The position numbers were made by a program, and so were the translations under genes. Shown here one piece after another: positions 1 through 64,000 of a stretch of DNA of 64,000 nucleotides. This stretch comes from Halothece sp. PCC 7418 (lineage in GTDB: Bacteria > Cyanobacteriota > Cyanobacteriia > Cyanobacteriales > Rubidibacteraceae): contig NC_019779.1 of the NCBI RefSeq assembly GCF_000317635.1, forward strand, positions 1,240,001 to 1,304,000. The letters are read 5' to 3'. Positions within the stretch are counted from its first letter, which is position 1, and every line of letters begins with the position of its first letter. The notes beneath the pieces are model-generated. The model saw only the letters and a program-made list of their open reading frames with translations, did no database searches and had not been told where the DNA came from.

Positions 1-1
1 A

Positions 2-1315
2 GATCCAGAGCAAAACGCTCGTGTTGTTAAGCGATTGACGAAAAATGATGCTTTTGGACGGATGGCATTTTTTACGGGTGCGCCTCACGCCACGATCGCG
101 CTGACAAAAACGGACACTCGACTTTGGATCTTACCGAAAACGGCTTTTGATCAATTGCTCAAGACCTCCCCAACATTAGTGGAAGCGGTAAAACAGTTTC
201 TCAAAAGTCATGAAATTGCGTTTTATTTACAAAAGCGACAAGGAATCTCGCCCAAAAATGTGAAAGCATGGGTGAAGCGGGCGGTTGAAGAAATTGAAAC
301 TCGCAGTGCGCCACAGGAAGTCATTTCCGTTGAGCGTAAAGATCAAGAACTAGAGCATATCTTAACTCAAGTCCGACGAGTTCCGATTTTCCAAGATTTA
401 TCCCCAGAGGATACGCGAGCCATTGCAGGGCGTGTTTTTTGCAAACGACATCCCAAGGGTCACACCTTTTTTCATCAAGGTGAACTCGCTGATCGGATGT
501 ATATTATCGAAAGTGGAGAAGTGGCGTTAATTGACCGTACCAATCCACAGCGACAGCCTTTAACGTTGGGAGAACGGGATGCTTTTGGCAGTCTATCTTT
601 TTTAACGGGAACTTTCCACACGGCGACCGCGATCGCGAATACCGAAACCACAGTTTGGGTCTTGCGAGAACAGGATTTTAATCAACTGTTACAAAAATCA
701 CCGCTTCTGGAAAGGGCGGTTAAACACTTTTTACAAGAAGGAGAAGTATTTCACTATCTGCAAGAACGACAAAATTTTGATTTGGATCAAGCTGCGCGTT
801 GGACTCGAAAAGTGATTAAAATCATGGATGCGGGTCAATTCATTCCTTCTGCTGCGGAGATGAGAGATGCAATTCAAGAACACCGTAGCGCACCTCTGGC
901 GATTTGGTTGGGGTTAATGCTGGATGACATTCCAGAATCATTAGTCATCGGTTCGAGTTTAGTCCACTCTCAGGTTAGTTTTTCCTTGATGGCTGGCTTA
1001 TTTCTCTCTAACTATCCCGAAGCCCTTTCCAGTTCCGTGGGAATGATGCAACAAGGCTTCCCCTTTCGGCGAGTAATGATGATGTGGAGTTCTTTAACTG
1101 TGGTGACAGCAGTGGGGGCTGCACTGGGAAGTCTCTTTTTTGCAAGTGTATCGCCCTTTCTCTTTTTTTTCGTGGAAGGATTAGCAGCTGGTTGTGTACT
1201 CACAATGGTTGTGGAAACGATGTTACCCGAAGCCTATCTGAAAGGGGGATCAATTATTGGATTTTCCACTTTAATCGGGTTTCTAGCTGCTTTATTTTTT
1301 AAAACGTTCGAGTAG
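2..1315 (+). CDS. cyclic-nucleotide-binding domain protein with C-terminal ZIP-like membrane region (5' partial)
   Basis: The reading frame is open to the left window edge, so the start lies upstream; 437 residues are visible. The first ~60 residues are the end of one cNMP-binding (Crp-like) domain (NDAFGRMAFFTG). A second, complete one spans roughly residues 130-250 (GEVALIDR, DAFGSLSFLTG). The last ~150 residues are hydrophobic, with motifs resembling ZIP transporter helices IV and V (LDDIPES, SNYPEALSSS) and a glutamate-bearing helix (MVVETMLPEA). Inference: a membrane protein whose ion-transport-like domain is controlled by nucleotide binding or by cytoplasmic oligomerisation. It abuts the convergent DUF2358 gene without a gap. 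Domain calls are fairly safe; the transported ion and the ligand are unknown. Confidence 0.75.
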   Translation, partial: DPEQNARVVKRLTKNDAFGRMAFFTGAPHATIALTKTDTRLWILPKTAFDQLLKTSPTLVEAVKQFLKSHEIAFYLQKRQGISPKNVKAWVKRAVEEIETRSAPQEVISVERKDQELEHILTQVRRVPIFQDLSPEDTRAIAGRVFCKRHPKGHTFFHQGELADRMYIIESGEVALIDRTNPQRQPLTLGERDAFGSLSFLTGTFHTATAIANTETTVWVLREQDFNQLLQKSPLLERAVKHFLQEGEVFHYLQERQNFDLDQAARWTRKVIKIMDAGQFIPSAAEMRDAIQEHRSAPLAIWLGLMLDDIPESLVIGSSLVHSQVSFSLMAGLFLSNYPEALSSSVGMMQQGFPFRRVMMMWSSLTVVTAVGAALGSLFFASVSPFLFFFVEGLAAGCVLTMVVETMLPEAYLKGGSIIGFSTLIGFLAALFFKTFE

Positions 1316-1759
1316 TTAAGTTTGATAGGATTGCGGAAGAAATTGTTTAAGAATTGTTTTTGGTGCGCGATCCCAATTGTCTCGATGATGATAAATTAAT
1401 CCGTCTTCATTTAGTTTATAAGTGGAATCACCATTAAAAAAAATATTTGCTTGCCAAGGAACGCGCAATTTTCCTCTAACTGTCCACCAAACTTTAATCA
1501 CGTTATTTTCGGTTTGTTGGATATCATGAACATCAAAATAAATCTCGGTGAAGAATAAACGGGCGTGAAAGCGGAGTGTCCAGAAAATAATCCGATAATT
1601 GAGTTTGCCCTGAAACAGATTAACAGGGTCTTTGAAAAAGATATTTGAACTATAAATTTGATAAGAAATATCTTTTTTGAATAAGGTGGGGAGATCTTGC
1701 CAGAGTTGCGCGATCGCGCTTTCTACTTTAGTTTGATAATCGGATTGAGTTAAAGACAT
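1316..1759 (-). CDS. DUF2358 family protein
   Basis: A small soluble protein of the cyanobacterial/plastid DUF2358 family, which has an NTF2-like fold and no established function. The family core is visible from LWQDLPTLFKKDISYQIY through FFKDPVNLFQGKLNYR to the C terminus. An upstream in-frame ATG at 1828 would add 23 residues (starting MNHEHPPTRITYL), but those are encoded by a dispersed repeat that also occurs in front of mutL. I therefore prefer the ATG at 1759 (MSLTQSDYQTK), where family similarity begins. It converges on the preceding gene. Confidence 0.75.
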   Translation of the reverse strand: MSLTQSDYQTKVESAIAQLWQDLPTLFKKDISYQIYSSNIFFKDPVNLFQGKLNYRIIFWTLRFHARLFFTEIYFDVHDIQQTENNVIKVWWTVRGKLRVPWQANIFFNGDSTYKLNEDGLIYHHRDNWDRAPKTILKQFLPQSYQT

Positions 1760-1788
1760 CTCGTTTGTTATAGCGTTTCCTAGTTGGT

Positions 1789-1927
1789 TGAGGTACGTAA
1801 TGCGAGTCGGTGGATGTTCATGGTTCATGGTTCATGGTTCGTGGTTCATTGATTAACAACCAACAAATAACAAAGAACGAAGAACAAAGAACAAAGAACA
1901 AAGAACCAAAATTTAGAATGTACCTCA
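1789..1927. repeat. dispersed MITE-like repeat, copy A (TGAGGTAC termini)
   Basis: This 139-bp block begins with TGAGGTAC and ends with GTACCTCA. Its reverse complement closely matches 17716-17847. The interior contains tandem GAAC/CAAAG-rich short repeats (such as GAACAAAGAACAAAGAAC) and the conserved stretch GAGTCGGTGGATGTTC. Copy number of the internal short repeats differs between the copies. It fills the gap between the DUF2358 gene and the iron permease gene and overlaps the longer possible DUF2358 start. Confidence 0.7.
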
Positions 1928-2028
1928 TGAGATTGGGAAGTGCTATATTCATTATTTGTTCTTGGCTCATCATCTAAACGAGGGACCCTTGCTAAACTAG
2001 CAATGAACCGCAATTCTATTCTAAACCC

Positions 2029-3699
2029 GTGTTATCTGTTATTTCCCAAACTAGCCAACAAGTTCGTCAAACTTTGTTCAATTCTTGGACAGTGGGTGTC
2101 TTACTGGTTGCACTCCTCATCGCTACCCCAATTCTATTCATTGTTGCGAGTGTTTTTGCAGACACAGGAGACATTTGGCAACATTTAGCAACCACAGTGC
2201 TTCCAGAATATCTCCAAAACTCTTTGACCCTGATGATTGGGGTGGGCGTTGGCGTGGCGATCATTGGCGTGGGGACGGCGTGGTTGGTGACGATGTGTCG
2301 CTTTCCTGGCAGTCGGATTCTAGAATGGGTGTTGTTACTTCCTCTTGCTGCCCCTGCTTATCTCTTAGCTTACACTTATACTCACCTTCTGGACTTTTTT
2401 GGTCCAGTTCAAACTGCGCTGCGATCTGTTTTTGGTTGGGTTAGTGTGAATGATTACTGGTTTCCTGAAATCCGCAATATTTACGGCGCGATCGCGATGC
2501 TGATTTTGGTCTTATACCCTTATGTTTATCTGCTGGTGCGGGTGGCGTTTTTAGAACAAGCAACAGGAATGTTAGAAGCCAGCCGTTGTTTGGGGTGTAA
2601 TCCGTGGCGGAGTTTCTTTACGGTTGCGCTTCCTTTAGCGCGTCCCGCGATCGCCTCGGGAGTCGCATTAGTTTTGATGGAAACCCTAGGAGATTTTGGA
2701 ACCGTTCAATATTTTGGCGTAACCACTTTTACCACAGGAATCTATCGCACTTGGTTTGGAATGGGTGAACGTCTCGCAGCAGCACAACTTGCAGCGGTAT
2801 TGATGCTATTTATTGCGGTTTTAATTTTATTAGAACGGTTATCTCGTAGCCAAGCCCGCTATTACCAAGCGGGAGGAAGTTTTCAAGCCCCACCGAAACA
2901 TCAACTCTCTGGATTTCGGGCTTTATTTGCAATGATCGCTTGTGTTCTTCCTGTTCTATTCGGATTTATCGTCCCTGCCGTTTATTTGGTCTATTTAACG
3001 GTTGCCAATCGAGACTATACCCTCAATCAAAGTTTCTGGGATATTGCCCAAAATAGCCTGATTTTAGCGGTCATTAGTGCCATTTTAGCCAGCGCGATCG
3101 CGCTGTTTTTAGCCTATGGACAACGCCAAGGAAAGTCCTGGTTACTTAACCTTGGAGTCCGCATTTCTGCAATGGGGTACGCCATCCCCGGAACCGTTAT
3201 TGCAGTGGGAATTTTAATTCCAGTTACCCGTTTAGATAAAGCGATTGATAACTGGATGCGAGCAACATTTGATGTTTCTCCAGGCTTACTCCTTAGTGGA
3301 ACAATTACTGCTTTAATTTTTGCTTATTTAGTGCGATTTCTTGCCGTTTCTTTTAATGCGGTAGAATCCAGTTTAGAGAAAATCAAACCCAGTTTAGACG
3401 AAGCCTCTAGAAGTTTAGGACATAGTGTTAGCAGCACCCTCATGCGGGTTCATACGCCGTTAATGTCGGGCGGAATTTTAACAGCAGTAATGTTAGTTTT
3501 TGTGGATGTCATGAAAGAACTTCCTGCAACGCTTTTGATTCGTCCTTTTAATTTTGATACCCTCGCTGTTCAAGTGTATCAATATGCGTCTGATGAACGA
3601 TTAATTGAAGCAGCAGCACCTGCTTTGACCATTATTTTAGTGGGAATTATTCCAGTAATTTTCTTAAGTTTTAAGATTGCTCAATCTCGGAATGGTTAA
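2029..3699 (+). CDS. futB: iron(III) ABC transporter permease, FutB/FbpB type
   Basis: An inner-membrane permease of 556 residues with about twelve hydrophobic segments in two homologous halves, as in ferric-iron permeases (FbpB/SfuB/FutB). Each half carries the permease EAA loop that docks the ATPase: EASRCLGCNPWRSFFTVALP in the first and DEASRSLGHSVSSTLMRVH in the second. It would import Fe3+ delivered by a FutA-type binding protein, powered by FutC; neither is in the window. The start used is GTG at 2029, directly followed by the first hydrophobic segment; no in-frame ATG precedes it. The symbol is by homology to the cyanobacterial Fut system. Confidence 0.85.
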   Translation: MLSVISQTSQQVRQTLFNSWTVGVLLVALLIATPILFIVASVFADTGDIWQHLATTVLPEYLQNSLTLMIGVGVGVAIIGVGTAWLVTMCRFPGSRILEWVLLLPLAAPAYLLAYTYTHLLDFFGPVQTALRSVFGWVSVNDYWFPEIRNIYGAIAMLILVLYPYVYLLVRVAFLEQATGMLEASRCLGCNPWRSFFTVALPLARPAIASGVALVLMETLGDFGTVQYFGVTTFTTGIYRTWFGMGERLAAAQLAAVLMLFIAVLILLERLSRSQARYYQAGGSFQAPPKHQLSGFRALFAMIACVLPVLFGFIVPAVYLVYLTVANRDYTLNQSFWDIAQNSLILAVISAILASAIALFLAYGQRQGKSWLLNLGVRISAMGYAIPGTVIAVGILIPVTRLDKAIDNWMRATFDVSPGLLLSGTITALIFAYLVRFLAVSFNAVESSLEKIKPSLDEASRSLGHSVSSTLMRVHTPLMSGGILTAVMLVFVDVMKELPATLLIRPFNFDTLAVQVYQYASDERLIEAAAPALTIILVGIIPVIFLSFKIAQSRNG

Positions 3700-3792
3700 T
3701 GAGATATCACTCTCCAATTTTCATCCTCTCTCTATTATAAATATTGCATGATTCCCCCCGCAGAGGACAGGGGGAAATTTGAAGGATGTAAA

Positions 3793-4329
3793 TTAATTAG
3801 AAATATAGCCGAGTTCTTCCAGTTTTCCTAATACTTTGCCGACACTTTCTTCTAAAGATTCTAAATCAGTGCGACATTCGACTTCTGGATTGGTTGGCGG
3901 TTCGTAAGGATCATCAATTCCTGTGAATTTTTCAATTTCTCCTGCTCGCGCTTTTTTGTATAATCCTTTGACATCTCTTTCTTCGCAAACATTTAAAGGC
4001 GCGTTGACAAAAACTTCCAGAAAATCTCCAATTTGTTCGCGGACTTCTTCTCTGACTTCCCGATAAGGAGAAATGGCGGACACCAAAACAATTACACCAT
4101 TACGGGTCAGCAGATGAGAGACAAAGCCAATGCGACGGATATTGGTATCACGGTCTTCTTTACTGAAGCCTAAACCTTTGGTGAGGTTTTGACGGACAAT
4201 ATCCCCATCTAAGACTTCTAGTTTTTCACAATTGCGCGATCGTAACTCTTGTTCTAGAGCTTTTGTAATTGTTGTTTTTCCCGCACCACTTAAACCAGTT
4301 AACCAAATGGTTACACCACGATGTTTCAT
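3793..4329 (-). CDS. cysC: adenylylsulfate kinase
   Basis: CysC phosphorylates adenosine 5'-phosphosulfate to PAPS in the cytoplasm, the second activation step of sulfate assimilation. The 178-residue protein has the P-loop GLSGAGKTT near residues 12-20, then [28 protein letters not shown] and the conserved [21 protein letters not shown] segment. Length is normal for a single-domain APS kinase. It converges with the permease gene across a ~90-bp gap in which I see no gene and no obvious terminator. Confidence 0.95.
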
Positions 4330-4507
4330 GAAGAACTTTCCTAATTGATTTACTAAAGACTCAATCTGCCATCATACTTGACCACAGGGAACTTACGTTA
4401 GTCTCAACAAAAACTTTTTTCTGGTCACTGGTTACGGATCAACTTGTGCGATTCAGAGAACTATCTCCTAAACTAGGATTGTTGAAATAGATTCTTATTA
4501 AGGTCTA

Positions 4508-5509
4508 ATGAGTTTTGAAAATGGAAATCACGGTCAGCCCCTCTGGAAACGTCGCCAACTGCTTAAATGGGGAGCAGCAGGAGTCGGGCTTTTGGGAACA
4601 AGTCTCCTGTTCAACCCAGCAGCCCAAAGTAGAAGTAAACCCATTATTCCCCCTCCCCCCGAAGATACTCCTTTACGGGGGAATGGCGTGAACCCCTTTA
4701 CTTTCCTGCGGGAATTTGATTACGGAACAGTTAAACAAGAAAATGGGCGCACAGTACGCGAATTTTATCTAGAAGCCACTTCAGGAATTATTGAACTCAA
4801 TACGGTTGTTTCCTTTCGGACTTGGGTTTATAACGATCGCGTTCCAGGTCCGACCTTAAGAGCCAAAAGTGGCGATCGCGTGCGTGTCATTTTCAACAAT
4901 CAAGCAGGACGCTTTCACACAGTTCACTTTCACGGGATACACCCCGCCTCAGAAGATGGGGTTCGCTCGGTACGCCACGATGAACAAGTGGTATATGAAT
5001 TTGACGCTCAACCCTACGGCGTTCATTTGTACCATTGTCACGTTGAACCCGTCACCCGTCATATTGGGAAAGGACTTTACGGAATGTTTATCATTGATCC
5101 ACCTGAACCTCGTCCCCAAGCGGATGAAATGGTTTTAATTATGGGGGCTTATGACACCAATGAAGACGAAGAAAATGAATTTTATGCCTTTAATGGGATT
5201 CCAAACTATTACGATGACTATCCTATTCCCATCCAAAAAGATCAACTGATTCGGGTATATCTCCTAAATATGATGGAATTTGCTTCTGCTGCAACCTTTC
5301 ATCTTCATGCCAATATGTTCAAAGTATATCGCACAGGTTCGACGTTAACCCCTCATGAAATCACCGATGCTGTCACCATGGGTCCCTCGGAACGGCACAT
5401 TCTAGAATTTTCTTATCAGTATTCTGGAAAATATATGTTTCACCCCCATCAAGACTGGATCGCAGAACGAGGCTGTATGGGGTATTTCCGAGTTGTTGAA
5501 AACGTTTAA
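4508..5509 (+). CDS. Tat-exported two-domain multicopper oxidase (cupredoxin family)
   Basis: A 333-residue periplasmic copper oxidase. The N terminus has a twin-arginine-like signal (KRRQLLKWGAAGVGLLGTS). Domain 1 carries HTVHFHG and the type 1 copper set YHCHVEPVTRH...GM. Domain 2 carries FHLHANMF and FHPHQDW, where the Cys of a type 1 site is absent. One type 1 site in domain 1 plus inter-domain His pairs is the layout of two-domain multicopper oxidases and copper nitrite reductases. The substrate cannot be told from sequence; laccase-like or ferroxidase-like activity is possible. It converges with the downstream Glu-rich secreted protein. Confidence 0.75.
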   Translation: MSFENGNHGQPLWKRRQLLKWGAAGVGLLGTSLLFNPAAQSRSKPIIPPPPEDTPLRGNGVNPFTFLREFDYGTVKQENGRTVREFYLEATSGIIELNTVVSFRTWVYNDRVPGPTLRAKSGDRVRVIFNNQAGRFHTVHFHGIHPASEDGVRSVRHDEQVVYEFDAQPYGVHLYHCHVEPVTRHIGKGLYGMFIIDPPEPRPQADEMVLIMGAYDTNEDEENEFYAFNGIPNYYDDYPIPIQKDQLIRVYLLNMMEFASAATFHLHANMFKVYRTGSTLTPHEITDAVTMGPSERHILEFSYQYSGKYMFHPHQDWIAERGCMGYFRVVENV

Positions 5510-5581
5510 TCAAGTCGGTTGGATCTTTATTGAACTGCGTTCGATCCAACCGAAAATCATTTAACTATGGCGTTTCTTAGT

Positions 5582-6691
5582 CTATTGAGTCATCTCCTCA
5601 ATTTCTTCTGCCATTTCCATCACTTCCTCTGCACTAAACACAGGTTGGGAAGGAGGCATAATCGTCGGCCAAGCAGCAGAAATCTGTCCGACCATCATAG
5701 ATAATTGAGCATAGGCTTCTGGATTCGTTTGCACTGCTTCCTGAGCGTTGTTATAGAGTAAGTCTCGCGCTGTCGCAACAAAGCCTCTGCCATCTTGATA
5801 CTCTGGAATATCAGTAAAGGTATTCCCTTGTAAGGCAATTTCATATTCTGCAGCAGCCGTTGAAATTAGCGTTGAAATTACTTCTCCTAAAAATTCTGCT
5901 GACTGACGCTCACTAAGGGGGACAACATTTTCCGAAGCAGTGAGAACTCCCATTGCTTCCTCGTAAGCCTTTTTTATTTCTCTTTCCGAAGCACCACTTG
6001 CAGCCAGTTCACTTAAGTTAGTCAAAGCAGCATCAACGGGGCGATACAGTCCCTTTTCTTCCAAACTAGGGGCAAGAGAGGTTAAAATTTCTTTTGCAGG
6101 GTGTTCAAGGTGAGTTTGAGCCATTTGATCTTCACCACGCATATATAAATCGAGTCCAGCAATGAGATGACCTTTCATGAGGCGAATATTCGTCATATAG
6201 TCGGCATTACTACTGACTTCACCGCCTTCACCGCCTTCAGAGCCTTCACCGCCTTCAGCACCTTCACCGCCTTCAGAGCCTTCACCACCTTCAGCACCTT
6301 CACCGCCTTCAGAGCCTTCACCACCTTCAGCACCTTCACCGCCTTCAGAGCCTTCACCGCCTTCAGAGCCTTCACCGCCTTCAGAGCCTTCACCGCCATA
6401 GGGATCATAAGGAGTAAAGCCTTCACCGCCTTCAGAGCCTTCACCGCCTTCAGAGCCTTCACCACCCTCAGAGCCTTCACCACCTTCAGAGCCTTCACCA
6501 CCATAGGGATCATAAGGAGTAAAGCCTTCACCGCCTTCACTACTTTCACCACCCTGAGCAATGAAATACGACATTTCTTCGCTTGTAGAAGAAGTTACCG
6601 CTTCTGTTGCTTGAGCGGGAGAAGTAACAGCACAAGTTCCAGCTAAAACATAAGCGCCAACACCAACCCAAAGTTTGATTTTTTGATTCAT
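5582..6691 (-). CDS. secreted Glu/Gly/Ser repeat protein with C-terminal helical domain
   Basis: A 369-residue protein with a clear signal peptide (hydrophobic GAYVLAGTCAVTSPAQA, likely cleaved after AQA). Residues ~48-160 are a perfect or near-perfect hexapeptide array of GGEGSE/GGEGAE type, interrupted by two copies of FTPYDPYGGEG. The remaining ~200 residues are a predicted helical domain (MKGHLIAGLDLYMRGEDQMA...), ending in an acidic tail. I do not recognise its function. The strongly acidic, flexible array could bind cations or act as a spacer in the periplasm or on the cell surface. A GGAGATAA-type ribosome site precedes the ATG. The array is a likely site of length variation by slippage. 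Confidence 0.7.
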   Translation of the reverse strand: MNQKIKLWVGVGAYVLAGTCAVTSPAQATEAVTSSTSEEMSYFIAQGGESSEGGEGFTPYDPYGGEGSEGGEGSEGGEGSEGGEGSEGGEGFTPYDPYGGEGSEGGEGSEGGEGSEGGEGAEGGEGSEGGEGAEGGEGSEGGEGAEGGEGSEGGEGGEVSSNADYMTNIRLMKGHLIAGLDLYMRGEDQMAQTHLEHPAKEILTSLAPSLEEKGLYRPVDAALTNLSELAASGASEREIKKAYEEAMGVLTASENVVPLSERQSAEFLGEVISTLISTAAAEYEIALQGNTFTDIPEYQDGRGFVATARDLLYNNAQEAVQTNPEAYAQLSMMVGQISAAWPTIMPPSQPVFSAEEVMEMAEEIEEMTQ

Positions 6692-6831
6692 CTATTATCT
6701 CCTTAATAAGAAAACTTTTCAAAAACAAAAGTGCTGACAAATTATGGCATTTAAATTTCAGTTTTGCAAATTTATTGCATATCTCTTGCAAAGAAACAAG
6801 ACCCTGTAGCCAAAACAACTAAAATCAAGTT

Positions 6832-7365
6832 ATGACTTCATTAACAATTCTCGGACTTGATCCAGGACTTGCCACACTAGGCTTTGGTTGTGTCAGTGCT
6901 GCTAAAGTCCAAAAAACACCTGTCAATGGAAGCAAGAAACTGAAAGACTATCAATCGAGTGTTGATCAGCCAGTACAACTTATTGAATTTGGTGTTATCG
7001 AAACTCCTGCTCAACAAGCTGTAGAACAACGATTAGCAACGATTTACGACGACTTACATTGCGTTATTGCTGAATTTACTCCCGATTTAGTTGCGATCGA
7101 AAAACTCTTTTTTTATCGGATGGCAAACACAATTGCCGTTGCTCAAGCCAGAGGAGTGATTCTATTAACTTTAGGACAGAATCAATTACCTTATGTGGAA
7201 TTTAGTCCCCCTGAAATTAAACAAACCCTCACAGGTTACGGGAAAGCAGATAAACAAGAGGTACAAACAGCGATCGCGCGGGAACTTAATCTTGATTCAA
7301 TTCCCAAACCCGATGATGCAGCAGATGCGTTAGCGGTTGCGCTTACTGCTTGGTATCATCAGTAG
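6832..7365 (+). CDS. ruvC: Holliday junction resolvase RuvC
   Basis: RuvC cleaves Holliday junctions in the RuvABC recombination-repair pathway. The 177-residue protein starts [14 protein letters not shown] with the first catalytic Asp, has [20 protein letters not shown] with the catalytic Glu, and ends with the acidic pair in [13 protein letters not shown]. An unusual ~25-residue insertion follows strand 1 (around [19 protein letters not shown]) compared with the usual compact protein. The 3' end overlaps the convergent pyrophosphohydrolase gene by 23 bp. Confidence 0.95.
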
Positions 7366-7687
7366 CCGTCAAAGTTGAGATGAGTTGAATTTTTTCTTGA
7401 AACCCTCCGCGTTCTTCTCGCCGTTTTTTTTGCTGAGCAAGAATCGTTTCTTTGTCAAGTTCTGCGGTAATAATTAGAGTGTCAATCACTTCGTATAAAT
7501 CAGCGAGTTCTTTAACCAGTTCTTCTGGAGAGGCTGTTGTTACTTCTTCGGCTTCTTCAATCAATTTTTGACGCAACGCTTGTTGATAATCTTCATCTGA
7601 CAAGATCGTGGTTTCGCACTGATTTCCTGAATTTTTAATAATTTCAGGAACGCGATCGCGCACTAATTTATAATAATATTTTTTCAT
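7343..7687 (-). CDS. MazG-like nucleoside triphosphate pyrophosphohydrolase family protein
   Basis: A protein of about 114 residues beginning [15 protein letters not shown], the signature of the small all-alpha NTP pyrophosphohydrolase family related to MazG/PRA-PH. The metal-binding acidic residues are in KLIEEAEEV and [12 protein letters not shown]. It probably hydrolyses a non-canonical or modified NTP; the substrate is unknown. The chosen ATG at 7687 overlaps the stop of the upstream Cys-rich gene by one base (TGATG), which implies translational coupling; a TTG one codon earlier is also possible. Confidence 0.75.
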
Positions 7688-7875
7688 CAACTTTCGCAGT
7701 CACTCTCAATTTCAACATCTAACGTTTCTTCATCAACAGTAATATAAAGAACATTCGGATTACAACAAACTTGACAATCTTCAACATAACTTTGTTGGTT
7801 ACCTGCGCTAACATCAATAAAAGTAGAATTGGTTTCACCACAAAAAGCACAGATAAATTCGGCAGTATTTTCCAT
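7687..7875 (-). CDS. CPXCG-motif cysteine-rich small protein
   Basis: A 62-residue acidic protein with two Cys pairs, CAFCG near the N terminus and CQVCC in the middle, as in the Cys-rich CPXCG family of putative zinc-binding proteins. It has the family's YVEDCQVCC and VDEETLDVEIE segments. The function is not known. It is the first gene of a two-gene unit with the pyrophosphohydrolase, overlapping it at the stop codon. Confidence 0.75.
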   Translation of the reverse strand: MENTAEFICAFCGETNSTFIDVSAGNQQSYVEDCQVCCNPNVLYITVDEETLDVEIESDCES

Positions 7876-8094
7876 GATAGATTTTTGATCTGATTTGAGA
7901 TAGATTATGAGAAAGACGACACTGACAGAAAGTCAGTTCCAACTCTATCTTTTGAGAGAAATCTGATGAGAAGTGAATGGGTTTAAGCCCTTGACCGAAC
8001 AACCCAATACGGCTTTTACACCAAAGTTCTCATTCGTTCTTCTTAACATTTTGTTACGCTATAAGTAATTGCATGAGCAAGCAAGGAATCAACA

Positions 8095-9216
8095 ATGAAT
8101 AATAATATCCGTGTCGGTAATCTATTTGGAATTCCCTTTTATGTCAACCCTTCTTGGTTTCTAGTGCTCACCCTAGTGACTTGGGTTTATGGTAGCCAGT
8201 TACAAAATTTCCCGCAACTGGTGGGGATTGCACCTTGGCTGCTGGGACTAGTTGCTGCACTGCTACTGTTTTCTTCCGTTTTAGCCCATGAGTTAGGACA
8301 TAGCTTTGTGGCGATTCAACAAGGAATTAACGTCAATTCCATTACCCTATTTATCTTCGGTGGTTTAGCGAGTTTAGAAGAAGAATCAAAAAGTCCAGGG
8401 GATGCTTTTCTGGTCGCGATCGCGGGACCCGTTGTTAGTTTAATCCTATTTGGAGTTTTCACGTTTGTTAACGTCTCTTTCCCTTTATCAGAACCGCTAA
8501 CTGCAGTCATCGGCTTACTGGCTACAGTTAACCTCATTCTTGCCATCTTTAACATGATTCCGGGCTTACCTCTTGATGGTGGGAATGTCTTAAAATCCAT
8601 CGTTTGGAAGATCACTGGCAATCAATATCGTGGTATTTTTATCGCCAGCATTGTCGGTCAATTTATCGGTTGGATTGCGATTGTCCTCGGGGTCTTTTCT
8701 GTTTTTGGAATTACAGAATTTGGCAGCTTATGGACAGCATTAATTGGCTTTTTCTTACTCCAAAATGCTGGAAGTTCTGCTCAATCAGCAACCCTTCAAG
8801 ATAAGCTCAGTCGCTTCACCGCAGAAGAAGCAGTTAGTAAAAACAGTCCCGTTGTTGCTGCCGATTTCACCTTACGGGAATTCGTCAATGAATATGTCAT
8901 CGGAAAAGGGGAATGGAATAAATTTCTGGTGACCGATGAAGAAGGAAAACTGATTGGTCAACTGAATGTTGATGACTTAAAAACTATTCCCACTTCCGAA
9001 TGGAATCAGCAAACAGTTCGAGAGTTAACCAAACCCCAAGAAGTCAACTCAGTTAAACCAAAACAATCCTTACTCGAAGTTGTGATGATGTTTGAAAAAA
9101 ACAAGCAAAGTGAAGTTGCTGTCATTGGAGAAAATGGCGTTGTCTTCGGGTTAATTGAAAAATCTGGAATTGCTAGTTTTCTTGAAGAACATCAAGAAGA
9201 TCTAAAAGCTGCTTAA
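8095..9216 (+). CDS. site-2 protease (M50) family metalloprotease with C-terminal CBS domains
   Basis: A 373-residue membrane protease. The zinc-binding helix HELGHS lies in a transmembrane segment near residues 65-70, and the third ligand motif is in GLPLDGGNVLKS. Six or so hydrophobic segments fill residues 15-225. Residues ~235-370 form a pair of CBS domains (FLVTDEEGKLIGQLNVDDL, VAVIGENGVVFGLIEKSG), which usually sense adenine nucleotides. Members perform regulated intramembrane proteolysis; the substrate here is not known. It is monocistronic as far as can be seen, with AAGGAATC ahead of the ATG. Confidence 0.9.
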   Translation: MNNNIRVGNLFGIPFYVNPSWFLVLTLVTWVYGSQLQNFPQLVGIAPWLLGLVAALLLFSSVLAHELGHSFVAIQQGINVNSITLFIFGGLASLEEESKSPGDAFLVAIAGPVVSLILFGVFTFVNVSFPLSEPLTAVIGLLATVNLILAIFNMIPGLPLDGGNVLKSIVWKITGNQYRGIFIASIVGQFIGWIAIVLGVFSVFGITEFGSLWTALIGFFLLQNAGSSAQSATLQDKLSRFTAEEAVSKNSPVVAADFTLREFVNEYVIGKGEWNKFLVTDEEGKLIGQLNVDDLKTIPTSEWNQQTVRELTKPQEVNSVKPKQSLLEVVMMFEKNKQSEVAVIGENGVVFGLIEKSGIASFLEEHQEDLKAA

Positions 9217-9386
9217 TTGAGGAAAGTGGGAGATCAGGTGAGGAGGTGAATCCTTAATTTTGCCTCTTCGCTATTCCTGATTAAAGGAGGATAAAACATC
9301 AAAAACCCGCAACCGTTAAGCCGACTAGGGAAAACCAGATGACCTAACAATTGCGAGTTCTAAAGTTTAATCAAATTGTCCAAAAA

Positions 9387-9515
9387 CTACGGCATTGGAT
9401 GGAAGAGTAAATCGGGGAAAAAGCGATTAAACTCGATTAAAATTCCCGCCGTAAAGGTTAAGAGAGCCATAATTAAAACTGGCGCACTGGAAAAAAAGGT
9501 TTTCAAACCGTCCAT
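9387..9515 (-). CDS. psaJ: photosystem I reaction center subunit IX (PsaJ)
   Basis: A 42-residue single-span thylakoid protein starting [20 protein letters not shown] and ending [11 protein letters not shown], matching the PsaJ family over its full length, including the [12 protein letters not shown] tail. PsaJ sits beside PsaF in photosystem I and stabilises it. An AGGAGATTA ribosome site precedes the ATG. It lies 30 bp downstream of psaF on the same strand, so the two form the usual psaFJ operon. Confidence 0.95.
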
Positions 9516-9545
9516 AACATTAATCTCCTAATTATCAACACATCA

Positions 9546-10049
9546 CTAGCGAGGGGAAATGGGGATTTCACCTTCTTTCGCCGTTAACTCACCAGAGAGA
9601 AGCTCTTTGACAGCAGCCACTGGCCAAGCAAAGCCACTGAGCATGATCTTAAACGCCCGAGGGACATCGATTAGGATTTCTTTTTGTTCGGGGTTTTTCT
9701 CCTCTCTAATAGAGATTAGGTAAGCGCGACCCACCCAGCCGATCCAACCGGCAATGTACAGGAACATAATGCTGGGAATCAGGAAATCGCCAGCGCGAGA
9801 CAGGCGACCATCTACCACTAAGTGAGGTAAGCCTTCGGGACCACAAAGGGCTTGAGAATAACGTTCCGCACGTTTTTGTCCAGATTCGGGATCGGCAGTG
9901 GTATTACGGAAGTTTTTCGCTCGTTGTTGATAAGCAGCAGATTCGCTACAGGGAACCAGTTGAGAGTTTCCTTCGGCTTGGGCATTAGCTGGAGCAGCAA
10001 AGCCGAACAGTAGCATTACTGACAGAATTAAAGCAAGCAGTCTTGGCAT
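9546..10049 (-). CDS. psaF: photosystem I reaction center subunit III (PsaF)
   Basis: A 167-residue precursor with a cleavable signal peptide ([19 protein letters not shown]), a lumenal domain with two cysteines ([36 protein letters not shown]), a transmembrane helix ([20 protein letters not shown]) and a C-terminal stromal segment. In plants and algae it helps dock plastocyanin or cytochrome c6; in cyanobacteria it is structural. It is first in the psaF-psaJ operon and divergent from tsaD, an arrangement also known in Synechocystis. Confidence 0.97.
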
Positions 10050-10199
10050 AAATTGTTTCCTTTTGTTACAACTGAATTTAGTTTTTTGTACAAAAGATAA
10101 CGCAGCAGTTGATACGTTAAGGTTAAATCTTAACCTTCCATTGTGTCTCCGTAAAGTTAATATTACTAAACATATACAAAATTGTTTTCATTCCTAGCA

Positions 10200-11258
10200 A
10201 TGTCCACTATCTTAGCCATCGAAACCAGTTGCGATGAGACGGGTGTCGCAATTGTTAAGAATCGTCAAATTTTAAGTAATATTGTTGCTTCCCAGATCGA
10301 AATTCATCGTCTTTACGGCGGAGTTGTGCCTGAAGTCGCCTCACGGCAGCATTTAGAGGTGATCAACCCTTGTTTGGAACAAGCCCTTGCTGAGGCTGAT
10401 TTAAGTTGGGATAAAATTGATGGCATTGCTGTCACTGTCGCGCCTGGATTAGTGGGAGCATTGTTAGTGGGCTTAGCAACGGCAAAAACCCTTGCGATGG
10501 TTCACCAGAAACCATTATTAGGCATTCATCACCTTGAAGGGCATATTTACGCGAGTTATTTGAGTAATCCCACCTTAGAACCGCCCTTTCTCTGTTTACT
10601 CGTCTCAGGGGGACATACCAGCTTAATCGCTGTTCGCGGATGTGGAGACTATACTCTGCTTGGGGGAACACGAGACGATGCTGTGGGAGAAGCCTTTGAT
10701 AAAACGGCTCGTTTGTTGGGATTAGGTTATCCTGGAGGCCCGGCGATTGATCGCGCTGCACAGTCTGGAAATCTTCATGCTTATCCTCTTCCCGAGGGGA
10801 AAGTGTCTCGCCCAGAAGGAGGATACTATCCTTATGAGTTTAGTTTTAGTGGTTTGAAGACAGCAGTGGCGCGGTTAGTGAAGCAGTTAGAAACGGAAGG
10901 AGAGTTACCCGTCAATGATTTAGCAGCCTCCTTTCAAGAAACTGTTGCGCGATCGCTGAGTGAACGAACCATTAACTGTGCTCTAGAATATAATCTTAAG
11001 ACAATTGTTGTGGGAGGAGGCGTTGCAGCCAACCGCAGTTTACGAGAAAAATTAACCGCAAAAGCAGCAACAGAAGGCTTAACAGTTCATTTCCCGCCCC
11101 TGAAACTCTGCACCGATAATGCAGCGATGATTGCTTGCGCTGGAGTTCAACATTACGATCGCGCTCATTTTTCCTCCCCAACCCTTGCTGCAACCTCTCG
11201 TCTCCCCCTGACCGAGGTGATGAGTCTCTATTCCCACCAGAAGCAACCTGTCATCTAG
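10200..11258 (+). CDS. tsaD: tRNA N6-adenosine threonylcarbamoyltransferase TsaD
   Basis: TsaD transfers the threonylcarbamoyl group to A37 of ANN-decoding tRNAs, together with TsaB and TsaE. The protein starts [18 protein letters not shown], has the metal-binding [10 protein letters not shown], then [39 protein letters not shown] and [13 protein letters not shown]. The ATG at 10200 (352 residues) is preferred over a TTG at 10182 because family similarity begins there. Divergent from psaF. Confidence 0.97.
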
Positions 11259-11393
11259 TATGAGGTTAAGTCTGCCCAATGACTAATGACAAACCTGCAA
11301 TGCTAAATTTGATTTGATCTGATATTAGTAGAAGAAGTTATTTTCTAAACGTATTTAAAATCATCTAAAGCTTATTATTCTTTCTCAACTGCA

Positions 11394-14102
11394 ATGCCTA
11401 CCCTTGTTATCGTTGAATCACCAACCAAAGCCCGCACCATCCGTAAATATCTCCCCAACGACTATCGCGTCGAAGCCTCAATGGGTCATGTGCGCGACTT
11501 ACCCTCCTCCGCCAAAGAAGTCCCCGCCAAAATTAAAGGTGAAAGCTGGGCGCGGTTAGGTGTGAATGTTGAAGAAGGGTTTAAACCAGTTTATGTTGTT
11601 CCCACTGATAAAAAGAAAGTTGTCAGAGAATTAAAAGCAGCCTTAAAAGAAGCAGATGAACTGATCCTCGCCACAGACGAAGATCGCGAAGGAGAGAGTA
11701 TTTCTTGGCACTTAAAAGAACTTCTCAATCCCAAAGTACCCACAAAACGGATGGTCTTTCATGAAATTACCCAAGAAGCCATTCAAGACGCACTCAACCA
11801 TTGTCGGGAGGTCAATGATGACTTGGTACAAGCCCAAGAAACCCGACGCATTCTAGATCGGCTCTATGGTTACACCCTATCTCCCTTACTGTGGAAAAAA
11901 GTCGCTCGTGGACTCTCTGCGGGACGAGTGCAGTCAGTTGCAGTACGCCTGATTGTTGAGAAAGAACGAGAACGTCGCGCTTTTAAAAGTGGGAGTTACT
12001 GGGACTTAAAAGCAACCTTGGAAAAAGAAAAAAGTCAGTTTGAAGGGAAACTAACCACCCTCGGCGGAAAAAAACTGGCGACGGGGGCTGACTTTGACCC
12101 CAAAACGGGGAAAATTGCCCAAGGGCGAGATGTCGTTTTACTGAATGAAGCTGATGCAAACGCACTGAAAGACCGTTTGAGCGATAAACAGTGGACAGTG
12201 AAACAAGTTGACGAACGTCCCACCACTCGGAAACCGTCTCCGCCCTTTACCACTTCCACACTGCAACAGGAAGCGAACCGAAAACTTAAAATCTCTGCGC
12301 GAGATACAATGCGGACTGCACAAAGTCTGTATGAAAACGGTTATATTACCTATATGCGGACCGACTCGGTACATTTATCGGAACAAGCGATTAGTGCAGC
12401 AAGAAGCTGTGTCACCGAGAAATATGGTAAAGAATATTTAAGTCCGAAACCTCGTCAATATAGTACGAAGAGTAAGGGCGCACAAGAAGCACACGAAGCC
12501 ATTCGTCCTGCGGGGGAAAGTTTTCGCTCTCCCCAAGAAACAGGGCTGCAAGGGCGAGAATTTGCCCTCTATGACTTAATTTGGAAGCGGACTGTAGCTT
12601 GTCAAATGGCAAATGCCAAATTAACCCAAATTAGCGTTCAACTGACCGTAGAAGATGCAGAGTTTCGCTCTAGTGGGAAACGCATTGATTTTCCAGGTTT
12701 CTTTCGGGCTTATGTGGAAGGGTCAGATGATCCTGAAGCAGCATTAGAAGACCAAGAGGTGATTCTCCCTAACTTACAAGAAGGGGATCATCCAGACTGT
12801 AAAAAACTGGAATCTCTCGGTCACGAAACCCAACCCCCCGCCCGTTATACTGAGGCTTCTTTGGTGAAAATGTTAGAAAGTGAAGGCATTGGCCGACCCA
12901 GTACCTACGCTAGTATTATTAGCACGATTATTGATCGGGGATATGTGCAAATGCGAGGAAATGCACTCACCCCAACCTTTACCGCCTTTGCTGTCACCAG
13001 TTTGTTAGAGCAATATTTTGGGGAATTGGTTGATCCGCATTTTACCGCCCGTATGGAAGAAACCCTCGACCATATTGCAACGGGAGAAGCGGATTCAACG
13101 CCCTACTTAGAGCAATTTTATGCGGGAGAGAGAGGTGTTAATACCTTAGTTCAAGAAAAAGAAGACGAAATTGATCCCGACACGGCAAAAGCGGTTAATT
13201 TAGACAATATCCAAGCAAAAATTAAAATTGGCTATTTCGGTCCGTATTTGGAAACGGAAAACGATGATGGGGTGGTTAAAGCCTCGATTCCTCAAGATTT
13301 GACTCCTGCGGATCTTAATCCTGAACAGGTGGAAGTGTTACTCCGTCAAAAAACAGAAGGACCTGATGAGTTAGGAATTCATCCTGAAACAGGTGATCCG
13401 ATTTTTATTAAAATTGGTCGTTATGGGCCTTATGTGGAATTAGGGGAAGCAACGGAAGAGAATAAGAAGCCAAAACGGTGTTCGATTCCCAAGGGAACAA
13501 AACCTGAAGATGTCACCCTAGATATGGCGGTGAAGCTGTTGTCTCTCCCTCGCTTGTTAGGAGAACATCCCAGCACGGGTGCGCCTGTTAAAGCAGCGAT
13601 CGGTCCTTATGGCCCCTATGTGGTGCATGATCAAGGGAAAGAGGGGAAAGACTATCGGTCTTTGAAAAAAGAGGATGATGTCTTAACAGTGGGGCTCGAT
13701 CGCGCACTTGAACTCCTCGCCCAACCCAAAAAAAGTCGTCGCGGAAGCCAAAAAGAACTGATTAAAGAATTAGGAAATCATCCTGATAACGATAAGCCAG
13801 TGAAGTTATACAAAGGTCCTCATGGTCCTTATGTTAATCATGGTCGGAAAAATGTGGGTCTTCCCGAAGGAGAATCACCTGATAAGATTACTTTAGAACG
13901 AGCCGTAGAACTCCTCGCTGAAAAAAGCAAGAGCAAAAGCAAAAGTAGTAGTAGTAAAACCACCAGTAAAAGCCAAACGGGAACAAAGAAAACAACCACA
14001 AGTAAAAAGAGTACAACGACCAAATCTGCAAGTGGTAAATCCTCTGGTAGTAAAAGTTCTAGCAGTAAGACAAAAACAACTCGCAAGAAAAAAACAGAAT
14101 AG
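11394..14102 (+). CDS. topA: DNA topoisomerase I (type IA)
   Basis: TopA relaxes negative supercoils. The 902-residue protein has the TOPRIM start [13 protein letters not shown], the DEDREGE metal motif near residue 113, the active-site tyrosine in [10 protein letters not shown] (about residue 319), and the [14 protein letters not shown] signature. In place of zinc fingers, the C terminus has four repeats ending in GPYV-type motifs ([36 protein letters not shown]). A ~60-residue Ser/Thr/Lys-rich tail follows, typical of cyanobacterial TopA, which probably strengthens DNA binding. Confidence 0.97.
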
Positions 14103-14151
14103 TTATTGATTATTCATAATTAGTAAAGACATTCCATGGAACGTCTCCCAA

Positions 14152-14181
14152 AAACCAAGAACCAAGAACCAAGAACCAAGA
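14152..14181 (+). repeat. short tandem repeat (AACCAAG x4) up to the msrP start codon
   Basis: Four copies of a 7-bp unit, AACCAAG, run directly into the ATG of msrP and occupy the position where a ribosome-binding site would normally be. It resembles the interior of the dispersed repeats at 1789 and 17716. Unit number could vary by slippage and change initiation spacing. Confidence 0.65.
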
Positions 14182-15159
14182 ATGATTATTCGTACTCCGA
14201 AACCTTGGCATAATGAAAAAAAACCAATTACTTCAAAACGGGTCTATCTCAATCGTCGTCGTTTTATTAAAAGTCTGATTGGTGTTGGTGTAGGCGCAAC
14301 GAGCCTTTCTCTTAGCGGTTGTCAAACCTCAAAATCCCAACAAGTCTTAGAAGAAACCTTAAAACAGCCCAAGATTTCTCCTTTGACCACTAATCCTAAG
14401 TTTGCTTCCGTAGAACGTCCCATTACCAGTGAAATTCTCGCTGGAAGTTACAATAATTTTTATGAGTTTGGAGGCGATAAATCGGCTTGGCAAAACGCCC
14501 AAGACTTACCCACAGAAGACTGGAAAGTGGAAGTAACAGGGTTGGTCAAAAATCCGCAAACCTATGACCTAGACGATATCAAAAAACGTTTTCCCATGGA
14601 AGAACGCATCTATCGTTTTCGCTGTGTAGAAGCCTGGTCAATGGTGCTTCCTTGGGTAGGATTTCCAATGAAGGAATTGATAAAAGTGGTTGAACCAACC
14701 TCTCAAGCCAAGTTTGTGCGTTTTACCTCTTTTTACGATCAAAATGTCATGCCTGGCCCTTTCTTTGATTTTGGACTGTTACCCTGGCCCTATACAGAAG
14801 GGTTACGGATTGAAGAAATGGCGAATGAGTTAGCATTTTTTGCCATTGGGATTTACGGGGAAGAACTCCCGAAACAACATGGCGCACCGATTCGAGCCGT
14901 TTTACCGTGGAAATATGGCTTTAAAGGGGCAAAATCAATCGTAAAAGTCGAATTCATCGAAGAACAACCTAAAACCTATTGGAATCAACTCGTTCCCAAT
15001 GAATACGGATTTGTTGCCAATGTTAACCCCAATGTTCCCCATCCCCGTTGGCCCCAAGAAACTGAGAAGTTTATTGGTCAGGGCGGGGATTTATCTTGGG
15101 AAATTAAAGAAACACTGATGTATAACGGTTATGAGGAATATGTAGCAGGGCTTTATTGA
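14182..15159 (+). CDS. msrP: protein-methionine-sulfoxide reductase catalytic subunit MsrP (YedY type)
   Basis: A 325-residue exported molybdenum-cofactor enzyme that repairs oxidised methionines in envelope proteins. The N terminus is a Tat signal (NRRRFIKSLIGVGVGA) ending at a possible lipobox, LSGC. The molybdenum-ligating Cys is in YRFRCVEAWS (about residue 147), followed by family motifs VLPWVGFPMKELI and LPWKYGFKGAKSI. The heme partner MsrQ is not adjacent. Its 3' end overlaps the convergent glutaredoxin-like gene by 7 bp. Confidence 0.92.
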   Translation: MIIRTPKPWHNEKKPITSKRVYLNRRRFIKSLIGVGVGATSLSLSGCQTSKSQQVLEETLKQPKISPLTTNPKFASVERPITSEILAGSYNNFYEFGGDKSAWQNAQDLPTEDWKVEVTGLVKNPQTYDLDDIKKRFPMEERIYRFRCVEAWSMVLPWVGFPMKELIKVVEPTSQAKFVRFTSFYDQNVMPGPFFDFGLLPWPYTEGLRIEEMANELAFFAIGIYGEELPKQHGAPIRAVLPWKYGFKGAKSIVKVEFIEEQPKTYWNQLVPNEYGFVANVNPNVPHPRWPQETEKFIGQGGDLSWEIKETLMYNGYEEYVAGLY

Positions 15160-15416
15160 TCTTGATATTCTTGTAAGAGGTGGGTGAGTTGCTCCACAGA
15201 AGCCCGAGGCGAAGGACGCGGTAAGGGTTCTTCCTTGTCAGTCCGTTCCACACAGAGAACCGGGATCGAGTATTGATAGGCTTGAAACCAATCCTCTCGG
15301 GTCGTAATATCTCGAATTTCTAACTCAAGCGCGATCGCGCTGATTTGTTCTAACTTTTCTTGCAGTCCCTCACAGAGGTGACAACCCGGTTTAGAGTATA
15401 AAATTAAGTGCATCAT
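15153..15416 (-). CDS. glutaredoxin-family small thiol protein
   Basis: An 87-residue thioredoxin-fold protein starting MHLILYSKPGCHLCEGLQEK, with a CxxC active site (CHLC). It has the SIPVLCVER cis-proline segment, as in the DUF836/glutaredoxin-like family. A redox role is likely; the partner is unknown. The start is at the ATG-ATG pair downstream of GAGAAAAG rather than at an ATG six codons earlier, because similarity begins there. Confidence 0.75.
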   Translation of the reverse strand: MMHLILYSKPGCHLCEGLQEKLEQISAIALELEIRDITTREDWFQAYQYSIPVLCVERTDKEEPLPRPSPRASVEQLTHLLQEYQDQ

Positions 15417-15457
15417 CGCTTTTCTCGGGCACATCTCCAGTAAATGTTAAACTAAAC

Positions 15458-15549
15458 GAGAGCCAAGAATCCAGGAGCATCGGATTCTATAACCAAGGCT
15501 CATCGACAGCACCGTTGTCTTAAACAAGTGGGTCGCACCCGCTTTTTTT
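15458..15549 (+). ncRNA. structured leader of rimP-nusA (two-part stem plus attenuator-like terminator)
   Basis: GAGCC (15460-15464) pairs with GGCTC (15497-15501), and nested inside, AGAATCC (15466-15472) pairs with GGATTCT (15482-15488). Further on, GTGGGT-CGC-ACCCGC (15528-15542) forms a 6-bp hairpin followed by seven T residues, ending 20 bp before the rimP ATG. The layout suggests premature termination ahead of rimP-nusA, which is controlled by attenuation or NusA autoregulation in other bacteria. Pairing is read directly; regulation is inferred. Confidence 0.6.
15528..15549 (+). terminator. intrinsic terminator / attenuator before rimP
   Basis: A 6-bp stem GTGGGT/ACCCGC with a CGC loop, followed by seven T residues. 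It lies upstream of rimP and downstream of the paired leader element, with no gene on this strand in between, so it should act on the rimP transcript itself. Confidence 0.65.
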
Positions 15550-15568
15550 ATTGTCTGTAAATTGGATT

Positions 15569-16030
15569 ATGACACATCCTTTGATTCCCAAAATCACTGA
15601 AATCGCTACCCCGATCGCGCAAACCCTTGGTTTAGAAGTGGTTGAAGTTGCCTTCTTAACCAACGAAAGTCCTCCGATTTTGCGCCTAGAAGTCCGTAAT
15701 CCAGAAGAGGACACTAGCTTAAATGACTGCGAACAAATGAGCCGAACCTTAGAAGCGGAACTGGATGTGGCGGAGGTGATTCCAGATGCTTATGTCTTGG
15801 AAGTATCTAGTCCTGGGGTCTCAGAAGAACTGACGCGCGATCGTGAATATGTGAGTTTTAAGGGCTTTCCTGTCTTAGTCAGTACCGATCCCCCCTACAA
15901 AGGAAAAGAAAAATGGCAAGGAACGCTCAACCGTCGGGACGAAACCACTGTTTATATTAATCAAAAAGGACGACTCATTAAAATTCCCCGCGATGTCATT
16001 CTGCGCGTCGAACTCGATACCCCGTCTTAA
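15569..16030 (+). CDS. rimP: ribosome maturation factor RimP
   Basis: RimP assists late maturation of the 30S subunit. The 153-residue protein has the N-terminal alpha/beta domain (ITEIATPIAQTLGLEVVEV), the conserved DCEQMSRTLEAELD and YVLEVSSPGVSEELTRDREY, and a C-terminal SH3-like domain. The ATG at 15569 is preferred over a TTG at 15551, which overlaps the end of the terminator T tract. It is followed 61 bp downstream by nusA, as usual. Confidence 0.95.
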   Translation: MTHPLIPKITEIATPIAQTLGLEVVEVAFLTNESPPILRLEVRNPEEDTSLNDCEQMSRTLEAELDVAEVIPDAYVLEVSSPGVSEELTRDREYVSFKGFPVLVSTDPPYKGKEKWQGTLNRRDETTVYINQKGRLIKIPRDVILRVELDTPS

Positions 16031-16091
16031 GAACACAGTGACCAGTGATCAGTGAACAAATGACAAATGACTAATAAAGGAGATTAAATAG

Positions 16092-17336
16092 ATGGCAATT
16101 GTTAGCTTACCTGGTTTAGGGACAATGATTGAAGAAATCAGTGAGAGTCACAACTTACCGCCGAGTGCGGTAAAAGCTGCTCTCCAAGAAGCCTTATTAA
16201 AAGGATATGAACGCTATCGCCGATCGCGCACCCTCGATCGCGATCAATTTGGTGATGATTATTTCGATAACTTTGAAGTACAACTGGATGTGGAAGAAGA
16301 AGGCTTCATGGTTCTCGCCACTAAAGAAATTGTGGAAGAAGTGGAAAATTCCGATCATCAAATTGGCTTAAAAGAAGTGCAAGAAGTCGCTGATGAAGCT
16401 GAATTGGGGGATAGTGTGGTTCTTGATGTGACTCCGCAGCAAAAAGAATTTGGACGCATGGCTGCAATTCAAACCAAACAAGTGCTGATGCAGAAACTGC
16501 GCGATCAAGAACGCAAGATGATTCAAGAAGAATTCCAAGACTTGGAAGAAACCGTCTTGCAAGCGCGAGTGATCCGCTTTGAACGTCAATCCGTAATTAT
16601 GGCGGTTACCAGTGGCTATGGTCGCCCTGAAGTGGAAGCCGAACTCCCTCGCCGAGAACAACTTCCTAACGATAATTATCGCGCTAATGCCACTTTTCGG
16701 GTGTATTTGAAAGAAGTTCGCGAGGGCGTAAGTCGCGGACCGCAATTAGTGGTTTCTCGCGCCTCGGCTGGTTTAGTCGCCTACTTGTTTGAAAATGAAG
16801 TCCCAGAAATTCAAGATGAAGTGGTCAGAATCGTCGCGATCGCGCGGGAAGCGAATCCCCCTTCTCGCAATGTCGGATCGCGGACAAAAATTGCAGTGGA
16901 TACGCTCGATCGCGATGTCGATCCTGTTGGCTCTTGTATTGGGGCGCGGGGATCTCGGATTCAAGCCGTTGTCAATGAACTGCGAGGGGAAAAAATTGAT
17001 GTCATTCGCTGGTCTCCCGACCCCGAAATCTACATCAAAAACGCCCTCAGCCCCGCCCAGATCAACCGCGTGGTTTTAATGGATACGGAAGAACGTCACG
17101 CCCAAGTTTTTGTTCCTGAAAATCAACTCAGTTTAGCCATTGGAAAAGATGGACAAAATGTCCGTCTCAGCGCTCATCTCACGGGTTGGAGAATTGATAT
17201 TAAACAAGTGAATAAATCCGAAGCAGCACCAGCAGAAACTGAAACTGAACCTGAACCTGAAGAAGTTTTTTCCCCCGATTCAGAAGAAACTGTAGAAGCG
17301 CAAGCCTCTCCCCTAAACGTTAATATGGATGATTGA
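16092..17336 (+). CDS. nusA: transcription termination/antitermination protein NusA
   Basis: NusA binds RNA polymerase and modulates pausing and termination. The 414-residue protein has the N-terminal polymerase-binding domain, an S1 domain (around residues 140-210), and tandem KH domains (VDPVGSCIGARGSRIQAV, LAIGKDGQNVRLSAHLTGW). It lacks the extra C-terminal acidic repeats of E. coli NusA, as in other cyanobacteria, and ends in a short Glu-rich tail. An AAAGGAGATTAAATAG ribosome site precedes the ATG. ylxR and infB, the usual next genes, are absent here. Confidence 0.97.
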   Translation: MAIVSLPGLGTMIEEISESHNLPPSAVKAALQEALLKGYERYRRSRTLDRDQFGDDYFDNFEVQLDVEEEGFMVLATKEIVEEVENSDHQIGLKEVQEVADEAELGDSVVLDVTPQQKEFGRMAAIQTKQVLMQKLRDQERKMIQEEFQDLEETVLQARVIRFERQSVIMAVTSGYGRPEVEAELPRREQLPNDNYRANATFRVYLKEVREGVSRGPQLVVSRASAGLVAYLFENEVPEIQDEVVRIVAIAREANPPSRNVGSRTKIAVDTLDRDVDPVGSCIGARGSRIQAVVNELRGEKIDVIRWSPDPEIYIKNALSPAQINRVVLMDTEERHAQVFVPENQLSLAIGKDGQNVRLSAHLTGWRIDIKQVNKSEAAPAETETEPEPEEVFSPDSEETVEAQASPLNVNMDD

Positions 17337-17371
17337 AAGTCATGTTAGTAACATAATTCGGGAGGATCACT

Positions 17372-17677
17372 GTGTCAACTGAAGTTCTAGACAAACCCGC
17401 TATTCAGACCGTCGAGAAAAATCAAACAGTTCGCAAACCTGCCCCTCGGTATCGGGTACTTCTCCATAATGATGATTTCAATGGGATGGAGTATGTGGTA
17501 CAAACCTTGTTACAAACTGTTCCCAGTCTCACGCAACCGCAAGCGGTGGATATTATGATGGAAGCCCACAATTCTGGCGTGTCTCTGGTGATTACTTGCG
17601 CTCAAGAACACGCCGAGTTCTACTGTGAAACCCTGAAAAATCACGGGTTGACCAGTACCATCGAGCCAGATGAATAA
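17372..17677 (+). CDS. clpS: ATP-dependent Clp protease adaptor ClpS
   Basis: ClpS delivers N-degron substrates to ClpC/ClpA-ClpP. The 101-residue protein has the hallmark YRVLLHNDDFNGMEYVV and the MMEAHNSGVSLVITC segment, with a disordered N-terminal extension. It starts with GTG after GGGAGGATC. It lies 35 bp after nusA on the same strand and may be co-transcribed. Cyanobacteria often have two ClpS paralogues; I cannot say which one this is. Confidence 0.93.
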   Translation: MSTEVLDKPAIQTVEKNQTVRKPAPRYRVLLHNDDFNGMEYVVQTLLQTVPSLTQPQAVDIMMEAHNSGVSLVITCAQEHAEFYCETLKNHGLTSTIEPDE

Positions 17678-17715
17678 TTAATTTCTTTGATGTCTATAGC
17701 AGTTTTCACGCTTCT

Positions 17716-17847
17716 TGAGGTACATTCTAAATTTTTGTTCTTCGTTCTTTGTTATTTGTTGGTTGTTAATCAATGAACCACGAACTATTAACCATGAACT
17801 ATGAACTATGAACCAAGAACATCCACCGACTCGCATTACGTACCTCA
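17716..17847. repeat. dispersed MITE-like repeat, copy B (TGAGGTAC termini), supplies the mutL start
   Basis: This 132-bp block begins TGAGGTACATTC and ends ACGTACCTCA, and is the reverse complement of copy A at 1789-1927. Its interior has the shared GTTATTTGTTGGTTGTTAAT and CATCCACCGACTCGCATTAC stretches with different numbers of GAAC units. The mutL ATG at 17801 and its first ~16 codons lie inside this repeat. Confidence 0.75.
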
Positions 17848-19540
17848 ACAGACTAAGAAAGGCTATGATCAAATTCAAGCCTTACCTAATCATGTCATTA
17901 AACAAATTGCAGCCGGGGAAGTCATTTCCTCGACTGCTGCTGTGGTGCGTGAATTGGTAGAAAACGCGCTCGATGCGAAGGCGGATCGGCTTACCATTTC
18001 TCTAGATGAGCAACTGTCTTGCATCCAAGTTGCGGATAATGGAGAGGGAATAACCCTAGAAAATTTACGCTGTTGCGCCTCCCCCCACACAACCAGTAAA
18101 ATTCAAACCTTTGCTGATCTGCAAAAAATTGTGAGTCTAGGCTTTCGCGGAGAAGCCCTCCATAGTCTCACTCAAATTGCATCTTTACAAATCTTTAGTC
18201 GTCCTCGTTATCCCGAATCAGGAATGGGCTATGGCGTTCAATATAACCAAGGGGGAACAGTTGTCAGCGAAAAAACGATCGCGCTTGCACCCGGAACGAT
18301 TGTCAGCGTCTCAGATTTATTCAAGGATTTACCCGCCCGTCGTCACGCCTTACCGAAAGTTTCTCAGCAACTAAAAACCATTCAAAAAACCATTTATGAA
18401 ATTGCTCTTGCTCATCCTTACCTCACTTGGCAAGTGTATCATCAAGATCGGTTGTGGCTGCATCTCAGTCCTGGAGAAACGCCACAACAATTATTTCCAC
18501 AAATTTTACCGAAGTTTCAGCAGTCTGATTTTCAATATATTTGTCACCGCATTACGCTACCAGAAATAACAGAAGAATCGCAATTAGAATTAGTGGTCGG
18601 ATTACCCGATCGCGCTTCTCGTCATAAAGGCGACTGGATTAAAACCGCGATCAATGGACGCTGTGTGCGTTTACCCGAACTGGAACAAACCTTGATTTCT
18701 GGGTTAATGCGAACTTTACCGCGCGATCGGCATCCCATTTGCTGGTTACATCTCCACACCCACCCCAGTTTCATTGACTGGAATCGTCACCCGTCTAAAG
18801 CTGAAATTTATCTCCGTCACCTTTCATTTTGGCGGGAAAAAACGATTCACGCCTTGGATGAAGTTTTAAAGCTAAATCCCGAAACTGTGCCTGAAACCTT
18901 CCATAATCAACGGTTGGGGGAACTTTTGAAAGTAGGAGAGGAAAAAGGCAGTTATCAAGTTACTACGACTCAGAAGAAGGAAAAGGAAGCGGTTAATTTA
19001 ATTCCTCTCAGCGCGATCGCGCAACTCCACAATACTTACATTATCGCAGAGCATCCCTCAGGAATTTGGCTCATTGAGCAGCATATTGCCCATGAACGCA
19101 TTATTTACGAACAATTAGAAGCCCAATGGCAACTGACACCACAAGATCCCCCCTTAATCCTCAATCATCTGTCTTTATCGCAACAAGAACAACTAGAACG
19201 TCTCGGAATCGAAATTGATGCGTTTGGGGAAGACACCTGGGCAATTAGAACCGTTCCCAAAATTTTACAACAACGGGATGATCTCACCGATGCCATCATT
19301 GAACTTAGTCAAGGAGGAGACTTACAAACCGCCCAAGTCGCCACCGCTTGTCGCAGCGCGATTCGGAATGGTACACCGTTAAGTGTTCCCGAAATGCAAG
19401 AAATTCTAGATGGTTGGCAACGCACCCGTCACCCCCACACTTGTCCCCATGGTCGTCCCATTTACCTCTCTTTAGCCGAAACTTCTCTGGCTAAATTTTT
19501 CCGTCGTCACTGGGTCATCGGAAAAAGCCACGGGATTTGA
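17801..19540 (+). CDS. mutL: DNA mismatch repair protein MutL
   Basis: MutL couples MutS mismatch recognition to strand cleavage. The 579-residue protein has the GHKL ATPase motifs QIAAGEVI, ELVENALDA, DNGEGI, TSKI and GFRGEAL, and a C-terminal dimerisation domain with EQHIAHERIIYE (endonuclease-type motif) and CPHGRPIYLSL. So it is probably an endonuclease-active MutL of the MutH-less kind. No in-frame ATG, GTG or TTG lies between the repeat-encoded ATG at 17801 and the conserved region, so the first ~16 residues (MNYEPRTSTDSHYVPQ) come from the dispersed repeat. Confidence 0.92.
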   Translation: MNYEPRTSTDSHYVPQQTKKGYDQIQALPNHVIKQIAAGEVISSTAAVVRELVENALDAKADRLTISLDEQLSCIQVADNGEGITLENLRCCASPHTTSKIQTFADLQKIVSLGFRGEALHSLTQIASLQIFSRPRYPESGMGYGVQYNQGGTVVSEKTIALAPGTIVSVSDLFKDLPARRHALPKVSQQLKTIQKTIYEIALAHPYLTWQVYHQDRLWLHLSPGETPQQLFPQILPKFQQSDFQYICHRITLPEITEESQLELVVGLPDRASRHKGDWIKTAINGRCVRLPELEQTLISGLMRTLPRDRHPICWLHLHTHPSFIDWNRHPSKAEIYLRHLSFWREKTIHALDEVLKLNPETVPETFHNQRLGELLKVGEEKGSYQVTTTQKKEKEAVNLIPLSAIAQLHNTYIIAEHPSGIWLIEQHIAHERIIYEQLEAQWQLTPQDPPLILNHLSLSQQEQLERLGIEIDAFGEDTWAIRTVPKILQQRDDLTDAIIELSQGGDLQTAQVATACRSAIRNGTPLSVPEMQEILDGWQRTRHPHTCPHGRPIYLSLAETSLAKFFRRHWVIGKSHGI

Positions 19541-19671
19541 GCTATCTTTATCCGTCACATTATCCGTTTGGCGACTGTATCAAGGGGAATTGATTGATTC
19601 CACTAAAGATTTCCTACGGAGAATACAAATAGAGCCTTTGCGGATTCACGCCTAACTGATGAGAAACATCG

Positions 19672-20292
19672 CTAATGTTTAACCCCATTTTTTTCTTTAC
19701 GTTCACTGTACCGATCCGTTAAATAATCAACTTGATCTCGTAATAGCACAGTAAATTTGTAGAGTTCCTCCATAACATCCACCACGCGATCGCGATAACG
19801 AGACTCTTTCATCGTGCCATCTTCATGAAATTCTTGGTAGGCTTTCGCAACCGAAGACTGATTGGGAATCGTAAACATCCGCATCCACCGTCCTAAAATT
19901 CGCAGATTATTCACCGCATTAAAAGACTGGGAACCGCCACTCACTTGCATCACAGCCAGCGTTTTCCCTTGTGTGGGTCGTACTGCACCTATACTTAACG
20001 GAATCCAATCAATTTGATTTTTCAGCACGCCAGTAATATTCCCGTGCATTTCAGGAGAAGACCAAACTTGACCTTCTGACCATTGGCTTAACTCCCGTAA
20101 CTCTTGCACCTTGGGATGCGTTTCTTCCACTTGTCCGCGCAAGGGAAGTTCATGGGGATGAAAGAATTTAACTTCCGCCCCCATCTCAGCAATAATCCGC
20201 GCTGCTTCTTCTGCAAGCAAGCGACTGTAGGAATGCTCTCTTAAAGAGCCATACAAAAATAGAATTTTCGGTGGATGATTAAAACGGGTCAT
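19672..20292 (-). CDS. arsH: NADPH-dependent FMN reductase ArsH
   Basis: ArsH is a flavoprotein that oxidises trivalent organoarsenicals or reduces quinones. The ~206-residue protein has the flavodoxin-like FMN loop [19 protein letters not shown], the conserved [21 protein letters not shown], and [18 protein letters not shown]. It lies 38 bp downstream of arsC on the same strand, an arsC-arsH pair comparable to the Synechocystis arsBHC operon but without an efflux gene. An ATG 24 bp further upstream is an alternative start. Confidence 0.9.
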
Positions 20293-20330
20293 TCTTGATA
20301 AATTAATAACTATCATTAAACAGTTGTCGC

Positions 20331-20726
20331 TTAGGAACTGAGTTTCGCAATCAAAGCCTTCACTCGTTCCTTAATTTCATCTCGTACCCGAGGGAAAATT
20401 TCTGGTTGTTCTGCGGGATCATCCAGTTGCCAATCTTCAAACTCTTCACGGGTAACCCATTCTGGTGGAAGGTTAACCCCACAGCCACATAAAGAAATGA
20501 CAACATCAAACTCTTCTGGGTTAAATTCACTCAGGGCGTTCGAGGTTTGATTACTAATATCAATGCCCACATCTTTCATTGCAGCGATCGCTTCTGGGCG
20601 TACTTGACTGGCTTCGAGTCCAGAACTGACAACCGTAATTTGGTCATTGCCTAAAGTTCTAGCAAAACCTTCTGCCATCTGCGATCGCGCTGAGTTTTTC
20701 CGACAGACAAACATAACACGCTTCAT
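20331..20726 (-). CDS. arsC: arsenate reductase, LMW phosphatase fold, glutaredoxin-linked cyanobacterial type
   Basis: ArsC reduces arsenate to arsenite. The 131-residue protein has the phosphatase P-loop [14 protein letters not shown] with nucleophile Cys8, and [10 protein letters not shown] placing Cys80 and Cys82, the same three positions as the characterised Synechocystis enzyme that uses glutathione/glutaredoxin. AAAGGAGATAGATC precedes the ATG. It is first in the arsC-arsH unit. The arsenite exporter (Acr3/ArsB) and ArsR are not in the window. Confidence 0.93.
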
Positions 20727-20844
20727 TGATCTATCTCCTTTACCCTAATGGACCTGCACAACGCAGATCCGTTAGTGTTGCTTTTTCCAGTTCGCGAGGG
20801 AACCCGAACGCAGTCCGTTTACCAATTTTTACCCTCTCTAATAT

Positions 20845-20860
20845 ATCAAAAAAAATTGAT
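20845..20860. promoter_or_regulatory. predicted ArsR operator upstream of arsC (ATCAA-N6-TTGAT)
   Basis: ATCAA (20845-20849) and TTGAT (20856-20860) form an inverted repeat separated by six A residues, about 120 bp upstream of the arsC start. An ATCAA half-site recurs at 20868-20872. This matches the ATCAA(N6)TTGAT pattern I recall for the Synechocystis ArsR operator. The surrounding 20727-21065 gap holds no convincing gene; it is shared by arsC (leftward) and the RNA-binding protein gene (rightward). Confidence 0.6.
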
Positions 20861-21065
20861 ACGTAAAATCAAAATATTCGTGGAAGATATTGCTATAGAA
20901 TTGCTTGTCGATTCCAAAAATTACTGCTACGCTGAAGTAATGAGAATAAAGATCGGTGACTACGTTTGATTTCAGTATTAATAGTTTTTTCTAGCTTCGT
21001 ATTGACAGACTCCCTCCGAAATCTTGCCTCACTACACAATTCCTGATTGAGGAGAATTTAAATCA

Positions 21066-21344
21066 ATGTCAATTTATATCGGCAATCTAGACTATTCAGC
21101 AACCCAAGAAGACTTAAACGAAGTTTTTGCTGAATATGGAACAGTTAAGCGCGTTCATTTGCCCACTGACCGAGAAACGGGTCGGATGAGAGGGTTTGGA
21201 TTTGTTGAAATGTCCTCCGAAAGCGAGGAATCCAAAGCAATTTCAGATCTCGATGGTGCAGAATGGATGGGTCGTGAACTGAAAGTTAATACGGCTCGCC
21301 CTCGTGAAAACAAAGGCGGTGGTCGCAGAAACCAACGGTTCTAA
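21066..21344 (+). CDS. single-RRM RNA-binding protein (cyanobacterial Rbp type)
   Basis: A 92-residue protein with one RNA-recognition motif: RNP2 IYIGNL at residues 3-8 and RNP1 MRGFGFVEM near residues 40-48. A short Gly/Arg-rich tail (GGGRRNQRF) follows. Such Rbp proteins are often cold-induced and help localise or stabilise mRNAs in cyanobacteria. A TGAGGAGAATTT ribosome site precedes the ATG, and a strong terminator lies just downstream, so it is probably transcribed alone. Confidence 0.93.
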   Translation: MSIYIGNLDYSATQEDLNEVFAEYGTVKRVHLPTDRETGRMRGFGFVEMSSESEESKAISDLDGAEWMGRELKVNTARPRENKGGGRRNQRF

Positions 21345-21369
21345 GTTCTGTAAAGTTTAAGTAACAATC

Positions 21370-21424
21370 AACGCTTTTGGAGAGTGAATCAGTTTTGAGT
21401 AGGCTTTCCGAAAGCGTTTTTTTG
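21370..21424 (+). terminator. intrinsic terminator after the RNA-binding protein gene
   Basis: AACGCTTT (21370-21377) pairs with AAAGCGTT (21411-21418), with further TGGA/TTCC pairing inside, followed by a run of T residues. It is 25 bp downstream of the stop codon. Confidence 0.75.
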
Positions 21425-21557
21425 TTTGCTTTCCTTGTCTTAAAACCGAAAAGCGACGGTTAGTCAAGGCAGCCCGATTGTCATCACTTGTCACCGCCAC
21501 AATAGTTAACGCCAAGCTCAACCCCTGAAAGCAGCGATCGCGCTTGGCGTTCCAAGA

Positions 21558-21836
21558 TTACAGGGAAGAAATGGTGCGAGCGAGATTAAAATCTTTTTCC
21601 GTTAATCCCCCTGCATCATGACTGGTCATTCTAATAATGACGGTATTGTAAGAAATTTCTAAATCAGGATGGTGTCCCGCCGACTCCGCCGGTTCAACCA
21701 GTTTATTGACGAATTCTACTGCTTCGGGGAAGCCCTGAAACTTCCGAGTGCATTTAATAAATTTGCCTTCTTGTGTCCAATCAGACAGATCATGCAACTG
21801 GGTTTTAATTTCGGTATCGCTTAGAAGTTGTGCCAT
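21558..21836 (-). CDS. 4a-hydroxytetrahydrobiopterin dehydratase (PCD/DCoH family)
   Basis: Pterin-4a-carbinolamine dehydratase recycles oxidised pterin cofactors. The 92-residue protein covers the whole family: W in LSDWTQEGKFIKC, the FPEAVEFVNKLVEPAE helix, the active-site HHPDLEISYNTV and the SHDAGGLTEKDFNLA segment. Its physiological role in cyanobacteria is unclear; similar proteins have been linked to pterin recycling. Confidence 0.92.
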   Translation of the reverse strand: MAQLLSDTEIKTQLHDLSDWTQEGKFIKCTRKFQGFPEAVEFVNKLVEPAESAGHHPDLEISYNTVIIRMTSHDAGGLTEKDFNLARTISSL

Positions 21837-21978
21837 AGCTCAGTGAATTTTTTTAAGCTCATGTTAATAGTTGTCAATCATAATTTAGAAGCATGGGATT
21901 TCGTTTGTCTCCCATCCTAGGACAGAACTTTCCTGTTCTAAGCTGAAAATAGAGTTCTGTTTATCATCATCATCAACT

Positions 21979-22593
21979 ATGTCTTATTTATTTCGTTTTC
22001 CGCTTCTAATCGTCTGTTTTCTTTCGTTTACAATGGTTAGCTGCCGTTCCGAGATTAACTCAGCTTCCTCCTCCCAGTCTTCTTCAACTGAGAATGTACC
22101 CGCCCTTTCCCCAGAAAAGCAAAATCAAGTTGATACCCTTCTCACGCAAGGGAATCAAAAAATTGCAGCAGAAGATTATCAAGGAGCAATCGCTGATTTT
22201 AGTGAAGCCCTAACCATTGATCAAACCAATGCAGAAGCCTTAAGTAATCGAGGTTTAGCGCGATCGCGCCTTAAGAATTATGAAGGAGCACTCGCCGACT
22301 ATAATCAAGCTCTGAGCCTAAATAATCAAGCCCCAAAAGTCTATTACAATCGCGGTTTAGTGCAAATCCAGCGAGAGCAGTATGAAAAAGCAATTGCTGA
22401 CTTTACCAAAGCGATTGAACAAAAACCTGATTTTGCCAGCGCGATCGGGAATCGGGGGTTTGCTTATGCGGAGTTAGAAAATTATCCCGCAGCGATCGAT
22501 GATTTAGAAAAAGCAGCCCAACTGTTTAAAGAACAGGGTAAGAAACGAACCGCTTACCGATTACAACGTACTGCCCGTTACATTCAGCCTTAA
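21979..22593 (+). CDS. TPR-repeat lipoprotein
   Basis: A 204-residue exported protein. The signal peptide ends in a lipobox (MVSCRSE), so it should be lipid-anchored. A Ser-rich linker follows, then at least four tetratricopeptide repeats (e.g. AIADFSEALTIDQTNAEALS, ALADYNQALSLNNQAPKVYY, AIADFTKAIEQKPDFASAIG). TPR proteins scaffold protein complexes; the partner is unknown. Confidence 0.85.
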   Translation: MSYLFRFPLLIVCFLSFTMVSCRSEINSASSSQSSSTENVPALSPEKQNQVDTLLTQGNQKIAAEDYQGAIADFSEALTIDQTNAEALSNRGLARSRLKNYEGALADYNQALSLNNQAPKVYYNRGLVQIQREQYEKAIADFTKAIEQKPDFASAIGNRGFAYAELENYPAAIDDLEKAAQLFKEQGKKRTAYRLQRTARYIQP

Positions 22594-22834
22594 TGTTTTC
22601 TTAATTCTAGAACCCCCTTGCTGTGGGCATCACAAGCGATCACTTCCTTCCCTTCTTCATAAAAAACGTAAAATCTTACAATATTCTGCACAATTAACGA
22701 TTACGATTAATACATAAGCTGCTCTCTTCCTTCTTGAATTTCAAGCTGACTTTAACCAAGGGGGGGTAACCCTTGATCATCTTGAAAAGAGAAGGTCGAG
22801 TTTGTGTCGTAAAAATAAATAGGAGGTCAACCCC

Positions 22835-23221
22835 ATGGCGAGAAGAAAAAAGAAATTTCCCTGTGGACATCAAGGCTATGGACAAATTTGCCATAGATGT
22901 GAGCAGAAAGAATCGGATCGCATGAGACGAAAAAACCAACGGCTTGCTTGGGAAGAAAGTTTTAGCCATGATCCGATTGATTTAACCACCCTACCGAAAA
23001 ACGTTGTTCTCAAAACTCGACGCATTATTTCTCAACTCAGACAAGATAGTAACTATCGGCGATTTAAGGGAAAACGCTTGCGTCATAATCGCTTTATCAT
23101 TAGTATTCCTGTGAATCGAGATTATCGTTTAATTTGTCGCGATCAGGGGAGTCAAGTTATCCCAGAAGCGGTTGTTTCCCATCAGGATTATAACGTTTGT
23201 AAACCAGGAAGTGCCAAGTAG
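22835..23221 (+). CDS. DUF7682-type zinc-binding protein with RelE/ParE-like C-terminal part
   Basis: A 128-residue basic protein with the N-terminal zinc-ribbon-like segment FPCGHQGYGQICHRC typical of the cyanobacterial DUF7682 family. The C-terminal half (RIISQLRQDSNYRRFKGKRL... FIISIPVNRDYRLICRD) resembles the strand-rich core of RelE/ParE-type toxins. An AGGAGGTCAACCCC ribosome site precedes the ATG. The function is unknown; no antitoxin-like gene is adjacent. Confidence 0.65.
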   Translation: MARRKKKFPCGHQGYGQICHRCEQKESDRMRRKNQRLAWEESFSHDPIDLTTLPKNVVLKTRRIISQLRQDSNYRRFKGKRLRHNRFIISIPVNRDYRLICRDQGSQVIPEAVVSHQDYNVCKPGSAK

Positions 23222-23247
23222 TTATTTATAGCAATTCTCGGATCGCG

Positions 23248-23289
23248 TGAGGGACATTCTTAATTTTTGTTCTTTGTTCTTCGTTATTA
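23248..23289. repeat. partial copy (C) of the dispersed repeat
   Basis: The stretch TGAGGGACATTCTTAATTT plus the following GTTCTTTGTTCTTCGTTATT matches the left ~42 bp of copy B at 17716, with a changed terminus (TGAGGGAC). The other end is missing. The remainder of the gap to 23476 holds no gene I can support. Confidence 0.55.
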
Positions 23290-23476
23290 GGGACAAATGA
23301 GCAAAAAATCATCAATTGGTAACATCGACTCACCGAGGAGGCGGTCGGGAAGCCCATCCCTTTCCGGGGTGGGAGAAACAAGCACCTGATCGCCGTCATT
23401 AGTCTTATGTCTGATCTCATTGGGAAGTCTAGGCAATCTCGGAAGCAACCTGTCAATTTTGATTCATTAATATCGG

Positions 23477-24418
23477 CTAGGACTGACTTTTCATGACAAC
23501 ATTACTCACAGAAGCTGCTTCAATAAAAATTCGTTTAATCTCAGTGTGAGACTCTCGAATTGCTGACTCAATGCGTCGTGTTGCCATTTCAATTTCATCA
23601 GAAGAGAGTTCATCTTTAAACTCAATATTCAGGGCGAGCATGATATCCCGAGGTCCTAAATGAAAGGTAATGGGTGAGTCGGCAGCAGAAACTGCTTCAT
23701 CCGATTGAACAATATTTTTAATGCTATTTCTCACTTCGGGAGACGCACTTTCTCCCACTAAGAGTCCTTTTGTTTCTGCCACTAAAATCATCGCAACGAC
23801 CGTCAGCAGAATCCCAATAATAATCGATGCAATGCCATCGTAAATGGGATTTTGTGTTACCTCACTGAGAAAAACGCCAAAGAAAGCTAAAATCAGTCCG
23901 ACAAGGGCAGCAAAATCTTCAACAATGACAATAAATGCACTGGGATCTTTACTTTCACGAATCGCCTTCCACAGTCCAACCTCTTGATTTCTCGGATAAT
24001 TCTGATTGAATTCTTTAATAGAAATAAATAAGGCAGTCCCCTCAAAAATTGCAGCAATTCCAAGAACAATATAACTGACAATCGGAGAAGTTGAGGACTC
24101 GGAATGTTGGAAGCTATTCAATCCTTCATAAACGGAAACACCACCGCCCAAGGCAAAGATTAAGACCGCGACTACTAACGACCAAAAATAAATTTCTTGA
24201 CTGTGACCCAAGGGATGTTCTTCATCAGCAACTCGTTCACTTTGTTTAAGGCCGTAAAGGAGTAAAATTTCATTAGTGGAGTCAACAACAGAGTGAATTC
24301 CCTCTGATAACATAGCAGAACTCCCACTAATTGTTGCACCAACAAATTTCGCTATTCCAATGGCGATGTTGGCTGCCATTGCAGCATAAATAGACGTTTT
24401 TGATGATTCAGATGTCAT
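23477..24418 (-). CDS. cation diffusion facilitator (CDF) family transporter
   Basis: A 313-residue inner-membrane cation/proton antiporter with about six membrane segments and a C-terminal cytoplasmic domain. The transmembrane metal site is seen in MLSEGIHSVVDSTNEILLL (HxxxD) and in VIVEDFAALVGLILAFFG. It belongs to the SLC30A9-like branch by overall layout. The substrate is probably Zn2+ or another divalent metal. It is divergent from the zinc-type ATPase across the decayed repressor gene, so the two may form a metal-homeostasis locus. Confidence 0.85.
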   Translation of the reverse strand: MTSESSKTSIYAAMAANIAIGIAKFVGATISGSSAMLSEGIHSVVDSTNEILLLYGLKQSERVADEEHPLGHSQEIYFWSLVVAVLIFALGGGVSVYEGLNSFQHSESSTSPIVSYIVLGIAAIFEGTALFISIKEFNQNYPRNQEVGLWKAIRESKDPSAFIVIVEDFAALVGLILAFFGVFLSEVTQNPIYDGIASIIIGILLTVVAMILVAETKGLLVGESASPEVRNSIKNIVQSDEAVSAADSPITFHLGPRDIMLALNIEFKDELSSDEIEMATRRIESAIRESHTEIKRIFIEAASVSNVVMKSQS

Positions 24419-24469
24419 AAGGGATGGAAGGTCTCCTGCAAAATTAAGTTGCTATTCGTTACTTCAATT

Positions 24470-24717
24470 ATGATACCCCCCAATTCTGATCAGAAAAACA
24501 TTTCTGAGTCTTCTCAAGCTCCCACTTGTGAAGACATTTAGATCAGGTGCGACAAGTACAACCTGAACTTCTCCGTCGTCAAGGACGCAATATCTACTAT
24601 AGTCTTGCTGATGATCATGTCATGACCCTTGATCGGGAAGTTGCTCAACATCTTGATGAAGAAGACCTTAAGGTAATTTTAATTGACAGAGTGGCTTTTG
24701 TTTTTTTTAATATCTGA
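24470..24717 (+). pseudogene. decayed ArsR/SmtB-family zinc repressor (ziaR-like)
   Basis: An ATG at 24470 opens a 23-codon frame ending SQAPTCEDI-stop. In another frame the sequence continues HLDQVRQVQPE and then jumps directly to LLRRQGRNIYYSLADDHVM and REVAQHLDEEDL. These blocks match the N-terminal and C-terminal parts of ZiaR/SmtB-type repressors. The whole helix-turn-helix region (about 65 residues) and a couple of bases near 24539 are missing. So this is a frameshifted, internally deleted regulator, read directly from the sequence, with family assignment from memory of ZiaR. Confidence 0.75.
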
Positions 24718-24731
24718 AGTATCATTCAGAT
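24712..24731. promoter_or_regulatory. SmtB/ZiaR-type operator in front of the zinc ATPase
   Basis: ATCTGAA (24712-24718) and TTCAGAT (24725-24731) form a perfect inverted repeat with a 6-bp spacer. The TGAA-N6-TTCA core is that of SmtB/ZiaR operators. It lies 16 bp before the ATPase start codon and overlaps the end of the decayed repressor gene. Confidence 0.65.
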
Positions 24732-24747
24732 CTTCAGGTATTTTGAG

Positions 24748-26691
24748 ATGGGAGAAAATTGTTGTGCTTGCGCTCATGATCATGACTCCAACCCAAGTCA
24801 AACCCATGGTCAAACGGAATTTAACTGGAAAAAGGAACTGACTCCGATCGCGCTGTCTGGAGTCTTATTTTTAATCGGTTTAATTTTTTACGACCCCCTC
24901 CATAACACCCCTTACCATATTGCTGAGTCTGCTGTCTTACTTCCAGCTTATGTCATCAGTGGTTGGACAGTGCTGAGTGGTGCGGGACGTAATATTCTGA
25001 AAGGAGAAATTTTTGATGAAAACTTTTTAATGACCCTTGCTACCCTCAGCGCGATCGCGATTCACAAAATGCCTGAAGCAGTGGCAGTGATGCTATTTTT
25101 CCAAGTGGGAGAATTATTCCAAGGGTATGCCGTGGGAAAATCCCGTCGCTCGATTCAATCCGTGCTCGAAGTGCGCCCCAATAGCGCCAATCTCAAAACT
25201 GAGGAAGGGGTGACAACCGTTTCTCCAGATCGTGTTGAGGTTGGGGCATTAATCGTCGTGCGTGCTGGGGAAAAAGTGCCTTTAGATGGAGAAATTCTGG
25301 AAGGAAACTCCCAACTCGACACCTCGGCCCTCACGGGCGAATCCATTCCACAAATTGTTCAAGCAGGGGATGAGATTCTAGCGGGGTCAATTAATCAGGC
25401 TGGGGTTTTAACGGTGCAGGTAACGAAACCCTTTGCTGACTCCTCAATTTCTAAAATTCTCGATTTGGTGGAGAATGCTAACAGTAAAAAAGCAGAAACC
25501 GAGAAATTGATCACCACCTTTTCTCGTTACTATACTCCAGTGGTTGTTTTCTTATCCCTTGCTGTTGCATTTCTTCCCCCTCTGTTTGTCAGCAGCGCAA
25601 CCCAAGCGGAATGGACTTATCGCGCCTTAGTTTTACTGGTCATTTCTTGTCCGTGCGGTTTAGTGATTAGTGTGCCCTTAGGTTATTTTGGCGGTGTAGG
25701 AAATGCAGCGAAAAACGGCATTTTAGTCAAAGGGGCAACCTTTTTAGATGCTCTCACGCAAGTGCAAGCGGTTGTCTTTGATAAAACGGGGACATTAACC
25801 AAAGGAAACTTCCGAGTAACAGAGATTGTGACCCATAATGGTTTCAGTCAACCAGAATTGCTAGAATTAGCAGCAACAGTCGAATCCCACTCTAATCATC
25901 CTGTGGCGCAGTCAATTCGAGAAGCATATAATCAGAAAATTGATGATTCTACCCTGCAAAACTATCAAGAAGTTTCAGGACATGGCATTATTGCAGAAGT
26001 GAACCAGCAAGTGGTTGTGGTGGGAAATGATCGCCTACTGCATCGAGAAAAGATTCCCCATCAAACAGAGGTTTGCCATCTGGAAGGGACGATCGCGCAT
26101 ACAGCAGTCAACGGGGAATATCGTGGACACATTATTATTGCTGATGAATTGAAAGAGGATGCAGTCGAAGCGATTGCTAGCCTGAGAGGAAAAGGAATTG
26201 AAGTGGTGATGCTCACAGGAGATAATGCAACGGTGGCTCAAAGCATTGCCCAACAATTAGGGGTGGATCAGTATCAAGCGGACTTATTGCCAGAAGATAA
26301 AGTCACCGCCGTTGAAGATATTTTAGGACAAGTTCGGACTCAGAAGAGAAAAGTTGCCTTTGTTGGGGATGGGATTAATGATGCTCCTGTGATTGCCCGT
26401 GCGGATGTGGGGATGGCCATGGGCGGTTTAGGATCGGATGCTGCGATTGAAACCGCAGATGTGGTGATTATGACTGATGCTCCTTCTAAAGTATCACAGG
26501 TTATCGCGATCGCGCAGAAAACCCGTCAAATTATCTGGCAGAATATTGGCTTTGCTTTAGGGATTAAAGGATTATTTATTCTTTTCGGTGCGATGGGGTT
26601 AGCATCCCTCTGGGAAGCCATTTTTGCTGATGTCGGTGTGGCGTTAATTGCAATTTTCAATGCTGGTCGAATTTTAAGATTTAAGGCTTAA
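24748..26691 (+). CDS. heavy-metal P1B-type ATPase (Zn2+/Cd2+/Co2+ class, ZiaA-like)
   Basis: A 647-residue metal-exporting ATPase. The N terminus is a short Cys/His patch (ENCCACAHDHD) instead of a full HMA domain. Transport and catalytic motifs: TGES actuator loop (SALTGESIP), membrane metal site SCPCGLVISVPLG (CPC), phosphorylation DKTGTLTKG (Asp about 345), HP in SHSNHPVA, and GDGINDAPV. The C-terminal membrane pair has DVGVALIAIFNAGRIL, in line with the zinc/cadmium class. Regulation was probably by the upstream ziaR-like gene, now broken; a canonical operator still precedes it. Confidence 0.9.
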   Translation: MGENCCACAHDHDSNPSQTHGQTEFNWKKELTPIALSGVLFLIGLIFYDPLHNTPYHIAESAVLLPAYVISGWTVLSGAGRNILKGEIFDENFLMTLATLSAIAIHKMPEAVAVMLFFQVGELFQGYAVGKSRRSIQSVLEVRPNSANLKTEEGVTTVSPDRVEVGALIVVRAGEKVPLDGEILEGNSQLDTSALTGESIPQIVQAGDEILAGSINQAGVLTVQVTKPFADSSISKILDLVENANSKKAETEKLITTFSRYYTPVVVFLSLAVAFLPPLFVSSATQAEWTYRALVLLVISCPCGLVISVPLGYFGGVGNAAKNGILVKGATFLDALTQVQAVVFDKTGTLTKGNFRVTEIVTHNGFSQPELLELAATVESHSNHPVAQSIREAYNQKIDDSTLQNYQEVSGHGIIAEVNQQVVVVGNDRLLHREKIPHQTEVCHLEGTIAHTAVNGEYRGHIIIADELKEDAVEAIASLRGKGIEVVMLTGDNATVAQSIAQQLGVDQYQADLLPEDKVTAVEDILGQVRTQKRKVAFVGDGINDAPVIARADVGMAMGGLGSDAAIETADVVIMTDAPSKVSQVIAIAQKTRQIIWQNIGFALGIKGLFILFGAMGLASLWEAIFADVGVALIAIFNAGRILRFKA

Positions 26692-26856
26692 ATGATTATT
26701 GCAATCTGTCTTTGTTGCTCTCGGCGCGATCGTTTCCCTAATTTTCCCCTTGTTATTAGAGGTCTCTATCAGGTATCATAAACTATGCTGATGCGTGATT
26801 GGCTGGCAGTAAAGACCTCAACCTCTCATCATTTGCTTTGATCATAGAACACCATT

Positions 26857-26928
26857 GCGGGTATAGTTCAGTGGTAGAACGTCACCTTCCCAAGGTGAAT
26901 GCCAGGGGTTCGAGTCCCCTTACCCGCT
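26857..26928 (+). tRNA. tRNA-Gly (anticodon CCC)
   Basis: A complete 72-nt cloverleaf without encoded CCA. Acceptor stem GCGGGTA/TACCCGC, D arm GTTC/GAAC, anticodon stem TCACC/GGTGA with loop TTCCCAA (anticodon CCC), T arm AGGGG/CCCCT with TTCGAGT loop, discriminator T. It marks the left edge of the accessory island. Confidence 0.95.
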
Positions 26929-26986
26929 TACTAAAAACCTTACCATGCAAGCATTCCAGCCTTTGTTAATCTCATATTTTATCATT

Positions 26987-27017
26987 TTGGACTAACACTT
27001 GGACTAAATTTGGACTA
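26987..27017. repeat. three phased TTGGACTA direct repeats next to the tRNA
   Basis: TTGGACTA occurs at 26987-26994, 26999-27006 and 27010-27017, i.e. at 12- and 11-bp spacing, about one helical turn. The array sits between tRNA-Gly and the decayed recombinase. It could be protein-binding sites for recombination or regulation; no function is shown. Confidence 0.6.
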
Positions 27018-27062
27018 TTTGAGGACATTCGGAAGCCTCCAGACGGCTAGGGGTTAAAAGCG

Positions 27063-27425
27063 GTGCTAGAAAAATGGTATCTAATTCTTAGTGAGAATCA
27101 CCAGCGACGAGGTTACGGATCAACTGCTCTGAAATATCCCTTATCTGGATTGGTCATTTGTGCTGAGTGCCGAAGCACTTGTCATTCTCAATCTGCTGTG
27201 ATGAACTATCATCGGGCGAAACGTATGGGGATTCCTAGAGTTTACCGCTATTACTTCCAGTGTAAAAACTGGCGCGTAGGTCGGAGACCGAGCCGTAGGC
27301 ATCGCTCTTGTAGCCAAAAAAAAACAGTGCGCCAAGAAGATGTTGAAGCGATAGTAGTTGAAGCCCTTTCCAATCGAGCGAAAGAAGTCTCTCAAACGGT
27401 GGAAACGCCACAGGAAGAACCCCAA
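27063..27425 (+). pseudogene. remnant of a large serine recombinase (zinc-ribbon region)
   Basis: Reading from 27063, the protein has YPLSGLVICAECRSTCHSQS and, downstream, YYFQCKNWRVG and CSQKKTVRQEDVEAIVVEAL. That is the recombinase zinc beta-ribbon (Cys pairs) plus the start of the coiled-coil domain found in large serine integrases and cyanobacterial excisases. The catalytic N-terminal domain is missing, and the frame runs on only as a shadow of the EVE gene. Hence a truncated remnant of an integrated element beside tRNA-Gly. Confidence 0.7.
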
Positions 27426-27864
27426 ATATTTTCGAGTCCTAGAGGCAATCAGGGACTTTGAGCAAATATATTGGACGATCACTCGTTACGCCAAGGAGAT
27501 TGTTCCTGGGGACGGAGTATTGTTATGGGTTGCAGGTGAACACGCTGGAATTTATGCGATCGCAGAAGTGATTGAACCAGCCCAACATTTAACGGAGGAG
27601 CTAGATATTGGCTACTGGTTTGAGCGCACTCAGAATCGAGATGTTCCTCAATGTAAAATACGGTTTACGCGGAAGCTACTGGAGAAGCCTTTGTTGAAGG
27701 AAACACTCAAAGATGATTCGGTTTTACAAGATTTAGCGGTGATTCGCCAGCCGAATGCTACTAATTACAAGGTTACGCCAGAACAATGGCAACGGGTTTA
27801 TGAATTAAAAGGAAGCGCGATCGCGCAGCGCATTCCTGAAGTGGATAAATTGCAGAAAGTTTAA
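27358..27864 (+). CDS. EVE-domain protein with replaced N terminus
   Basis: EVE (PUA-like) domains bind modified bases and are common near restriction systems. The EVE core is clear from NPKYFRVLEAIRDFEQIYWT through GDGVLLWVAGEHAGIYAIAE to the C terminus. The first ~20 residues of the frame (MKPFPIERKKSLKRWKRHRK) are encoded by recombinase DNA in another frame. They replace the usual opening strand (xYWLF-type) of the domain. The gene may still be expressed, but the fold could be compromised. Confidence 0.7.
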   Translation: MKPFPIERKKSLKRWKRHRKNPKYFRVLEAIRDFEQIYWTITRYAKEIVPGDGVLLWVAGEHAGIYAIAEVIEPAQHLTEELDIGYWFERTQNRDVPQCKIRFTRKLLEKPLLKETLKDDSVLQDLAVIRQPNATNYKVTPEQWQRVYELKGSAIAQRIPEVDKLQKV

Positions 27865-28104
27865 GTGAGTAGATGGATGGAAACGCTACTTTAATCCATC
27901 TCGGTCAAATAATTATTCAGTGACTTGGGTTGATCGGGGTTTGACTTAACTGAAAATTAACCGATTACATAACCTAAAATATGCTCTACTTGTAACTTAC
28001 TGGAGAGCTTAGCTCTTGTATTGGGGTGCTTCTGTGCCATATCCTGAAATGTGACCCTAAGCTACCGAAATCACTAAATCGGCGGTACTTCACCAACAAC
28101 ACGA

Positions 28105-28212
28105 ATGGCAACGAAAACCAAAAAGACCACTCAGAAAGAAAGCCTAGATCAGATTGTGTTAGGGTTTCATCCTCCAGATGTGCGCCCTCATACGGAGTTT
28201 GCGGTGGGGTAA
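28105..28212 (+). CDS. possible small ORF, unknown
   Basis: A 35-residue frame, MATKTKKTTQKESLDQIVLG...EFAVG, with the look of a genuine protein N terminus but no recognised family. It may be a 5' fragment of a lost gene. It is the only coding-like stretch I see in the otherwise gene-free 27865-28296 gap. Confidence 0.25.
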   Translation: MATKTKKTTQKESLDQIVLGFHPPDVRPHTEFAVG

Positions 28213-28296
28213 GAATTGGGAGGTTTGAAAGATGAGGTATGGAAGGTTAAAACAATTTATGTTAATTAAAGGAATAAAAAAGGAAAAACCATTGAG

Positions 28297-28491
28297 TTGT
28301 CAGAAGAAATAGATTTTCCTGATAACCAAGAAGTATTAGAGGAAGTGTTTGATCTAGTTAAAAAGAGGAGAATTGAAAAACGACGTTCTGAGATAGCAGA
28401 AAATGGGAGAAAAACATTAGAAGCGATGGAGAAAGGAACGGCTAAACGAGGTTATGTTCAGGAAATTAAGTCTTATTTATTAGATAGGTGA
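28297..28491 (+). CDS. small charged helical protein upstream of a nucleotidyltransferase
   Basis: A 64-residue, Lys/Glu-rich helical protein (EVFDLVKKRRIEKRRSEIAE). The only plausible start is TTG at 28297, preceded by AAAAAGGAAAAACC. It lies 9 bp before the MNT-type nucleotidyltransferase and is probably its co-transcribed partner in a toxin/antitoxin-like pair. I do not recognise the family; it is not HepT. Confidence 0.5.
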   Translation: MSEEIDFPDNQEVLEEVFDLVKKRRIEKRRSEIAENGRKTLEAMEKGTAKRGYVQEIKSYLLDR

Positions 28492-28500
28492 GAGATAATA

Positions 28501-28794
28501 ATGCCACTAATAGATTTATTACAGGAAAAGCGAGACGAAATCATTAAAATTGCTTCCAAACATGGAGCATTTAATGTTCGAGTATTTGGTTCTGTGGTAC
28601 GACAAGAGGAGACAAAAAATAGTGATATTGACTTCTTGATTGATTATGATCGCGCTAAAACCAGTCCTTGGTTTCCAGGAGGTTTACTCATGGATTTGGA
28701 GGAGTTATTAGGTTGTAAAGTTGATATTGTTACTGAACAAGGGTTAAGTCCTTTCATTCGAGAACAGGTATTAGCTGAGGCGAAACGTTTATGA
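28501..28794 (+). CDS. minimal nucleotidyltransferase (MNT/MntA-like)
   Basis: A 97-residue protein with the Pol-beta nucleotidyltransferase core: VRVFGSVVRQEETKNSDIDF (GS...SDID), with the two metal Asp residues, and a third acidic residue in KVDIVTEQ. Minimal nucleotidyltransferases of this type AMPylate HEPN toxins (MntA-HepT). No HEPN gene follows here; instead the small helical protein precedes it. GTGAGAGATAATA precedes the ATG. Confidence 0.8.
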   Translation: MPLIDLLQEKRDEIIKIASKHGAFNVRVFGSVVRQEETKNSDIDFLIDYDRAKTSPWFPGGLLMDLEELLGCKVDIVTEQGLSPFIREQVLAEAKRL

Positions 28795-28863
28795 TACTCT
28801 CCTACCTAAACTGATGAGTGGCAAACTGAGGATTAAGGAGGAAAATATAATAGAAGAAGGAAA

Positions 28864-29196
28864 ATGAAACTTCTTAACTCTGACCAAGCCATTATTGATG
28901 ATGAAAAACTCGCTGGCTATTGCCTTAACCCTAATCATACCGATGGACAGGATAAAGCCCGTGTCTTTAAATCAGCTTTAGGCTTAACTATTGATGATGC
29001 CAATGAACTAAAAAACGCCTTGTTATTTGCTGTTCAAACCTATGATGCAATTCCCGATAAAAAAAACGCCTATGGACAAAAATATGTAATCGACTTTCCC
29101 TTAACACGGAGGAATAAAACCGCAACCATTCATAGTGTGTGGATAGTAGATAATCAGCAGCAAATCCCTCGATTAATTACTTGTTATGTCCTTTAG
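28864..29196 (+). CDS. DUF6883 domain protein
   Basis: A 110-residue protein with the DUF6883 layout (KLAGYCLNPNHTDGQDKARV, VFKSALGLTIDDA, YGQKYVIDFPL, WIVDNQQQIPRLITCYVL). This fold resembles small secreted or toxin-like endonuclease domains and is usually paired with a DUF4926 gene, as here. Activity is unproven. It lies 12 bp before the DUF4926 gene in the same direction. Confidence 0.75.
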   Translation: MKLLNSDQAIIDDEKLAGYCLNPNHTDGQDKARVFKSALGLTIDDANELKNALLFAVQTYDAIPDKKNAYGQKYVIDFPLTRRNKTATIHSVWIVDNQQQIPRLITCYVL

Positions 29197-29208
29197 CGGA
29201 GGAAGATC

Positions 29209-29427
29209 ATGAAACTTTTAGATGTTGTTGCCTTATTGGAAGATTTACCCGAACTGGGATTATATCGCGGACAAGTCGGGACAATTGTTGAGCAATACGA
29301 ACCCACTGTTTTTGAAGTAGAATTTAGTGATAACACAGGGCAAGCCTACGCCCTAGAAACTTTACGGGAAGAGCAATTAATGGTACTCCATCACTATCCC
29401 TTAGAACCCAACAAAATAGCATCGTAA
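29209..29427 (+). CDS. DUF4926 domain protein
   Basis: A 72-residue protein with the DUF4926 signature DVVALLEDLPELGLYRGQVG and VFEVEFSDNTGQAYALETL. It is normally the immediate partner of DUF6883 and is likely the cognate antitoxin or immunity-like protein of that pair. GCGGAGGAAGATC precedes the ATG. Confidence 0.8.
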   Translation: MKLLDVVALLEDLPELGLYRGQVGTIVEQYEPTVFEVEFSDNTGQAYALETLREEQLMVLHHYPLEPNKIAS

Positions 29428-29458
29428 ACAACGTTATTTAACAATGCCCTTTCTCTCT

Positions 29459-29537
29459 TGTACATTCACTAATTATTTGTCATCGGTAACAGATTAGTGT
29501 CGTTGGTGACAAATTAATGTCATCTTGTATTTATTAC
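29459..29537 (+). repeat. CAST/Tn7-like left end (TGTACA terminus and TnsB-type sites)
   Basis: The end begins TGTACATTCACTAATTATTT, then repeats related motifs: TTTGTCATCGG, AACAGATTAGTGTCGTTGG and TGACAAATTAATGTCATC. The spacing and alternation of TGACA and TGTCA resemble the left end of the Scytonema CAST as I recall it. It runs to within 20 bp of the hsdR start, so the hsdR promoter probably lies within the transposon end. Confidence 0.65.
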
Positions 29538-29557
29538 AGGTAGCGTGATAGATTCTA

Positions 29558-32500
29558 GTGGAATCAGATTTTTTTACCACCAAGGAAGCAGCAAAAATTA
29601 CAGGATGTACTCTTCGTCAATTACAATACTGGCGTGATAAAAGAGTAATTGTCCCCACTGTCGATGCAACGGGAAAAGGGCGGAGTGTTTTCTATACAAG
29701 GGATGATTTAGTCGCTTTGATGGTGATGGAACATCTCTTATCAGCAGGTTTGGATTATACTCAAGCCCGTGCGGGACTAGAAGCGTTGAGAGAAAAAGAA
29801 CCTAATTTCTGTAAGCCTTCTGTTAATACTCGTTATGTGTTATCGAATCACAAAGAAAATGATCATATAATTTTGAAAGACTTTTATGCGAAACTAACCG
29901 TACAGTTAAGTCAATTCAGAAAGTCGGATCATCAAGAAAACGACATGACAGAGGAAGAGTTAGAAGCAGTTACCCGACGAAAACGAATTAATAAAACCTT
30001 AACTCAACTGGGTTGGACGATCGCTGATTATGAGGATAATCTAGACACCAGCCGTTTAAATTGCCATGCAGTACAAGAATATCCAGTGGCGACGGGTCGT
30101 GCTGATTATGCTTTATTTGTGAATGGGTTATGGATCGGTGTTATCGAAGCGAAACGATTAACAGTCGGTTCTCAGGCTGCTTTGGAACAAGCAAAACGGT
30201 ATTCTAAAGGGGCATTTGAAGGGGTTGGAAACTGGCGGGGTTATCGCGTTCCTTTCCTTTTTTCCAGTAATGGGGAATTAGTCTATTTTCTTGATATCAG
30301 AGAAGAATCGAACCTGACTCGTGAACTGACTACGTTTTACACTCCCGATGCGCTGGCTGAGTTGTTTCAGCGCAATTATGGCGAATATTATCAATGGTTA
30401 AAAACCCATCCCGTTGAAGAAAATGATCGCTTAAGACCCTATCAAATTAGCGCGATCGCGCATACAGAAAAAGCGATTACGGAAGGGAAGCGAGAATTAT
30501 TAATTGCAATGGCAACAGGAACAGGAAAAACCTTTACGATTGTTTCTGGTATTTATCGCCTGTTAGCGTCTAAAACAGTACAGCGAGTCTTATTTTTAGT
30601 CGATCGCAGAGCGTTGGCTGCTCAAGCAGTGAGGGCGTTTGCTTCTTTTCAAACCCCTAATGGTAATAAGTTTAACCAAGAATATGAGGTTTATAGTCAA
30701 TCATTCAAGAAAGATGAGTTCGGTGAAGATGATAAGTTTAATTCTCAGGTTTTACCTAATAGCTATTTAGTCGAACCGTCTCCCAGTCATACCTTTGTTT
30801 ATGTCTCCACCATTCAACGGATGAAACTGAATTTATTAGGTCAAGGGGCTGTTAATTCCGAGGAAACTGGAGATTTAGAAACAGAAGCAGATGCAGAACA
30901 ATTAGAGATTCCCATTCATGCTTTTGATTTAATTATTGCAGATGAATGTCATCGCGGTTATACCTCTAGTGAAATTAGTGCTTGGCGCAAGGTTTTAGAT
31001 TATTTTGATGCCCTAAAAATTGGCTTAACTGCAACTCCTGCCATTCATACCGTCTCTTTATTTAAGAAGATTGTTTATCGCTACACCACAGAACAGGCGA
31101 TCGCGGATGGTTATTTAGTCGATTATGAGCAAGTTAATATCAATTCTAATGTCAAAATAAACGGGACTTTCTTAAAAGAAGGGGAAGTGGTGCGAAGCGT
31201 CGATCGCGAAACAGGGGCGAAATATTATGAAACGTTAGAAGATGAACGAGAATTTAATTCTACAGACATTGAACGGAAAATTACTTCCCCTGATAGCAAT
31301 CGTAAAATCATTCAAGAAATTGCTCAATATGCCTATAAACATGAGGAAGAAACAGGGCGTTTCCCCAAAATCCTTATTTTTGCCAATAACGACTTAGACC
31401 ATATTTCCCATGCGGATCAAGTGGTTAGTGTTTGCAAAGATGTATTTGCGAGAGGAGATGATTTTGTCCAAAAAATAACGGGTAAAGCAGATCGCCCGAT
31501 GCAGAAAATTCGAGAATTTAGAAATCGTCCTCAGCCTAAAATCTCCGTGACAGTAGATTTATTAACCACAGGAATTGATATTCCCGCGATCGAGTTTATT
31601 GTCTTTATGCGTCCTGTAAAATCGCGGATTTTATGGGTACAGATGTTAGGACGAGGAACGAGACGTTGTGACGATATTAATAAAACCCATTTTAAAATTT
31701 TTGACTGTTTTGGTGGGTCTTTAGTGGAATACTTTGCGGATAGTACAGACTTTAAAATTGATCCGCCTCGTAAACAAACTATGCCTATTAATCAAGTCAT
31801 TAGCAATATTTTGGATCAAATTGATCCAGAGGGTCACATCGACATTTTAACCAGAAGAGTCCATCGCATCGATCGTAATATTAGCGAAGAAGGACGAGAA
31901 GAATTTAAGCGGTTTATTCCTGATGATAATATCAGTGAATTTGCGAGAAATTTAGAAGATAGAATGAAAACGAATACAGAAGAAATGGTGAGTCTTCTGC
32001 AAGATGAGGAGTTTCAGGACTTTCTAGAAAACTATCCTCGCGCTCAGAAAACTTTTTATATTGCAGAAGGTGTCGAAGATACAGTAAGCTCTGAGACAGT
32101 TATTCAAGGGCAAAAACCCGAGGATTATTTAGACAGTTTTTATCGGTTTATTACGGAAAATAGTGATGAGATAGAAGCGTTAAAAGTTCTCCGTCAAAGT
32201 CCCCAGAAATGGAATGCAGAAGTGTTAGAAGAGTTACGAGAAAAGTTGAATCAGAATCGCTTTACTGAGGAAAAATTGCAACGAGCTTATCAATTAGTGA
32301 AAAATAAAGCCTTAGCGGATATTATTTCTTTAATTCGTTCGGCTTACAATCCCTCGGAAGAGGTTTACACCGCACAGGAGAGAGTTGATAAAGCGATTTC
32401 TGCGGTTACTAATGAGCGAGAATTTAGTCAAGAACAGTTAAAATGGTTAGGCTACATTCGTGAGCATTTGATTCAGAATCTTAGCATTAACATGGAAGAT

Positions 32501-32614
32501 TTTGAATACGCGCCGATTTTTGAACGCTATGGGGGTCGTGGAAAAGCGAAAAAGGTATTCGGAAATCAGTTAAATCAGTTAATTGATGAGTTGAACAGCG
32601 CGATCGCTGCTTAA
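29558..32614 (+). CDS. hsdR: type I restriction enzyme HsdR with N-terminal MerR-type HTH domain
   Basis: HsdR is the ATP-driven translocase/endonuclease subunit of a type I system. In this 1018-residue protein, residues ~1-80 are a MerR-like winged helix (FFTTKEAAKITGCTLRQLQY, VFYTRDDLVALMVMEHLLSA). A linker follows, then the nuclease core (GRADYALFVNGLWIGVIEAKR region), the helicase P-loop ATGTGKTFT (about 318), DECH box ADECHRG (about 460), and GRGTRR in motif VI. It starts at GTG 29558; an internal ATG at 29945 (MTEEELEAVTRRK) would give a conventional HsdR without the HTH. The fusion is unusual and suggests self-regulation. Confidence 0.85.
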   Translation: MESDFFTTKEAAKITGCTLRQLQYWRDKRVIVPTVDATGKGRSVFYTRDDLVALMVMEHLLSAGLDYTQARAGLEALREKEPNFCKPSVNTRYVLSNHKENDHIILKDFYAKLTVQLSQFRKSDHQENDMTEEELEAVTRRKRINKTLTQLGWTIADYEDNLDTSRLNCHAVQEYPVATGRADYALFVNGLWIGVIEAKRLTVGSQAALEQAKRYSKGAFEGVGNWRGYRVPFLFSSNGELVYFLDIREESNLTRELTTFYTPDALAELFQRNYGEYYQWLKTHPVEENDRLRPYQISAIAHTEKAITEGKRELLIAMATGTGKTFTIVSGIYRLLASKTVQRVLFLVDRRALAAQAVRAFASFQTPNGNKFNQEYEVYSQSFKKDEFGEDDKFNSQVLPNSYLVEPSPSHTFVYVSTIQRMKLNLLGQGAVNSEETGDLETEADAEQLEIPIHAFDLIIADECHRGYTSSEISAWRKVLDYFDALKIGLTATPAIHTVSLFKKIVYRYTTEQAIADGYLVDYEQVNINSNVKINGTFLKEGEVVRSVDRETGAKYYETLEDEREFNSTDIERKITSPDSNRKIIQEIAQYAYKHEEETGRFPKILIFANNDLDHISHADQVVSVCKDVFARGDDFVQKITGKADRPMQKIREFRNRPQPKISVTVDLLTTGIDIPAIEFIVFMRPVKSRILWVQMLGRGTRRCDDINKTHFKIFDCFGGSLVEYFADSTDFKIDPPRKQTMPINQVISNILDQIDPEGHIDILTRRVHRIDRNISEEGREEFKRFIPDDNISEFARNLEDRMKTNTEEMVSLLQDEEFQDFLENYPRAQKTFYIAEGVEDTVSSETVIQGQKPEDYLDSFYRFITENSDEIEALKVLRQSPQKWNAEVLEELREKLNQNRFTEEKLQRAYQLVKNKALADIISLIRSAYNPSEEVYTAQERVDKAISAVTNEREFSQEQLKWLGYIREHLIQNLSINMEDFEYAPIFERYGGRGKAKKVFGNQLNQLIDELNSAIAA

Positions 32615-32650
32615 TTTTTCTACTTTGTAAATGAATTATTTTGTAAAACT

Positions 32651-34060
32651 ATGGATGTTGTTAGCAAACTTTGGGGATTATGTAATACCTTACGCCATGA
32701 CGGAATCGATTATGGCGATTATATTGAACAATTAACCTATTTATTATTCCTCAAGATGTCTGATGAAAAAGGAATTGATGTTCCCCCTAATTGCGATTGG
32801 GAAGCACTGAAGCAACAGTCTGGGGAAGCATTATTGGATCATTATCTTGGGGTAATCCGCACATTACAGAAACAAGAAGGGTTATTGGGAGATATTTTCA
32901 CTCAAGCAATGCCTCGTTTTAATAATCCTGTAAACTTAAAACAAGTCATTAATATTATTGATGATGTGGAATGGACAGCTTTAGATGTGGATGTGAAAGC
33001 AGAAGCATTTGAAGGCTTATTAGAAAGAGCAGCCAGTGAAGGGAAAAAAGGCGCTGGACAATACTTTACCCCAAGGGTTTTGATTCAGTCAATTATCCAT
33101 TTAATGAAGCCTGATCCGAGAGAACATTCTAACTTTACCATTTGCGATCCAGCTTGTGGGACGGGGGGTTTCTTAGTCGCTGCGTATCAATGGTTATTAG
33201 AGGAAACAGGTGGCGTTTTTGATCGTAAAGAAATCAAGCGCATTAAAACAAAAACCTATTATGGTCAAGACTTAGTATTACGTCCTCGTCGTTTGGCGTT
33301 GATGAATCTATTTTTACAGGGATTAGAGCCAATTATTGAGGTTGGGGATACGATTTATGAACCTGATAACGGCGATCGCTTTGATTGTATCTTATCCAAT
33401 CCCCCTTTCGGGACAAAGGGAGCAAAGCAAGCCCCAGGGCGAGAAGATTTCACCATTGAAACCAGCAACAAACAATTAAATTTTGTCCAGCATATTTTAA
33501 CCACTCTCAAACCAGGGGGAAGAGCAGCCGTTGTTTTACCTGATAATTGTTTATTTGAAGATAAAGCTGGGGAAGTGTTTAAGATTTTGATGGAGGATTG
33601 TAATGTTCATACAGTGTTAAGATTACCCAGAGGAACGTTTACCCCTTATTCGCAAGGGGTGAAAGCGAATGTCATTTTCTTTCAGAAGGGATTACCCACT
33701 GAGAAAGTTTGGATTTTTGATGCTCGTTCTAATGTTCCTGGTATTACTAAAAAAGAACGTCCTTTGACTCCGCAACATTTTGCCGAATTTGAGCAATGTT
33801 ATGGGGATGATCCCAATGGGAAAAGTGAACGGAAGGATTTAGGAATAGAAGGGCGATTTCGATGTTTTTCTTGGGATGAGATTAAGGGGAGGAATTATAA
33901 GTTAGATATTACTTGGTTAAAGGATGAAAGTTTGGAGGATTGGGAAGATTTACCTGAGCCTGATTTTTTAGCTAGTGAAGCGATTACGGAGTTAGAAGCA
34001 GTTGTTGACAGTCTCAAGGACATTTTAGAATTAATTGAAATTAACGACGATGAGGGCTAA
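32651..34060 (+). CDS. hsdM: type I restriction-modification DNA methyltransferase HsdM
   Basis: HsdM methylates adenine at N6 in the recognition site set by HsdS. The 469-residue protein has the N-terminal helical HsdM_N domain (KLWGLCNTLRHDGIDYGDYI), the SAM motif DPACGTGGFL (about residue 166) and the catalytic NPPFG (about residue 250). It lies 36 bp after hsdR. Its tail coding sequence (VDSLKDILELIEI) is partly duplicated ~450 bp downstream. Confidence 0.93.
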   Translation: MDVVSKLWGLCNTLRHDGIDYGDYIEQLTYLLFLKMSDEKGIDVPPNCDWEALKQQSGEALLDHYLGVIRTLQKQEGLLGDIFTQAMPRFNNPVNLKQVINIIDDVEWTALDVDVKAEAFEGLLERAASEGKKGAGQYFTPRVLIQSIIHLMKPDPREHSNFTICDPACGTGGFLVAAYQWLLEETGGVFDRKEIKRIKTKTYYGQDLVLRPRRLALMNLFLQGLEPIIEVGDTIYEPDNGDRFDCILSNPPFGTKGAKQAPGREDFTIETSNKQLNFVQHILTTLKPGGRAAVVLPDNCLFEDKAGEVFKILMEDCNVHTVLRLPRGTFTPYSQGVKANVIFFQKGLPTEKVWIFDARSNVPGITKKERPLTPQHFAEFEQCYGDDPNGKSERKDLGIEGRFRCFSWDEIKGRNYKLDITWLKDESLEDWEDLPEPDFLASEAITELEAVVDSLKDILELIEINDDEG

Positions 34061-34082
34061 TTCTATATACAGGAGTAACTCA

Positions 34083-34334
34083 ATGAATCATCGATACAGT
34101 ATTTTAATTCAATGGTCAAACGAGGATCAAAAATATATCGTTAGTTTACCTGAATTTGGTTCTTATGCTCATACTCACGGGAATAGTTATGAGGAAGCCT
34201 TAAAAAATGGTCAAGAGGTTTTAGATTTGTTGATTGAAGACTATCAAGCTAGAAATAAGCCTTTACCTAAACCAAGTCATTTAAAAGTAACTGTTGAAGG
34301 CTATAGCGATCCTAAATCATTTGTAACAAGTTGA
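34083..34334 (+). CDS. HicB-family antitoxin-like protein
   Basis: An 83-residue protein with the HicB fold (YSILIQWSNEDQKYIVSLPE, SYEEALKNGQEVLDLLIEDY, KPLPKPS). HicB antitoxins normally neutralise HicA mRNA interferases, but no hicA is adjacent, so this is an orphan. The ATG at 34083 follows CAGGAGTAACTCA; longer in-frame starts within hsdM are less likely. It sits inside the hsd operon, between hsdM and hsdS. Confidence 0.8.
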   Translation: MNHRYSILIQWSNEDQKYIVSLPEFGSYAHTHGNSYEEALKNGQEVLDLLIEDYQARNKPLPKPSHLKVTVEGYSDPKSFVTS

Positions 34335-34399
34335 TTAACCGTTCCCCCCTTTCTAAGGGGGGCTAGGGGGGATTAATTTACAATTCATTTGGGATTGCT

Positions 34400-34535
34400 A
34401 TAGTAGGATAGGTAAATGAAAGCAGAAGGTTTCAAAGCATATAATAAATTACCTCAAGGATGGGCGATGGCTTTAATTGTATCTTGCTGTTGTCAATGAT
34501 TTAAAGGACATTTTGGAATTAATGGAGGTGGAAAC
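34400..34535 (+). pseudogene. duplicated remnants of hsdS start and hsdM end
   Basis: Around 34447 the DNA encodes KLPQGWAM, resembling the HsdS start YLPQGWII. Around 34490 it encodes VNDLKDILELMEVE, resembling the HsdM tail VDSLKDILELIEI. Neither is in an open gene. This looks like debris from a second hsd copy or from unequal recombination in the locus. Just upstream (34340-34375) is a CCCCCCTTT...AAGGGGGG palindrome of the kind common in cyanobacterial intergenic DNA. Confidence 0.5.
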
Positions 34536-34670
34536 ATGAGTGCGAATACTATCTTACAGCGTTTAGGTGGAGTCCCCAAAAACTTGATCAAGGGAGGTGG
34601 AAATTTATCTGATAGGGATGTTCGTAAAGTAATCATAGCTCAGAAAATTAAACAGAAGTATGACCGATAG
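34536..34670 (+). CDS. small ORF of unknown function in the hsd locus
   Basis: A 44-residue basic protein, MSANTILQRLGGVPKNLIKG...KQKYDR, preceded by a good ribosome site (GGAGGTGGAAAC). I do not recognise it. It lies 14 bp before the DUF433 gene on the same strand and could belong to that small toxin/antitoxin module. Confidence 0.4.
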   Translation: MSANTILQRLGGVPKNLIKGGGNLSDRDVRKVIIAQKIKQKYDR

Positions 34671-34684
34671 TTATAGGAGGTTAC

Positions 34685-34990
34685 ATGACTAAGGAATACA
34701 TTGAAAAGCGAGATGGTGCTTATTTTATTAAAGGAAGTCGGGTGTCTTTAGATTCGATTGTTTATTCTTTTTTAGAGGGCGTTTCCCCTGAAAGTATTGT
34801 CCAATCTTTTCCCGTCTTGACGCTTGAAGAGGTTTATGGTGCAATTACTTATTATTTGGCGAATCAAACTGAAATAGATGATTATTTAAGGGAAGGTGAG
34901 TTACTTTATGAAAAACTAAGAGAGGCGAGTCTCAAGGATAATCAATCAATTCTTGAAAAAGTTCGTAAAGCTCGTCAGGTTACAAGATGA
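34685..34990 (+). CDS. DUF433 antitoxin-like protein
   Basis: A 101-residue protein with the DUF433 winged-helix core (GAYFIKGSRVSLDSIVYSFL, GVSPESIVQSFPVLTLEEVY, AITYYLANQTEIDDYL). DUF433 proteins usually act as antitoxins of DUF5615 (PIN-like) toxins. The expected toxin gene starts at the overlapping ATGA but survives only as 18 codons. TATAGGAGGTTAC precedes the ATG. Confidence 0.8.
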   Translation: MTKEYIEKRDGAYFIKGSRVSLDSIVYSFLEGVSPESIVQSFPVLTLEEVYGAITYYLANQTEIDDYLREGELLYEKLREASLKDNQSILEKVRKARQVTR

Positions 34991-35043
34991 AAATAGCCTT
35001 TCAAGCAAATGAAGACCTAAATCAGAATTATGAAGTATTTTAA
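34987..35043 (+). pseudogene. truncated DUF5615 (PIN-like) toxin
   Basis: The 18-codon frame MKIAFQANEDLNQNYEVF matches the N terminus of DUF5615 toxins (MKIRFQADxDLNQ-type) and then ends at TAA. It overlaps the DUF433 stop by 4 bp (ATGA), as intact pairs do. The toxin body was lost, leaving an orphan antitoxin. Confidence 0.65.
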
Positions 35044-35064
35044 TTTTTTATAAAAAAGCAAGTT

Positions 35065-36540
35065 ATGCACTATTTACCTCAAGGTTGGATTATTTGTAAG
35101 TTAAACGAAATCATTGAGCTTTTTGGAGGATTTGCCTTTAAAAGTAAGGATTACACTGATTCTGGAGTTCCTGTTTTACGAATGGGAAATATTACCAAAG
35201 ATTTTAAACTGAATTGGAATAAACCTAAACAGCCCTATATTCCTATTCATAGACTTTCAGAGTTTGAGAAATATAAGTTAGAAGGTGGAGAAATTGTTAT
35301 TTGTCTAACAGACTTATCAGAAACAGGAGCATATCTAGGTACTGTAGCTATAGTTGAAGGTCAAACACCTGCTTTGTTAAATCAGCGAGTTTCTAAAATA
35401 ATATTTAATGAAACATTAATCAATAAAAAATATCTATATTTTGCCTTATGTAATCCTTCATTTAGACATTATATGGTGTCTGATGATACTGGCTCTCTTC
35501 AGAAAAATACTAATCATAACTACATTTTAGAATATAAATTTCAACTTGCTCCCTTAAATGAACAAAAAAGAATTGTTGCTAAACTAGAGAAACTTCTTGG
35601 TAAAGTTAATGACTGTCAAGAGCGATTAGAGAAAATCCCCACTCTCCTTAAACGATTCCGTCAATCGGTTTTAGCTGCTGCTTGTTCGGGGCGCTTAACG
35701 GCTGATTGGCGTGAGAAAAACCCCAACGTTGAACCTGCTGAAGAGTTATTAAATCAACTTGAAACACCATATCCAAAGCCTCACTTTAATGTCTTTGAAC
35801 AAAGTTGTAATTATGATATCCCTAACTCATGGAAATTTATTCCACTAGGAAAACTAGGAACTCTAACAGGTGGGGGAACTCCCGCAAAGTCTAAAGCTGA
35901 GTATTGGGAAGGTCATATTCCTTGGATTAGTGCTAAGGATATGAAATTTGATAGAATCCGTGATTCAATTAATCATATTAGCGAAGATGCTATCAAAAAT
36001 TCATCTACTAAAAAAATTCCTAAAGGGTCTATATTATTTGTTGTCAGAGGTATGATTCTAGCTCATACTTTTCCCGTTGCAATTACCGATGATGTCGTAA
36101 CTGTTAACCAAGATATTAAAGCTCTAATTCCTGAAAAAATAGAACTGAATGAATATTTATTTATTTCTATAAAACTTATTGCTCAAAATATATTATTTGC
36201 CACCAAAGAAGCCACTCACGGAACTCGCAGAGTTGAAACAGGAGTTTTACAAAACTGGGCGATTCCATTACCTCCACTAGAAGAACAAAAAGAGATAGTC
36301 AAGAGAGTAAAAGCCTTATTCAAAAAATGCGACCTCATTGAACAACGCTACCAACAAGCCAAAGCCTACACCGATAAACTCACCCAATCCATCTTAGCCA
36401 AAGCCTTCCGAGGCGAATTAGTCCCCCAAGACCCCAACGATGAACCCGCATCAGTCCTATTAGAAAAAATCAAAGCCGAAAAAGCAGAACAAGAGAAGAA
36501 ACCCAAACGGAAAACAACAAAAAAACGGAGTCAAAAATAA
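35065..36540 (+). CDS. hsdS: type I restriction-modification specificity subunit HsdS
   Basis: HsdS sets the bipartite target sequence. The 491-residue protein has two target-recognition domains: TRD1 at residues ~1-165 (LPQGWIICKLNEIIELFGGF) and TRD2 at ~255-420 (IPNSWKFIPLGKLGTLTGGG). Each is followed by a conserved helical spacer (PLNEQKRIVAKLEKLLGKV; PPLEEQKEIVKRVKALFKK). The C terminus has the typical LTQSILAKAFRGELVPQDP and a Lys-rich tail. It appears intact, so the hsdRMS system could be functional. Confidence 0.9.
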   Translation: MHYLPQGWIICKLNEIIELFGGFAFKSKDYTDSGVPVLRMGNITKDFKLNWNKPKQPYIPIHRLSEFEKYKLEGGEIVICLTDLSETGAYLGTVAIVEGQTPALLNQRVSKIIFNETLINKKYLYFALCNPSFRHYMVSDDTGSLQKNTNHNYILEYKFQLAPLNEQKRIVAKLEKLLGKVNDCQERLEKIPTLLKRFRQSVLAAACSGRLTADWREKNPNVEPAEELLNQLETPYPKPHFNVFEQSCNYDIPNSWKFIPLGKLGTLTGGGTPAKSKAEYWEGHIPWISAKDMKFDRIRDSINHISEDAIKNSSTKKIPKGSILFVVRGMILAHTFPVAITDDVVTVNQDIKALIPEKIELNEYLFISIKLIAQNILFATKEATHGTRRVETGVLQNWAIPLPPLEEQKEIVKRVKALFKKCDLIEQRYQQAKAYTDKLTQSILAKAFRGELVPQDPNDEPASVLLEKIKAEKAEQEKKPKRKTTKKRSQK

Positions 36541-36613
36541 CCCCATCCCATCAAAATTCTACCATTTCTAAGAAGTTAACCCCCCTTTTATCCCCCCAAC
36601 CCCCCTTTGAAAG

Positions 36614-37846
36614 GCAGGGCTGTTTCATTCTATCAAAATGGGGAGTAGCCAAAGCCTCTGTCCAAGCCATCTTCGCCCTTCGGTAATTGATAAAAAGCCT
36701 AATAATCTAAAAAGATTGAGACAAATGGTCTTTAAAACTGAAAAGTTGACTGCTGACTGAAGATGGTGTATTGGGGAAGTATCTTCAGCAAAAATAACAT
36801 CTTTGACCCAATGTAGTTGGTTTTCAATTCCCCAATGTCCCTGAATTTTTTCACTAAATTTTTTAGCTGTTTGATCACAACTACTTAAATAATAAACGAT
36901 TTGATGATAAGGCTTGTCTTTTCGATAACCTTTCCTTTCTACTTTAATAAAATACTGACTTCCTTGCCAAATCTTAGGAACTTTTTCTGGAACTTCAAAA
37001 ACAGAGACTTGGCGAGTAATTTGTCGTCCATGACTCGTGTCGGTGCAGATATTCTCTTGAAAAGGAATCTGATTGTGAGCAATTTCTTCTAAACTGTTGT
37101 ACAACTTAGGTTGATTTTTCTTAACCGCAATTACATAATCATTATGAGAGCGATTAATCGTTCTAATTGTTTCTTTTTGACAGTGGACAGCATCTAGAGT
37201 CAAAATCTTATTGAATAAAGGTGTATTATCCACCATTTCTCGAACACAGTGAATTTCTGAAGTCTTTTTATTCTCCAATTTTTCCAAGGCTAAAACCAAT
37301 CCATTTTCTTGAGAAAACCAAGAGACAATTGAAGCAAAATTCTGTTTATTTCCGTAGGTATCAGTTAAAGTTGATTTAATACTTTTGCCATCGATCGCGA
37401 TCCAATCTGGAATTTCTTCTTTTGAAGATAATTGAGTTGCCCATTGATTAAAAATTGGAATTAAATTATCATTTTCTATTCCCATCATGATTCTTCTAAT
37501 GGTGGAGTAGGATGGAACTTTAAGGTGAGTATTTTTGGCAAGGCGAAGAAGATAGTCATGATGATTCTTAGCAAAAGCAGATAGGTCTCTATAACTTAAA
37601 CAACCTACCATTAGCCCTAAAATAACAATTAGGAGTATCCACCATAGGGGATATCTTTTTCCACTGGAATCCCGCCAGTCCTTGACTTGTTTTAAGAAAC
37701 TGATTAAACTAGACATATTAGAAATTTTTCTAAAAATGCGCGATCAAATCTTCGATTTGGTGCGCGGAGCGCAATCGCGCTGTGGATTTAGTTACGCGAT
37801 CGCGCTTTACATTTACAATTTTACCCCGAGAATGAAACAGCCCTGC
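36614..37846 (-). mobile_element. ISAs1-family insertion sequence
   Basis: A 1233-bp element with terminal inverted repeats GCAGGGCTGTTTCATTCT (left) and its complement AGAATGAAACAGCCCTGC (right). It is flanked by a 9-bp direct repeat, CTTTGAAAG (36605-36613 and 37847-37855). Removing the IS and one repeat restores a CCCCCCTTTGAAAGGGGGG palindrome, so it inserted into an intergenic palindrome. The transposase fills most of it. Confidence 0.85.
36625..37716 (-). CDS. ISAs1-family transposase
   Basis: A 363-residue DDE transposase. Family motifs are seen in the N-terminal helical segment (LKQVKDWRDSSGKRYPLWWI), in IAIDGKSIKST with the first catalytic Asp, in ILTLDAVHCQKE with the second, and in RGHWGIEN-like QGHWGIENQLHWVKDVIFAE with the Glu. 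Length and layout are those of an intact ISAs1 transposase, and the inverted repeats are intact too, so the copy may be active. Confidence 0.92.
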   Translation of the reverse strand: MSSLISFLKQVKDWRDSSGKRYPLWWILLIVILGLMVGCLSYRDLSAFAKNHHDYLLRLAKNTHLKVPSYSTIRRIMMGIENDNLIPIFNQWATQLSSKEEIPDWIAIDGKSIKSTLTDTYGNKQNFASIVSWFSQENGLVLALEKLENKKTSEIHCVREMVDNTPLFNKILTLDAVHCQKETIRTINRSHNDYVIAVKKNQPKLYNSLEEIAHNQIPFQENICTDTSHGRQITRQVSVFEVPEKVPKIWQGSQYFIKVERKGYRKDKPYHQIVYYLSSCDQTAKKFSEKIQGHWGIENQLHWVKDVIFAEDTSPIHHLQSAVNFSVLKTICLNLFRLLGFLSITEGRRWLGQRLWLLPILIE

Positions 37847-37902
37847 CTTTGAAAGGGGGGCTTTAGTGTATCGGTGTGTAGTGCCAGTTGATCGAAATGA
37901 TA

Positions 37903-38475
37903 TTAATAATTTTCTGAGCCTTCATAAATCACTGATAAAGCTACCTCCACCCCAACCGAGTTTAACTGCACAACATCGGTTGAGTCCTCTAAAATCTGCA
38001 AATTCCAATCCTTAGCGATTCCCCGTCGATAGACCATCACCACTGATTTATCCTGATCCACCAACATATATTCTTGCAGACTTTCTAAACTCCGATAAAA
38101 GCTGAACTTTTCGCCTTGGTCATAATTCCTAGTTGAGTCTGATAATACCTCAATAATGACCACTGGATTCATTACTGTGGTTTGACTGTCCCCATAATAA
38201 ACAGGATCACCCGCCAAAACCATCACATCAGGATAGGTAAAGACATTAACCGATGGAATCCACAACTTAACATTTTCCATATAAACAGGAGCATTTCTAT
38301 CCTTTAGCGCCAGACGCAAACCAATATACAGATTCCCTGTAATCAAATTATGCTTGGTTGTTCCCCCTGCCATTGGTATAATTTCCCCATTAATAAACTC
38401 ATGGCGCACCTCTGCTTTTGCTTCAAACGCCAAATATTCCTCTGGGGTGTCAACCTTTTGCGTTAACGGTGTCAT
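37903..38475 (-). CDS. Uma2-family (DUF820) putative endonuclease
   Basis: A 190-residue PD-(D/E)xK-fold protein of the family highly expanded in cyanobacteria. Core motifs: EYLAFEAKAEVRHEFINGEI, the KHNLITGNLY helix, FTYPDVMVL (catalytic Asp), VVIIEVLSDSTRNYDQGEKF (Glu and Lys) and LQEYMLVDQDK. The biological role is unclear. The ATG at 38475 is spaced 9 bp from AAGGGAG; an ATG three codons earlier abuts it. Confidence 0.85.
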   Translation of the reverse strand: MTPLTQKVDTPEEYLAFEAKAEVRHEFINGEIIPMAGGTTKHNLITGNLYIGLRLALKDRNAPVYMENVKLWIPSVNVFTYPDVMVLAGDPVYYGDSQTTVMNPVVIIEVLSDSTRNYDQGEKFSFYRSLESLQEYMLVDQDKSVVMVYRRGIAKDWNLQILEDSTDVVQLNSVGVEVALSVIYEGSENY

Positions 38476-38517
38476 CCCTATCATCTCCCTTGGTTCGCCT
38501 CCTGCTAATTCAATATC

Positions 38518-38676
38518 TTAAACAGGCTTTTGATACTCCGCCATTGCAGAAAAGAGTGACATCCTCCCCCGCAAAGCATAGTTATAGGCACTACGGCAGA
38601 TTTCAAGAATCTCCGTGAGAGTTTCTTCCTGCTGTTTGTTGGGATAGATACGGTATCGGTAGTTAAGTGTGAGCAC
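38518..38676 (-). pseudogene. N-terminal fragment of IS200/IS605-type TnpB
   Basis: From GTG at 38676 the minus strand encodes LNYRYRIYPNKQQEETLTEI and ICRSAYNYALRGRMSLFSAM, the N terminus of TnpB/OrfB, and then stops after 52 residues. The RuvC and zinc-finger parts are gone. It lies just beyond hairpins resembling IS200/IS605 ends (38795-38851), downstream of the TnsB fragment, in the same orientation. Confidence 0.7.
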
Positions 38677-38794
38677 TGACCAAGTCGTTCAAGCACAGCT
38701 TTATTATACGCTGCTTAGTAGATTGTGACAAGGTGCTAAGTTATGGATGCGCTTTCGCGCTTTTTTTATTTGGCTACGATTCATGAGGGGCTGT

Positions 38795-38851
38795 CATCTG
38801 AGGTCTCCTCAGATGTTTATACGCCTTCCCGTTAACCTCTGGTATAACGGG
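38795..38851. repeat. two hairpins, possible IS200/IS605 end
   Basis: CATCTGAGG-TCT-CCTCAGATG (38795-38815) is a perfect 9-bp stem. CCCGTTA (38828-38834) pairs with TAACGGG (38845-38851). The second hairpin overlaps the stop of the TnsB fragment, exactly where TnsB similarity ends. This is what insertion of a hairpin-ended IS200/IS605 element would produce. Confidence 0.55.
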
Positions 38852-39158
38852 GGTCTTCTCGTCGCACTGAGATAAACTCTTCCCAAAAGTCACCAACTCG
38901 ATGGGTTCCGCGATCTTTTCGTTCCCCAACCCTTAAAGCGGATAATCCTTCTTCTTGATAACGCTTAAAGAGTCTTTGCAGAGAACGAACGGAAATACCC
39001 AGTTTTTCTGCTCCTGCTCGGAGTTTTTGTCCATAGACAGCGCGATCACAGGGTTCTAGCAAAGTTTGAATTACTTCCGCGCGATCAGATTCTTCTGGAG
39101 ACAAGTCTAAGGGAATGATGCTCGTTATTTGAGTTTCTTCATACTGACTACTTTTCAC
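38832..39158 (-). pseudogene. N-terminal fragment of Tn7-like/CAST transposase TnsB
   Basis: A 108-residue frame. Residues ~28-96 (VIQTLLEPCDRAVYGQKLRA, AGAEKLGISVRSLQRLFKRY, QEEGLSALRVGERKDRGTHR, GDFWEEFI) match the DNA-binding N-terminal helix-turn-helix domain of TnsB from type V-K CASTs as I recall it. After residue 96 the similarity stops and a short unrelated tail (SVRREDPRYTRG) follows, encoded by a hairpin sequence. The DDE catalytic domain is missing. If made, the fragment might still bind transposon ends. Confidence 0.75.
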
Positions 39159-39268
39159 TTTATAAAAATTTTAAATGTAATAAAAACATAATGTTATTTT
39201 AGCAAGCATAACAAAAAAGTGCCACTTAATTTGGCATTGGTTTTGAAGGGGCGCGATCATACGATTAT

Positions 39269-39311
39269 GTGAATAGTTTCCCCAATTTAACTGGTTAGGG
39301 AAACTATTCAC
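39269..39311. repeat. 14-bp inverted repeat (hairpin)
   Basis: GTGAATAGTTTCCC (39269-39282) and GGGAAACTATTCAC (39298-39311) are perfectly complementary, with a 15-bp loop. It lies in the gene-free stretch between the TnsB fragment and the XRE gene. There is no T run on either side, so it is not an obvious terminator. Confidence 0.7.
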
Positions 39312-39442
39312 TAAAGCTCTAGTCGTTCCGCCCTCTAATGTTTTAATGCTTCATTGGAAGCGGGATTTTGGTTATTTTCAGTCAGAGCCATTTGATAGTG
39401 AGTCCGTAAGCACTCTAATAAAGTGGAAAATAAATTGGCTCA

Positions 39443-39703
39443 TTATTTGTCTTCCCCTTCCACCCCATACTCAACAAACAAACGCGTCAAACTAATCTCC
39501 AGTCCTTGTGCCAAACGCTCCATATTTTCCAAAGTGGGATTAATCATACCCCGCTCCAAATTAGAAATATAAGTGCGATGCAGTCCCGCCAACTCCGCCA
39601 GATACTCTTGAGACAAATCTAGCTCCCGTCGTCGTCGCCGGACCGCTTTCCCAAACCGTTGTTTAATCGAAGAAGAATTACTGTCAGTCACGGAACTCAT
39701 CAT
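39443..39703 (-). CDS. XRE-family transcriptional regulator
   Basis: An 86-residue Cro/C1-type DNA-binding protein with the helix-turn-helix KAVRRRRRELDLSQEYLAEL, AGLHRTYISNLERGMINPTL. The size and layout are those of controller (C) proteins of restriction systems and small XRE regulators. A 9-bp inverted repeat surrounds its start codon, suggesting autoregulation. Divergent from the 101-residue gene at 39785; it may control the neighbouring defence genes. Confidence 0.85.
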   Translation of the reverse strand: MMSSVTDSNSSSIKQRFGKAVRRRRRELDLSQEYLAELAGLHRTYISNLERGMINPTLENMERLAQGLEISLTRLFVEYGVEGEDK

Positions 39704-39719
39704 CGAGAAATTCCGTGAC
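39687..39719. promoter_or_regulatory. inverted repeat around the XRE start codon (putative operator)
   Basis: GTCACGGAA (39687-39695) and TTCCGTGAC (39711-39719) are perfect complements separated by 15 bp and flank the XRE ATG (39703). This position would allow XRE binding to block its own expression and possibly affect the divergent gene. Confidence 0.55.
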
Positions 39720-39784
39720 CGCTTCTACAGATTATTCATAACATTTGGTAGAATAAGCATAATCTTTTATCCGTTAATCATCAC

Positions 39785-40090
39785 ATGAGCGCCTCGCTCC
39801 CCCCAGTTTCCCTTCCTGAAACTTTACCCTCGACTCTTCCCGAACAACAATTTGCTTTGGGGAGTTGGGTTTATTGGTATCAAGTTCCTAACCCCGACTT
39901 TGGACGCATGGTGGGAGTCGTTTATACTCATGCTGCTAGTTGTACCATTACAGGACTCCATTATTTAGTTAAGCTAGATGCAGCCAGTCCTTCCTTTGCC
40001 ATTACCGCCTATGATTTTGCCTTTTCCGAAGATTTATGCCTTTTGGATGAAAGTTCCCTTCACACCTTACGGGAAGAGGTAAATTCATGA
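39785..40090 (+). CDS. hypothetical cyanobacterial protein
   Basis: A 101-residue protein with a Pro-rich start and a compact beta-rich body (GSWVYWYQVPNPDFGRMVGV, GLHYLVKLDAASPSFAITAY). I do not recognise the family. It overlaps the following small HTH gene by 4 bp (ATGA), so the two are translationally coupled and likely work together. Confidence 0.6.
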   Translation: MSASLPPVSLPETLPSTLPEQQFALGSWVYWYQVPNPDFGRMVGVVYTHAASCTITGLHYLVKLDAASPSFAITAYDFAFSEDLCLLDESSLHTLREEVNS

Positions 40091-40374
40091 GCCATGATCA
40101 TTCTTCCCCTCGCCAACAAATTATTAATTTGCTCCAACAACTGAAGATTTCTCCCTCAGAATTCTGTTTTCGTTGGAATCTGGATGCTGCCGAGTTAGCC
40201 CAAATTTCTGGCGTTTCTCGTTCCACCACCTCTCACTGGCTAGGGGGAATTACCAGTCGTCGGGAAGCGGGAGAATCGTATCAGCGTTTACTTGCCATTG
40301 CTGATGTCATTCTGGAAAATGCCACTGAAGTAGAACCATTATTGCAACGTTGGCTTAATCAACGACACAATTAA
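40087..40374 (+). CDS. small helix-turn-helix protein
   Basis: A 95-residue protein with a helix-turn-helix in the middle (LDAAELAQISGVSRSTTSHW, LGGITSRREAGESYQRLLAI). It probably binds DNA. It is coupled to the preceding hypothetical gene and precedes the DUF262 gene, whose promoter carries a 17-bp palindrome that could be its target. The family is not recognised by name. Confidence 0.65.
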   Translation: MSHDHSSPRQQIINLLQQLKISPSEFCFRWNLDAAELAQISGVSRSTTSHWLGGITSRREAGESYQRLLAIADVILENATEVEPLLQRWLNQRHN

Positions 40375-40391
40375 TTCCAGTTTCCAGTTGG

Positions 40392-40408
40392 TTTGTCAAA
40401 TTGACAAA
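40392..40408. promoter_or_regulatory. palindrome TTTGTCAA-A-TTGACAAA upstream of the DUF262 gene
   Basis: A perfect 8+1+8 palindrome about 75 bp before the DUF262 start and 18 bp after the HTH stop. It looks like an operator for a dimeric regulator such as one of the two HTH proteins next to it. Confidence 0.5.
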
Positions 40409-40480
40409 GATTTGGGAAATGCCTTGACTGCGGGGAAACTTAGCACGTAAGTTGCTTTTAATCGCTTTCTCAGGTAATTA

Positions 40481-42247
40481 ATGCTTCCCCTTTCCACTTT
40501 TGACCTTACAAAAGGACCACTTCTAGATGTCTTAAAGGCAATTGAAGGTGGCAGAATTCAACTAGCTGATTTTCAACGAGACTGGTGTTGGGATGATGAG
40601 CGCATTCGTTCTCTTCTCAGCAGTATTGCGCTTGGATTTCCCATTGGTTCATTCATGCTGCTAGAACAAGAAAACGCCCAATTTCGCCTTAAACCGCGCT
40701 TGGTAGAAGGGGTGGAATTAGAGCATTCTCCTGCTCCTCAAACTCTCATTTTAGATGGACAACAACGGTTAACGAGCTTGTTTATGGCGTTGTTTTCTGT
40801 CTCCCCAGTTCGCATTAATCGAGGGAAACGCTATGCCAGAGAACAACGTTGGTACTATTTTCAGATGGAGGAGATGCTTGCGTTACCCGAGGAGGAACGC
40901 TTCCGAGCTATTTTAGGATTGAAGGAAGACAAGCGGTTACGTCGCGCTCATGCTCCTCAAATTGATTGTTCGACTCCCGAACGGGAATATCAAACTCATT
41001 GTTTTCCCCTTTCTCAAGTGTTTCAGTTTCCGCAATGGCGAGGAGAGTATAACAAGTATTGGCAGTATCAGCCTGAGAAGTTGGCTTTGATTGACCAGTT
41101 TGAGGCGGAGGTGATTAAGAAGTTTGAGCATTATCAGTTGGGGTTGTATATTTTACGGGCGGAGTTGCCAAAAAAGGCAGTGTGTCAGATTTTTGTTAAT
41201 CATAATGCTCGCCCCTGTGAGTTGACCCATTTTGATTTGCTGACTTCTGAATATGCCAGTGAAGAGTTTGATTTACGCGGAGATTGGCAAAACCGTGAGC
41301 AACAGTTTTTACGGTATCGGGTATTAAGACTGTTGAAGCCGACGGATTTTTTACAGGCACTGTCTTTATTGGTAAGGTATCACCGACGATTGGAGGCGAA
41401 AAAGAGGGGAGTCCATTCGGAGAAACTACCGCGCATTTCTTGTAATCGTCAGGATGTTCTGGATGTGAGTTTATCGGATTATCAAACATGGCGGGAAGAC
41501 CTTTCACAGGGGTTTGAAGCAGGGGCAAGGTTTTTGCATGGTCAAGGGATTTTTGATGCGGATGATGTGCCTTATCCCATGCAGTTGGTGGTGTTGGCAC
41601 CGTTAATGGCAATTTTGGGAGAGAGTGTGAAGTTGGATGCGGTGCAGCGCAAGTTGGAGCAGTGGTTGTATTGTGGGGCGGCTTCAGGGATTTATTCTCG
41701 CTCTCGGGAGTCAACAGCGGCGAAGGATTTGATTGAGATGCCTGGTTGGGTCTGGGAGGAGGGGGCGCTTCCGACGACGATTCGAGAGGCGAGTTTGCAA
41801 GCAGAACGGTTGCAGAGTTGTGTGAATTCTCAGGGGGCGACTTATCGAGCGATTTCGGCGTTGTTAAGACGGGATGGGGCGTTGGATTTTTTGACGGGGG
41901 AAGCGATTACGGAGGTGAAGTATTTTGAGGAGGGGATTGAAAATCATCATATTTTTCCGCAAAAGTGGTGTCAACAACGGGGGATTGCGCGATCGCGCTA
42001 TAACAGTATTGTGAATAAAACGCCGTTAACTTGGCGGACGAATCGCTTTTTGGGGAGTGTGGCGCCGTCGCTGTATTTACAGCGATTGCAGGAGAAGGGG
42101 ATGAGTAAGGAAAGAGTGGATGAGATTTTGCGCTCTCATTTGATTGAGCCGGAGTTGTTGAGAGGGGATGATTTTGAGGGGTTTTTTGCTGAACGAACGC
42201 GGGTGCTATTAGGGAAGTTGTATTCCGCGATGGGGAAGAAGCCTTGA
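40481..42247 (+). CDS. DUF262 (GmrS-like) / HNH-type restriction-like protein
   Basis: A 588-residue protein. The N-terminal DUF262 domain has LADFQRDWCWDDERIRSLLS, FPIGSFMLLE and the catalytic-type DGQQRLTSLFMAL near residue 90. The C-terminal part carries an HNH-like motif (ENHHIFPQKWC...NKTPLTWRTNR). DUF262-DUF1524 fusions make up GmrSD-type IV restriction enzymes, which cut modified phage DNA, and related defence proteins. This one is probably a nucleotide-dependent nuclease. Fusion length fits the family. It converges with the TIR-STAND gene, with 85 bp between stops. Confidence 0.8.
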   Translation: MLPLSTFDLTKGPLLDVLKAIEGGRIQLADFQRDWCWDDERIRSLLSSIALGFPIGSFMLLEQENAQFRLKPRLVEGVELEHSPAPQTLILDGQQRLTSLFMALFSVSPVRINRGKRYAREQRWYYFQMEEMLALPEEERFRAILGLKEDKRLRRAHAPQIDCSTPEREYQTHCFPLSQVFQFPQWRGEYNKYWQYQPEKLALIDQFEAEVIKKFEHYQLGLYILRAELPKKAVCQIFVNHNARPCELTHFDLLTSEYASEEFDLRGDWQNREQQFLRYRVLRLLKPTDFLQALSLLVRYHRRLEAKKRGVHSEKLPRISCNRQDVLDVSLSDYQTWREDLSQGFEAGARFLHGQGIFDADDVPYPMQLVVLAPLMAILGESVKLDAVQRKLEQWLYCGAASGIYSRSRESTAAKDLIEMPGWVWEEGALPTTIREASLQAERLQSCVNSQGATYRAISALLRRDGALDFLTGEAITEVKYFEEGIENHHIFPQKWCQQRGIARSRYNSIVNKTPLTWRTNRFLGSVAPSLYLQRLQEKGMSKERVDEILRSHLIEPELLRGDDFEGFFAERTRVLLGKLYSAMGKKP

Positions 42248-42332
42248 GCGCGATCGCGCTCAATTCTTGGGTTTGTGGAACTTCTGTTAATCAAGCCTTT
42301 GTTTCTAGAAATCAAATTACTTTTAGTAGCAG

Positions 42333-45300
42333 TTACATCGTTTTATCTGTACTAATTGACACTGGTGTAACAAAATCATCTCGCATCCGAAAAGCAGCAG
42401 AGGAAGCATTTTCAACTAATAAATCAAGCAAAAAAAGAACAGCATCTCGGAGCTTAGCCTTACGCTTTAATTCTAAAGGTTTTCCGTAAACATACCTTTG
42501 TAGCAACATTTCAATTAAGAAAACATTATTTGTTTTGCTTAACATCTGCTGTGAATTGCCCTGCTGAAGGCGCTTTGCAATGTTAATAAACGCTTGAGGT
42601 AGGGATTGGCTACCAACACTGTAAAGAAATTCAAGATATTTTTCCAAAATTGTCGAAGATGCTGGTAAATCCTCAAATAATTTATGAATGCGTTCGGCAT
42701 ATCCTTCAAGACTATTCCAGTGGCGGACTCCATCTTTCCAATATTTTCCTAGGAAAATAGCTGATATCATATCTTTTCCAGTTACATATTCATTATCAAT
42801 TGTTGCTAGCCATTTTGCCTGTCGAACCCGATCTGCAAATAAATCCCAAAGCATCCAGAATCGCGAGGTATTGGGTTGAGAGTCTTCCAGCATAATTAGC
42901 CCTGAAAGAATCCAATGTATTTGTTGCGGATGATGATCAACAGCATCTAGGATGGGCTGAAGAGTTGTAGTCGCTACGGCTCTTGAAGTGTGGAGTACAA
43001 AATCTTGCAGAAGATTGGATAATTCTTGTTCTATTTCATAATTTCTCTGGCGAGGTTGTTGTTCTATGCTTTTACGCTTTTGAGCGTCTTCATCCCACCA
43101 TCTGACAAACATTTGGGCTAGTCGTTCAAATGCAGCGATTGCTGTGTCATCATTTGGCGCTTGTCCTAAAACACGTAAGATACGAACATTGACTTCCGAT
43201 CCTAACAATGTCTCTATGTCCATTTTTTGATAGGCATCATCTGGAATAAAATCATGCTCATAAAAACGTTGACGTAGATGAGTCGCTACCTCCATTCTGA
43301 TTTCCTCAAATTCCCTGCGTTTATTATGGGGTCGATCCTTGATTCCCTGTTCTATCAAAACTGCTTCCCATGCAATAGCATTGACACAGCGCAGAGTTAA
43401 CTCTGGATCTATTTCCCATAAATACTTGCCAATGCCCAGGGCAGCATAGTGGCGAACTTCCTCAATCGCGTGAGTTAGGGCAGTTAGGAAAGCCTTGTGG
43501 ACACAGGAAGTATATGTTTGATCAAGAGTTTTGCCCAGCAATAGTGGTAAAACTTGAGCACAGGGGCGATCACCTGACATACTACTCTTTTGTATGCGGT
43601 TAAATTGATTCCAAGAATCCCCTTGTCGTTCTACCTCTGAGCAAACCACCTCCACACACCAATTCTGTTCATACTTGGACATTTCTTCCCAATGATTCCG
43701 TATGCAGACAGCGGCAACGTACCCCATACTCCCTGGGTATAGTAAGTTATATTTTCCGCTACCATCATCCTCTAGGTTTCTCTTTTGAGCTTCCTGCAAC
43801 CGCTGTTGCCATTGAGCTGCGTTAGCGGTATCATCTTCTTTTCCTTGAAAAATTTTCTGTCCCCACATGAAAAGGCTAATTCCAGCACTCATTACTTTAG
43901 ACTGAGACTGGTGTTTATCTACCATTTCCTTGAGATCGGATGCGATTTTAGGATAGATAGGAATCTTGTCTTGTTTCTCTTGGGAAGTCTCTTCTATAAT
44001 GGGATAATTACGCCTGTCCATGCGCGATATTTTCAGTCGCCAAAGGCGATCATTGTCATCCTGTTCTTCGAGAGGTGGCATCTCTGTATAATACTGATCT
44101 AAAAATTCCTGTACCTGCGTGGCATATGCTCCCAACTGCAAATTAAGAATTGCAACTTCAAGATCATGGTCTCGGTGAGGTAGGGAATTTGCTTTCTCTC
44201 GCTCCTTACGATGAAGTGCATCTTCTGGGTTGAATCCAAATATTATGCCCGCTTCAACTTCTTTTGCAAGGCGATACCGATCAAGTTGGATACATTCAGG
44301 GGATTTGAGTAAAACCAAAAGTGTTTCCCCACAACGGTGAGGGTAGGCAGTTGCGACACTTGCGACAACTGCGGTAAGACAAACAGAGTCGCTTCTTTTG
44401 AGAATAGAGATAAGAGCATTATCTAGATCATTGGGTAACACTTCAGCCAACTCCAGTAACCATTGCTCCAGTGCCATCAGAAGAGATTGCAGAACATAGG
44501 GACCCACCGATGTTCCCCGATAGAAATTCCAAAGTCGATCATTACACCATTGTGTTCCCGAGGTTCCATCTGAAAATGTCAGGGTGATTTGATAGGGCGA
44601 CTCGACAACTTCTGATGGGACTCTGGGATGGGCGTACCACTCGGCGCTGTGGTTGAATACCTTAATGATAAAGTTAAGCCCTTGGCTTGGGTGATACCTT
44701 AGAAGCATAAGAAAAGGTCCACGATAAGCGCTTGGGAAGAAAAAGCAATGATCCAGTCCTGCTCTTAGTCCAAACAAAGGCCCTAAATCCAATCTCCCGT
44801 AAAACCGCGGTTGAAGATCTATTTCTGATAAGAGGAGATATTTTCTAGCAACTGATACAAGCGTTTTCGGCATATCTCGCGCTATTGCTATCCCTTCGTG
44901 CGACCCTGTAAGGATCATCTCTAATAACTCTCCTCTGGCACGATGCTTTTCTTCGTCATCATGGTCTCCTTGTAAAAGGGCGACAAAACGTTCAGTATCT
45001 GCATTGGGTATTTTGGCGATAATTTTCAGAGTTTGCTTCCACTGATGCTGAAATCGGTAATCATTAAATTCTGAAAGAAGCCAGTACGCTATCGCTGCCA
45101 CAGATTCAGCCCCATCTGGATAAGGGTTTTGCCAAGAAACACCATGAGACCAGTCTTCAATTAACCCTAAAAGCAGGGGGTAATCTTCTTGAATAAATGA
45201 ATCAAGATGAGTTTCTACCAACCGAAGAACGCAATACCATACAGATCCTTCTGGAACATTAAAAACTGATATGGAGGTTTTCGAGGGATCTATTTGATCA

Positions 45301-47201
45301 CGAATAGTGACACAGGCAACTCGCAGTAGATGAATAATTCTTCGGAGAAGTTCCTTATTGTTTGCAAATAGCTTTGCACGATGCTTTTCCAAGAATGCAA
45401 CTGAAGCTGGGGAACGAAGAAGTGAGATTATTGTATCGTCGCGAAACTGAGCAGATAAGTCTTCCTCGCATATAGTATCTTGAAACAGAGTATCTGCCAT
45501 TTCAGAATCCTGCTCTACTTGTTCAGCGACCCACTTACGGTATCCTCGGCGCACAGCCGGATGAGTTCCAAGCTGTTCTGACAGTTCTGGGAGCGAGTCT
45601 TGGTAAGTTGCATACTGCTTATTTATCCATTGCAGAATTGCCCAGTCTTCTAAAACATCATGAGCTACTGCCATAAGCTCATTGTTCCGTTCAGAAAAAA
45701 CAATGAGGGAATCGTATCGAAGACTTTCGACAACTTCTGAATCTAGGTCTGGACAAGCAACATACAGGTCAAGTTTCTGGGCTCGTCCTAAAGCGATCTT
45801 TATAAATGCTTCCTCTCGCCGACGTGGCATTCCCTTGGCAACGCGATGTTCGGCACACACAATTTCTTTCCAAAAGCGGGTTCGTAATTCCGATTCACTT
45901 TGAGGTAAGGGTTTGTCCTCTGACCATGAAATCTGTAGGGCTTTGTCTAGAAAATAAGGATTGCTAAGAAGTTCAGATAGGGAGGAATTTGAAAGTGGAT
46001 GGATTAAGCTAGGGTAAGTGGCTTTTACTTGCTCTAACTCATCGTTGGAGAGGGAAGGAATTTTTAAAGTAGAATGCTCGACATTTGCAAAGTCTAAGAA
46101 GGCAGAACGGATGAGATTAACTGAGTAATCCCGACAAGTCAATATCAGTCGCCAATTTGGATCTTTTCCGATGAGTTTGAGAAGATCGATAAAAGCATCG
46201 CGAGTAGATTTTTCAAGAAGCCTTTCTATGCTTTCTACCAATAGAACTTTTCGGTTTTGATTTGCCAAAATAGTACTCAGTTGCTCTCCATTTGCAGGAA
46301 TTTGATTCTTGTTTAGGGTTTCATCAAAATGGGAAGCTGCAAATGCCTCTGCGCGAAAACTGAATGTAAGATATTCTGTGCTGAGACGTTCCAGAGTATC
46401 TTTGGCGATCGCTGATTTGCCAGTACCTGCTGGACCTGAAATTAAAACAACCTGCTTCAATTCTAGTTGTTGAAGAACTTGTTGTACGAGTTGATCGCGA
46501 TCAAGATGAAGTTCTTTTCCAATTGTGGAAGAGATACCATCAAGAATAATTTGAGAATGGCTATTTAAGGCACGTAAGACCTGTTGCTCATCAATTTCGA
46601 TCCTTGGAGCTTCATTGATGACTTTAGTGACTTGAATAATGTCACCAGTGGTCAAATTGCCACTGACTTGTGCATTCTGAAAGGCGATCTGGTTATGGTA
46701 AGTTTGAGGAGGAGTTTGCGATCGCGCTCCACTGACAGCACTGGCAGGAGGAGGAACTAGATTTCCCCGCTTTTGTTCAATGGTTCGTAATAGACGGTCG
46801 TAAGCGTCCGGTTGCCAGTAATCGAGAGCATTATAATTCCGTAGATTCATCCCCAACTCGGGGATTCTTAGGTTAGGAATCTCGCACTCATCCAACCGCA
46901 AGGGAATCACAAATACTTCTCCTGGCTGCGATCGCGCAAACTGGACTAAAGCCTGTCGCAGTTCTTGGCTAACATAGGTTGTTCGAGAGGTAACCGATCG
47001 TGACAAACAGGCAATTAACAAATCACTGTGCGCGATCGTGTCTTGAATTTTGCCTTGCCAATCTTCTCCCGGTAAAATGTCTTCCGTGTCTAACCAAGGC
47101 TGATAACCGTCCCCTTTTAGCCATTGGTAAAGTTCTTTAACCCTTGTTGCATCTTCCCGTCCATAAGAGAGGAAAATTTGCACCTGCGACTTCTCTTTCA
47201 T
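42333..47201 (-). CDS. TIR-STAND NTPase (Avs/NLR-like immune protein)
   Basis: A 1622-residue protein. Residues ~5-145 are a TIR domain (VQIFLSYGREDATRVKELYQ, GYQPWLDTEDILPGEDWQ, YVSQELRQAL with a likely catalytic Glu). Residues 180-190 are the motif SGNLTTGDIIQ, related to motifs in the two neighbouring genes. A STAND-type NTPase follows, with P-loop GPAGTGKSAI (about 256-265), Walker B KVLLVESIERL, and the winged-helix-like VAHDVLEDWAILQWI. About 1000 residues of helical repeat-type sequence form the likely sensor. TIR domains of this kind cleave NAD+ on activation, causing abortive infection. It lies 141 bp downstream of the second STAND gene. Confidence 0.85.
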   Translation of the reverse strand: MKEKSQVQIFLSYGREDATRVKELYQWLKGDGYQPWLDTEDILPGEDWQGKIQDTIAHSDLLIACLSRSVTSRTTYVSQELRQALVQFARSQPGEVFVIPLRLDECEIPNLRIPELGMNLRNYNALDYWQPDAYDRLLRTIEQKRGNLVPPPASAVSGARSQTPPQTYHNQIAFQNAQVSGNLTTGDIIQVTKVINEAPRIEIDEQQVLRALNSHSQIILDGISSTIGKELHLDRDQLVQQVLQQLELKQVVLISGPAGTGKSAIAKDTLERLSTEYLTFSFRAEAFAASHFDETLNKNQIPANGEQLSTILANQNRKVLLVESIERLLEKSTRDAFIDLLKLIGKDPNWRLILTCRDYSVNLIRSAFLDFANVEHSTLKIPSLSNDELEQVKATYPSLIHPLSNSSLSELLSNPYFLDKALQISWSEDKPLPQSESELRTRFWKEIVCAEHRVAKGMPRRREEAFIKIALGRAQKLDLYVACPDLDSEVVESLRYDSLIVFSERNNELMAVAHDVLEDWAILQWINKQYATYQDSLPELSEQLGTHPAVRRGYRKWVAEQVEQDSEMADTLFQDTICEEDLSAQFRDDTIISLLRSPASVAFLEKHRAKLFANNKELLRRIIHLLRVACVTIRDQIDPSKTSISVFNVPEGSVWYCVLRLVETHLDSFIQEDYPLLLGLIEDWSHGVSWQNPYPDGAESVAAIAYWLLSEFNDYRFQHQWKQTLKIIAKIPNADTERFVALLQGDHDDEEKHRARGELLEMILTGSHEGIAIARDMPKTLVSVARKYLLLSEIDLQPRFYGRLDLGPLFGLRAGLDHCFFFPSAYRGPFLMLLRYHPSQGLNFIIKVFNHSAEWYAHPRVPSEVVESPYQITLTFSDGTSGTQWCNDRLWNFYRGTSVGPYVLQSLLMALEQWLLELAEVLPNDLDNALISILKRSDSVCLTAVVASVATAYPHRCGETLLVLLKSPECIQLDRYRLAKEVEAGIIFGFNPEDALHRKEREKANSLPHRDHDLEVAILNLQLGAYATQVQEFLDQYYTEMPPLEEQDDNDRLWRLKISRMDRRNYPIIEETSQEKQDKIPIYPKIASDLKEMVDKHQSQSKVMSAGISLFMWGQKIFQGKEDDTANAAQWQQRLQEAQKRNLEDDGSGKYNLLYPGSMGYVAAVCIRNHWEEMSKYEQNWCVEVVCSEVERQGDSWNQFNRIQKSSMSGDRPCAQVLPLLLGKTLDQTYTSCVHKAFLTALTHAIEEVRHYAALGIGKYLWEIDPELTLRCVNAIAWEAVLIEQGIKDRPHNKRREFEEIRMEVATHLRQRFYEHDFIPDDAYQKMDIETLLGSEVNVRILRVLGQAPNDDTAIAAFERLAQMFVRWWDEDAQKRKSIEQQPRQRNYEIEQELSNLLQDFVLHTSRAVATTTLQPILDAVDHHPQQIHWILSGLIMLEDSQPNTSRFWMLWDLFADRVRQAKWLATIDNEYVTGKDMISAIFLGKYWKDGVRHWNSLEGYAERIHKLFEDLPASSTILEKYLEFLYSVGSQSLPQAFINIAKRLQQGNSQQMLSKTNNVFLIEMLLQRYVYGKPLELKRKAKLRDAVLFLLDLLVENASSAAFRMRDDFVTPVSISTDKTM

Positions 47202-47342
47202 GAGACTGTTTGAGCGCGATCGCTCAACCCTTCAACACCTTTTCATTTTACGTCAAAGCAATGATCTGTTCTGTTAAGAAGTTGAGGGTTGATTTTCTGC
47301 TGAAAGTAACAAAAAACGTCTAATCCATCTCAGAAAGGTTCT

Positions 47343-50300
47343 TCATTCATCTCTATGCCAAGGTTCAATTTGATCCGAATAAGGAATAACTTGAACTTCA
47401 TCTCCATTCAAAAGCCCAATACCGTGCCAATTCCTAAACATTCTTTTACGACCTGAAATGTTGATCAGAGGAAAAGCAGGCTCCCGATTTAACCAAATGC
47501 CCCAACCGAGATTAAAATTATGGTTTATCAGTGCTTCCGAAATAGCAGCACGACGGACTAACAAAACTTGACAACGACGAGTATGCCAAGGATTTCCTGA
47601 AATGTCACAGGTAAATGCTTGAATTTGCCCGTTAGCTGTTAAACACTGACCCTCTCGAAAATCAACTATATCCAGCATTTCACGCAAAACTTTTGCAGGT
47701 GCCCATCTTTCTTGTTCTCCATTTGGACTTTCCCAATAAAACTTACAAGTTGTTGCCTGAAGTTCAACTTGAATTGGATCTCCCAAGGTACCCAAAGTGT
47801 TGTGGTTAACTATTCCTTCCATTTCTTGAATCCAAGGAGCCCAGACCACTTCGGTTGGATCACGATAAAACTCTACTGACTTAATTCCAGAAGAAAATTC
47901 ATACCACGTATCACTCAAATTAGGAGGAAAAAATCTATTTTGAATATCTTCCTGTAGTAAAGATGAAGTATCTGCTGGAAACACAAAACTCGATGCTCTT
48001 AATACTGATTCAGCTTGACTATCTGCATTACGAGTAATCACAAATGCTCGCAGAACCATCCATTCTTCATTTTTTGCCCATTCAGGCAGTTGATCTGTTT
48101 TTTGAATAAGTAATGATTTAAAATCGGGCAAAGGTGCTTTTTTTACCCACTCGTTGACTCGGTCAACTTGATTTACCTCTGATAATTCAGCATCAGGAAC
48201 AAGTCCAGAGAAGTCAAAGAATTGATTGAGCTTTAATTGACCGTAGCCGATATCTGATGCTGGGTTTGTTGGTTGAATTAACAAGCTCGGATTAACTGGA
48301 GGGTCATAGCATTTACCCCAACCACAGGCTACAGATCGCTCAGCCAAAAAACCAGATAGTTCATTCGTAGCTAGCCAAACATATTTTTCAACAAATCTTG
48401 CGGTGGAACTGCGAGCTCCATGAGTAGCGTGTGGATATTGTCTAACAATTGCTATATCAGCACCGAAAATTTCTCCAGTTTGACCGCCATTTGGCTCTTT
48501 AATGAAGATATCTTTTCTCCAACCAAGTTGAGCGACATAAGCTGAAACAAAACCAAAAGCAAGCTGGTTAGGGTCTAGATCAGGTAAACCATAGTATTGT
48601 CCATGTTGTGACAGAATTGCTTGTGCGGATGGTGAGTATTGATCTTTTTCAGAATTGGTATCGGAAATAGGAGATGCTTCTTGCTGATGTTGAGCTTCTA
48701 CTGGTATTCCCCAATCAGTCAACAACATTTGCTGTTTTTCCTCTGTTGCATTTTGGAAAATTTTGATCATACAGTGTAGTTCTGATCGGTCGTCAAGAAC
48801 TTCCTCTATTGCTTCCCGAGCTTCAACAGGAGCTAATTTTCTTAAAGAACCCTTTGCAAATTGGTTGAGCAGAGTTTCATTAATGTTTTCAAATTTATCG
48901 TCAGATTCTTTTTCTCGATAACAATTGACTTGAGTGTTTTTGAACTGAACATATTCTTTAAAGAAGGGATCGATTGCTTTGGGCACAACATACCAAGCCA
49001 AATCACCCGTAGCTGGTTCAATGCCATGATGCGGATCAATATTAATTGCAGCATCCTTATCAATATCAAGGATTTGTTTAGTATCTACATTAGGATTACG
49101 AACATTTTGAAGGCACTTTGCTTCAATCGGAACTCCACAAGCGACACAACGTTCTATAACGCTTCTAGCATTGTGTTGCACTACTATATTGTGAGTGTAA
49201 AGAGGAGCGTGAGGAATAAAAAAGTTGTCAATTAGCCAGTCGCATATAGGAAGCCAGTTTTGATCCGGTCGCTTTAAACAGGAAGCTCCATAAGCGACTG
49301 ATAGCAAGTCTTCCTTCATTTGTGGATCATTGGTCTGACAAGCTGTTTTAAGCAAATTTAATAATCCATCAGGATTTTGAGAACTCCATTTGGCAATTTC
49401 ACAGCGAATTTGTCTTCGACTCTCATTTTTAACTGTTGTTGTTCCCCAAGCCAAAAGTAGAGGGGCGCTATCCCAAGGATCATCAGGCGCAATTTCTAAG
49501 TTTTCTAAGACTTGTTTTCCAATTCCTTCCCAAGGCGCACCATGATTATTGGGGATAAAATCGGGTCCTGACCAGAATAAATCGCGTTCTTCGACTTGCA
49601 ATGGCAGCAACGTTTCATGAATAAATTGTGCCCCATAATAGTGATCGGGCATTCTAAGTCCAGGAACGACTAATCTATCCAAAACTTCCCGACAGCTGGG
49701 CATATTTCTCTTAAAAATTTCAATAACCCAGTCTCGATAATCTTGTCCTTTCCGGGGAGACATCATCAAAATTGTGGTCAAATGCAATTCTTCACGTTCC
49801 TCAGTGCTTAACTGGTTTGACCATAGTTCCGTATGGAAAAAGTCATAATCATCCATCCCTAATAGATAGACAGCAAGCGCGATCGCATTATCTCGGAATT
49901 TCAAATAGTCTGGCATTTCAGGATTATTAAGGTTTGTCTTAGCTTCTTGATAAGCCTCCGAAGCCAGAAGAAAATCGGTTATAGTTTGGTAGGCAGGTTC
50001 CCAAAAGATTGAATCTCCTTCCAATGGATCATCTGACGGTTGTTTCCTCTCTAGTAAAAGACCGTAATCGCGACATTTTTCTAAAATGTTTAATAACTGC
50101 TCAGAAGATATGAGATTTGGTATTTTTTGAGCCCTTTCAGCAATCTGTAATGCTTTTTCGTGTGACAGTTCTCCTTCGGATAGGCTGGCTTTGACAATTC
50201 CTCGCAAAGTATTACGAACTGGGCAAATATTCTCACTCCACCCTACTAGATCATTTTCTCGAATCAATTTTTCAGCATTATCAATCTTTCGGCTAATTAA

Positions 50301-51602
50301 CTTTGCCAGTGAGAATTCTTGAAGCGTAACACTATCAATATGCCGTCCCTGATACAGATCAGCGAAGAGCCGAATGGCAAGTGGCGTTTGCAAAGCCCAA
50401 CGCAGAATCAGCGGACATTGAATGCGATTAACGTTGCAATAAGATGCAAAAATTTCATCAAGCGGTGCATCTGACTCATTTAAGTGAACCGGATCGATGC
50501 CTTGTGGAAGGTTAATACGGGCGAAAAGAGTAGTGCGGAGTGAACAAGCAAAGAGAATTTTGGGGTATTCCTTGGCAAGTGGCACCAGTTCTCCAAGTTT
50601 ATTTTCCCACTGAGATGATCTAGGCGTTTCATCAAGCCCATCAATGGCGATGAGAGCGCGAACAGGTTGAAATTCTGAACTGGTTTGCGTGTTGCGATTT
50701 ATAGAGTTTTCTATTTGAGTGGCAGTCTCTTCTAATGCTTTAAGAACGCGATCGCTTTTTGAATCAGGAATACCGATTGCTTTGGATATGATAGATTCCC
50801 AACTATGGTTTAAATTTACCTCTTTAGCACGGATTAAAATACCAGGTTTACCTGTTTGAAACTGTTCATCAACACTATTAGCCAAGGCATGGGTTTTTCC
50901 TGCTCCAGGCTCGCCAATATAAGCGCTTGGTTGTCCAAATCTCCGTAGGAATTGAGGAGTTACTTTTCGATCATTCCAACGGTTTAGAGTTGTTTCAAGT
51001 TGCTTCCCAATATCAGCAGTTGCTGAATGTGAGGAATTTTTTCGATTTGGCCAAGTTATATTGATAAGTTCCCAAGGAGAATTTCCGGGTAAAACTTCCT
51101 CCTGAAAATCGGGCAGTGGGAAAGAATTTCTCGGTAAGAGTCGCTTTTCTAGTTCCTGCTGTTCAGTAATAGCATCTGTTAGCCATTGCTTAGCATGATC
51201 CATGAGAGTTTCAGAATCATCTCGTTCCATAAATTCTGGATATCGTCTCAGTCGTGAAACAGCCTCCCATGCATCTTCGAGCAAAGCGTGGACTTGATTG
51301 ATTTCCTCTAGCCATGTCTGTTGTGAGGAAGGATCGCTTAATCGCAACCTAAGATCTGTTTCTATCTGACCAACTTGATGGAGATCAGGGCTGTAGCGTT
51401 TACTCAACCACCCATGTTTATGTTGCTCAAATTTACGTTCTAAGTGTTTTAGGATTGTTTCAGGAGCAAGAGAAGACTCTCCCTTAAAGATATTCGTTAT
51501 ATTTAGGGTTTGATTAAGACTGTCAAAGTTGATATCTCCGCCAGCAGATACATTAGATAAACCGTATTGTTGAAAGTTTTGATCTTCTGAACTGTTACTC
51601 AC
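47343..51602 (-). CDS. NACHT-like STAND NTPase with N-terminal recruitment motif
   Basis: A 1419-residue protein. The N terminus carries GGDINFDSLNQ at residues 21-31, in place of an enzymatic effector domain. A helical segment follows, then an NTPase with P-loop GEPGAGKTHA (about 230) and Walker B ALIAIDGLDET (about 315-325), plus a long C-terminal sensor region. Such proteins sense phage components and oligomerise. With no nuclease or TIR domain of its own, this one probably signals through the N-terminal motif to the divergent small protein at 51741. It starts at GTG 51602. Confidence 0.8.
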   Translation of the reverse strand: MSNSSEDQNFQQYGLSNVSAGGDINFDSLNQTLNITNIFKGESSLAPETILKHLERKFEQHKHGWLSKRYSPDLHQVGQIETDLRLRLSDPSSQQTWLEEINQVHALLEDAWEAVSRLRRYPEFMERDDSETLMDHAKQWLTDAITEQQELEKRLLPRNSFPLPDFQEEVLPGNSPWELINITWPNRKNSSHSATADIGKQLETTLNRWNDRKVTPQFLRRFGQPSAYIGEPGAGKTHALANSVDEQFQTGKPGILIRAKEVNLNHSWESIISKAIGIPDSKSDRVLKALEETATQIENSINRNTQTSSEFQPVRALIAIDGLDETPRSSQWENKLGELVPLAKEYPKILFACSLRTTLFARINLPQGIDPVHLNESDAPLDEIFASYCNVNRIQCPLILRWALQTPLAIRLFADLYQGRHIDSVTLQEFSLAKLISRKIDNAEKLIRENDLVGWSENICPVRNTLRGIVKASLSEGELSHEKALQIAERAQKIPNLISSEQLLNILEKCRDYGLLLERKQPSDDPLEGDSIFWEPAYQTITDFLLASEAYQEAKTNLNNPEMPDYLKFRDNAIALAVYLLGMDDYDFFHTELWSNQLSTEEREELHLTTILMMSPRKGQDYRDWVIEIFKRNMPSCREVLDRLVVPGLRMPDHYYGAQFIHETLLPLQVEERDLFWSGPDFIPNNHGAPWEGIGKQVLENLEIAPDDPWDSAPLLLAWGTTTVKNESRRQIRCEIAKWSSQNPDGLLNLLKTACQTNDPQMKEDLLSVAYGASCLKRPDQNWLPICDWLIDNFFIPHAPLYTHNIVVQHNARSVIERCVACGVPIEAKCLQNVRNPNVDTKQILDIDKDAAINIDPHHGIEPATGDLAWYVVPKAIDPFFKEYVQFKNTQVNCYREKESDDKFENINETLLNQFAKGSLRKLAPVEAREAIEEVLDDRSELHCMIKIFQNATEEKQQMLLTDWGIPVEAQHQQEASPISDTNSEKDQYSPSAQAILSQHGQYYGLPDLDPNQLAFGFVSAYVAQLGWRKDIFIKEPNGGQTGEIFGADIAIVRQYPHATHGARSSTARFVEKYVWLATNELSGFLAERSVACGWGKCYDPPVNPSLLIQPTNPASDIGYGQLKLNQFFDFSGLVPDAELSEVNQVDRVNEWVKKAPLPDFKSLLIQKTDQLPEWAKNEEWMVLRAFVITRNADSQAESVLRASSFVFPADTSSLLQEDIQNRFFPPNLSDTWYEFSSGIKSVEFYRDPTEVVWAPWIQEMEGIVNHNTLGTLGDPIQVELQATTCKFYWESPNGEQERWAPAKVLREMLDIVDFREGQCLTANGQIQAFTCDISGNPWHTRRCQVLLVRRAAISEALINHNFNLGWGIWLNREPAFPLINISGRKRMFRNWHGIGLLNGDEVQVIPYSDQIEPWHRDE

Positions 51603-51740
51603 GATACTGCTCTTTTATTGAGTCTAAAGGGAAAGTAGAGATTTTCTATTTTCCCTTGAAACTAATCTAGAATGCTACAGTAACTTTAATAATAGCTTTA
51701 AGGAATCAAAAGTCGAACAGTTATACGTGAGTAAGGAAAC

Positions 51741-52232
51741 ATGGAGCCAATATCCGCATTAGCCACTACAGTAACCGCAATTATTTTGCCAAAAGTCCTT
51801 GAGAAAGCAAGCGAGACGGTTGGAATGCAAATTGGCAAAGCAGCTTTTCAAAAAACCGGTGAAACAATTCAAAGGCTTAAAACAACTGTTCAAGAGAAAC
51901 TGGAAGCTGCGGGAACAGTAGGTTTGTTGAAACGAGCAGAAGAGAAGCCAGAACAGCGAAACCTTGAAATATTGGAGGGAGAACTCGTTAACCAGATGGA
52001 AGAAGACCAAGAATTTGCGACAAAGCTCGAAGAACTGATTCAACAGATACAGGCTCAATCTCCATCTTTACAAGTGGTTTTGGATGAAGTGAAAGTTAAG
52101 GGAAGTGCTGAAATTGGCAATATTGAACAAGTTAGTGAAGGCGGTTCTGGTGAGCAGGTCGCGGGACGCAACTTAGAGGTTGGTGGTGACTTAAAGATGG
52201 GAGATGTCAACCAGAGAAATCAAAGAGTATAG
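51741..52232 (+). CDS. small helical, Bell-like putative effector with C-terminal GD/NQ motif
   Basis: A 163-residue protein. The N terminus is amphipathic/hydrophobic (MEPISALATTVTAIILPKVL) and runs into a helical domain to ~residue 110, resembling Bell/HeLo-like membrane-acting domains in bacterial NLR neighbourhoods. The C terminus has two related motifs, GSAEIGNIEQ (121-130) and GGDLKMGDVNQ (148-158). The second matches the N-terminal motif of the adjacent STAND protein. AGTAAGGAAAC precedes the ATG. Inference: cell-death executor recruited by motif pairing. No family match is certain. Confidence 0.55.
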   Translation: MEPISALATTVTAIILPKVLEKASETVGMQIGKAAFQKTGETIQRLKTTVQEKLEAAGTVGLLKRAEEKPEQRNLEILEGELVNQMEEDQEFATKLEELIQQIQAQSPSLQVVLDEVKVKGSAEIGNIEQVSEGGSGEQVAGRNLEVGGDLKMGDVNQRNQRV

Positions 52233-52373
52233 ATTTCCTTAATAAATGGACAAATTTCACTGTAACGCGATATGGCTCCGCCATTTACCGAAAGCAATTG
52301 CGCTCTTAACAAAGAGGCGATTATATATTCTTGTTGATCTACTCCCTAACCGATTACCATTGCCCTCTTAAAA

Positions 52374-52530
52374 ACGACATCGAATTTGTCATCGTGCAGA
52401 AAAGCGACATGAATTTGTCACAATTACTTCCTTATCTTAAAATCAATGATTTTTCTACGATCCTCATGAAAGCTAGAGTTTGCCCAACGACACTAATTTG
52501 TCATCACGTCATTTAATTTGTCATTGTACA
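52374..52530 (-). repeat. CAST/Tn7-like right end (four TnsB-type sites and TGTACA)
   Basis: Four related sites: ACGACATCGAATTTGTCATC (52374-), GCGACATGAATTTGTCA (52404-), ACGACACTAATTTGTCATCA (52487-), and GTCATTTAATTTGTCAT, which runs into the TGTACA terminus at 52525-52530. The arrangement mirrors the left end at 29459. Most of the 52233-52626 gap is this end; I see no gene in it. Confidence 0.65.
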
Positions 52531-52535
52531 CTACC

Positions 52536-52568
52536 TGTACAGTGACAAACTATTTGTAACTATACAGT
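52536..52568 (+). repeat. second, outward-facing TGTACA end separated by 5 bp
   Basis: Exactly 5 bp (CTACC) after the right terminus, TGTACAGTGACAAACTATTT begins in the opposite orientation, closely resembling a CAST left end, but it fades after ~33 bp (CTATACAG). Its two edges form an imperfect inverted repeat (CTGTACAGT / ACTATACAG). Either a second element abutted here and was deleted, or this is an end-derived hairpin. Confidence 0.5.
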
Positions 52569-52626
52569 AGGAGGAGGCGCGATCGCGATCGCGCTCTTGA
52601 ACGATTAATCTTTTCTATTCTCCTGA

Positions 52627-54015
52627 TCAAAATTCAGCATTTTCTGGCGTGCGCGGAAACGGAATCACATCCCGAATGTTTTTCATCCCTGTCATAAACT
52701 GAACTAACCGTTCAAAGCCTAAGCCAAAGCCAGCGTGAGGGACTGTTCCAAAGCGTCTCAAGTCAAGATACCACCACAGTTGTTCGGGCTCCATTCCTGC
52801 TTCTTTAATCCGTTTTTCTAAGACATCAAAGCGTTCCTCTCGTTGCGAACCGCCAATAATCTCGCCAATTTTTGGAACTAAAACATCCATTGCAGAAACG
52901 GTTTTTTGATCATCATTTAAGCGCATATAAAATGCTTTAATACTGCTGGGATAATCGGTGACAATGACAGGTTTTTGAAAGTATTCTTCACATAAATAAC
53001 GCTCGTGTTCCGACTGTAAATCAACCCCCCATTCGACAGGATACTCAAATTTTTTCTCTGCTTTTTCTAACAGCGCGATCGCGCTCGTGTAAGTAATCCG
53101 TTCAAACCCCTCATTAATAATATGTTCAGCCGTTGCTAAAACCGAATCATCAATCCGTTTATTAAAAAATTCCATATCTTCTGGACACTGGTCTAACACC
53201 GCCTGAAAAATATGCTTGAGAAACGCGGAAGCCAGATCCATATCCCCTTGCAAATCACAAAAAGCCATTTCTGGTTCAATCATCCAAAATTCGGCTAAGT
53301 GGCGAGAGGTATTTGAATTTTCCGCCCGAAACGTCGGGCCAAAGGTATAAACGCGATCAAACGTTAACGCCATCGCTTCAGCTTCCAACTGTCCACTCAC
53401 CGTCAAATAAGCCCGTCGTCCAAAAAAATCTTGATTGTAATCGACCTTCCCATTCTCTTTGGGAACATGATTTAAGTCCAAACTAGTGACATTAAATAAC
53501 TCACCCGCCCCCTCACAATCATTCGTGGTAATAATCGGCGTATGAACCCATAAAAAACCCTGCTGTTGAAAAAATTGATGTACTGCATTAGCGCAAGTAT
53601 TCCGTACCCGCATCACAGCACCGAGAGTATTTGTCCGCGTGCGAATATGACCCAAACTCCGTAAAAACTCAAAAGAGTGGCGTTTCTTCTGTAACGGATA
53701 AGTTTCTGGATCCGCCTCTCCATAAACTGTTACTGCATCGGCTTGTAACTCAATGCGCTGTCCTTTTCCGGGGGATTCTGCTAAACCCCCCTTAATCTCC
53801 ACTGAAGCCCCTGTATTCAATTGACTGAGGATTTGCTCATAATTCTCTAGTGTTGGCTCTAAAATCACTTGTAAGTTCGCTAAAGCCGAGCCATCATTCA
53901 CCTCAATAAACGCAAACTTTTTCGATTCCCGTTTCGTCCGCACCCAGCCTTGAATAGTGACAGTTTCTTCAGGTTGTCCATGGCGGAATAAGTCTATAAT
54001 GCGACGTTTTGACAT
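52627..54015 (-). CDS. asnS: asparaginyl-tRNA synthetase
   Basis: A class IIb synthetase charging tRNA-Asn. The 462-residue protein has an N-terminal OB-fold anticodon-binding domain ([20 protein letters not shown]), then class II motifs: [20 protein letters not shown] (motif 2) and [16 protein letters not shown] (motif 3). It marks the return to core genome on the right side of the island. Confidence 0.97.
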
Positions 54016-54138
54016 AACCTTGTTTTCTTGTTCCTCTCCTCATTCATAATACGGTAAACCGAATTGCCTGCTTTGTTCCGATTTCGTTAAGATCAAAGGG
54101 ATAATAAAGAAATGGTATTGAAAACAGACAAAATAGTC

Positions 54139-54456
54139 ATGGGAATTTTTGATTCTGAAGTCGTCCAACAAGAAGCCAAACAGCTATTTGAAGACTATCA
54201 AGCCCTCATGGAACTGGGGGGGAAATACGGAAAATTTGACTATGAAGGGAAAAAGCTGTACATCGAGCGCATGGAAGAGCTTTTAGAACGCTATCAAATT
54301 TTCATGAAACGGTTTGAACTCTCAGAAGATTTTATGGCGCAAATGACTGTCGAACAACTGAAAAGTCAACTGGGACAATTTGGAATGACCCCACAGCAAA
54401 TGTTTGACCAAATGCACCAAACCTTAGAACGGATGAAAAAAGAACTTCATCAGTAA
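54139..54456 (+). CDS. DUF1825 family protein
   Basis: A 105-residue helical protein conserved in cyanobacteria (MGIFDSEVVQQEAKQLFEDY, KKLYIERMEELLERYQIFMK). The function is unknown. I use the ATG at 54139, where family similarity starts; an ATG at 54112 would add nine residues and has an AAAGGG sequence upstream, so it remains possible. The 3' end meets the convergent penicillin-binding protein gene with 1 bp between. Confidence 0.8.
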   Translation: MGIFDSEVVQQEAKQLFEDYQALMELGGKYGKFDYEGKKLYIERMEELLERYQIFMKRFELSEDFMAQMTVEQLKSQLGQFGMTPQQMFDQMHQTLERMKKELHQ

Positions 54457-54457
54457 C

Positions 54458-56389
54458 TTAATTTGACGGTTTAGGGCGTTGAAACTTGCTCGGCGACGGA
54501 AATTGTTGTACGGGTTCACCCTTGAGCGCTCTGAGCATAAACTTCCGCCAAACTGGCGCAGCAAATCCACCCCCAGTCACCCCATAACCCAAGGGACGAT
54601 AGTCATCATTTCCGATCCAAACTGCGGTTGCTAACTGAGGGACATACCCCACAAACCAAACATCTCTTTCCGAGGTAGTTGTTCCCGTTTTTCCTGCGAC
54701 GGGGCGACCAATTTGAGCCGCCGTTCCTGTTCCAGATTGGACGACCCCTTGTAAGACGCTATTGAGGGAAGCTACCGCCCACCGATCCAAGACTAACTGC
54801 GGTTCAGGTTGATTATCTAACAGCACATTCCCTTGACTATCACTAACGCGAATAATAAAAGTGGGATCAGAATGCCAGCCATTATTAGCAAAAGTCGCAT
54901 ACGCCCCCGCCATTTCTAAGGGAGTCACTCCCACCGATCCTAAAGGCAAAGAAATAACAGGTTGTAAAGGACTTTCAATTCCCAGTTTGCTCGCAACATC
55001 AATCACATTATCTAAGCCCACGGCTTGTCCGAGTTTCACCGCAGGCACATTACGAGACTGCATCAGGGCTTTCCGTAAACTCATATTCCCAGCAAAACTT
55101 CCTCCATAGTTTTTGGGGCGATAGTAGCCGTTCCCATCTCGATATTGAACAGGACTGTCTTTAATCATTGAACTAGGCGTATATTTTCCGCTAGCAAAAG
55201 CAGTGTAATAAACAAAAGGCTTGAAAGATGATCCAGGTTGACGACGGGATTGGAGGGCGCGATTAAACTGACTATTTTCATAATCCACGCTTCCCACCAT
55301 CGCTTTGACAAAGTGAGTTCGCGGATCAACAGCAACAATCGCAATTTGAGCGGTTCTCAAACCCCGATTCAATAACTGTTGATGGGCATCTCGCACCGTT
55401 TCTTCTGCCATTTGTTGGAAAAAGAAATCAATGGTGGTTTGAATACGCAACCCCCCTTCTGTCACGATTTCTTCCCCAAAGCGTTCTTTCAACTCAGCAG
55501 TTACCGCTTCCGTCACTGCAGGGAGTTTACTTTGTTGCCAAGCCGTAGGTTTTCCGACTAACAGGGGTTGTTGGAGAATCTGATCAGCGACCTGCGCTGG
55601 AATCCATCCAATTTCTTCCATGCGATTCAGTACCGTTGCTTGTCGTCCTTTCGTCGCTGCATAATCAATAAAAGGACTATATTTTTCTGGGGCTTGAATT
55701 AAACCTGCCATCATGGTGGCTTCAGCAAGGTTTAACTCTGAGGCTGACTTTTGGAAATAACTTTGCGCTGCTGTTTCCACCCCATAGTTATTGTGTCCCC
55801 AATAAATGGTATTGAGGTACATTTCTAAAATTTCGTCCTTAGTAAAAACTTGCTCAACCCGCAACGCCAACACGGCTTCCGCTAGTTTTCGGCTAAAGGT
55901 TCGTTCTGGGGAGAGGAACACATTTTTAACCAACTGCATGGTGATCGTTGAAGCCCCTTCCACCACTTCTCCGCTTTGCCAGTTCACTACTAACGCCCGT
56001 GCAATACTCGTGGGGTTAATGCCCTGATGCTGATAAAAATGACTATCTTCGATCGCGAGAACAGCTTGTTTCAATTCTGGAGAGATCGCCTCTAATGGGA
56101 CAACATCGCGATTGGCTTCTCCATGCAAGCGCGTCAACAGACGACCTTTTACATCATAAATATAACTGGTTTCTGTGGGGGAATACCCTTCTAAAACCCG
56201 AACATCAGGAAGATTACGGAAACTGAGGGCTAATCCCACCAGTCCCCCAGTCATCACTGCACCAGCCAATAAACTGACACAAACCACTGTTCCCGTTGCA
56301 GCTTTGGCGACCCCTTTTGTAAATTGGAAGGTCTGTTGCCATAAAGATGGTTGGCTCGGTTGATCTTGCCGAACGGTTGTATTCGACAC
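54458..56389 (-). CDS. class A penicillin-binding protein (transglycosylase/transpeptidase)
   Basis: A ~643-residue bifunctional peptidoglycan synthase. A membrane anchor sits at ~residues 30-60. The GT51 glycosyltransferase domain has EDSHFYQHQGINPTSIARAL, STITMQLVKNVFLSPERTFS and RKLAEAVLALRVEQVFTKDE. The transpeptidase domain has SSFKPF (SxxK), QSRNVPA (SxN) and KTGTT. The start is GTG at 56389 after GGGAGAGAAAACGCC; a TTG eight codons upstream is less likely. PBP1A-like. Confidence 0.92.
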   Translation of the reverse strand: MSNTTVRQDQPSQPSLWQQTFQFTKGVAKAATGTVVCVSLLAGAVMTGGLVGLALSFRNLPDVRVLEGYSPTETSYIYDVKGRLLTRLHGEANRDVVPLEAISPELKQAVLAIEDSHFYQHQGINPTSIARALVVNWQSGEVVEGASTITMQLVKNVFLSPERTFSRKLAEAVLALRVEQVFTKDEILEMYLNTIYWGHNNYGVETAAQSYFQKSASELNLAEATMMAGLIQAPEKYSPFIDYAATKGRQATVLNRMEEIGWIPAQVADQILQQPLLVGKPTAWQQSKLPAVTEAVTAELKERFGEEIVTEGGLRIQTTIDFFFQQMAEETVRDAHQQLLNRGLRTAQIAIVAVDPRTHFVKAMVGSVDYENSQFNRALQSRRQPGSSFKPFVYYTAFASGKYTPSSMIKDSPVQYRDGNGYYRPKNYGGSFAGNMSLRKALMQSRNVPAVKLGQAVGLDNVIDVASKLGIESPLQPVISLPLGSVGVTPLEMAGAYATFANNGWHSDPTFIIRVSDSQGNVLLDNQPEPQLVLDRWAVASLNSVLQGVVQSGTGTAAQIGRPVAGKTGTTTSERDVWFVGYVPQLATAVWIGNDDYRPLGYGVTGGGFAAPVWRKFMLRALKGEPVQQFPSPSKFQRPKPSN

Positions 56390-56633
56390 GGCGTTTTCTC
56401 TCCCTTTTAGCAAATATGATTAACGCTTGATGTGACTTTGGGTTGAAATTAGGTATCTTCAAGTCAGGTGTCATCTCTGACACTCAGATTACTATTTTGC
56501 CTAACAATTGGCAACTTCATAAATAATGGACAGTTAACAATTAACAAGGTAAAATTAACAATTCATAATTAATTATGTCTAATCTAACACAAAGCTCATC
56601 TGCTCACGCCTCACTCTAGTCTTCTCATTACTA

Positions 56634-57788
56634 ATGACAATGCAGCCAAAAATTGAAACGTTTCATTTACGTCGTCTTTCTTCAGGAGATAATCTCGCTC
56701 TACAAGTCTATCAATTTCAGGGCAAACTAGGTCAAAAAACTTATATTCAAGCGAATTTGCATGGTGCTGAAATTGTTGGCAATATTGTAATTTCAGAAAT
56801 TTTTCGTTGGCTGAGCGAAATTGATCCAGAAAAGATATGGGGTGAAATTTGGTTAGTACCAGCTTGTAATCCAGTGGGAATGAATCAGCGCTCGCATTTT
56901 TTTAATTCTGGACGCTACAATAGCTATGATGGTCAAGATTGGAATCGTATTTTTTGGGATTATTCGACAGAAACTGATGAAATTTATGACTTTGCCAAAC
57001 AACATCTAGAATCGGAGATCGAAACCATTTATCAAGGCTATATCGCCCAAATTAAAACGTGGTTTCAAGAACAAACGGCTCGTCGTTATCAGTCTTGTTA
57101 TGTTCCTTATCCAGTCAAGTATCAGCAAACATTACAGTTTCTTTGCTGGGATGCAAACCACGTTATTGATATTCATAGTTCCAGCAATCAAGGTCTTGAT
57201 TATTTATTTACCTTCCCTGGTCAAGAAGAAGCAACAAAAGCGTTTTTATTAGATGTGGGAATTCGCGTTGATCAACCAAGCGGATATACTTTTGATGAAG
57301 CCTTTATTAAACCTTGGTTGGTCTTAGAAGAAACCTTTCGCAAACTCGGACGAAACATTAAATTTAATGTTGCTTCTTGGACATTAGAGTTAGGAAGTGG
57401 CATGAGGGCGCAACCCGAGTCGGTAGCAAAAGGGGTGAGAGGGATTAAAAATTATTTAGTGAGTCAAGGGATTGTCAAGATTCCTGATTTTTCTCTGCAA
57501 GCAACCCAAAATCATACAGTCCAGTTTGTCCAAAAAGAACAAATTCAGAAATATTATGCTCCTACTGGGGGAATTATTCAAAACTGCGTTGACTTAAAAA
57601 CAGTGGTCAACAAAGGAGATGTGATTTATCAAATTTTAGAATTGAATAAACAGGGCGAGCCGTTAAAAGTGATCAGCATAACCGCACAAACCTCTGGTTT
57701 AATTTTTGATCTCGGAATTAATCAAGGGGTCCATGAAGGAGAATACGTTTTAACCATCTTAGCAAGAGAAGACAACAATGATCGATAG
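56634..57788 (+). CDS. succinylglutamate desuccinylase/aspartoacylase-family (M14-like) protein
   Basis: A 384-residue zinc hydrolase. The zinc ligands are in QANLHGAE (HxxE) and VIDIHSSS (H), with a catalytic Glu in LELGSGM. The C-terminal ~90 residues form a lipoyl-like beta barrel (APTGGIIQNCVDLKTVVNKG). Family members deacylate amino acid derivatives or process carboxy termini; the substrate is unknown. The 3' end overlaps era by 11 bp, so the two are coupled. An ATG two codons downstream is an alternative start. Confidence 0.8.
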   Translation: MTMQPKIETFHLRRLSSGDNLALQVYQFQGKLGQKTYIQANLHGAEIVGNIVISEIFRWLSEIDPEKIWGEIWLVPACNPVGMNQRSHFFNSGRYNSYDGQDWNRIFWDYSTETDEIYDFAKQHLESEIETIYQGYIAQIKTWFQEQTARRYQSCYVPYPVKYQQTLQFLCWDANHVIDIHSSSNQGLDYLFTFPGQEEATKAFLLDVGIRVDQPSGYTFDEAFIKPWLVLEETFRKLGRNIKFNVASWTLELGSGMRAQPESVAKGVRGIKNYLVSQGIVKIPDFSLQATQNHTVQFVQKEQIQKYYAPTGGIIQNCVDLKTVVNKGDVIYQILELNKQGEPLKVISITAQTSGLIFDLGINQGVHEGEYVLTILAREDNNDR

Positions 57789-58710
57789 CTTAGGACAAAT
57801 TCCAGTTGCCCCCCCTAATTTTAAGTCTGGTTTTGTGGGTTTAATTGGGCGACCCAATGTCGGAAAATCAACCTTGATGAATGAATTAATCGGAGAAAAA
57901 GTCGCCATTACCTCACCCGTTGCACAAACGACCCGGAATCGCTTACGGGGGATTTTAACTACGGAAACAGCACAGATGATTTTTGTGGATACTCCAGGCA
58001 TTCACAAACCTCATCATGAATTAGGAAAAGTCATTGTGAAAAATGCTCAAAGTACCATTGAAGCCGTGGATTTAATTTTATTGGTGGTTGATGCTTCGAG
58101 TCCCGCTGGTGGGGGAGATCGCTACATTGTTGAGTTATTGAAAAAAAGCAAAGTGCCAGTGTTAGTAGGATTAAATAAAAGTGATTTAGGGAATGAGGAA
58201 AAAAGGGGAAAAAATCTTGCTACCTATAGGGAACTCTTAAAGGATCAACCCTGGGAGTTAATTCAATTCTCAGCTTTGACAGGGGTGGGCTTAGACTCCT
58301 TACAGGAAAAACTCAGAGAACGATTAGAAATCGGTCCTTATTACTATCCCCCCGACTTAGTCAGTGATCAACCAGAACGGTTAGTGATGGCGGAGTTAAT
58401 TCGTGAGCAAATTTTACGAGAAACACGGGAAGAAATTCCCCATTCTGTAGCAATTATAATTGACCAAATTACAGAAGAAAAAAATCTGACGACGATTCGA
58501 GCCACAATCAATGTGGAACGCGCTTCGCAAAAAGGAATTTTAATTGGAAAAAAAGGGACAATGCTCAAAAAAATCGGGACAGCAGCCCGAGCGGAAATGC
58601 AAAAGATTATTGCAGGGAAAGTTTATTTGGAATTGTTTGTTCGGGTCCAAGCGAAATGGCGGGAGTCGGCGAGACAAGTGGCGGAATTTGGGTATTTTCA
58701 AGAAAATTAA
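57778..58710 (+). CDS. era: GTPase Era
   Basis: Era is a GTPase that binds 16S rRNA and aids 30S assembly. The 310-residue protein has G1 GRPNVGKST, G3 DTPGIH, G4 NKSD, and the C-terminal KH domain (GILIGKKGTMLKKIGTAARA). It overlaps the upstream deacylase gene. After the stop, CACTCCC (58793-58799) pairs with GGGAGTG (58809-58815), but there is no clear T run. Confidence 0.96.
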   Translation: MIDSLGQIPVAPPNFKSGFVGLIGRPNVGKSTLMNELIGEKVAITSPVAQTTRNRLRGILTTETAQMIFVDTPGIHKPHHELGKVIVKNAQSTIEAVDLILLVVDASSPAGGGDRYIVELLKKSKVPVLVGLNKSDLGNEEKRGKNLATYRELLKDQPWELIQFSALTGVGLDSLQEKLRERLEIGPYYYPPDLVSDQPERLVMAELIREQILRETREEIPHSVAIIIDQITEEKNLTTIRATINVERASQKGILIGKKGTMLKKIGTAARAEMQKIIAGKVYLELFVRVQAKWRESARQVAEFGYFQEN

Positions 58711-58878
58711 AAACCGATGCTCAAAATCGGCATCAACGCTAAAATATTGGTTAAAGTAGGAGCAGCGAGTTCCCTGACTCAATCACAAGAAACACTCCCA
58801 GAAGGTTAAGGGAGTGATGAATATCAGCCCCAATATCATCGCTGCCGAAAGCAAAAGCGGAGCAAGGAAGAGACGGAC

Positions 58879-61800
58879 GTGACTATGCAGCCAACCCAAT
58901 CCCAAACCCCTGACCGAAACCAATATTTGCAGAACGCAAAAACGAATCTGGAAACCATTGAGCGTGGGCTACTGAACTTATCTGGTGTGGTGAGACAGCC
59001 AGAAACACTCCAGCGTCTTCATAGTGCTGCTGAGTCTCTGAATACAGGTGCGCTGATTCATGAAATGGAGACGATTCAACAGATTGCTCAGTTTTTTGAG
59101 GACTGTTTTGGGGTCATGCGCACCGCTTCCGTGGTCAGTGATAAACACTTGGAAAATTTATTGTGGCAAGTCTTTGATACTTTTCAAGGGTTGGTTGAGA
59201 TGCACGCTATGTCGGAAGAACCCACAGAATACACTGAAGGTGTAGAGCGAGAAGTGTTTAAGGGACTCCAGCCGAAATTAACCGAAGCGAAAAACTACCT
59301 GCAATCTCGAATTTTACATGAGGAAGCAACGGTTAGTGAACTGACCCCAGAGAGTGACTTCTTCCAGCAGCAAGTGGATGCTGAGTTGAAAGCGATGGAA
59401 AGGATTATTGAGCAAGAAAATCCTTCTCATTACCGCACCGAATTGAAAGAGCATTGTCAGGTGTTGGAGCAAATTGGGGCGCAAGCGCAATTACCGACTT
59501 GGGTGAAACTGTTGAAAACTGCTCAAAGCGCGATCGCGGCAACGGAAAATTCAGTAAAAACTGCTACAGAATGCGCGATCGCGGAAATCAGAGAAGCCCA
59601 AAGGCTGATTAACAAAGGTCAAGCCTACACCATTAAACCCAGTCAGCGCTTAAAAGCAATGTCTTTGCAACTGTCTTCTCCTTGGGATACACAAAACTAC
59701 GAGGATGACGACGAAACTTACTTTGATGATTTCAACGAGGAAGACTTTTCTGGCGCACAAGCCTCCCCAATGTCATCCGAGGGAGAAGAATTAGATGAAA
59801 AAGCAACCATTGCTGATTTAGATGGAATTCCCGAAACGAGCGACTCCGAAGAATACGATTTCTTGCAAAGCCTTGATCTCGAAACTGACTTGTGGGAGGA
59901 AGACAGCATTGACCTTGATCTTCCCGCTACCATTGATCATTCCGATGAACATCTCGAATTATGGGATGAACAACAAACGATTACTGAAGAGAGTACAGAA
60001 TGGTGGAATGAACAAGAAACCGCTTTAGAAGACGATGGTGCAGAAGAAAATCTTGAGCAATGGCTGACTGAACAGAGTCAACCAACCGATGATGACGAGA
60101 CATTCTTCGAGGAATTATTTGCTGAAGATCAAGGGAATGAAGACGAGTTGTGGGAAGAAGAAATTGAGTTAGAACAAGAGACTCCCGCCGAGGATTCGGA
60201 AGCATTGAACACTGATGCCTTATGGGGAAGTCTCAACTTAGAGGGCTTAGAAGCAGATCAAGAAACCTTGATTGAAGAAGATAACAATCCTGATCAGGAA
60301 TGGGATGAACTGTTTGAGGCGTTAGAAGCGGAGAAACAAGACGCTCAAAGTGAAAAAGAAGCAGAGGAACAAGAAGCCCTCTCCCAACTAGATGCACTAG
60401 ATGACGACGATTCCGAAGATCATTTCTCTTGGTCTGAACAAACCTTTGAACCCCTCGAAGATCTCGAATCCATTTTTGCCAATGAAGGAGAAAAAACCTT
60501 TATTCAAGATCAAGCAGAAGATTCCGCTTTCTCGGAAGAGGAAGAAGACACCTTTGACCAAACCTATATCCAAGCCTCACCTCTCGAAGAGTTGCGGTCT
60601 GCTTGGGATTATTACTTAGGGATCGAACAGTTAGACAGTGTCATTGAAGCCCCTGCGATCGCGCAGAGTGAGGAAGACTTTGATCTCACCGCCTTAGAAA
60701 CTTCTATTGAACAAGCCCCAGCACTTCCCCAACCCGAGGAAACTCAGAAGGAAACAACACCAGCCCAAGCAGCAGCACCGGCTTCCCGAGGAGGAGTGTC
60801 TTTATTTGAACAAACGATTAAAGTTCCTGTTCGCCTCATGGATAACCTCAATAACTTAATTGGGGAGTTAGTTGTTAACCGCAATAGTCTCGAAAAAGAC
60901 CAAGAACGCTTACGACAATTCTTAGATAATTTATTAGAACAGGTGCAAAACCTCAATGACTTGGGGGTGCGAATGCAAGACCTTTACGAGCGGTCGTTAC
61001 TGGAAAACTCCCTGCTGATGAGTAAATCTTACAGTACCAATAAAATGGCAACAGCAGGGAACAACCATGGCGATGGCAGTAGTTCCAATTCCAACTCTTA
61101 TGATGAGGAGTACAACCCCCTAGAAATGGACCGCTTTAGTGGCTTCCACTTGCTGTCTCAAGAAATGATTGAGTTGATCGTGCGAGTTCGCGAATCCACC
61201 TCTGATATTGAATTTTTAGTGGATGAAGTGGAACAAGAAGCACGACTGTTCCGCCAAGTGACGACACAATTACAAGAAGGCTTTACTGAAGCTCGCATGG
61301 TTCCCTTTTCTCAAGTCGCAGATCGCTTACCACGGGCGGTACGGGATATTTCCCTGAAATTAAATAAGAAAGCCAAACTGGAAGTGGAAGGGAAAGATAC
61401 ATTGGTGGATAAGATGATTCTGGAGCAACTCTATGATCCAATGACGCATTTAGTGAACAATGCGATTACTCATGGGATTGAGTCGCCAGAAGAACGTCAG
61501 CACTTTGGGAAACCAGAAACGGGAACAATTAAAGTGGAAGCCCATCACCAAGGGAATCAAAGTATTATTTCCATTTCTGATGATGGCGCTGGGCTCGATC
61601 CGGTACGAATTCGACGGAAAGCAGTAGAAAAAGGCTTAATTTCTAAAGCAGAAGCGAGCGCTCTCCCTGATATTGATATCTTTGACTTTATCTTTCATCC
61701 AGGATTTAGTACCAAGGATAAAGCTGATGACTTCGCAGGACGGGGTGTGGGAATGGATGTAGTGCGTTCTTCTTTGAGTAAACTACGGGGAAGTATTAAT

Positions 61801-62790
61801 ATTGACTCTTCCCTAGGGAAAGGAACGACATTTACCATTGGTTTACCCCTGACCTTAAGTATTACGACCGCCCTCTGTTGTAAATTGAATCAATCCGATC
61901 TGGCTTTCCCAATGGATGGGGTGGAAGACAAGTTTGAAACCACTAAAGACAATATCAAGATCAACCAAAACGGGGAACGCTTCATTCGCTGGCAAAAGAG
62001 TTCTACCTTACTCCCCTTTAAGCCCTTATCAGAACTCCTCTCCTATAATCGTACCCTCACTCGTAGTAATCTCTTTGCTGCTCAAGCAGAAAGTGATGAA
62101 ATGTCGATTGTCGTTCTACGCAGTACCGGCAATTTAGTCGCTGTGCAAGTGGATCAAGTGCTGGGACAACAAGAAATTGTAATTAAACAACTCGCTGGTC
62201 CGATTCCCAAACCGTTAGGAATTGCTGGGGTTACGGTGACCTCGGATGGCAGTGTGATGGCGATTGCGGATGTTTTAGAATTAATTGACCTCTTCTACGG
62301 ACGAGTCCGAAAAGATGTTATGAACTCCATGTTGGCGCAGCAAGAACAAGCAGCAGAACAACAAGCGGGTGACGCTGAACCAATGGTGTTGATTGTGGAT
62401 GACTCGATTACAGTACGAGAACTCCTCTCGATGACTTTCTCCAAAGCGGGATATCGGGTTGAACAAGCCCGTGACGGTAAAGATGCTTGGGAAAAACTGC
62501 GAGCAGGTTTAGCTTGCGACATGATGTTCTGTGATATTGAAATGCCCCGAATGGACGGGTTAGAATTATTGTCTCGGGTAAAAGAAGAAGAGCGATTTGC
62601 CGATTTACCTGTGGGAATGCTAACCTCGCGGGGCGCGGAACGTCATCGTCAAATGGCAACTCGTCTCGGTGCAAAAGGATACTTTACCAAACCCTATCTG
62701 GAAGAGGTGTTGTTAGATGCAGCGAAACGGATGTTAGAAGGAGAAAATTTAATGGATCGTAAAGCAACCAGTGCTGCATCTCAGTCATGA
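58879..62790 (+). CDS. CheA-type hybrid histidine kinase with receiver domain and degenerate Hpt
   Basis: A 1303-residue signalling protein of the PilL/CheA class, typical of cyanobacterial phototaxis or type IV pilus systems. The N-terminal Hpt-like helix reads LHSAAESLNTGALI where a phosphoacceptor His is expected, so this domain looks inactive. Residues ~275-630 are very acidic low complexity. Then: dimerisation domain (~645-760), HATPase (LVNNAITHGIES, DDGAGLDP, GRGVGMDVV about 953), CheW-like domain (~1000-1140) and a receiver domain (VLIVDDSITVRELL, phospho-Asp in FCDIEMPRMDG about 1217). It starts at GTG 58879 or ATG 58885. It overlaps the next gene by 4 bp. Confidence 0.88.
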   Translation: MTMQPTQSQTPDRNQYLQNAKTNLETIERGLLNLSGVVRQPETLQRLHSAAESLNTGALIHEMETIQQIAQFFEDCFGVMRTASVVSDKHLENLLWQVFDTFQGLVEMHAMSEEPTEYTEGVEREVFKGLQPKLTEAKNYLQSRILHEEATVSELTPESDFFQQQVDAELKAMERIIEQENPSHYRTELKEHCQVLEQIGAQAQLPTWVKLLKTAQSAIAATENSVKTATECAIAEIREAQRLINKGQAYTIKPSQRLKAMSLQLSSPWDTQNYEDDDETYFDDFNEEDFSGAQASPMSSEGEELDEKATIADLDGIPETSDSEEYDFLQSLDLETDLWEEDSIDLDLPATIDHSDEHLELWDEQQTITEESTEWWNEQETALEDDGAEENLEQWLTEQSQPTDDDETFFEELFAEDQGNEDELWEEEIELEQETPAEDSEALNTDALWGSLNLEGLEADQETLIEEDNNPDQEWDELFEALEAEKQDAQSEKEAEEQEALSQLDALDDDDSEDHFSWSEQTFEPLEDLESIFANEGEKTFIQDQAEDSAFSEEEEDTFDQTYIQASPLEELRSAWDYYLGIEQLDSVIEAPAIAQSEEDFDLTALETSIEQAPALPQPEETQKETTPAQAAAPASRGGVSLFEQTIKVPVRLMDNLNNLIGELVVNRNSLEKDQERLRQFLDNLLEQVQNLNDLGVRMQDLYERSLLENSLLMSKSYSTNKMATAGNNHGDGSSSNSNSYDEEYNPLEMDRFSGFHLLSQEMIELIVRVRESTSDIEFLVDEVEQEARLFRQVTTQLQEGFTEARMVPFSQVADRLPRAVRDISLKLNKKAKLEVEGKDTLVDKMILEQLYDPMTHLVNNAITHGIESPEERQHFGKPETGTIKVEAHHQGNQSIISISDDGAGLDPVRIRRKAVEKGLISKAEASALPDIDIFDFIFHPGFSTKDKADDFAGRGVGMDVVRSSLSKLRGSINIDSSLGKGTTFTIGLPLTLSITTALCCKLNQSDLAFPMDGVEDKFETTKDNIKINQNGERFIRWQKSSTLLPFKPLSELLSYNRTLTRSNLFAAQAESDEMSIVVLRSTGNLVAVQVDQVLGQQEIVIKQLAGPIPKPLGIAGVTVTSDGSVMAIADVLELIDLFYGRVRKDVMNSMLAQQEQAAEQQAGDAEPMVLIVDDSITVRELLSMTFSKAGYRVEQARDGKDAWEKLRAGLACDMMFCDIEMPRMDGLELLSRVKEEERFADLPVGMLTSRGAERHRQMATRLGAKGYFTKPYLEEVLLDAAKRMLEGENLMDRKATSAASQS

Positions 62791-64000
62791 TCAATCAACC
62801 ACAGATGACTCAAAAAAATTACTTTGGCTACAAACAACGTTTATCAAGTTGCAACCGCGCCATGAGGCGAGGGGTTAGGGTTTCATTAATCGCCTTACTC
62901 GGCGCATTTAGCCTCTTTACACCGACCTCAGTTCGCAGCGAACCCTTTCCCATTGAAGTGGGAATTGTTCAACGGTTTGGGGAGGAATTAAGTGACGAGA
63001 TGACTTTGACCAGTCCCAATGAAACCCCCTTAACGGTCACTGTCAAAAATGACGGTACGACGGAAACCTTAAAAACCGATCGCGTCACTTTGGAAATTAA
63101 AGCAGCCCCCTTAGCTAAGCCAAAAGTAAGAGAACGGGTGATTTTAAGTGATCATGCCACATTTGAGAGTGCGGAAACCAGTGCCCAAATATGGGCAAAA
63201 CGGGGGATTATTACAGAAGTCACACAGCCAGGTCGTTGGCAAGTGTGGGCAAAATCAGAAGTTTATCACTCTCCTCTATTGCGACGCTTTTTATTAGAAA
63301 GTCTGCAACGAGAAGGGTATAACCGCCCCTATCTGGAAACTGAGGTTTTAGAAGAAGTGGTAGAAGTGTCTTTTCTCTTAGACGGAAAACGCTATACTCC
63401 CGAAACCCTAGAGATTCACCATGAAAGCGAACAACTCTATGTCAAGGCGAGTGATGTCCCCCGTCGGCTTTATCCAGGACATTTACACCTACAACCGAAT
63501 TCTTATGGCAATTATACGCTGGTGAATATTGTCCCCATTGAGTCTTATTTGCGGGGCGTTGTCCCCCATGAAATTGGACCCAATGCCCCCTTAGAAGCAG
63601 TAAAAGCCCAAGCGATTATTGCCCGAACCTATGCCTTGCGAAATCTCCATCGCTTTCAGGCTGATGATTATGAAATTTGTGCCAATACTCATTGTCAGGT
63701 CTATTGGGGATTGAGTGATACCAATGCCCGCAGCGATCGCGCGATCCAAGAAACCAGCCAACAGATCCTTAGCTATCAAGGAAACCTCGTTGATGCCCTC
63801 TATTCTTCCACAACGGGGGGAGTAACTGCCTTTTTTAGTGATATTTGGGATGGTCAACAACGCCCTTATTTACGCTCCGTGGTTGATTCTCCGCAACCCG
63901 TGTGGGATTTAGACAAACGTCCCCTCAGTGAGGAAGAGAATTTTCGGGCTTTTATCAAGCAGCAGCAAGGGTTTAATGAAACGGGAAGCCGAGCCTTTCG
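62787..64000 (+). CDS. SpoIID/LytB domain protein (3' partial)
   Basis: The frame from ATG 62787 runs past the right window edge (404 codons visible). It has an N-terminal signal or anchor (RVSLIALLGAFSLFTPTSV). A SpoIID core follows: LYPGHLHLQPNSYGNYTLVN, IVPIESYLRGVVPHEIGP, EAVKAQAIIARTYALRN and ALYSSTTGGVTAFFSD. SpoIID proteins are lytic enzymes acting on peptidoglycan stripped of stem peptides; cyanobacterial ones act in the periplasm. It overlaps the kinase stop by ATGA. A second in-frame ATG at 62805 is possible. Confidence 0.88.
   Translation, partial: MINQPQMTQKNYFGYKQRLSSCNRAMRRGVRVSLIALLGAFSLFTPTSVRSEPFPIEVGIVQRFGEELSDEMTLTSPNETPLTVTVKNDGTTETLKTDRVTLEIKAAPLAKPKVRERVILSDHATFESAETSAQIWAKRGIITEVTQPGRWQVWAKSEVYHSPLLRRFLLESLQREGYNRPYLETEVLEEVVEVSFLLDGKRYTPETLEIHHESEQLYVKASDVPRRLYPGHLHLQPNSYGNYTLVNIVPIESYLRGVVPHEIGPNAPLEAVKAQAIIARTYALRNLHRFQADDYEICANTHCQVYWGLSDTNARSDRAIQETSQQILSYQGNLVDALYSSTTGGVTAFFSDIWDGQQRPYLRSVVDSPQPVWDLDKRPLSEEENFRAFIKQQQGFNETGSRAF

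Follow-up and report, generated by a model that had tools for sequence, protein, structure and literature searches.

Halothece sp. PCC 7418 has retained an intact P1B-type ATPase gene and, at its promoter, an exact ZiaR/SmtB-type operator, while both sensors, ZiaR and SmtB, are reduced to relics. Judging from sequence, the exporter is likely derepressed, with ziaR a recent pseudogene and ziaA constitutively expressed. ArsR/SmtB proteins repress their targets until metal binds; with ziaR and smtB both wrecked, the pump is thus probably on permanently despite its intact operator.

The locus lies in a window of 64,000 nucleotides (C1:1240001-1304000; positions without prefix refer to this window) of a genome that forms one closed contig of 4,179,170 bases and is 100% complete (G000 in our sample). 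We read it as a ziaR-ziaA pair, which would comprise a zinc-sensing repressor, its operator, and a zinc-exporting P1B ATPase. With ziaR recently turned into a pseudogene and smtB reduced to a C-terminal fragment, RNA polymerase would be unblocked at the operator and ziaA would be transcribed constitutively.

Anatomy of the ziaR relic

Reading of the open frames and protein matching place a ziaR pseudogene at 24470-24666, which carries a frameshift and a separate in-frame loss of about 63 codons. Three pieces can be distinguished:

24470..24541, plus strand: N-terminal piece MIPPNSDQKNISESSQAPTCEDI followed by a stop; 23 codons, then the stop caused by the frameshift
24535..24573, plus strand: α1 piece HLDQVRQVQPELL, in a frame different from that of the N-terminal piece
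24574..24666, plus strand: C-terminal piece RRQGRNIYYSLADDHVMTLDREVAQHLDEED, the end of the wing and α5, with the zinc motif DxHx10HxxE kept

The frameshift is located between CED and HLDQ, and the relic occupies two frames instead of a single open reading frame. Further downstream, HLDQVRQVQPELL joins RRQGRNIYYSLADDHVMTLDREVAQHLDEED directly, both in the frame of 24535, and RRQGRNIYYSLADDHVMTLDREVAQHLDEED forms the protein end. Matched to the intact ZiaR of a genome of the same genus (G002, on L076), the pieces cover residues 1-22, 26-38, and 102-132, so that residues 39-101 (63 codons, in frame) are computed to be absent. This deleted segment holds the α3N motif ELCVCD, consequently missing from the relic, and the entire HTH. 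Its limits are taken from the protein matches, as aligning the relic with the intact gene at the DNA level (mafft) misplaced the N-terminal part. The C-terminal piece is 81% identical to G002 ZiaR over 31 aa (E 6e-13) and reaches E 7.5e-11 in the whole-genome search, where the HLDQ piece by itself gives E 9.7. No Pfam family, the winged helix-turn-helix family PF01022 included, matches the 60-aa relic frame at E values up to 1. The α5 zinc motif DxHx10HxxE, as defined in PMC8790569, is present as DDHVMTLDREVAQHLDE, and a GTG at 24547 starts a 56-codon frame within the relic. HIP1 (GCGATCGC) is absent between 24401 and 24800, so none lies at the deletion junction; the intact G002 ziaR has one HIP1 (L076:6272), inside the stretch deleted here. 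As the two lesions are separate, one reading error cannot account for both.

The destroyed ZiaR-type repressor, its frameshift, the internal deletion removing the HTH, and the perfect operator beside an intact ATPase had all been described in an earlier note, and each is borne out. The range given there (24470-24731) holds for the repressor pieces; beyond DEED, the frame simply continues across the promoter and operator of the ATPase, and this part is not repressor protein.

The exporter and its operator

The relic is flanked by two intact transporter genes:

23477..24418, minus strand: CDF cation-efflux protein, intact, divergent from the ziaR relic
24683..24688, plus strand: -35 element TTGACA of the ATPase promoter, a consensus match also found in L007, L008, and L009
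24708..24713, plus strand: -10 element TAATAT of the ATPase promoter, a consensus match that runs into the operator
24712..24731, plus strand: predicted ZiaR/SmtB-type operator ATCTGAA-N6-TTCAGAT, exact, starting within the -10 element
24748..26691, plus strand: ziaA-like P1B-type heavy-metal ATPase, 647 aa, intact, with a Cys/His-rich N-terminus

By family, the ATPase is a zinc-type P1B exporter, for which export is predicted. It scores 563 bits with TIGR01525 (cut-off 346) and 530 bits with TIGR01512 (cut-off 313.5), its matches to the ZntA models NF033775 and NF008262 stay under the respective cut-offs, and HMA is not among its Pfam matches. A dN/dS of 0.119 against the orthologue in G005, a genome of the same genus, indicates purifying selection. 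Just downstream lies a tRNA-Gly(ccc) gene (26857-26928), and past it, including 27063-27461, follow a recombinase-like fragment with a zinc ribbon, a gene resembling nucleotidyltransferases, and one for a type I restriction-like helicase; from the translations, this region is probably the remnant of an integrated element.

The promoter elements are consensus matches and as such predicted. They are the same in the sister genomes, but the spacer between them measures 19 bp here versus 17 in G005 and G002 and 18 in G001. It consists mostly of a T run (within 24683-24713) without obvious dyad. The longer spacer might hold the constitutive rate of ziaA transcription at a moderate level.

The core CTGAA-N6-TTCAG is exact at the ATPase promoter, and the full ATCTGAA-N6-TTCAGAT site is the sole copy in the genome; the three sites with one mismatch all fall inside long open frames. 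With up to three mismatches, the window contains 7 matches versus 6.5 expected, and with up to two, the genome contains 25 versus 17 for a reversed control pattern. As these looser counts lie near background, only the exact match is noteworthy. Its half-sites are perfect (14/14), while 5/6 spacer bases differ from G005. A TGAA-N6-TTCA site is absent from the 51-bp gap between the CDF gene and the ziaR relic. The search for RNA switches returned only the tRNA and one match below its gathering score, with no riboswitch family near the ATPase gene.

In relatives, this operator co-occurs with a full-length sensor. The ATPase search covered 60 genomes, 26 with a match; 18 were kept (at least 53% identity, G000 included) and 8, matching partially or at 35-51% identity, were dropped, as were second ATPase matches in G006, G009, G026, and G049. 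A full-length ZiaR/SmtB is encoded in 16/18 genomes. It is lacking in G000 and in G044, the latter a genome whose ATPase promoter holds no operator even at two mismatches. Across the sample, the CTGAA-N6-TTCAG core occurs at the ATPase promoter with at most one mismatch in 13/18 genomes and with at most two in 15/18, compared to 19/3600 and 350/3600 dinucleotide shuffles. Among the 13 genomes with at most one mismatch, 12 have a full-length ZiaR/SmtB and G000 is the sole exception. In a separate contig scan, none of the best 80 of 573 ATPase relatives listed is titled Halothece, and Halothece's own and near genomes may be missing from it.

Within the genus, four of the six genomes (G004 being 85% complete) contain the ATPase, namely G000, G001, G002, and G005, and all but G000 have an intact ZiaR or SmtB. 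G001 and G005 combine ATPase and operator with an intact SmtB elsewhere in the genome and no neighbouring ziaR; they would use this distant SmtB on the same operator. In G005, smtB and smtA are divergently oriented, and two operator-like sites, each with one mismatch, lie in the interval; a further SmtB fragment, N-terminal, converges with a hydrolase-like gene (L060). G002 encodes two ZiaR copies: an intact one close to the end of a contig, and one with a shortened N-terminus (L042), which lies beside another P-type ATPase that is itself split into two overlapping frames in L074. Thus, ZiaR and SmtB appear to replace each other over one shared operator, and G000, which would have lost the SmtB backup as well, appears to be the end state. 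G003 (L072) keeps smtA without SmtB, and its best operator within 200 bases upstream has three mismatches; unlike the G000 operator, a site read by nothing may have decayed there.

Remaining sensors and the timing of the losses

Searches with the PF01022 family, with a single protein, and with a profile found no intact ZiaR/SmtB in the closed genome, and one further relic. The candidates are:

C1:2799825-2799935 (L073:9326-9436), minus strand: smtB relic, last 37 codons, near a tRNA-Val gene
C1:2793449-2793787: CadC-like α3N repressor (L002), the closest remaining relative of ZiaR, with CadC as nearest solved structure

The smtB relic lies about 1.5 Mb from the ziaR relic. It is identical to the SmtB of G005 in 36/37 residues, its N-terminus is gone, and no additional SmtB sequence was found ahead of it. 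The exact α5 zinc motif DxHx10HxxE is kept, and an ATG opens a frame of 36 codons in this relic. A search for the smtA metallothionein family gave no match in G000. PF01022 itself finds five places, none of which, by reading of sequence and neighbours, is a ZiaR/SmtB. On this reading four are ArsR-type: an arsenic-type ArsR, the CadC-like L002, a BigR/SqrR-like protein adjoining a gene of sulfide:quinone-reductase type, and one more ArsR-type protein. The fifth is SufR-like. Scores with the specific NCBIfam models stay below the cut-offs. The ZiaR/SmtB profile has five matches in G000, the top one among the best three listed being L002 with 92 bits; in the 16 relatives that encode a ZiaR/SmtB, the best scores among the matches listed range from 170 to 235 bits. 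The earlier note had expected a second SmtB-type regulator in trans; the genome search found none intact, and smtB itself is a fragment.

Both relics still bear a coding signature. The C-terminal piece of ziaR yields a dN/dS of 0.065 against G002 (12 synonymous and 6 non-synonymous changes, 31 codons) and the smtB relic 0.038 against G005 (6 and 1, 37 codons), small counts that include both branches. These low ratios point to late loss, suggesting that both sensors disappeared recently, although the counts cannot date the events. Compared with G011 over 28 codons, the ziaR relic shows 6 non-synonymous changes and the intact G002 gene 4. Moreover, Y121 is changed to D and V108 to I, two columns in which all 11 intact proteins agree, which fits lifted constraint. 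Half-sites that are unchanged while 5/6 spacer bases differ imply either that the loss is recent or that the site is still read.

Against derepression, the perfect half-sites beside a changed spacer could indeed mean that a protein reads them, and L002 is the closest candidate: it would regulate the exporter in trans via the kept operator, with export following Cd/Pb/Zn through its thiol site. L002 carries ELCVCD and N-terminal cysteines, and in the alignment its recognition helix has SHQLR-LR in common with that of ZiaR. AztR, likewise an α3N sensor, acts on a TGAA-N6-TTCA-type operator in Anabaena, as far as described in PMC8790569. However, L002, of the CadC/AztR type by sequence, stands beside sites of its own. 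Like its G002 and G005 orthologues it lies upstream of a CDF gene, and between the two genes are two TTCAAA-N6-TTTGAA-type sites; in G002 each of the two has one mismatch, and in G000 and G005 a single site has one, the other being exact. We infer from their place and conservation, examined without a shuffle control, that L002 binds these sites. The best SmtB-type site in its operon has 3/10 mismatches; conversely, the best TTCAAA-N6-TTTGAA-type site at the ATPase promoter has 4/12, so none is present there, and the window contains 7 CadC-type matches versus 13.9 expected, none at the ATPase. The sites, as predicted from sequence, therefore argue against L002 being the regulator sought. L002 and its sites also coexist with ZiaR or SmtB in G002 and G005, and hence L002 is no replacement there. 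Overall, control by L002 seems rather unlikely. A regulator of another class (Zur, a MerR protein, or a CsoR/InrS-type protein) would have taken over the ATPase in a further reading that we regard as improbable. The genome contains 3 Fur-type, 9 MerR-type, and 1 CsoR-type matches, and MerR-activated promoters typically have 19-bp spacers, but here the T run without an obvious dyad argues against such activation. Using what we take to be the Zur box consensus, boxes with up to three mismatches number 9 in the window versus 5.4 expected, none of them between the CDF gene and the ATPase, where the best has five mismatches. A precedent for Zur is given by Synechococcus WH8102, in which it controls zinc uptake and activates a metallothionein gene (PMC9337993).

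The remaining alternatives concern the relics themselves. Sequencing or assembly error, with an intact repressor in the living strain, gains some plausibility from the single-base errors that finished genomes do contain, and the CDF gene beside L002 (L073:3421-4053) shows a one-base frame change compared with G002 and G005. In contrast, a 63-codon in-frame loss, a frameshift, and a truncated smtB need several independent errors, and the ziaR relic is also altered at two invariant columns. Given one closed contig, two lesions, and a broken sensor about 1.5 Mb away, assembly collapse at the ziaR locus is unlikely, and we consider error of any kind very improbable. Even less credence is due to the shortened frames being expressed and functional, as a C-terminal α5 zinc-binding mini-protein without DNA-binding domain. 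Both relics keep the exact zinc motif, and start codons are available for frames of 56 (ziaR) and 36 codons (smtB). Yet neither shortened form occurs in the other five genus genomes among the matches listed, the ziaR frame continues through the ATPase promoter, and the invariant Y121 is changed to D. That both remnants, α5 with its four zinc ligands, are made as peptides buffering zinc or pairing with ArsR-type proteins is accordingly scarcely credible.

Precedents and meaning

Derepression by loss of both sensors, the reading we prefer, can be set beside several known systems. In a Synechococcus PCC 6301 line, a deletion reportedly removes part of smtB. This cadmium-tolerant line, with a metallothionein-locus deletion involving HIP1 (Gupta et al, 1993; as presented in PMC6331805), is the nearest precedent for an internal deletion affecting an SmtB-type repressor in a cyanobacterium. 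The Halothece case differs in that its deletion junction is free of HIP1, the repressor's target is an ATPase gene, ziaR bears a frameshift in addition to the deletion, and SmtB is lost along with ZiaR. The ziaR-ziaA pair of Synechocystis PCC 6803 (Thelwell et al, 1998; via PMC4235346 and PMC8790569) likewise places a ZiaR-type repressor beside a P1B zinc ATPase, but there the genes are divergent, whereas the Halothece ziaR lies upstream in the same direction and is a pseudogene. In Synechococcus PCC 7002, deletion of smtB derepresses its target, although the loss is engineered: one gene, smtA, was strongly raised, with wild-type-like growth (PMC4628125). The argument of the earlier note that constitutive export would be costly carries little force beside this wild-type-like growth, though the target there is smtA and not an exporter. 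SmtB is also absent from true marine Synechococcus strains, WH8102 among them; there, Zur governs uptake and metallothionein, and marine genomes lean to uptake and storage over efflux (passages of PMC9337993).

Our literature search, judged mostly from listings, returned no report of a ziaR pseudogene or of zinc sensors in Halothece, and the main text of the Halothece PCC 7418 transcriptome paper (PMC9374696) mentions neither zinc nor a P-type ATPase. Loss of a repressor is already familiar from metal resistance in cyanobacteria; the natural loss of both sensors in one genome that kept operator and pump is a modest new example. Here a bacterium has apparently shed, in nature, the two sensors that hold zinc export off, and has held on to pump and operator. 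Should export be constitutive, Halothece would allow a direct test of what unregulated zinc efflux costs a phototroph, and its genome offers a sensor-free host in which to measure operator function.
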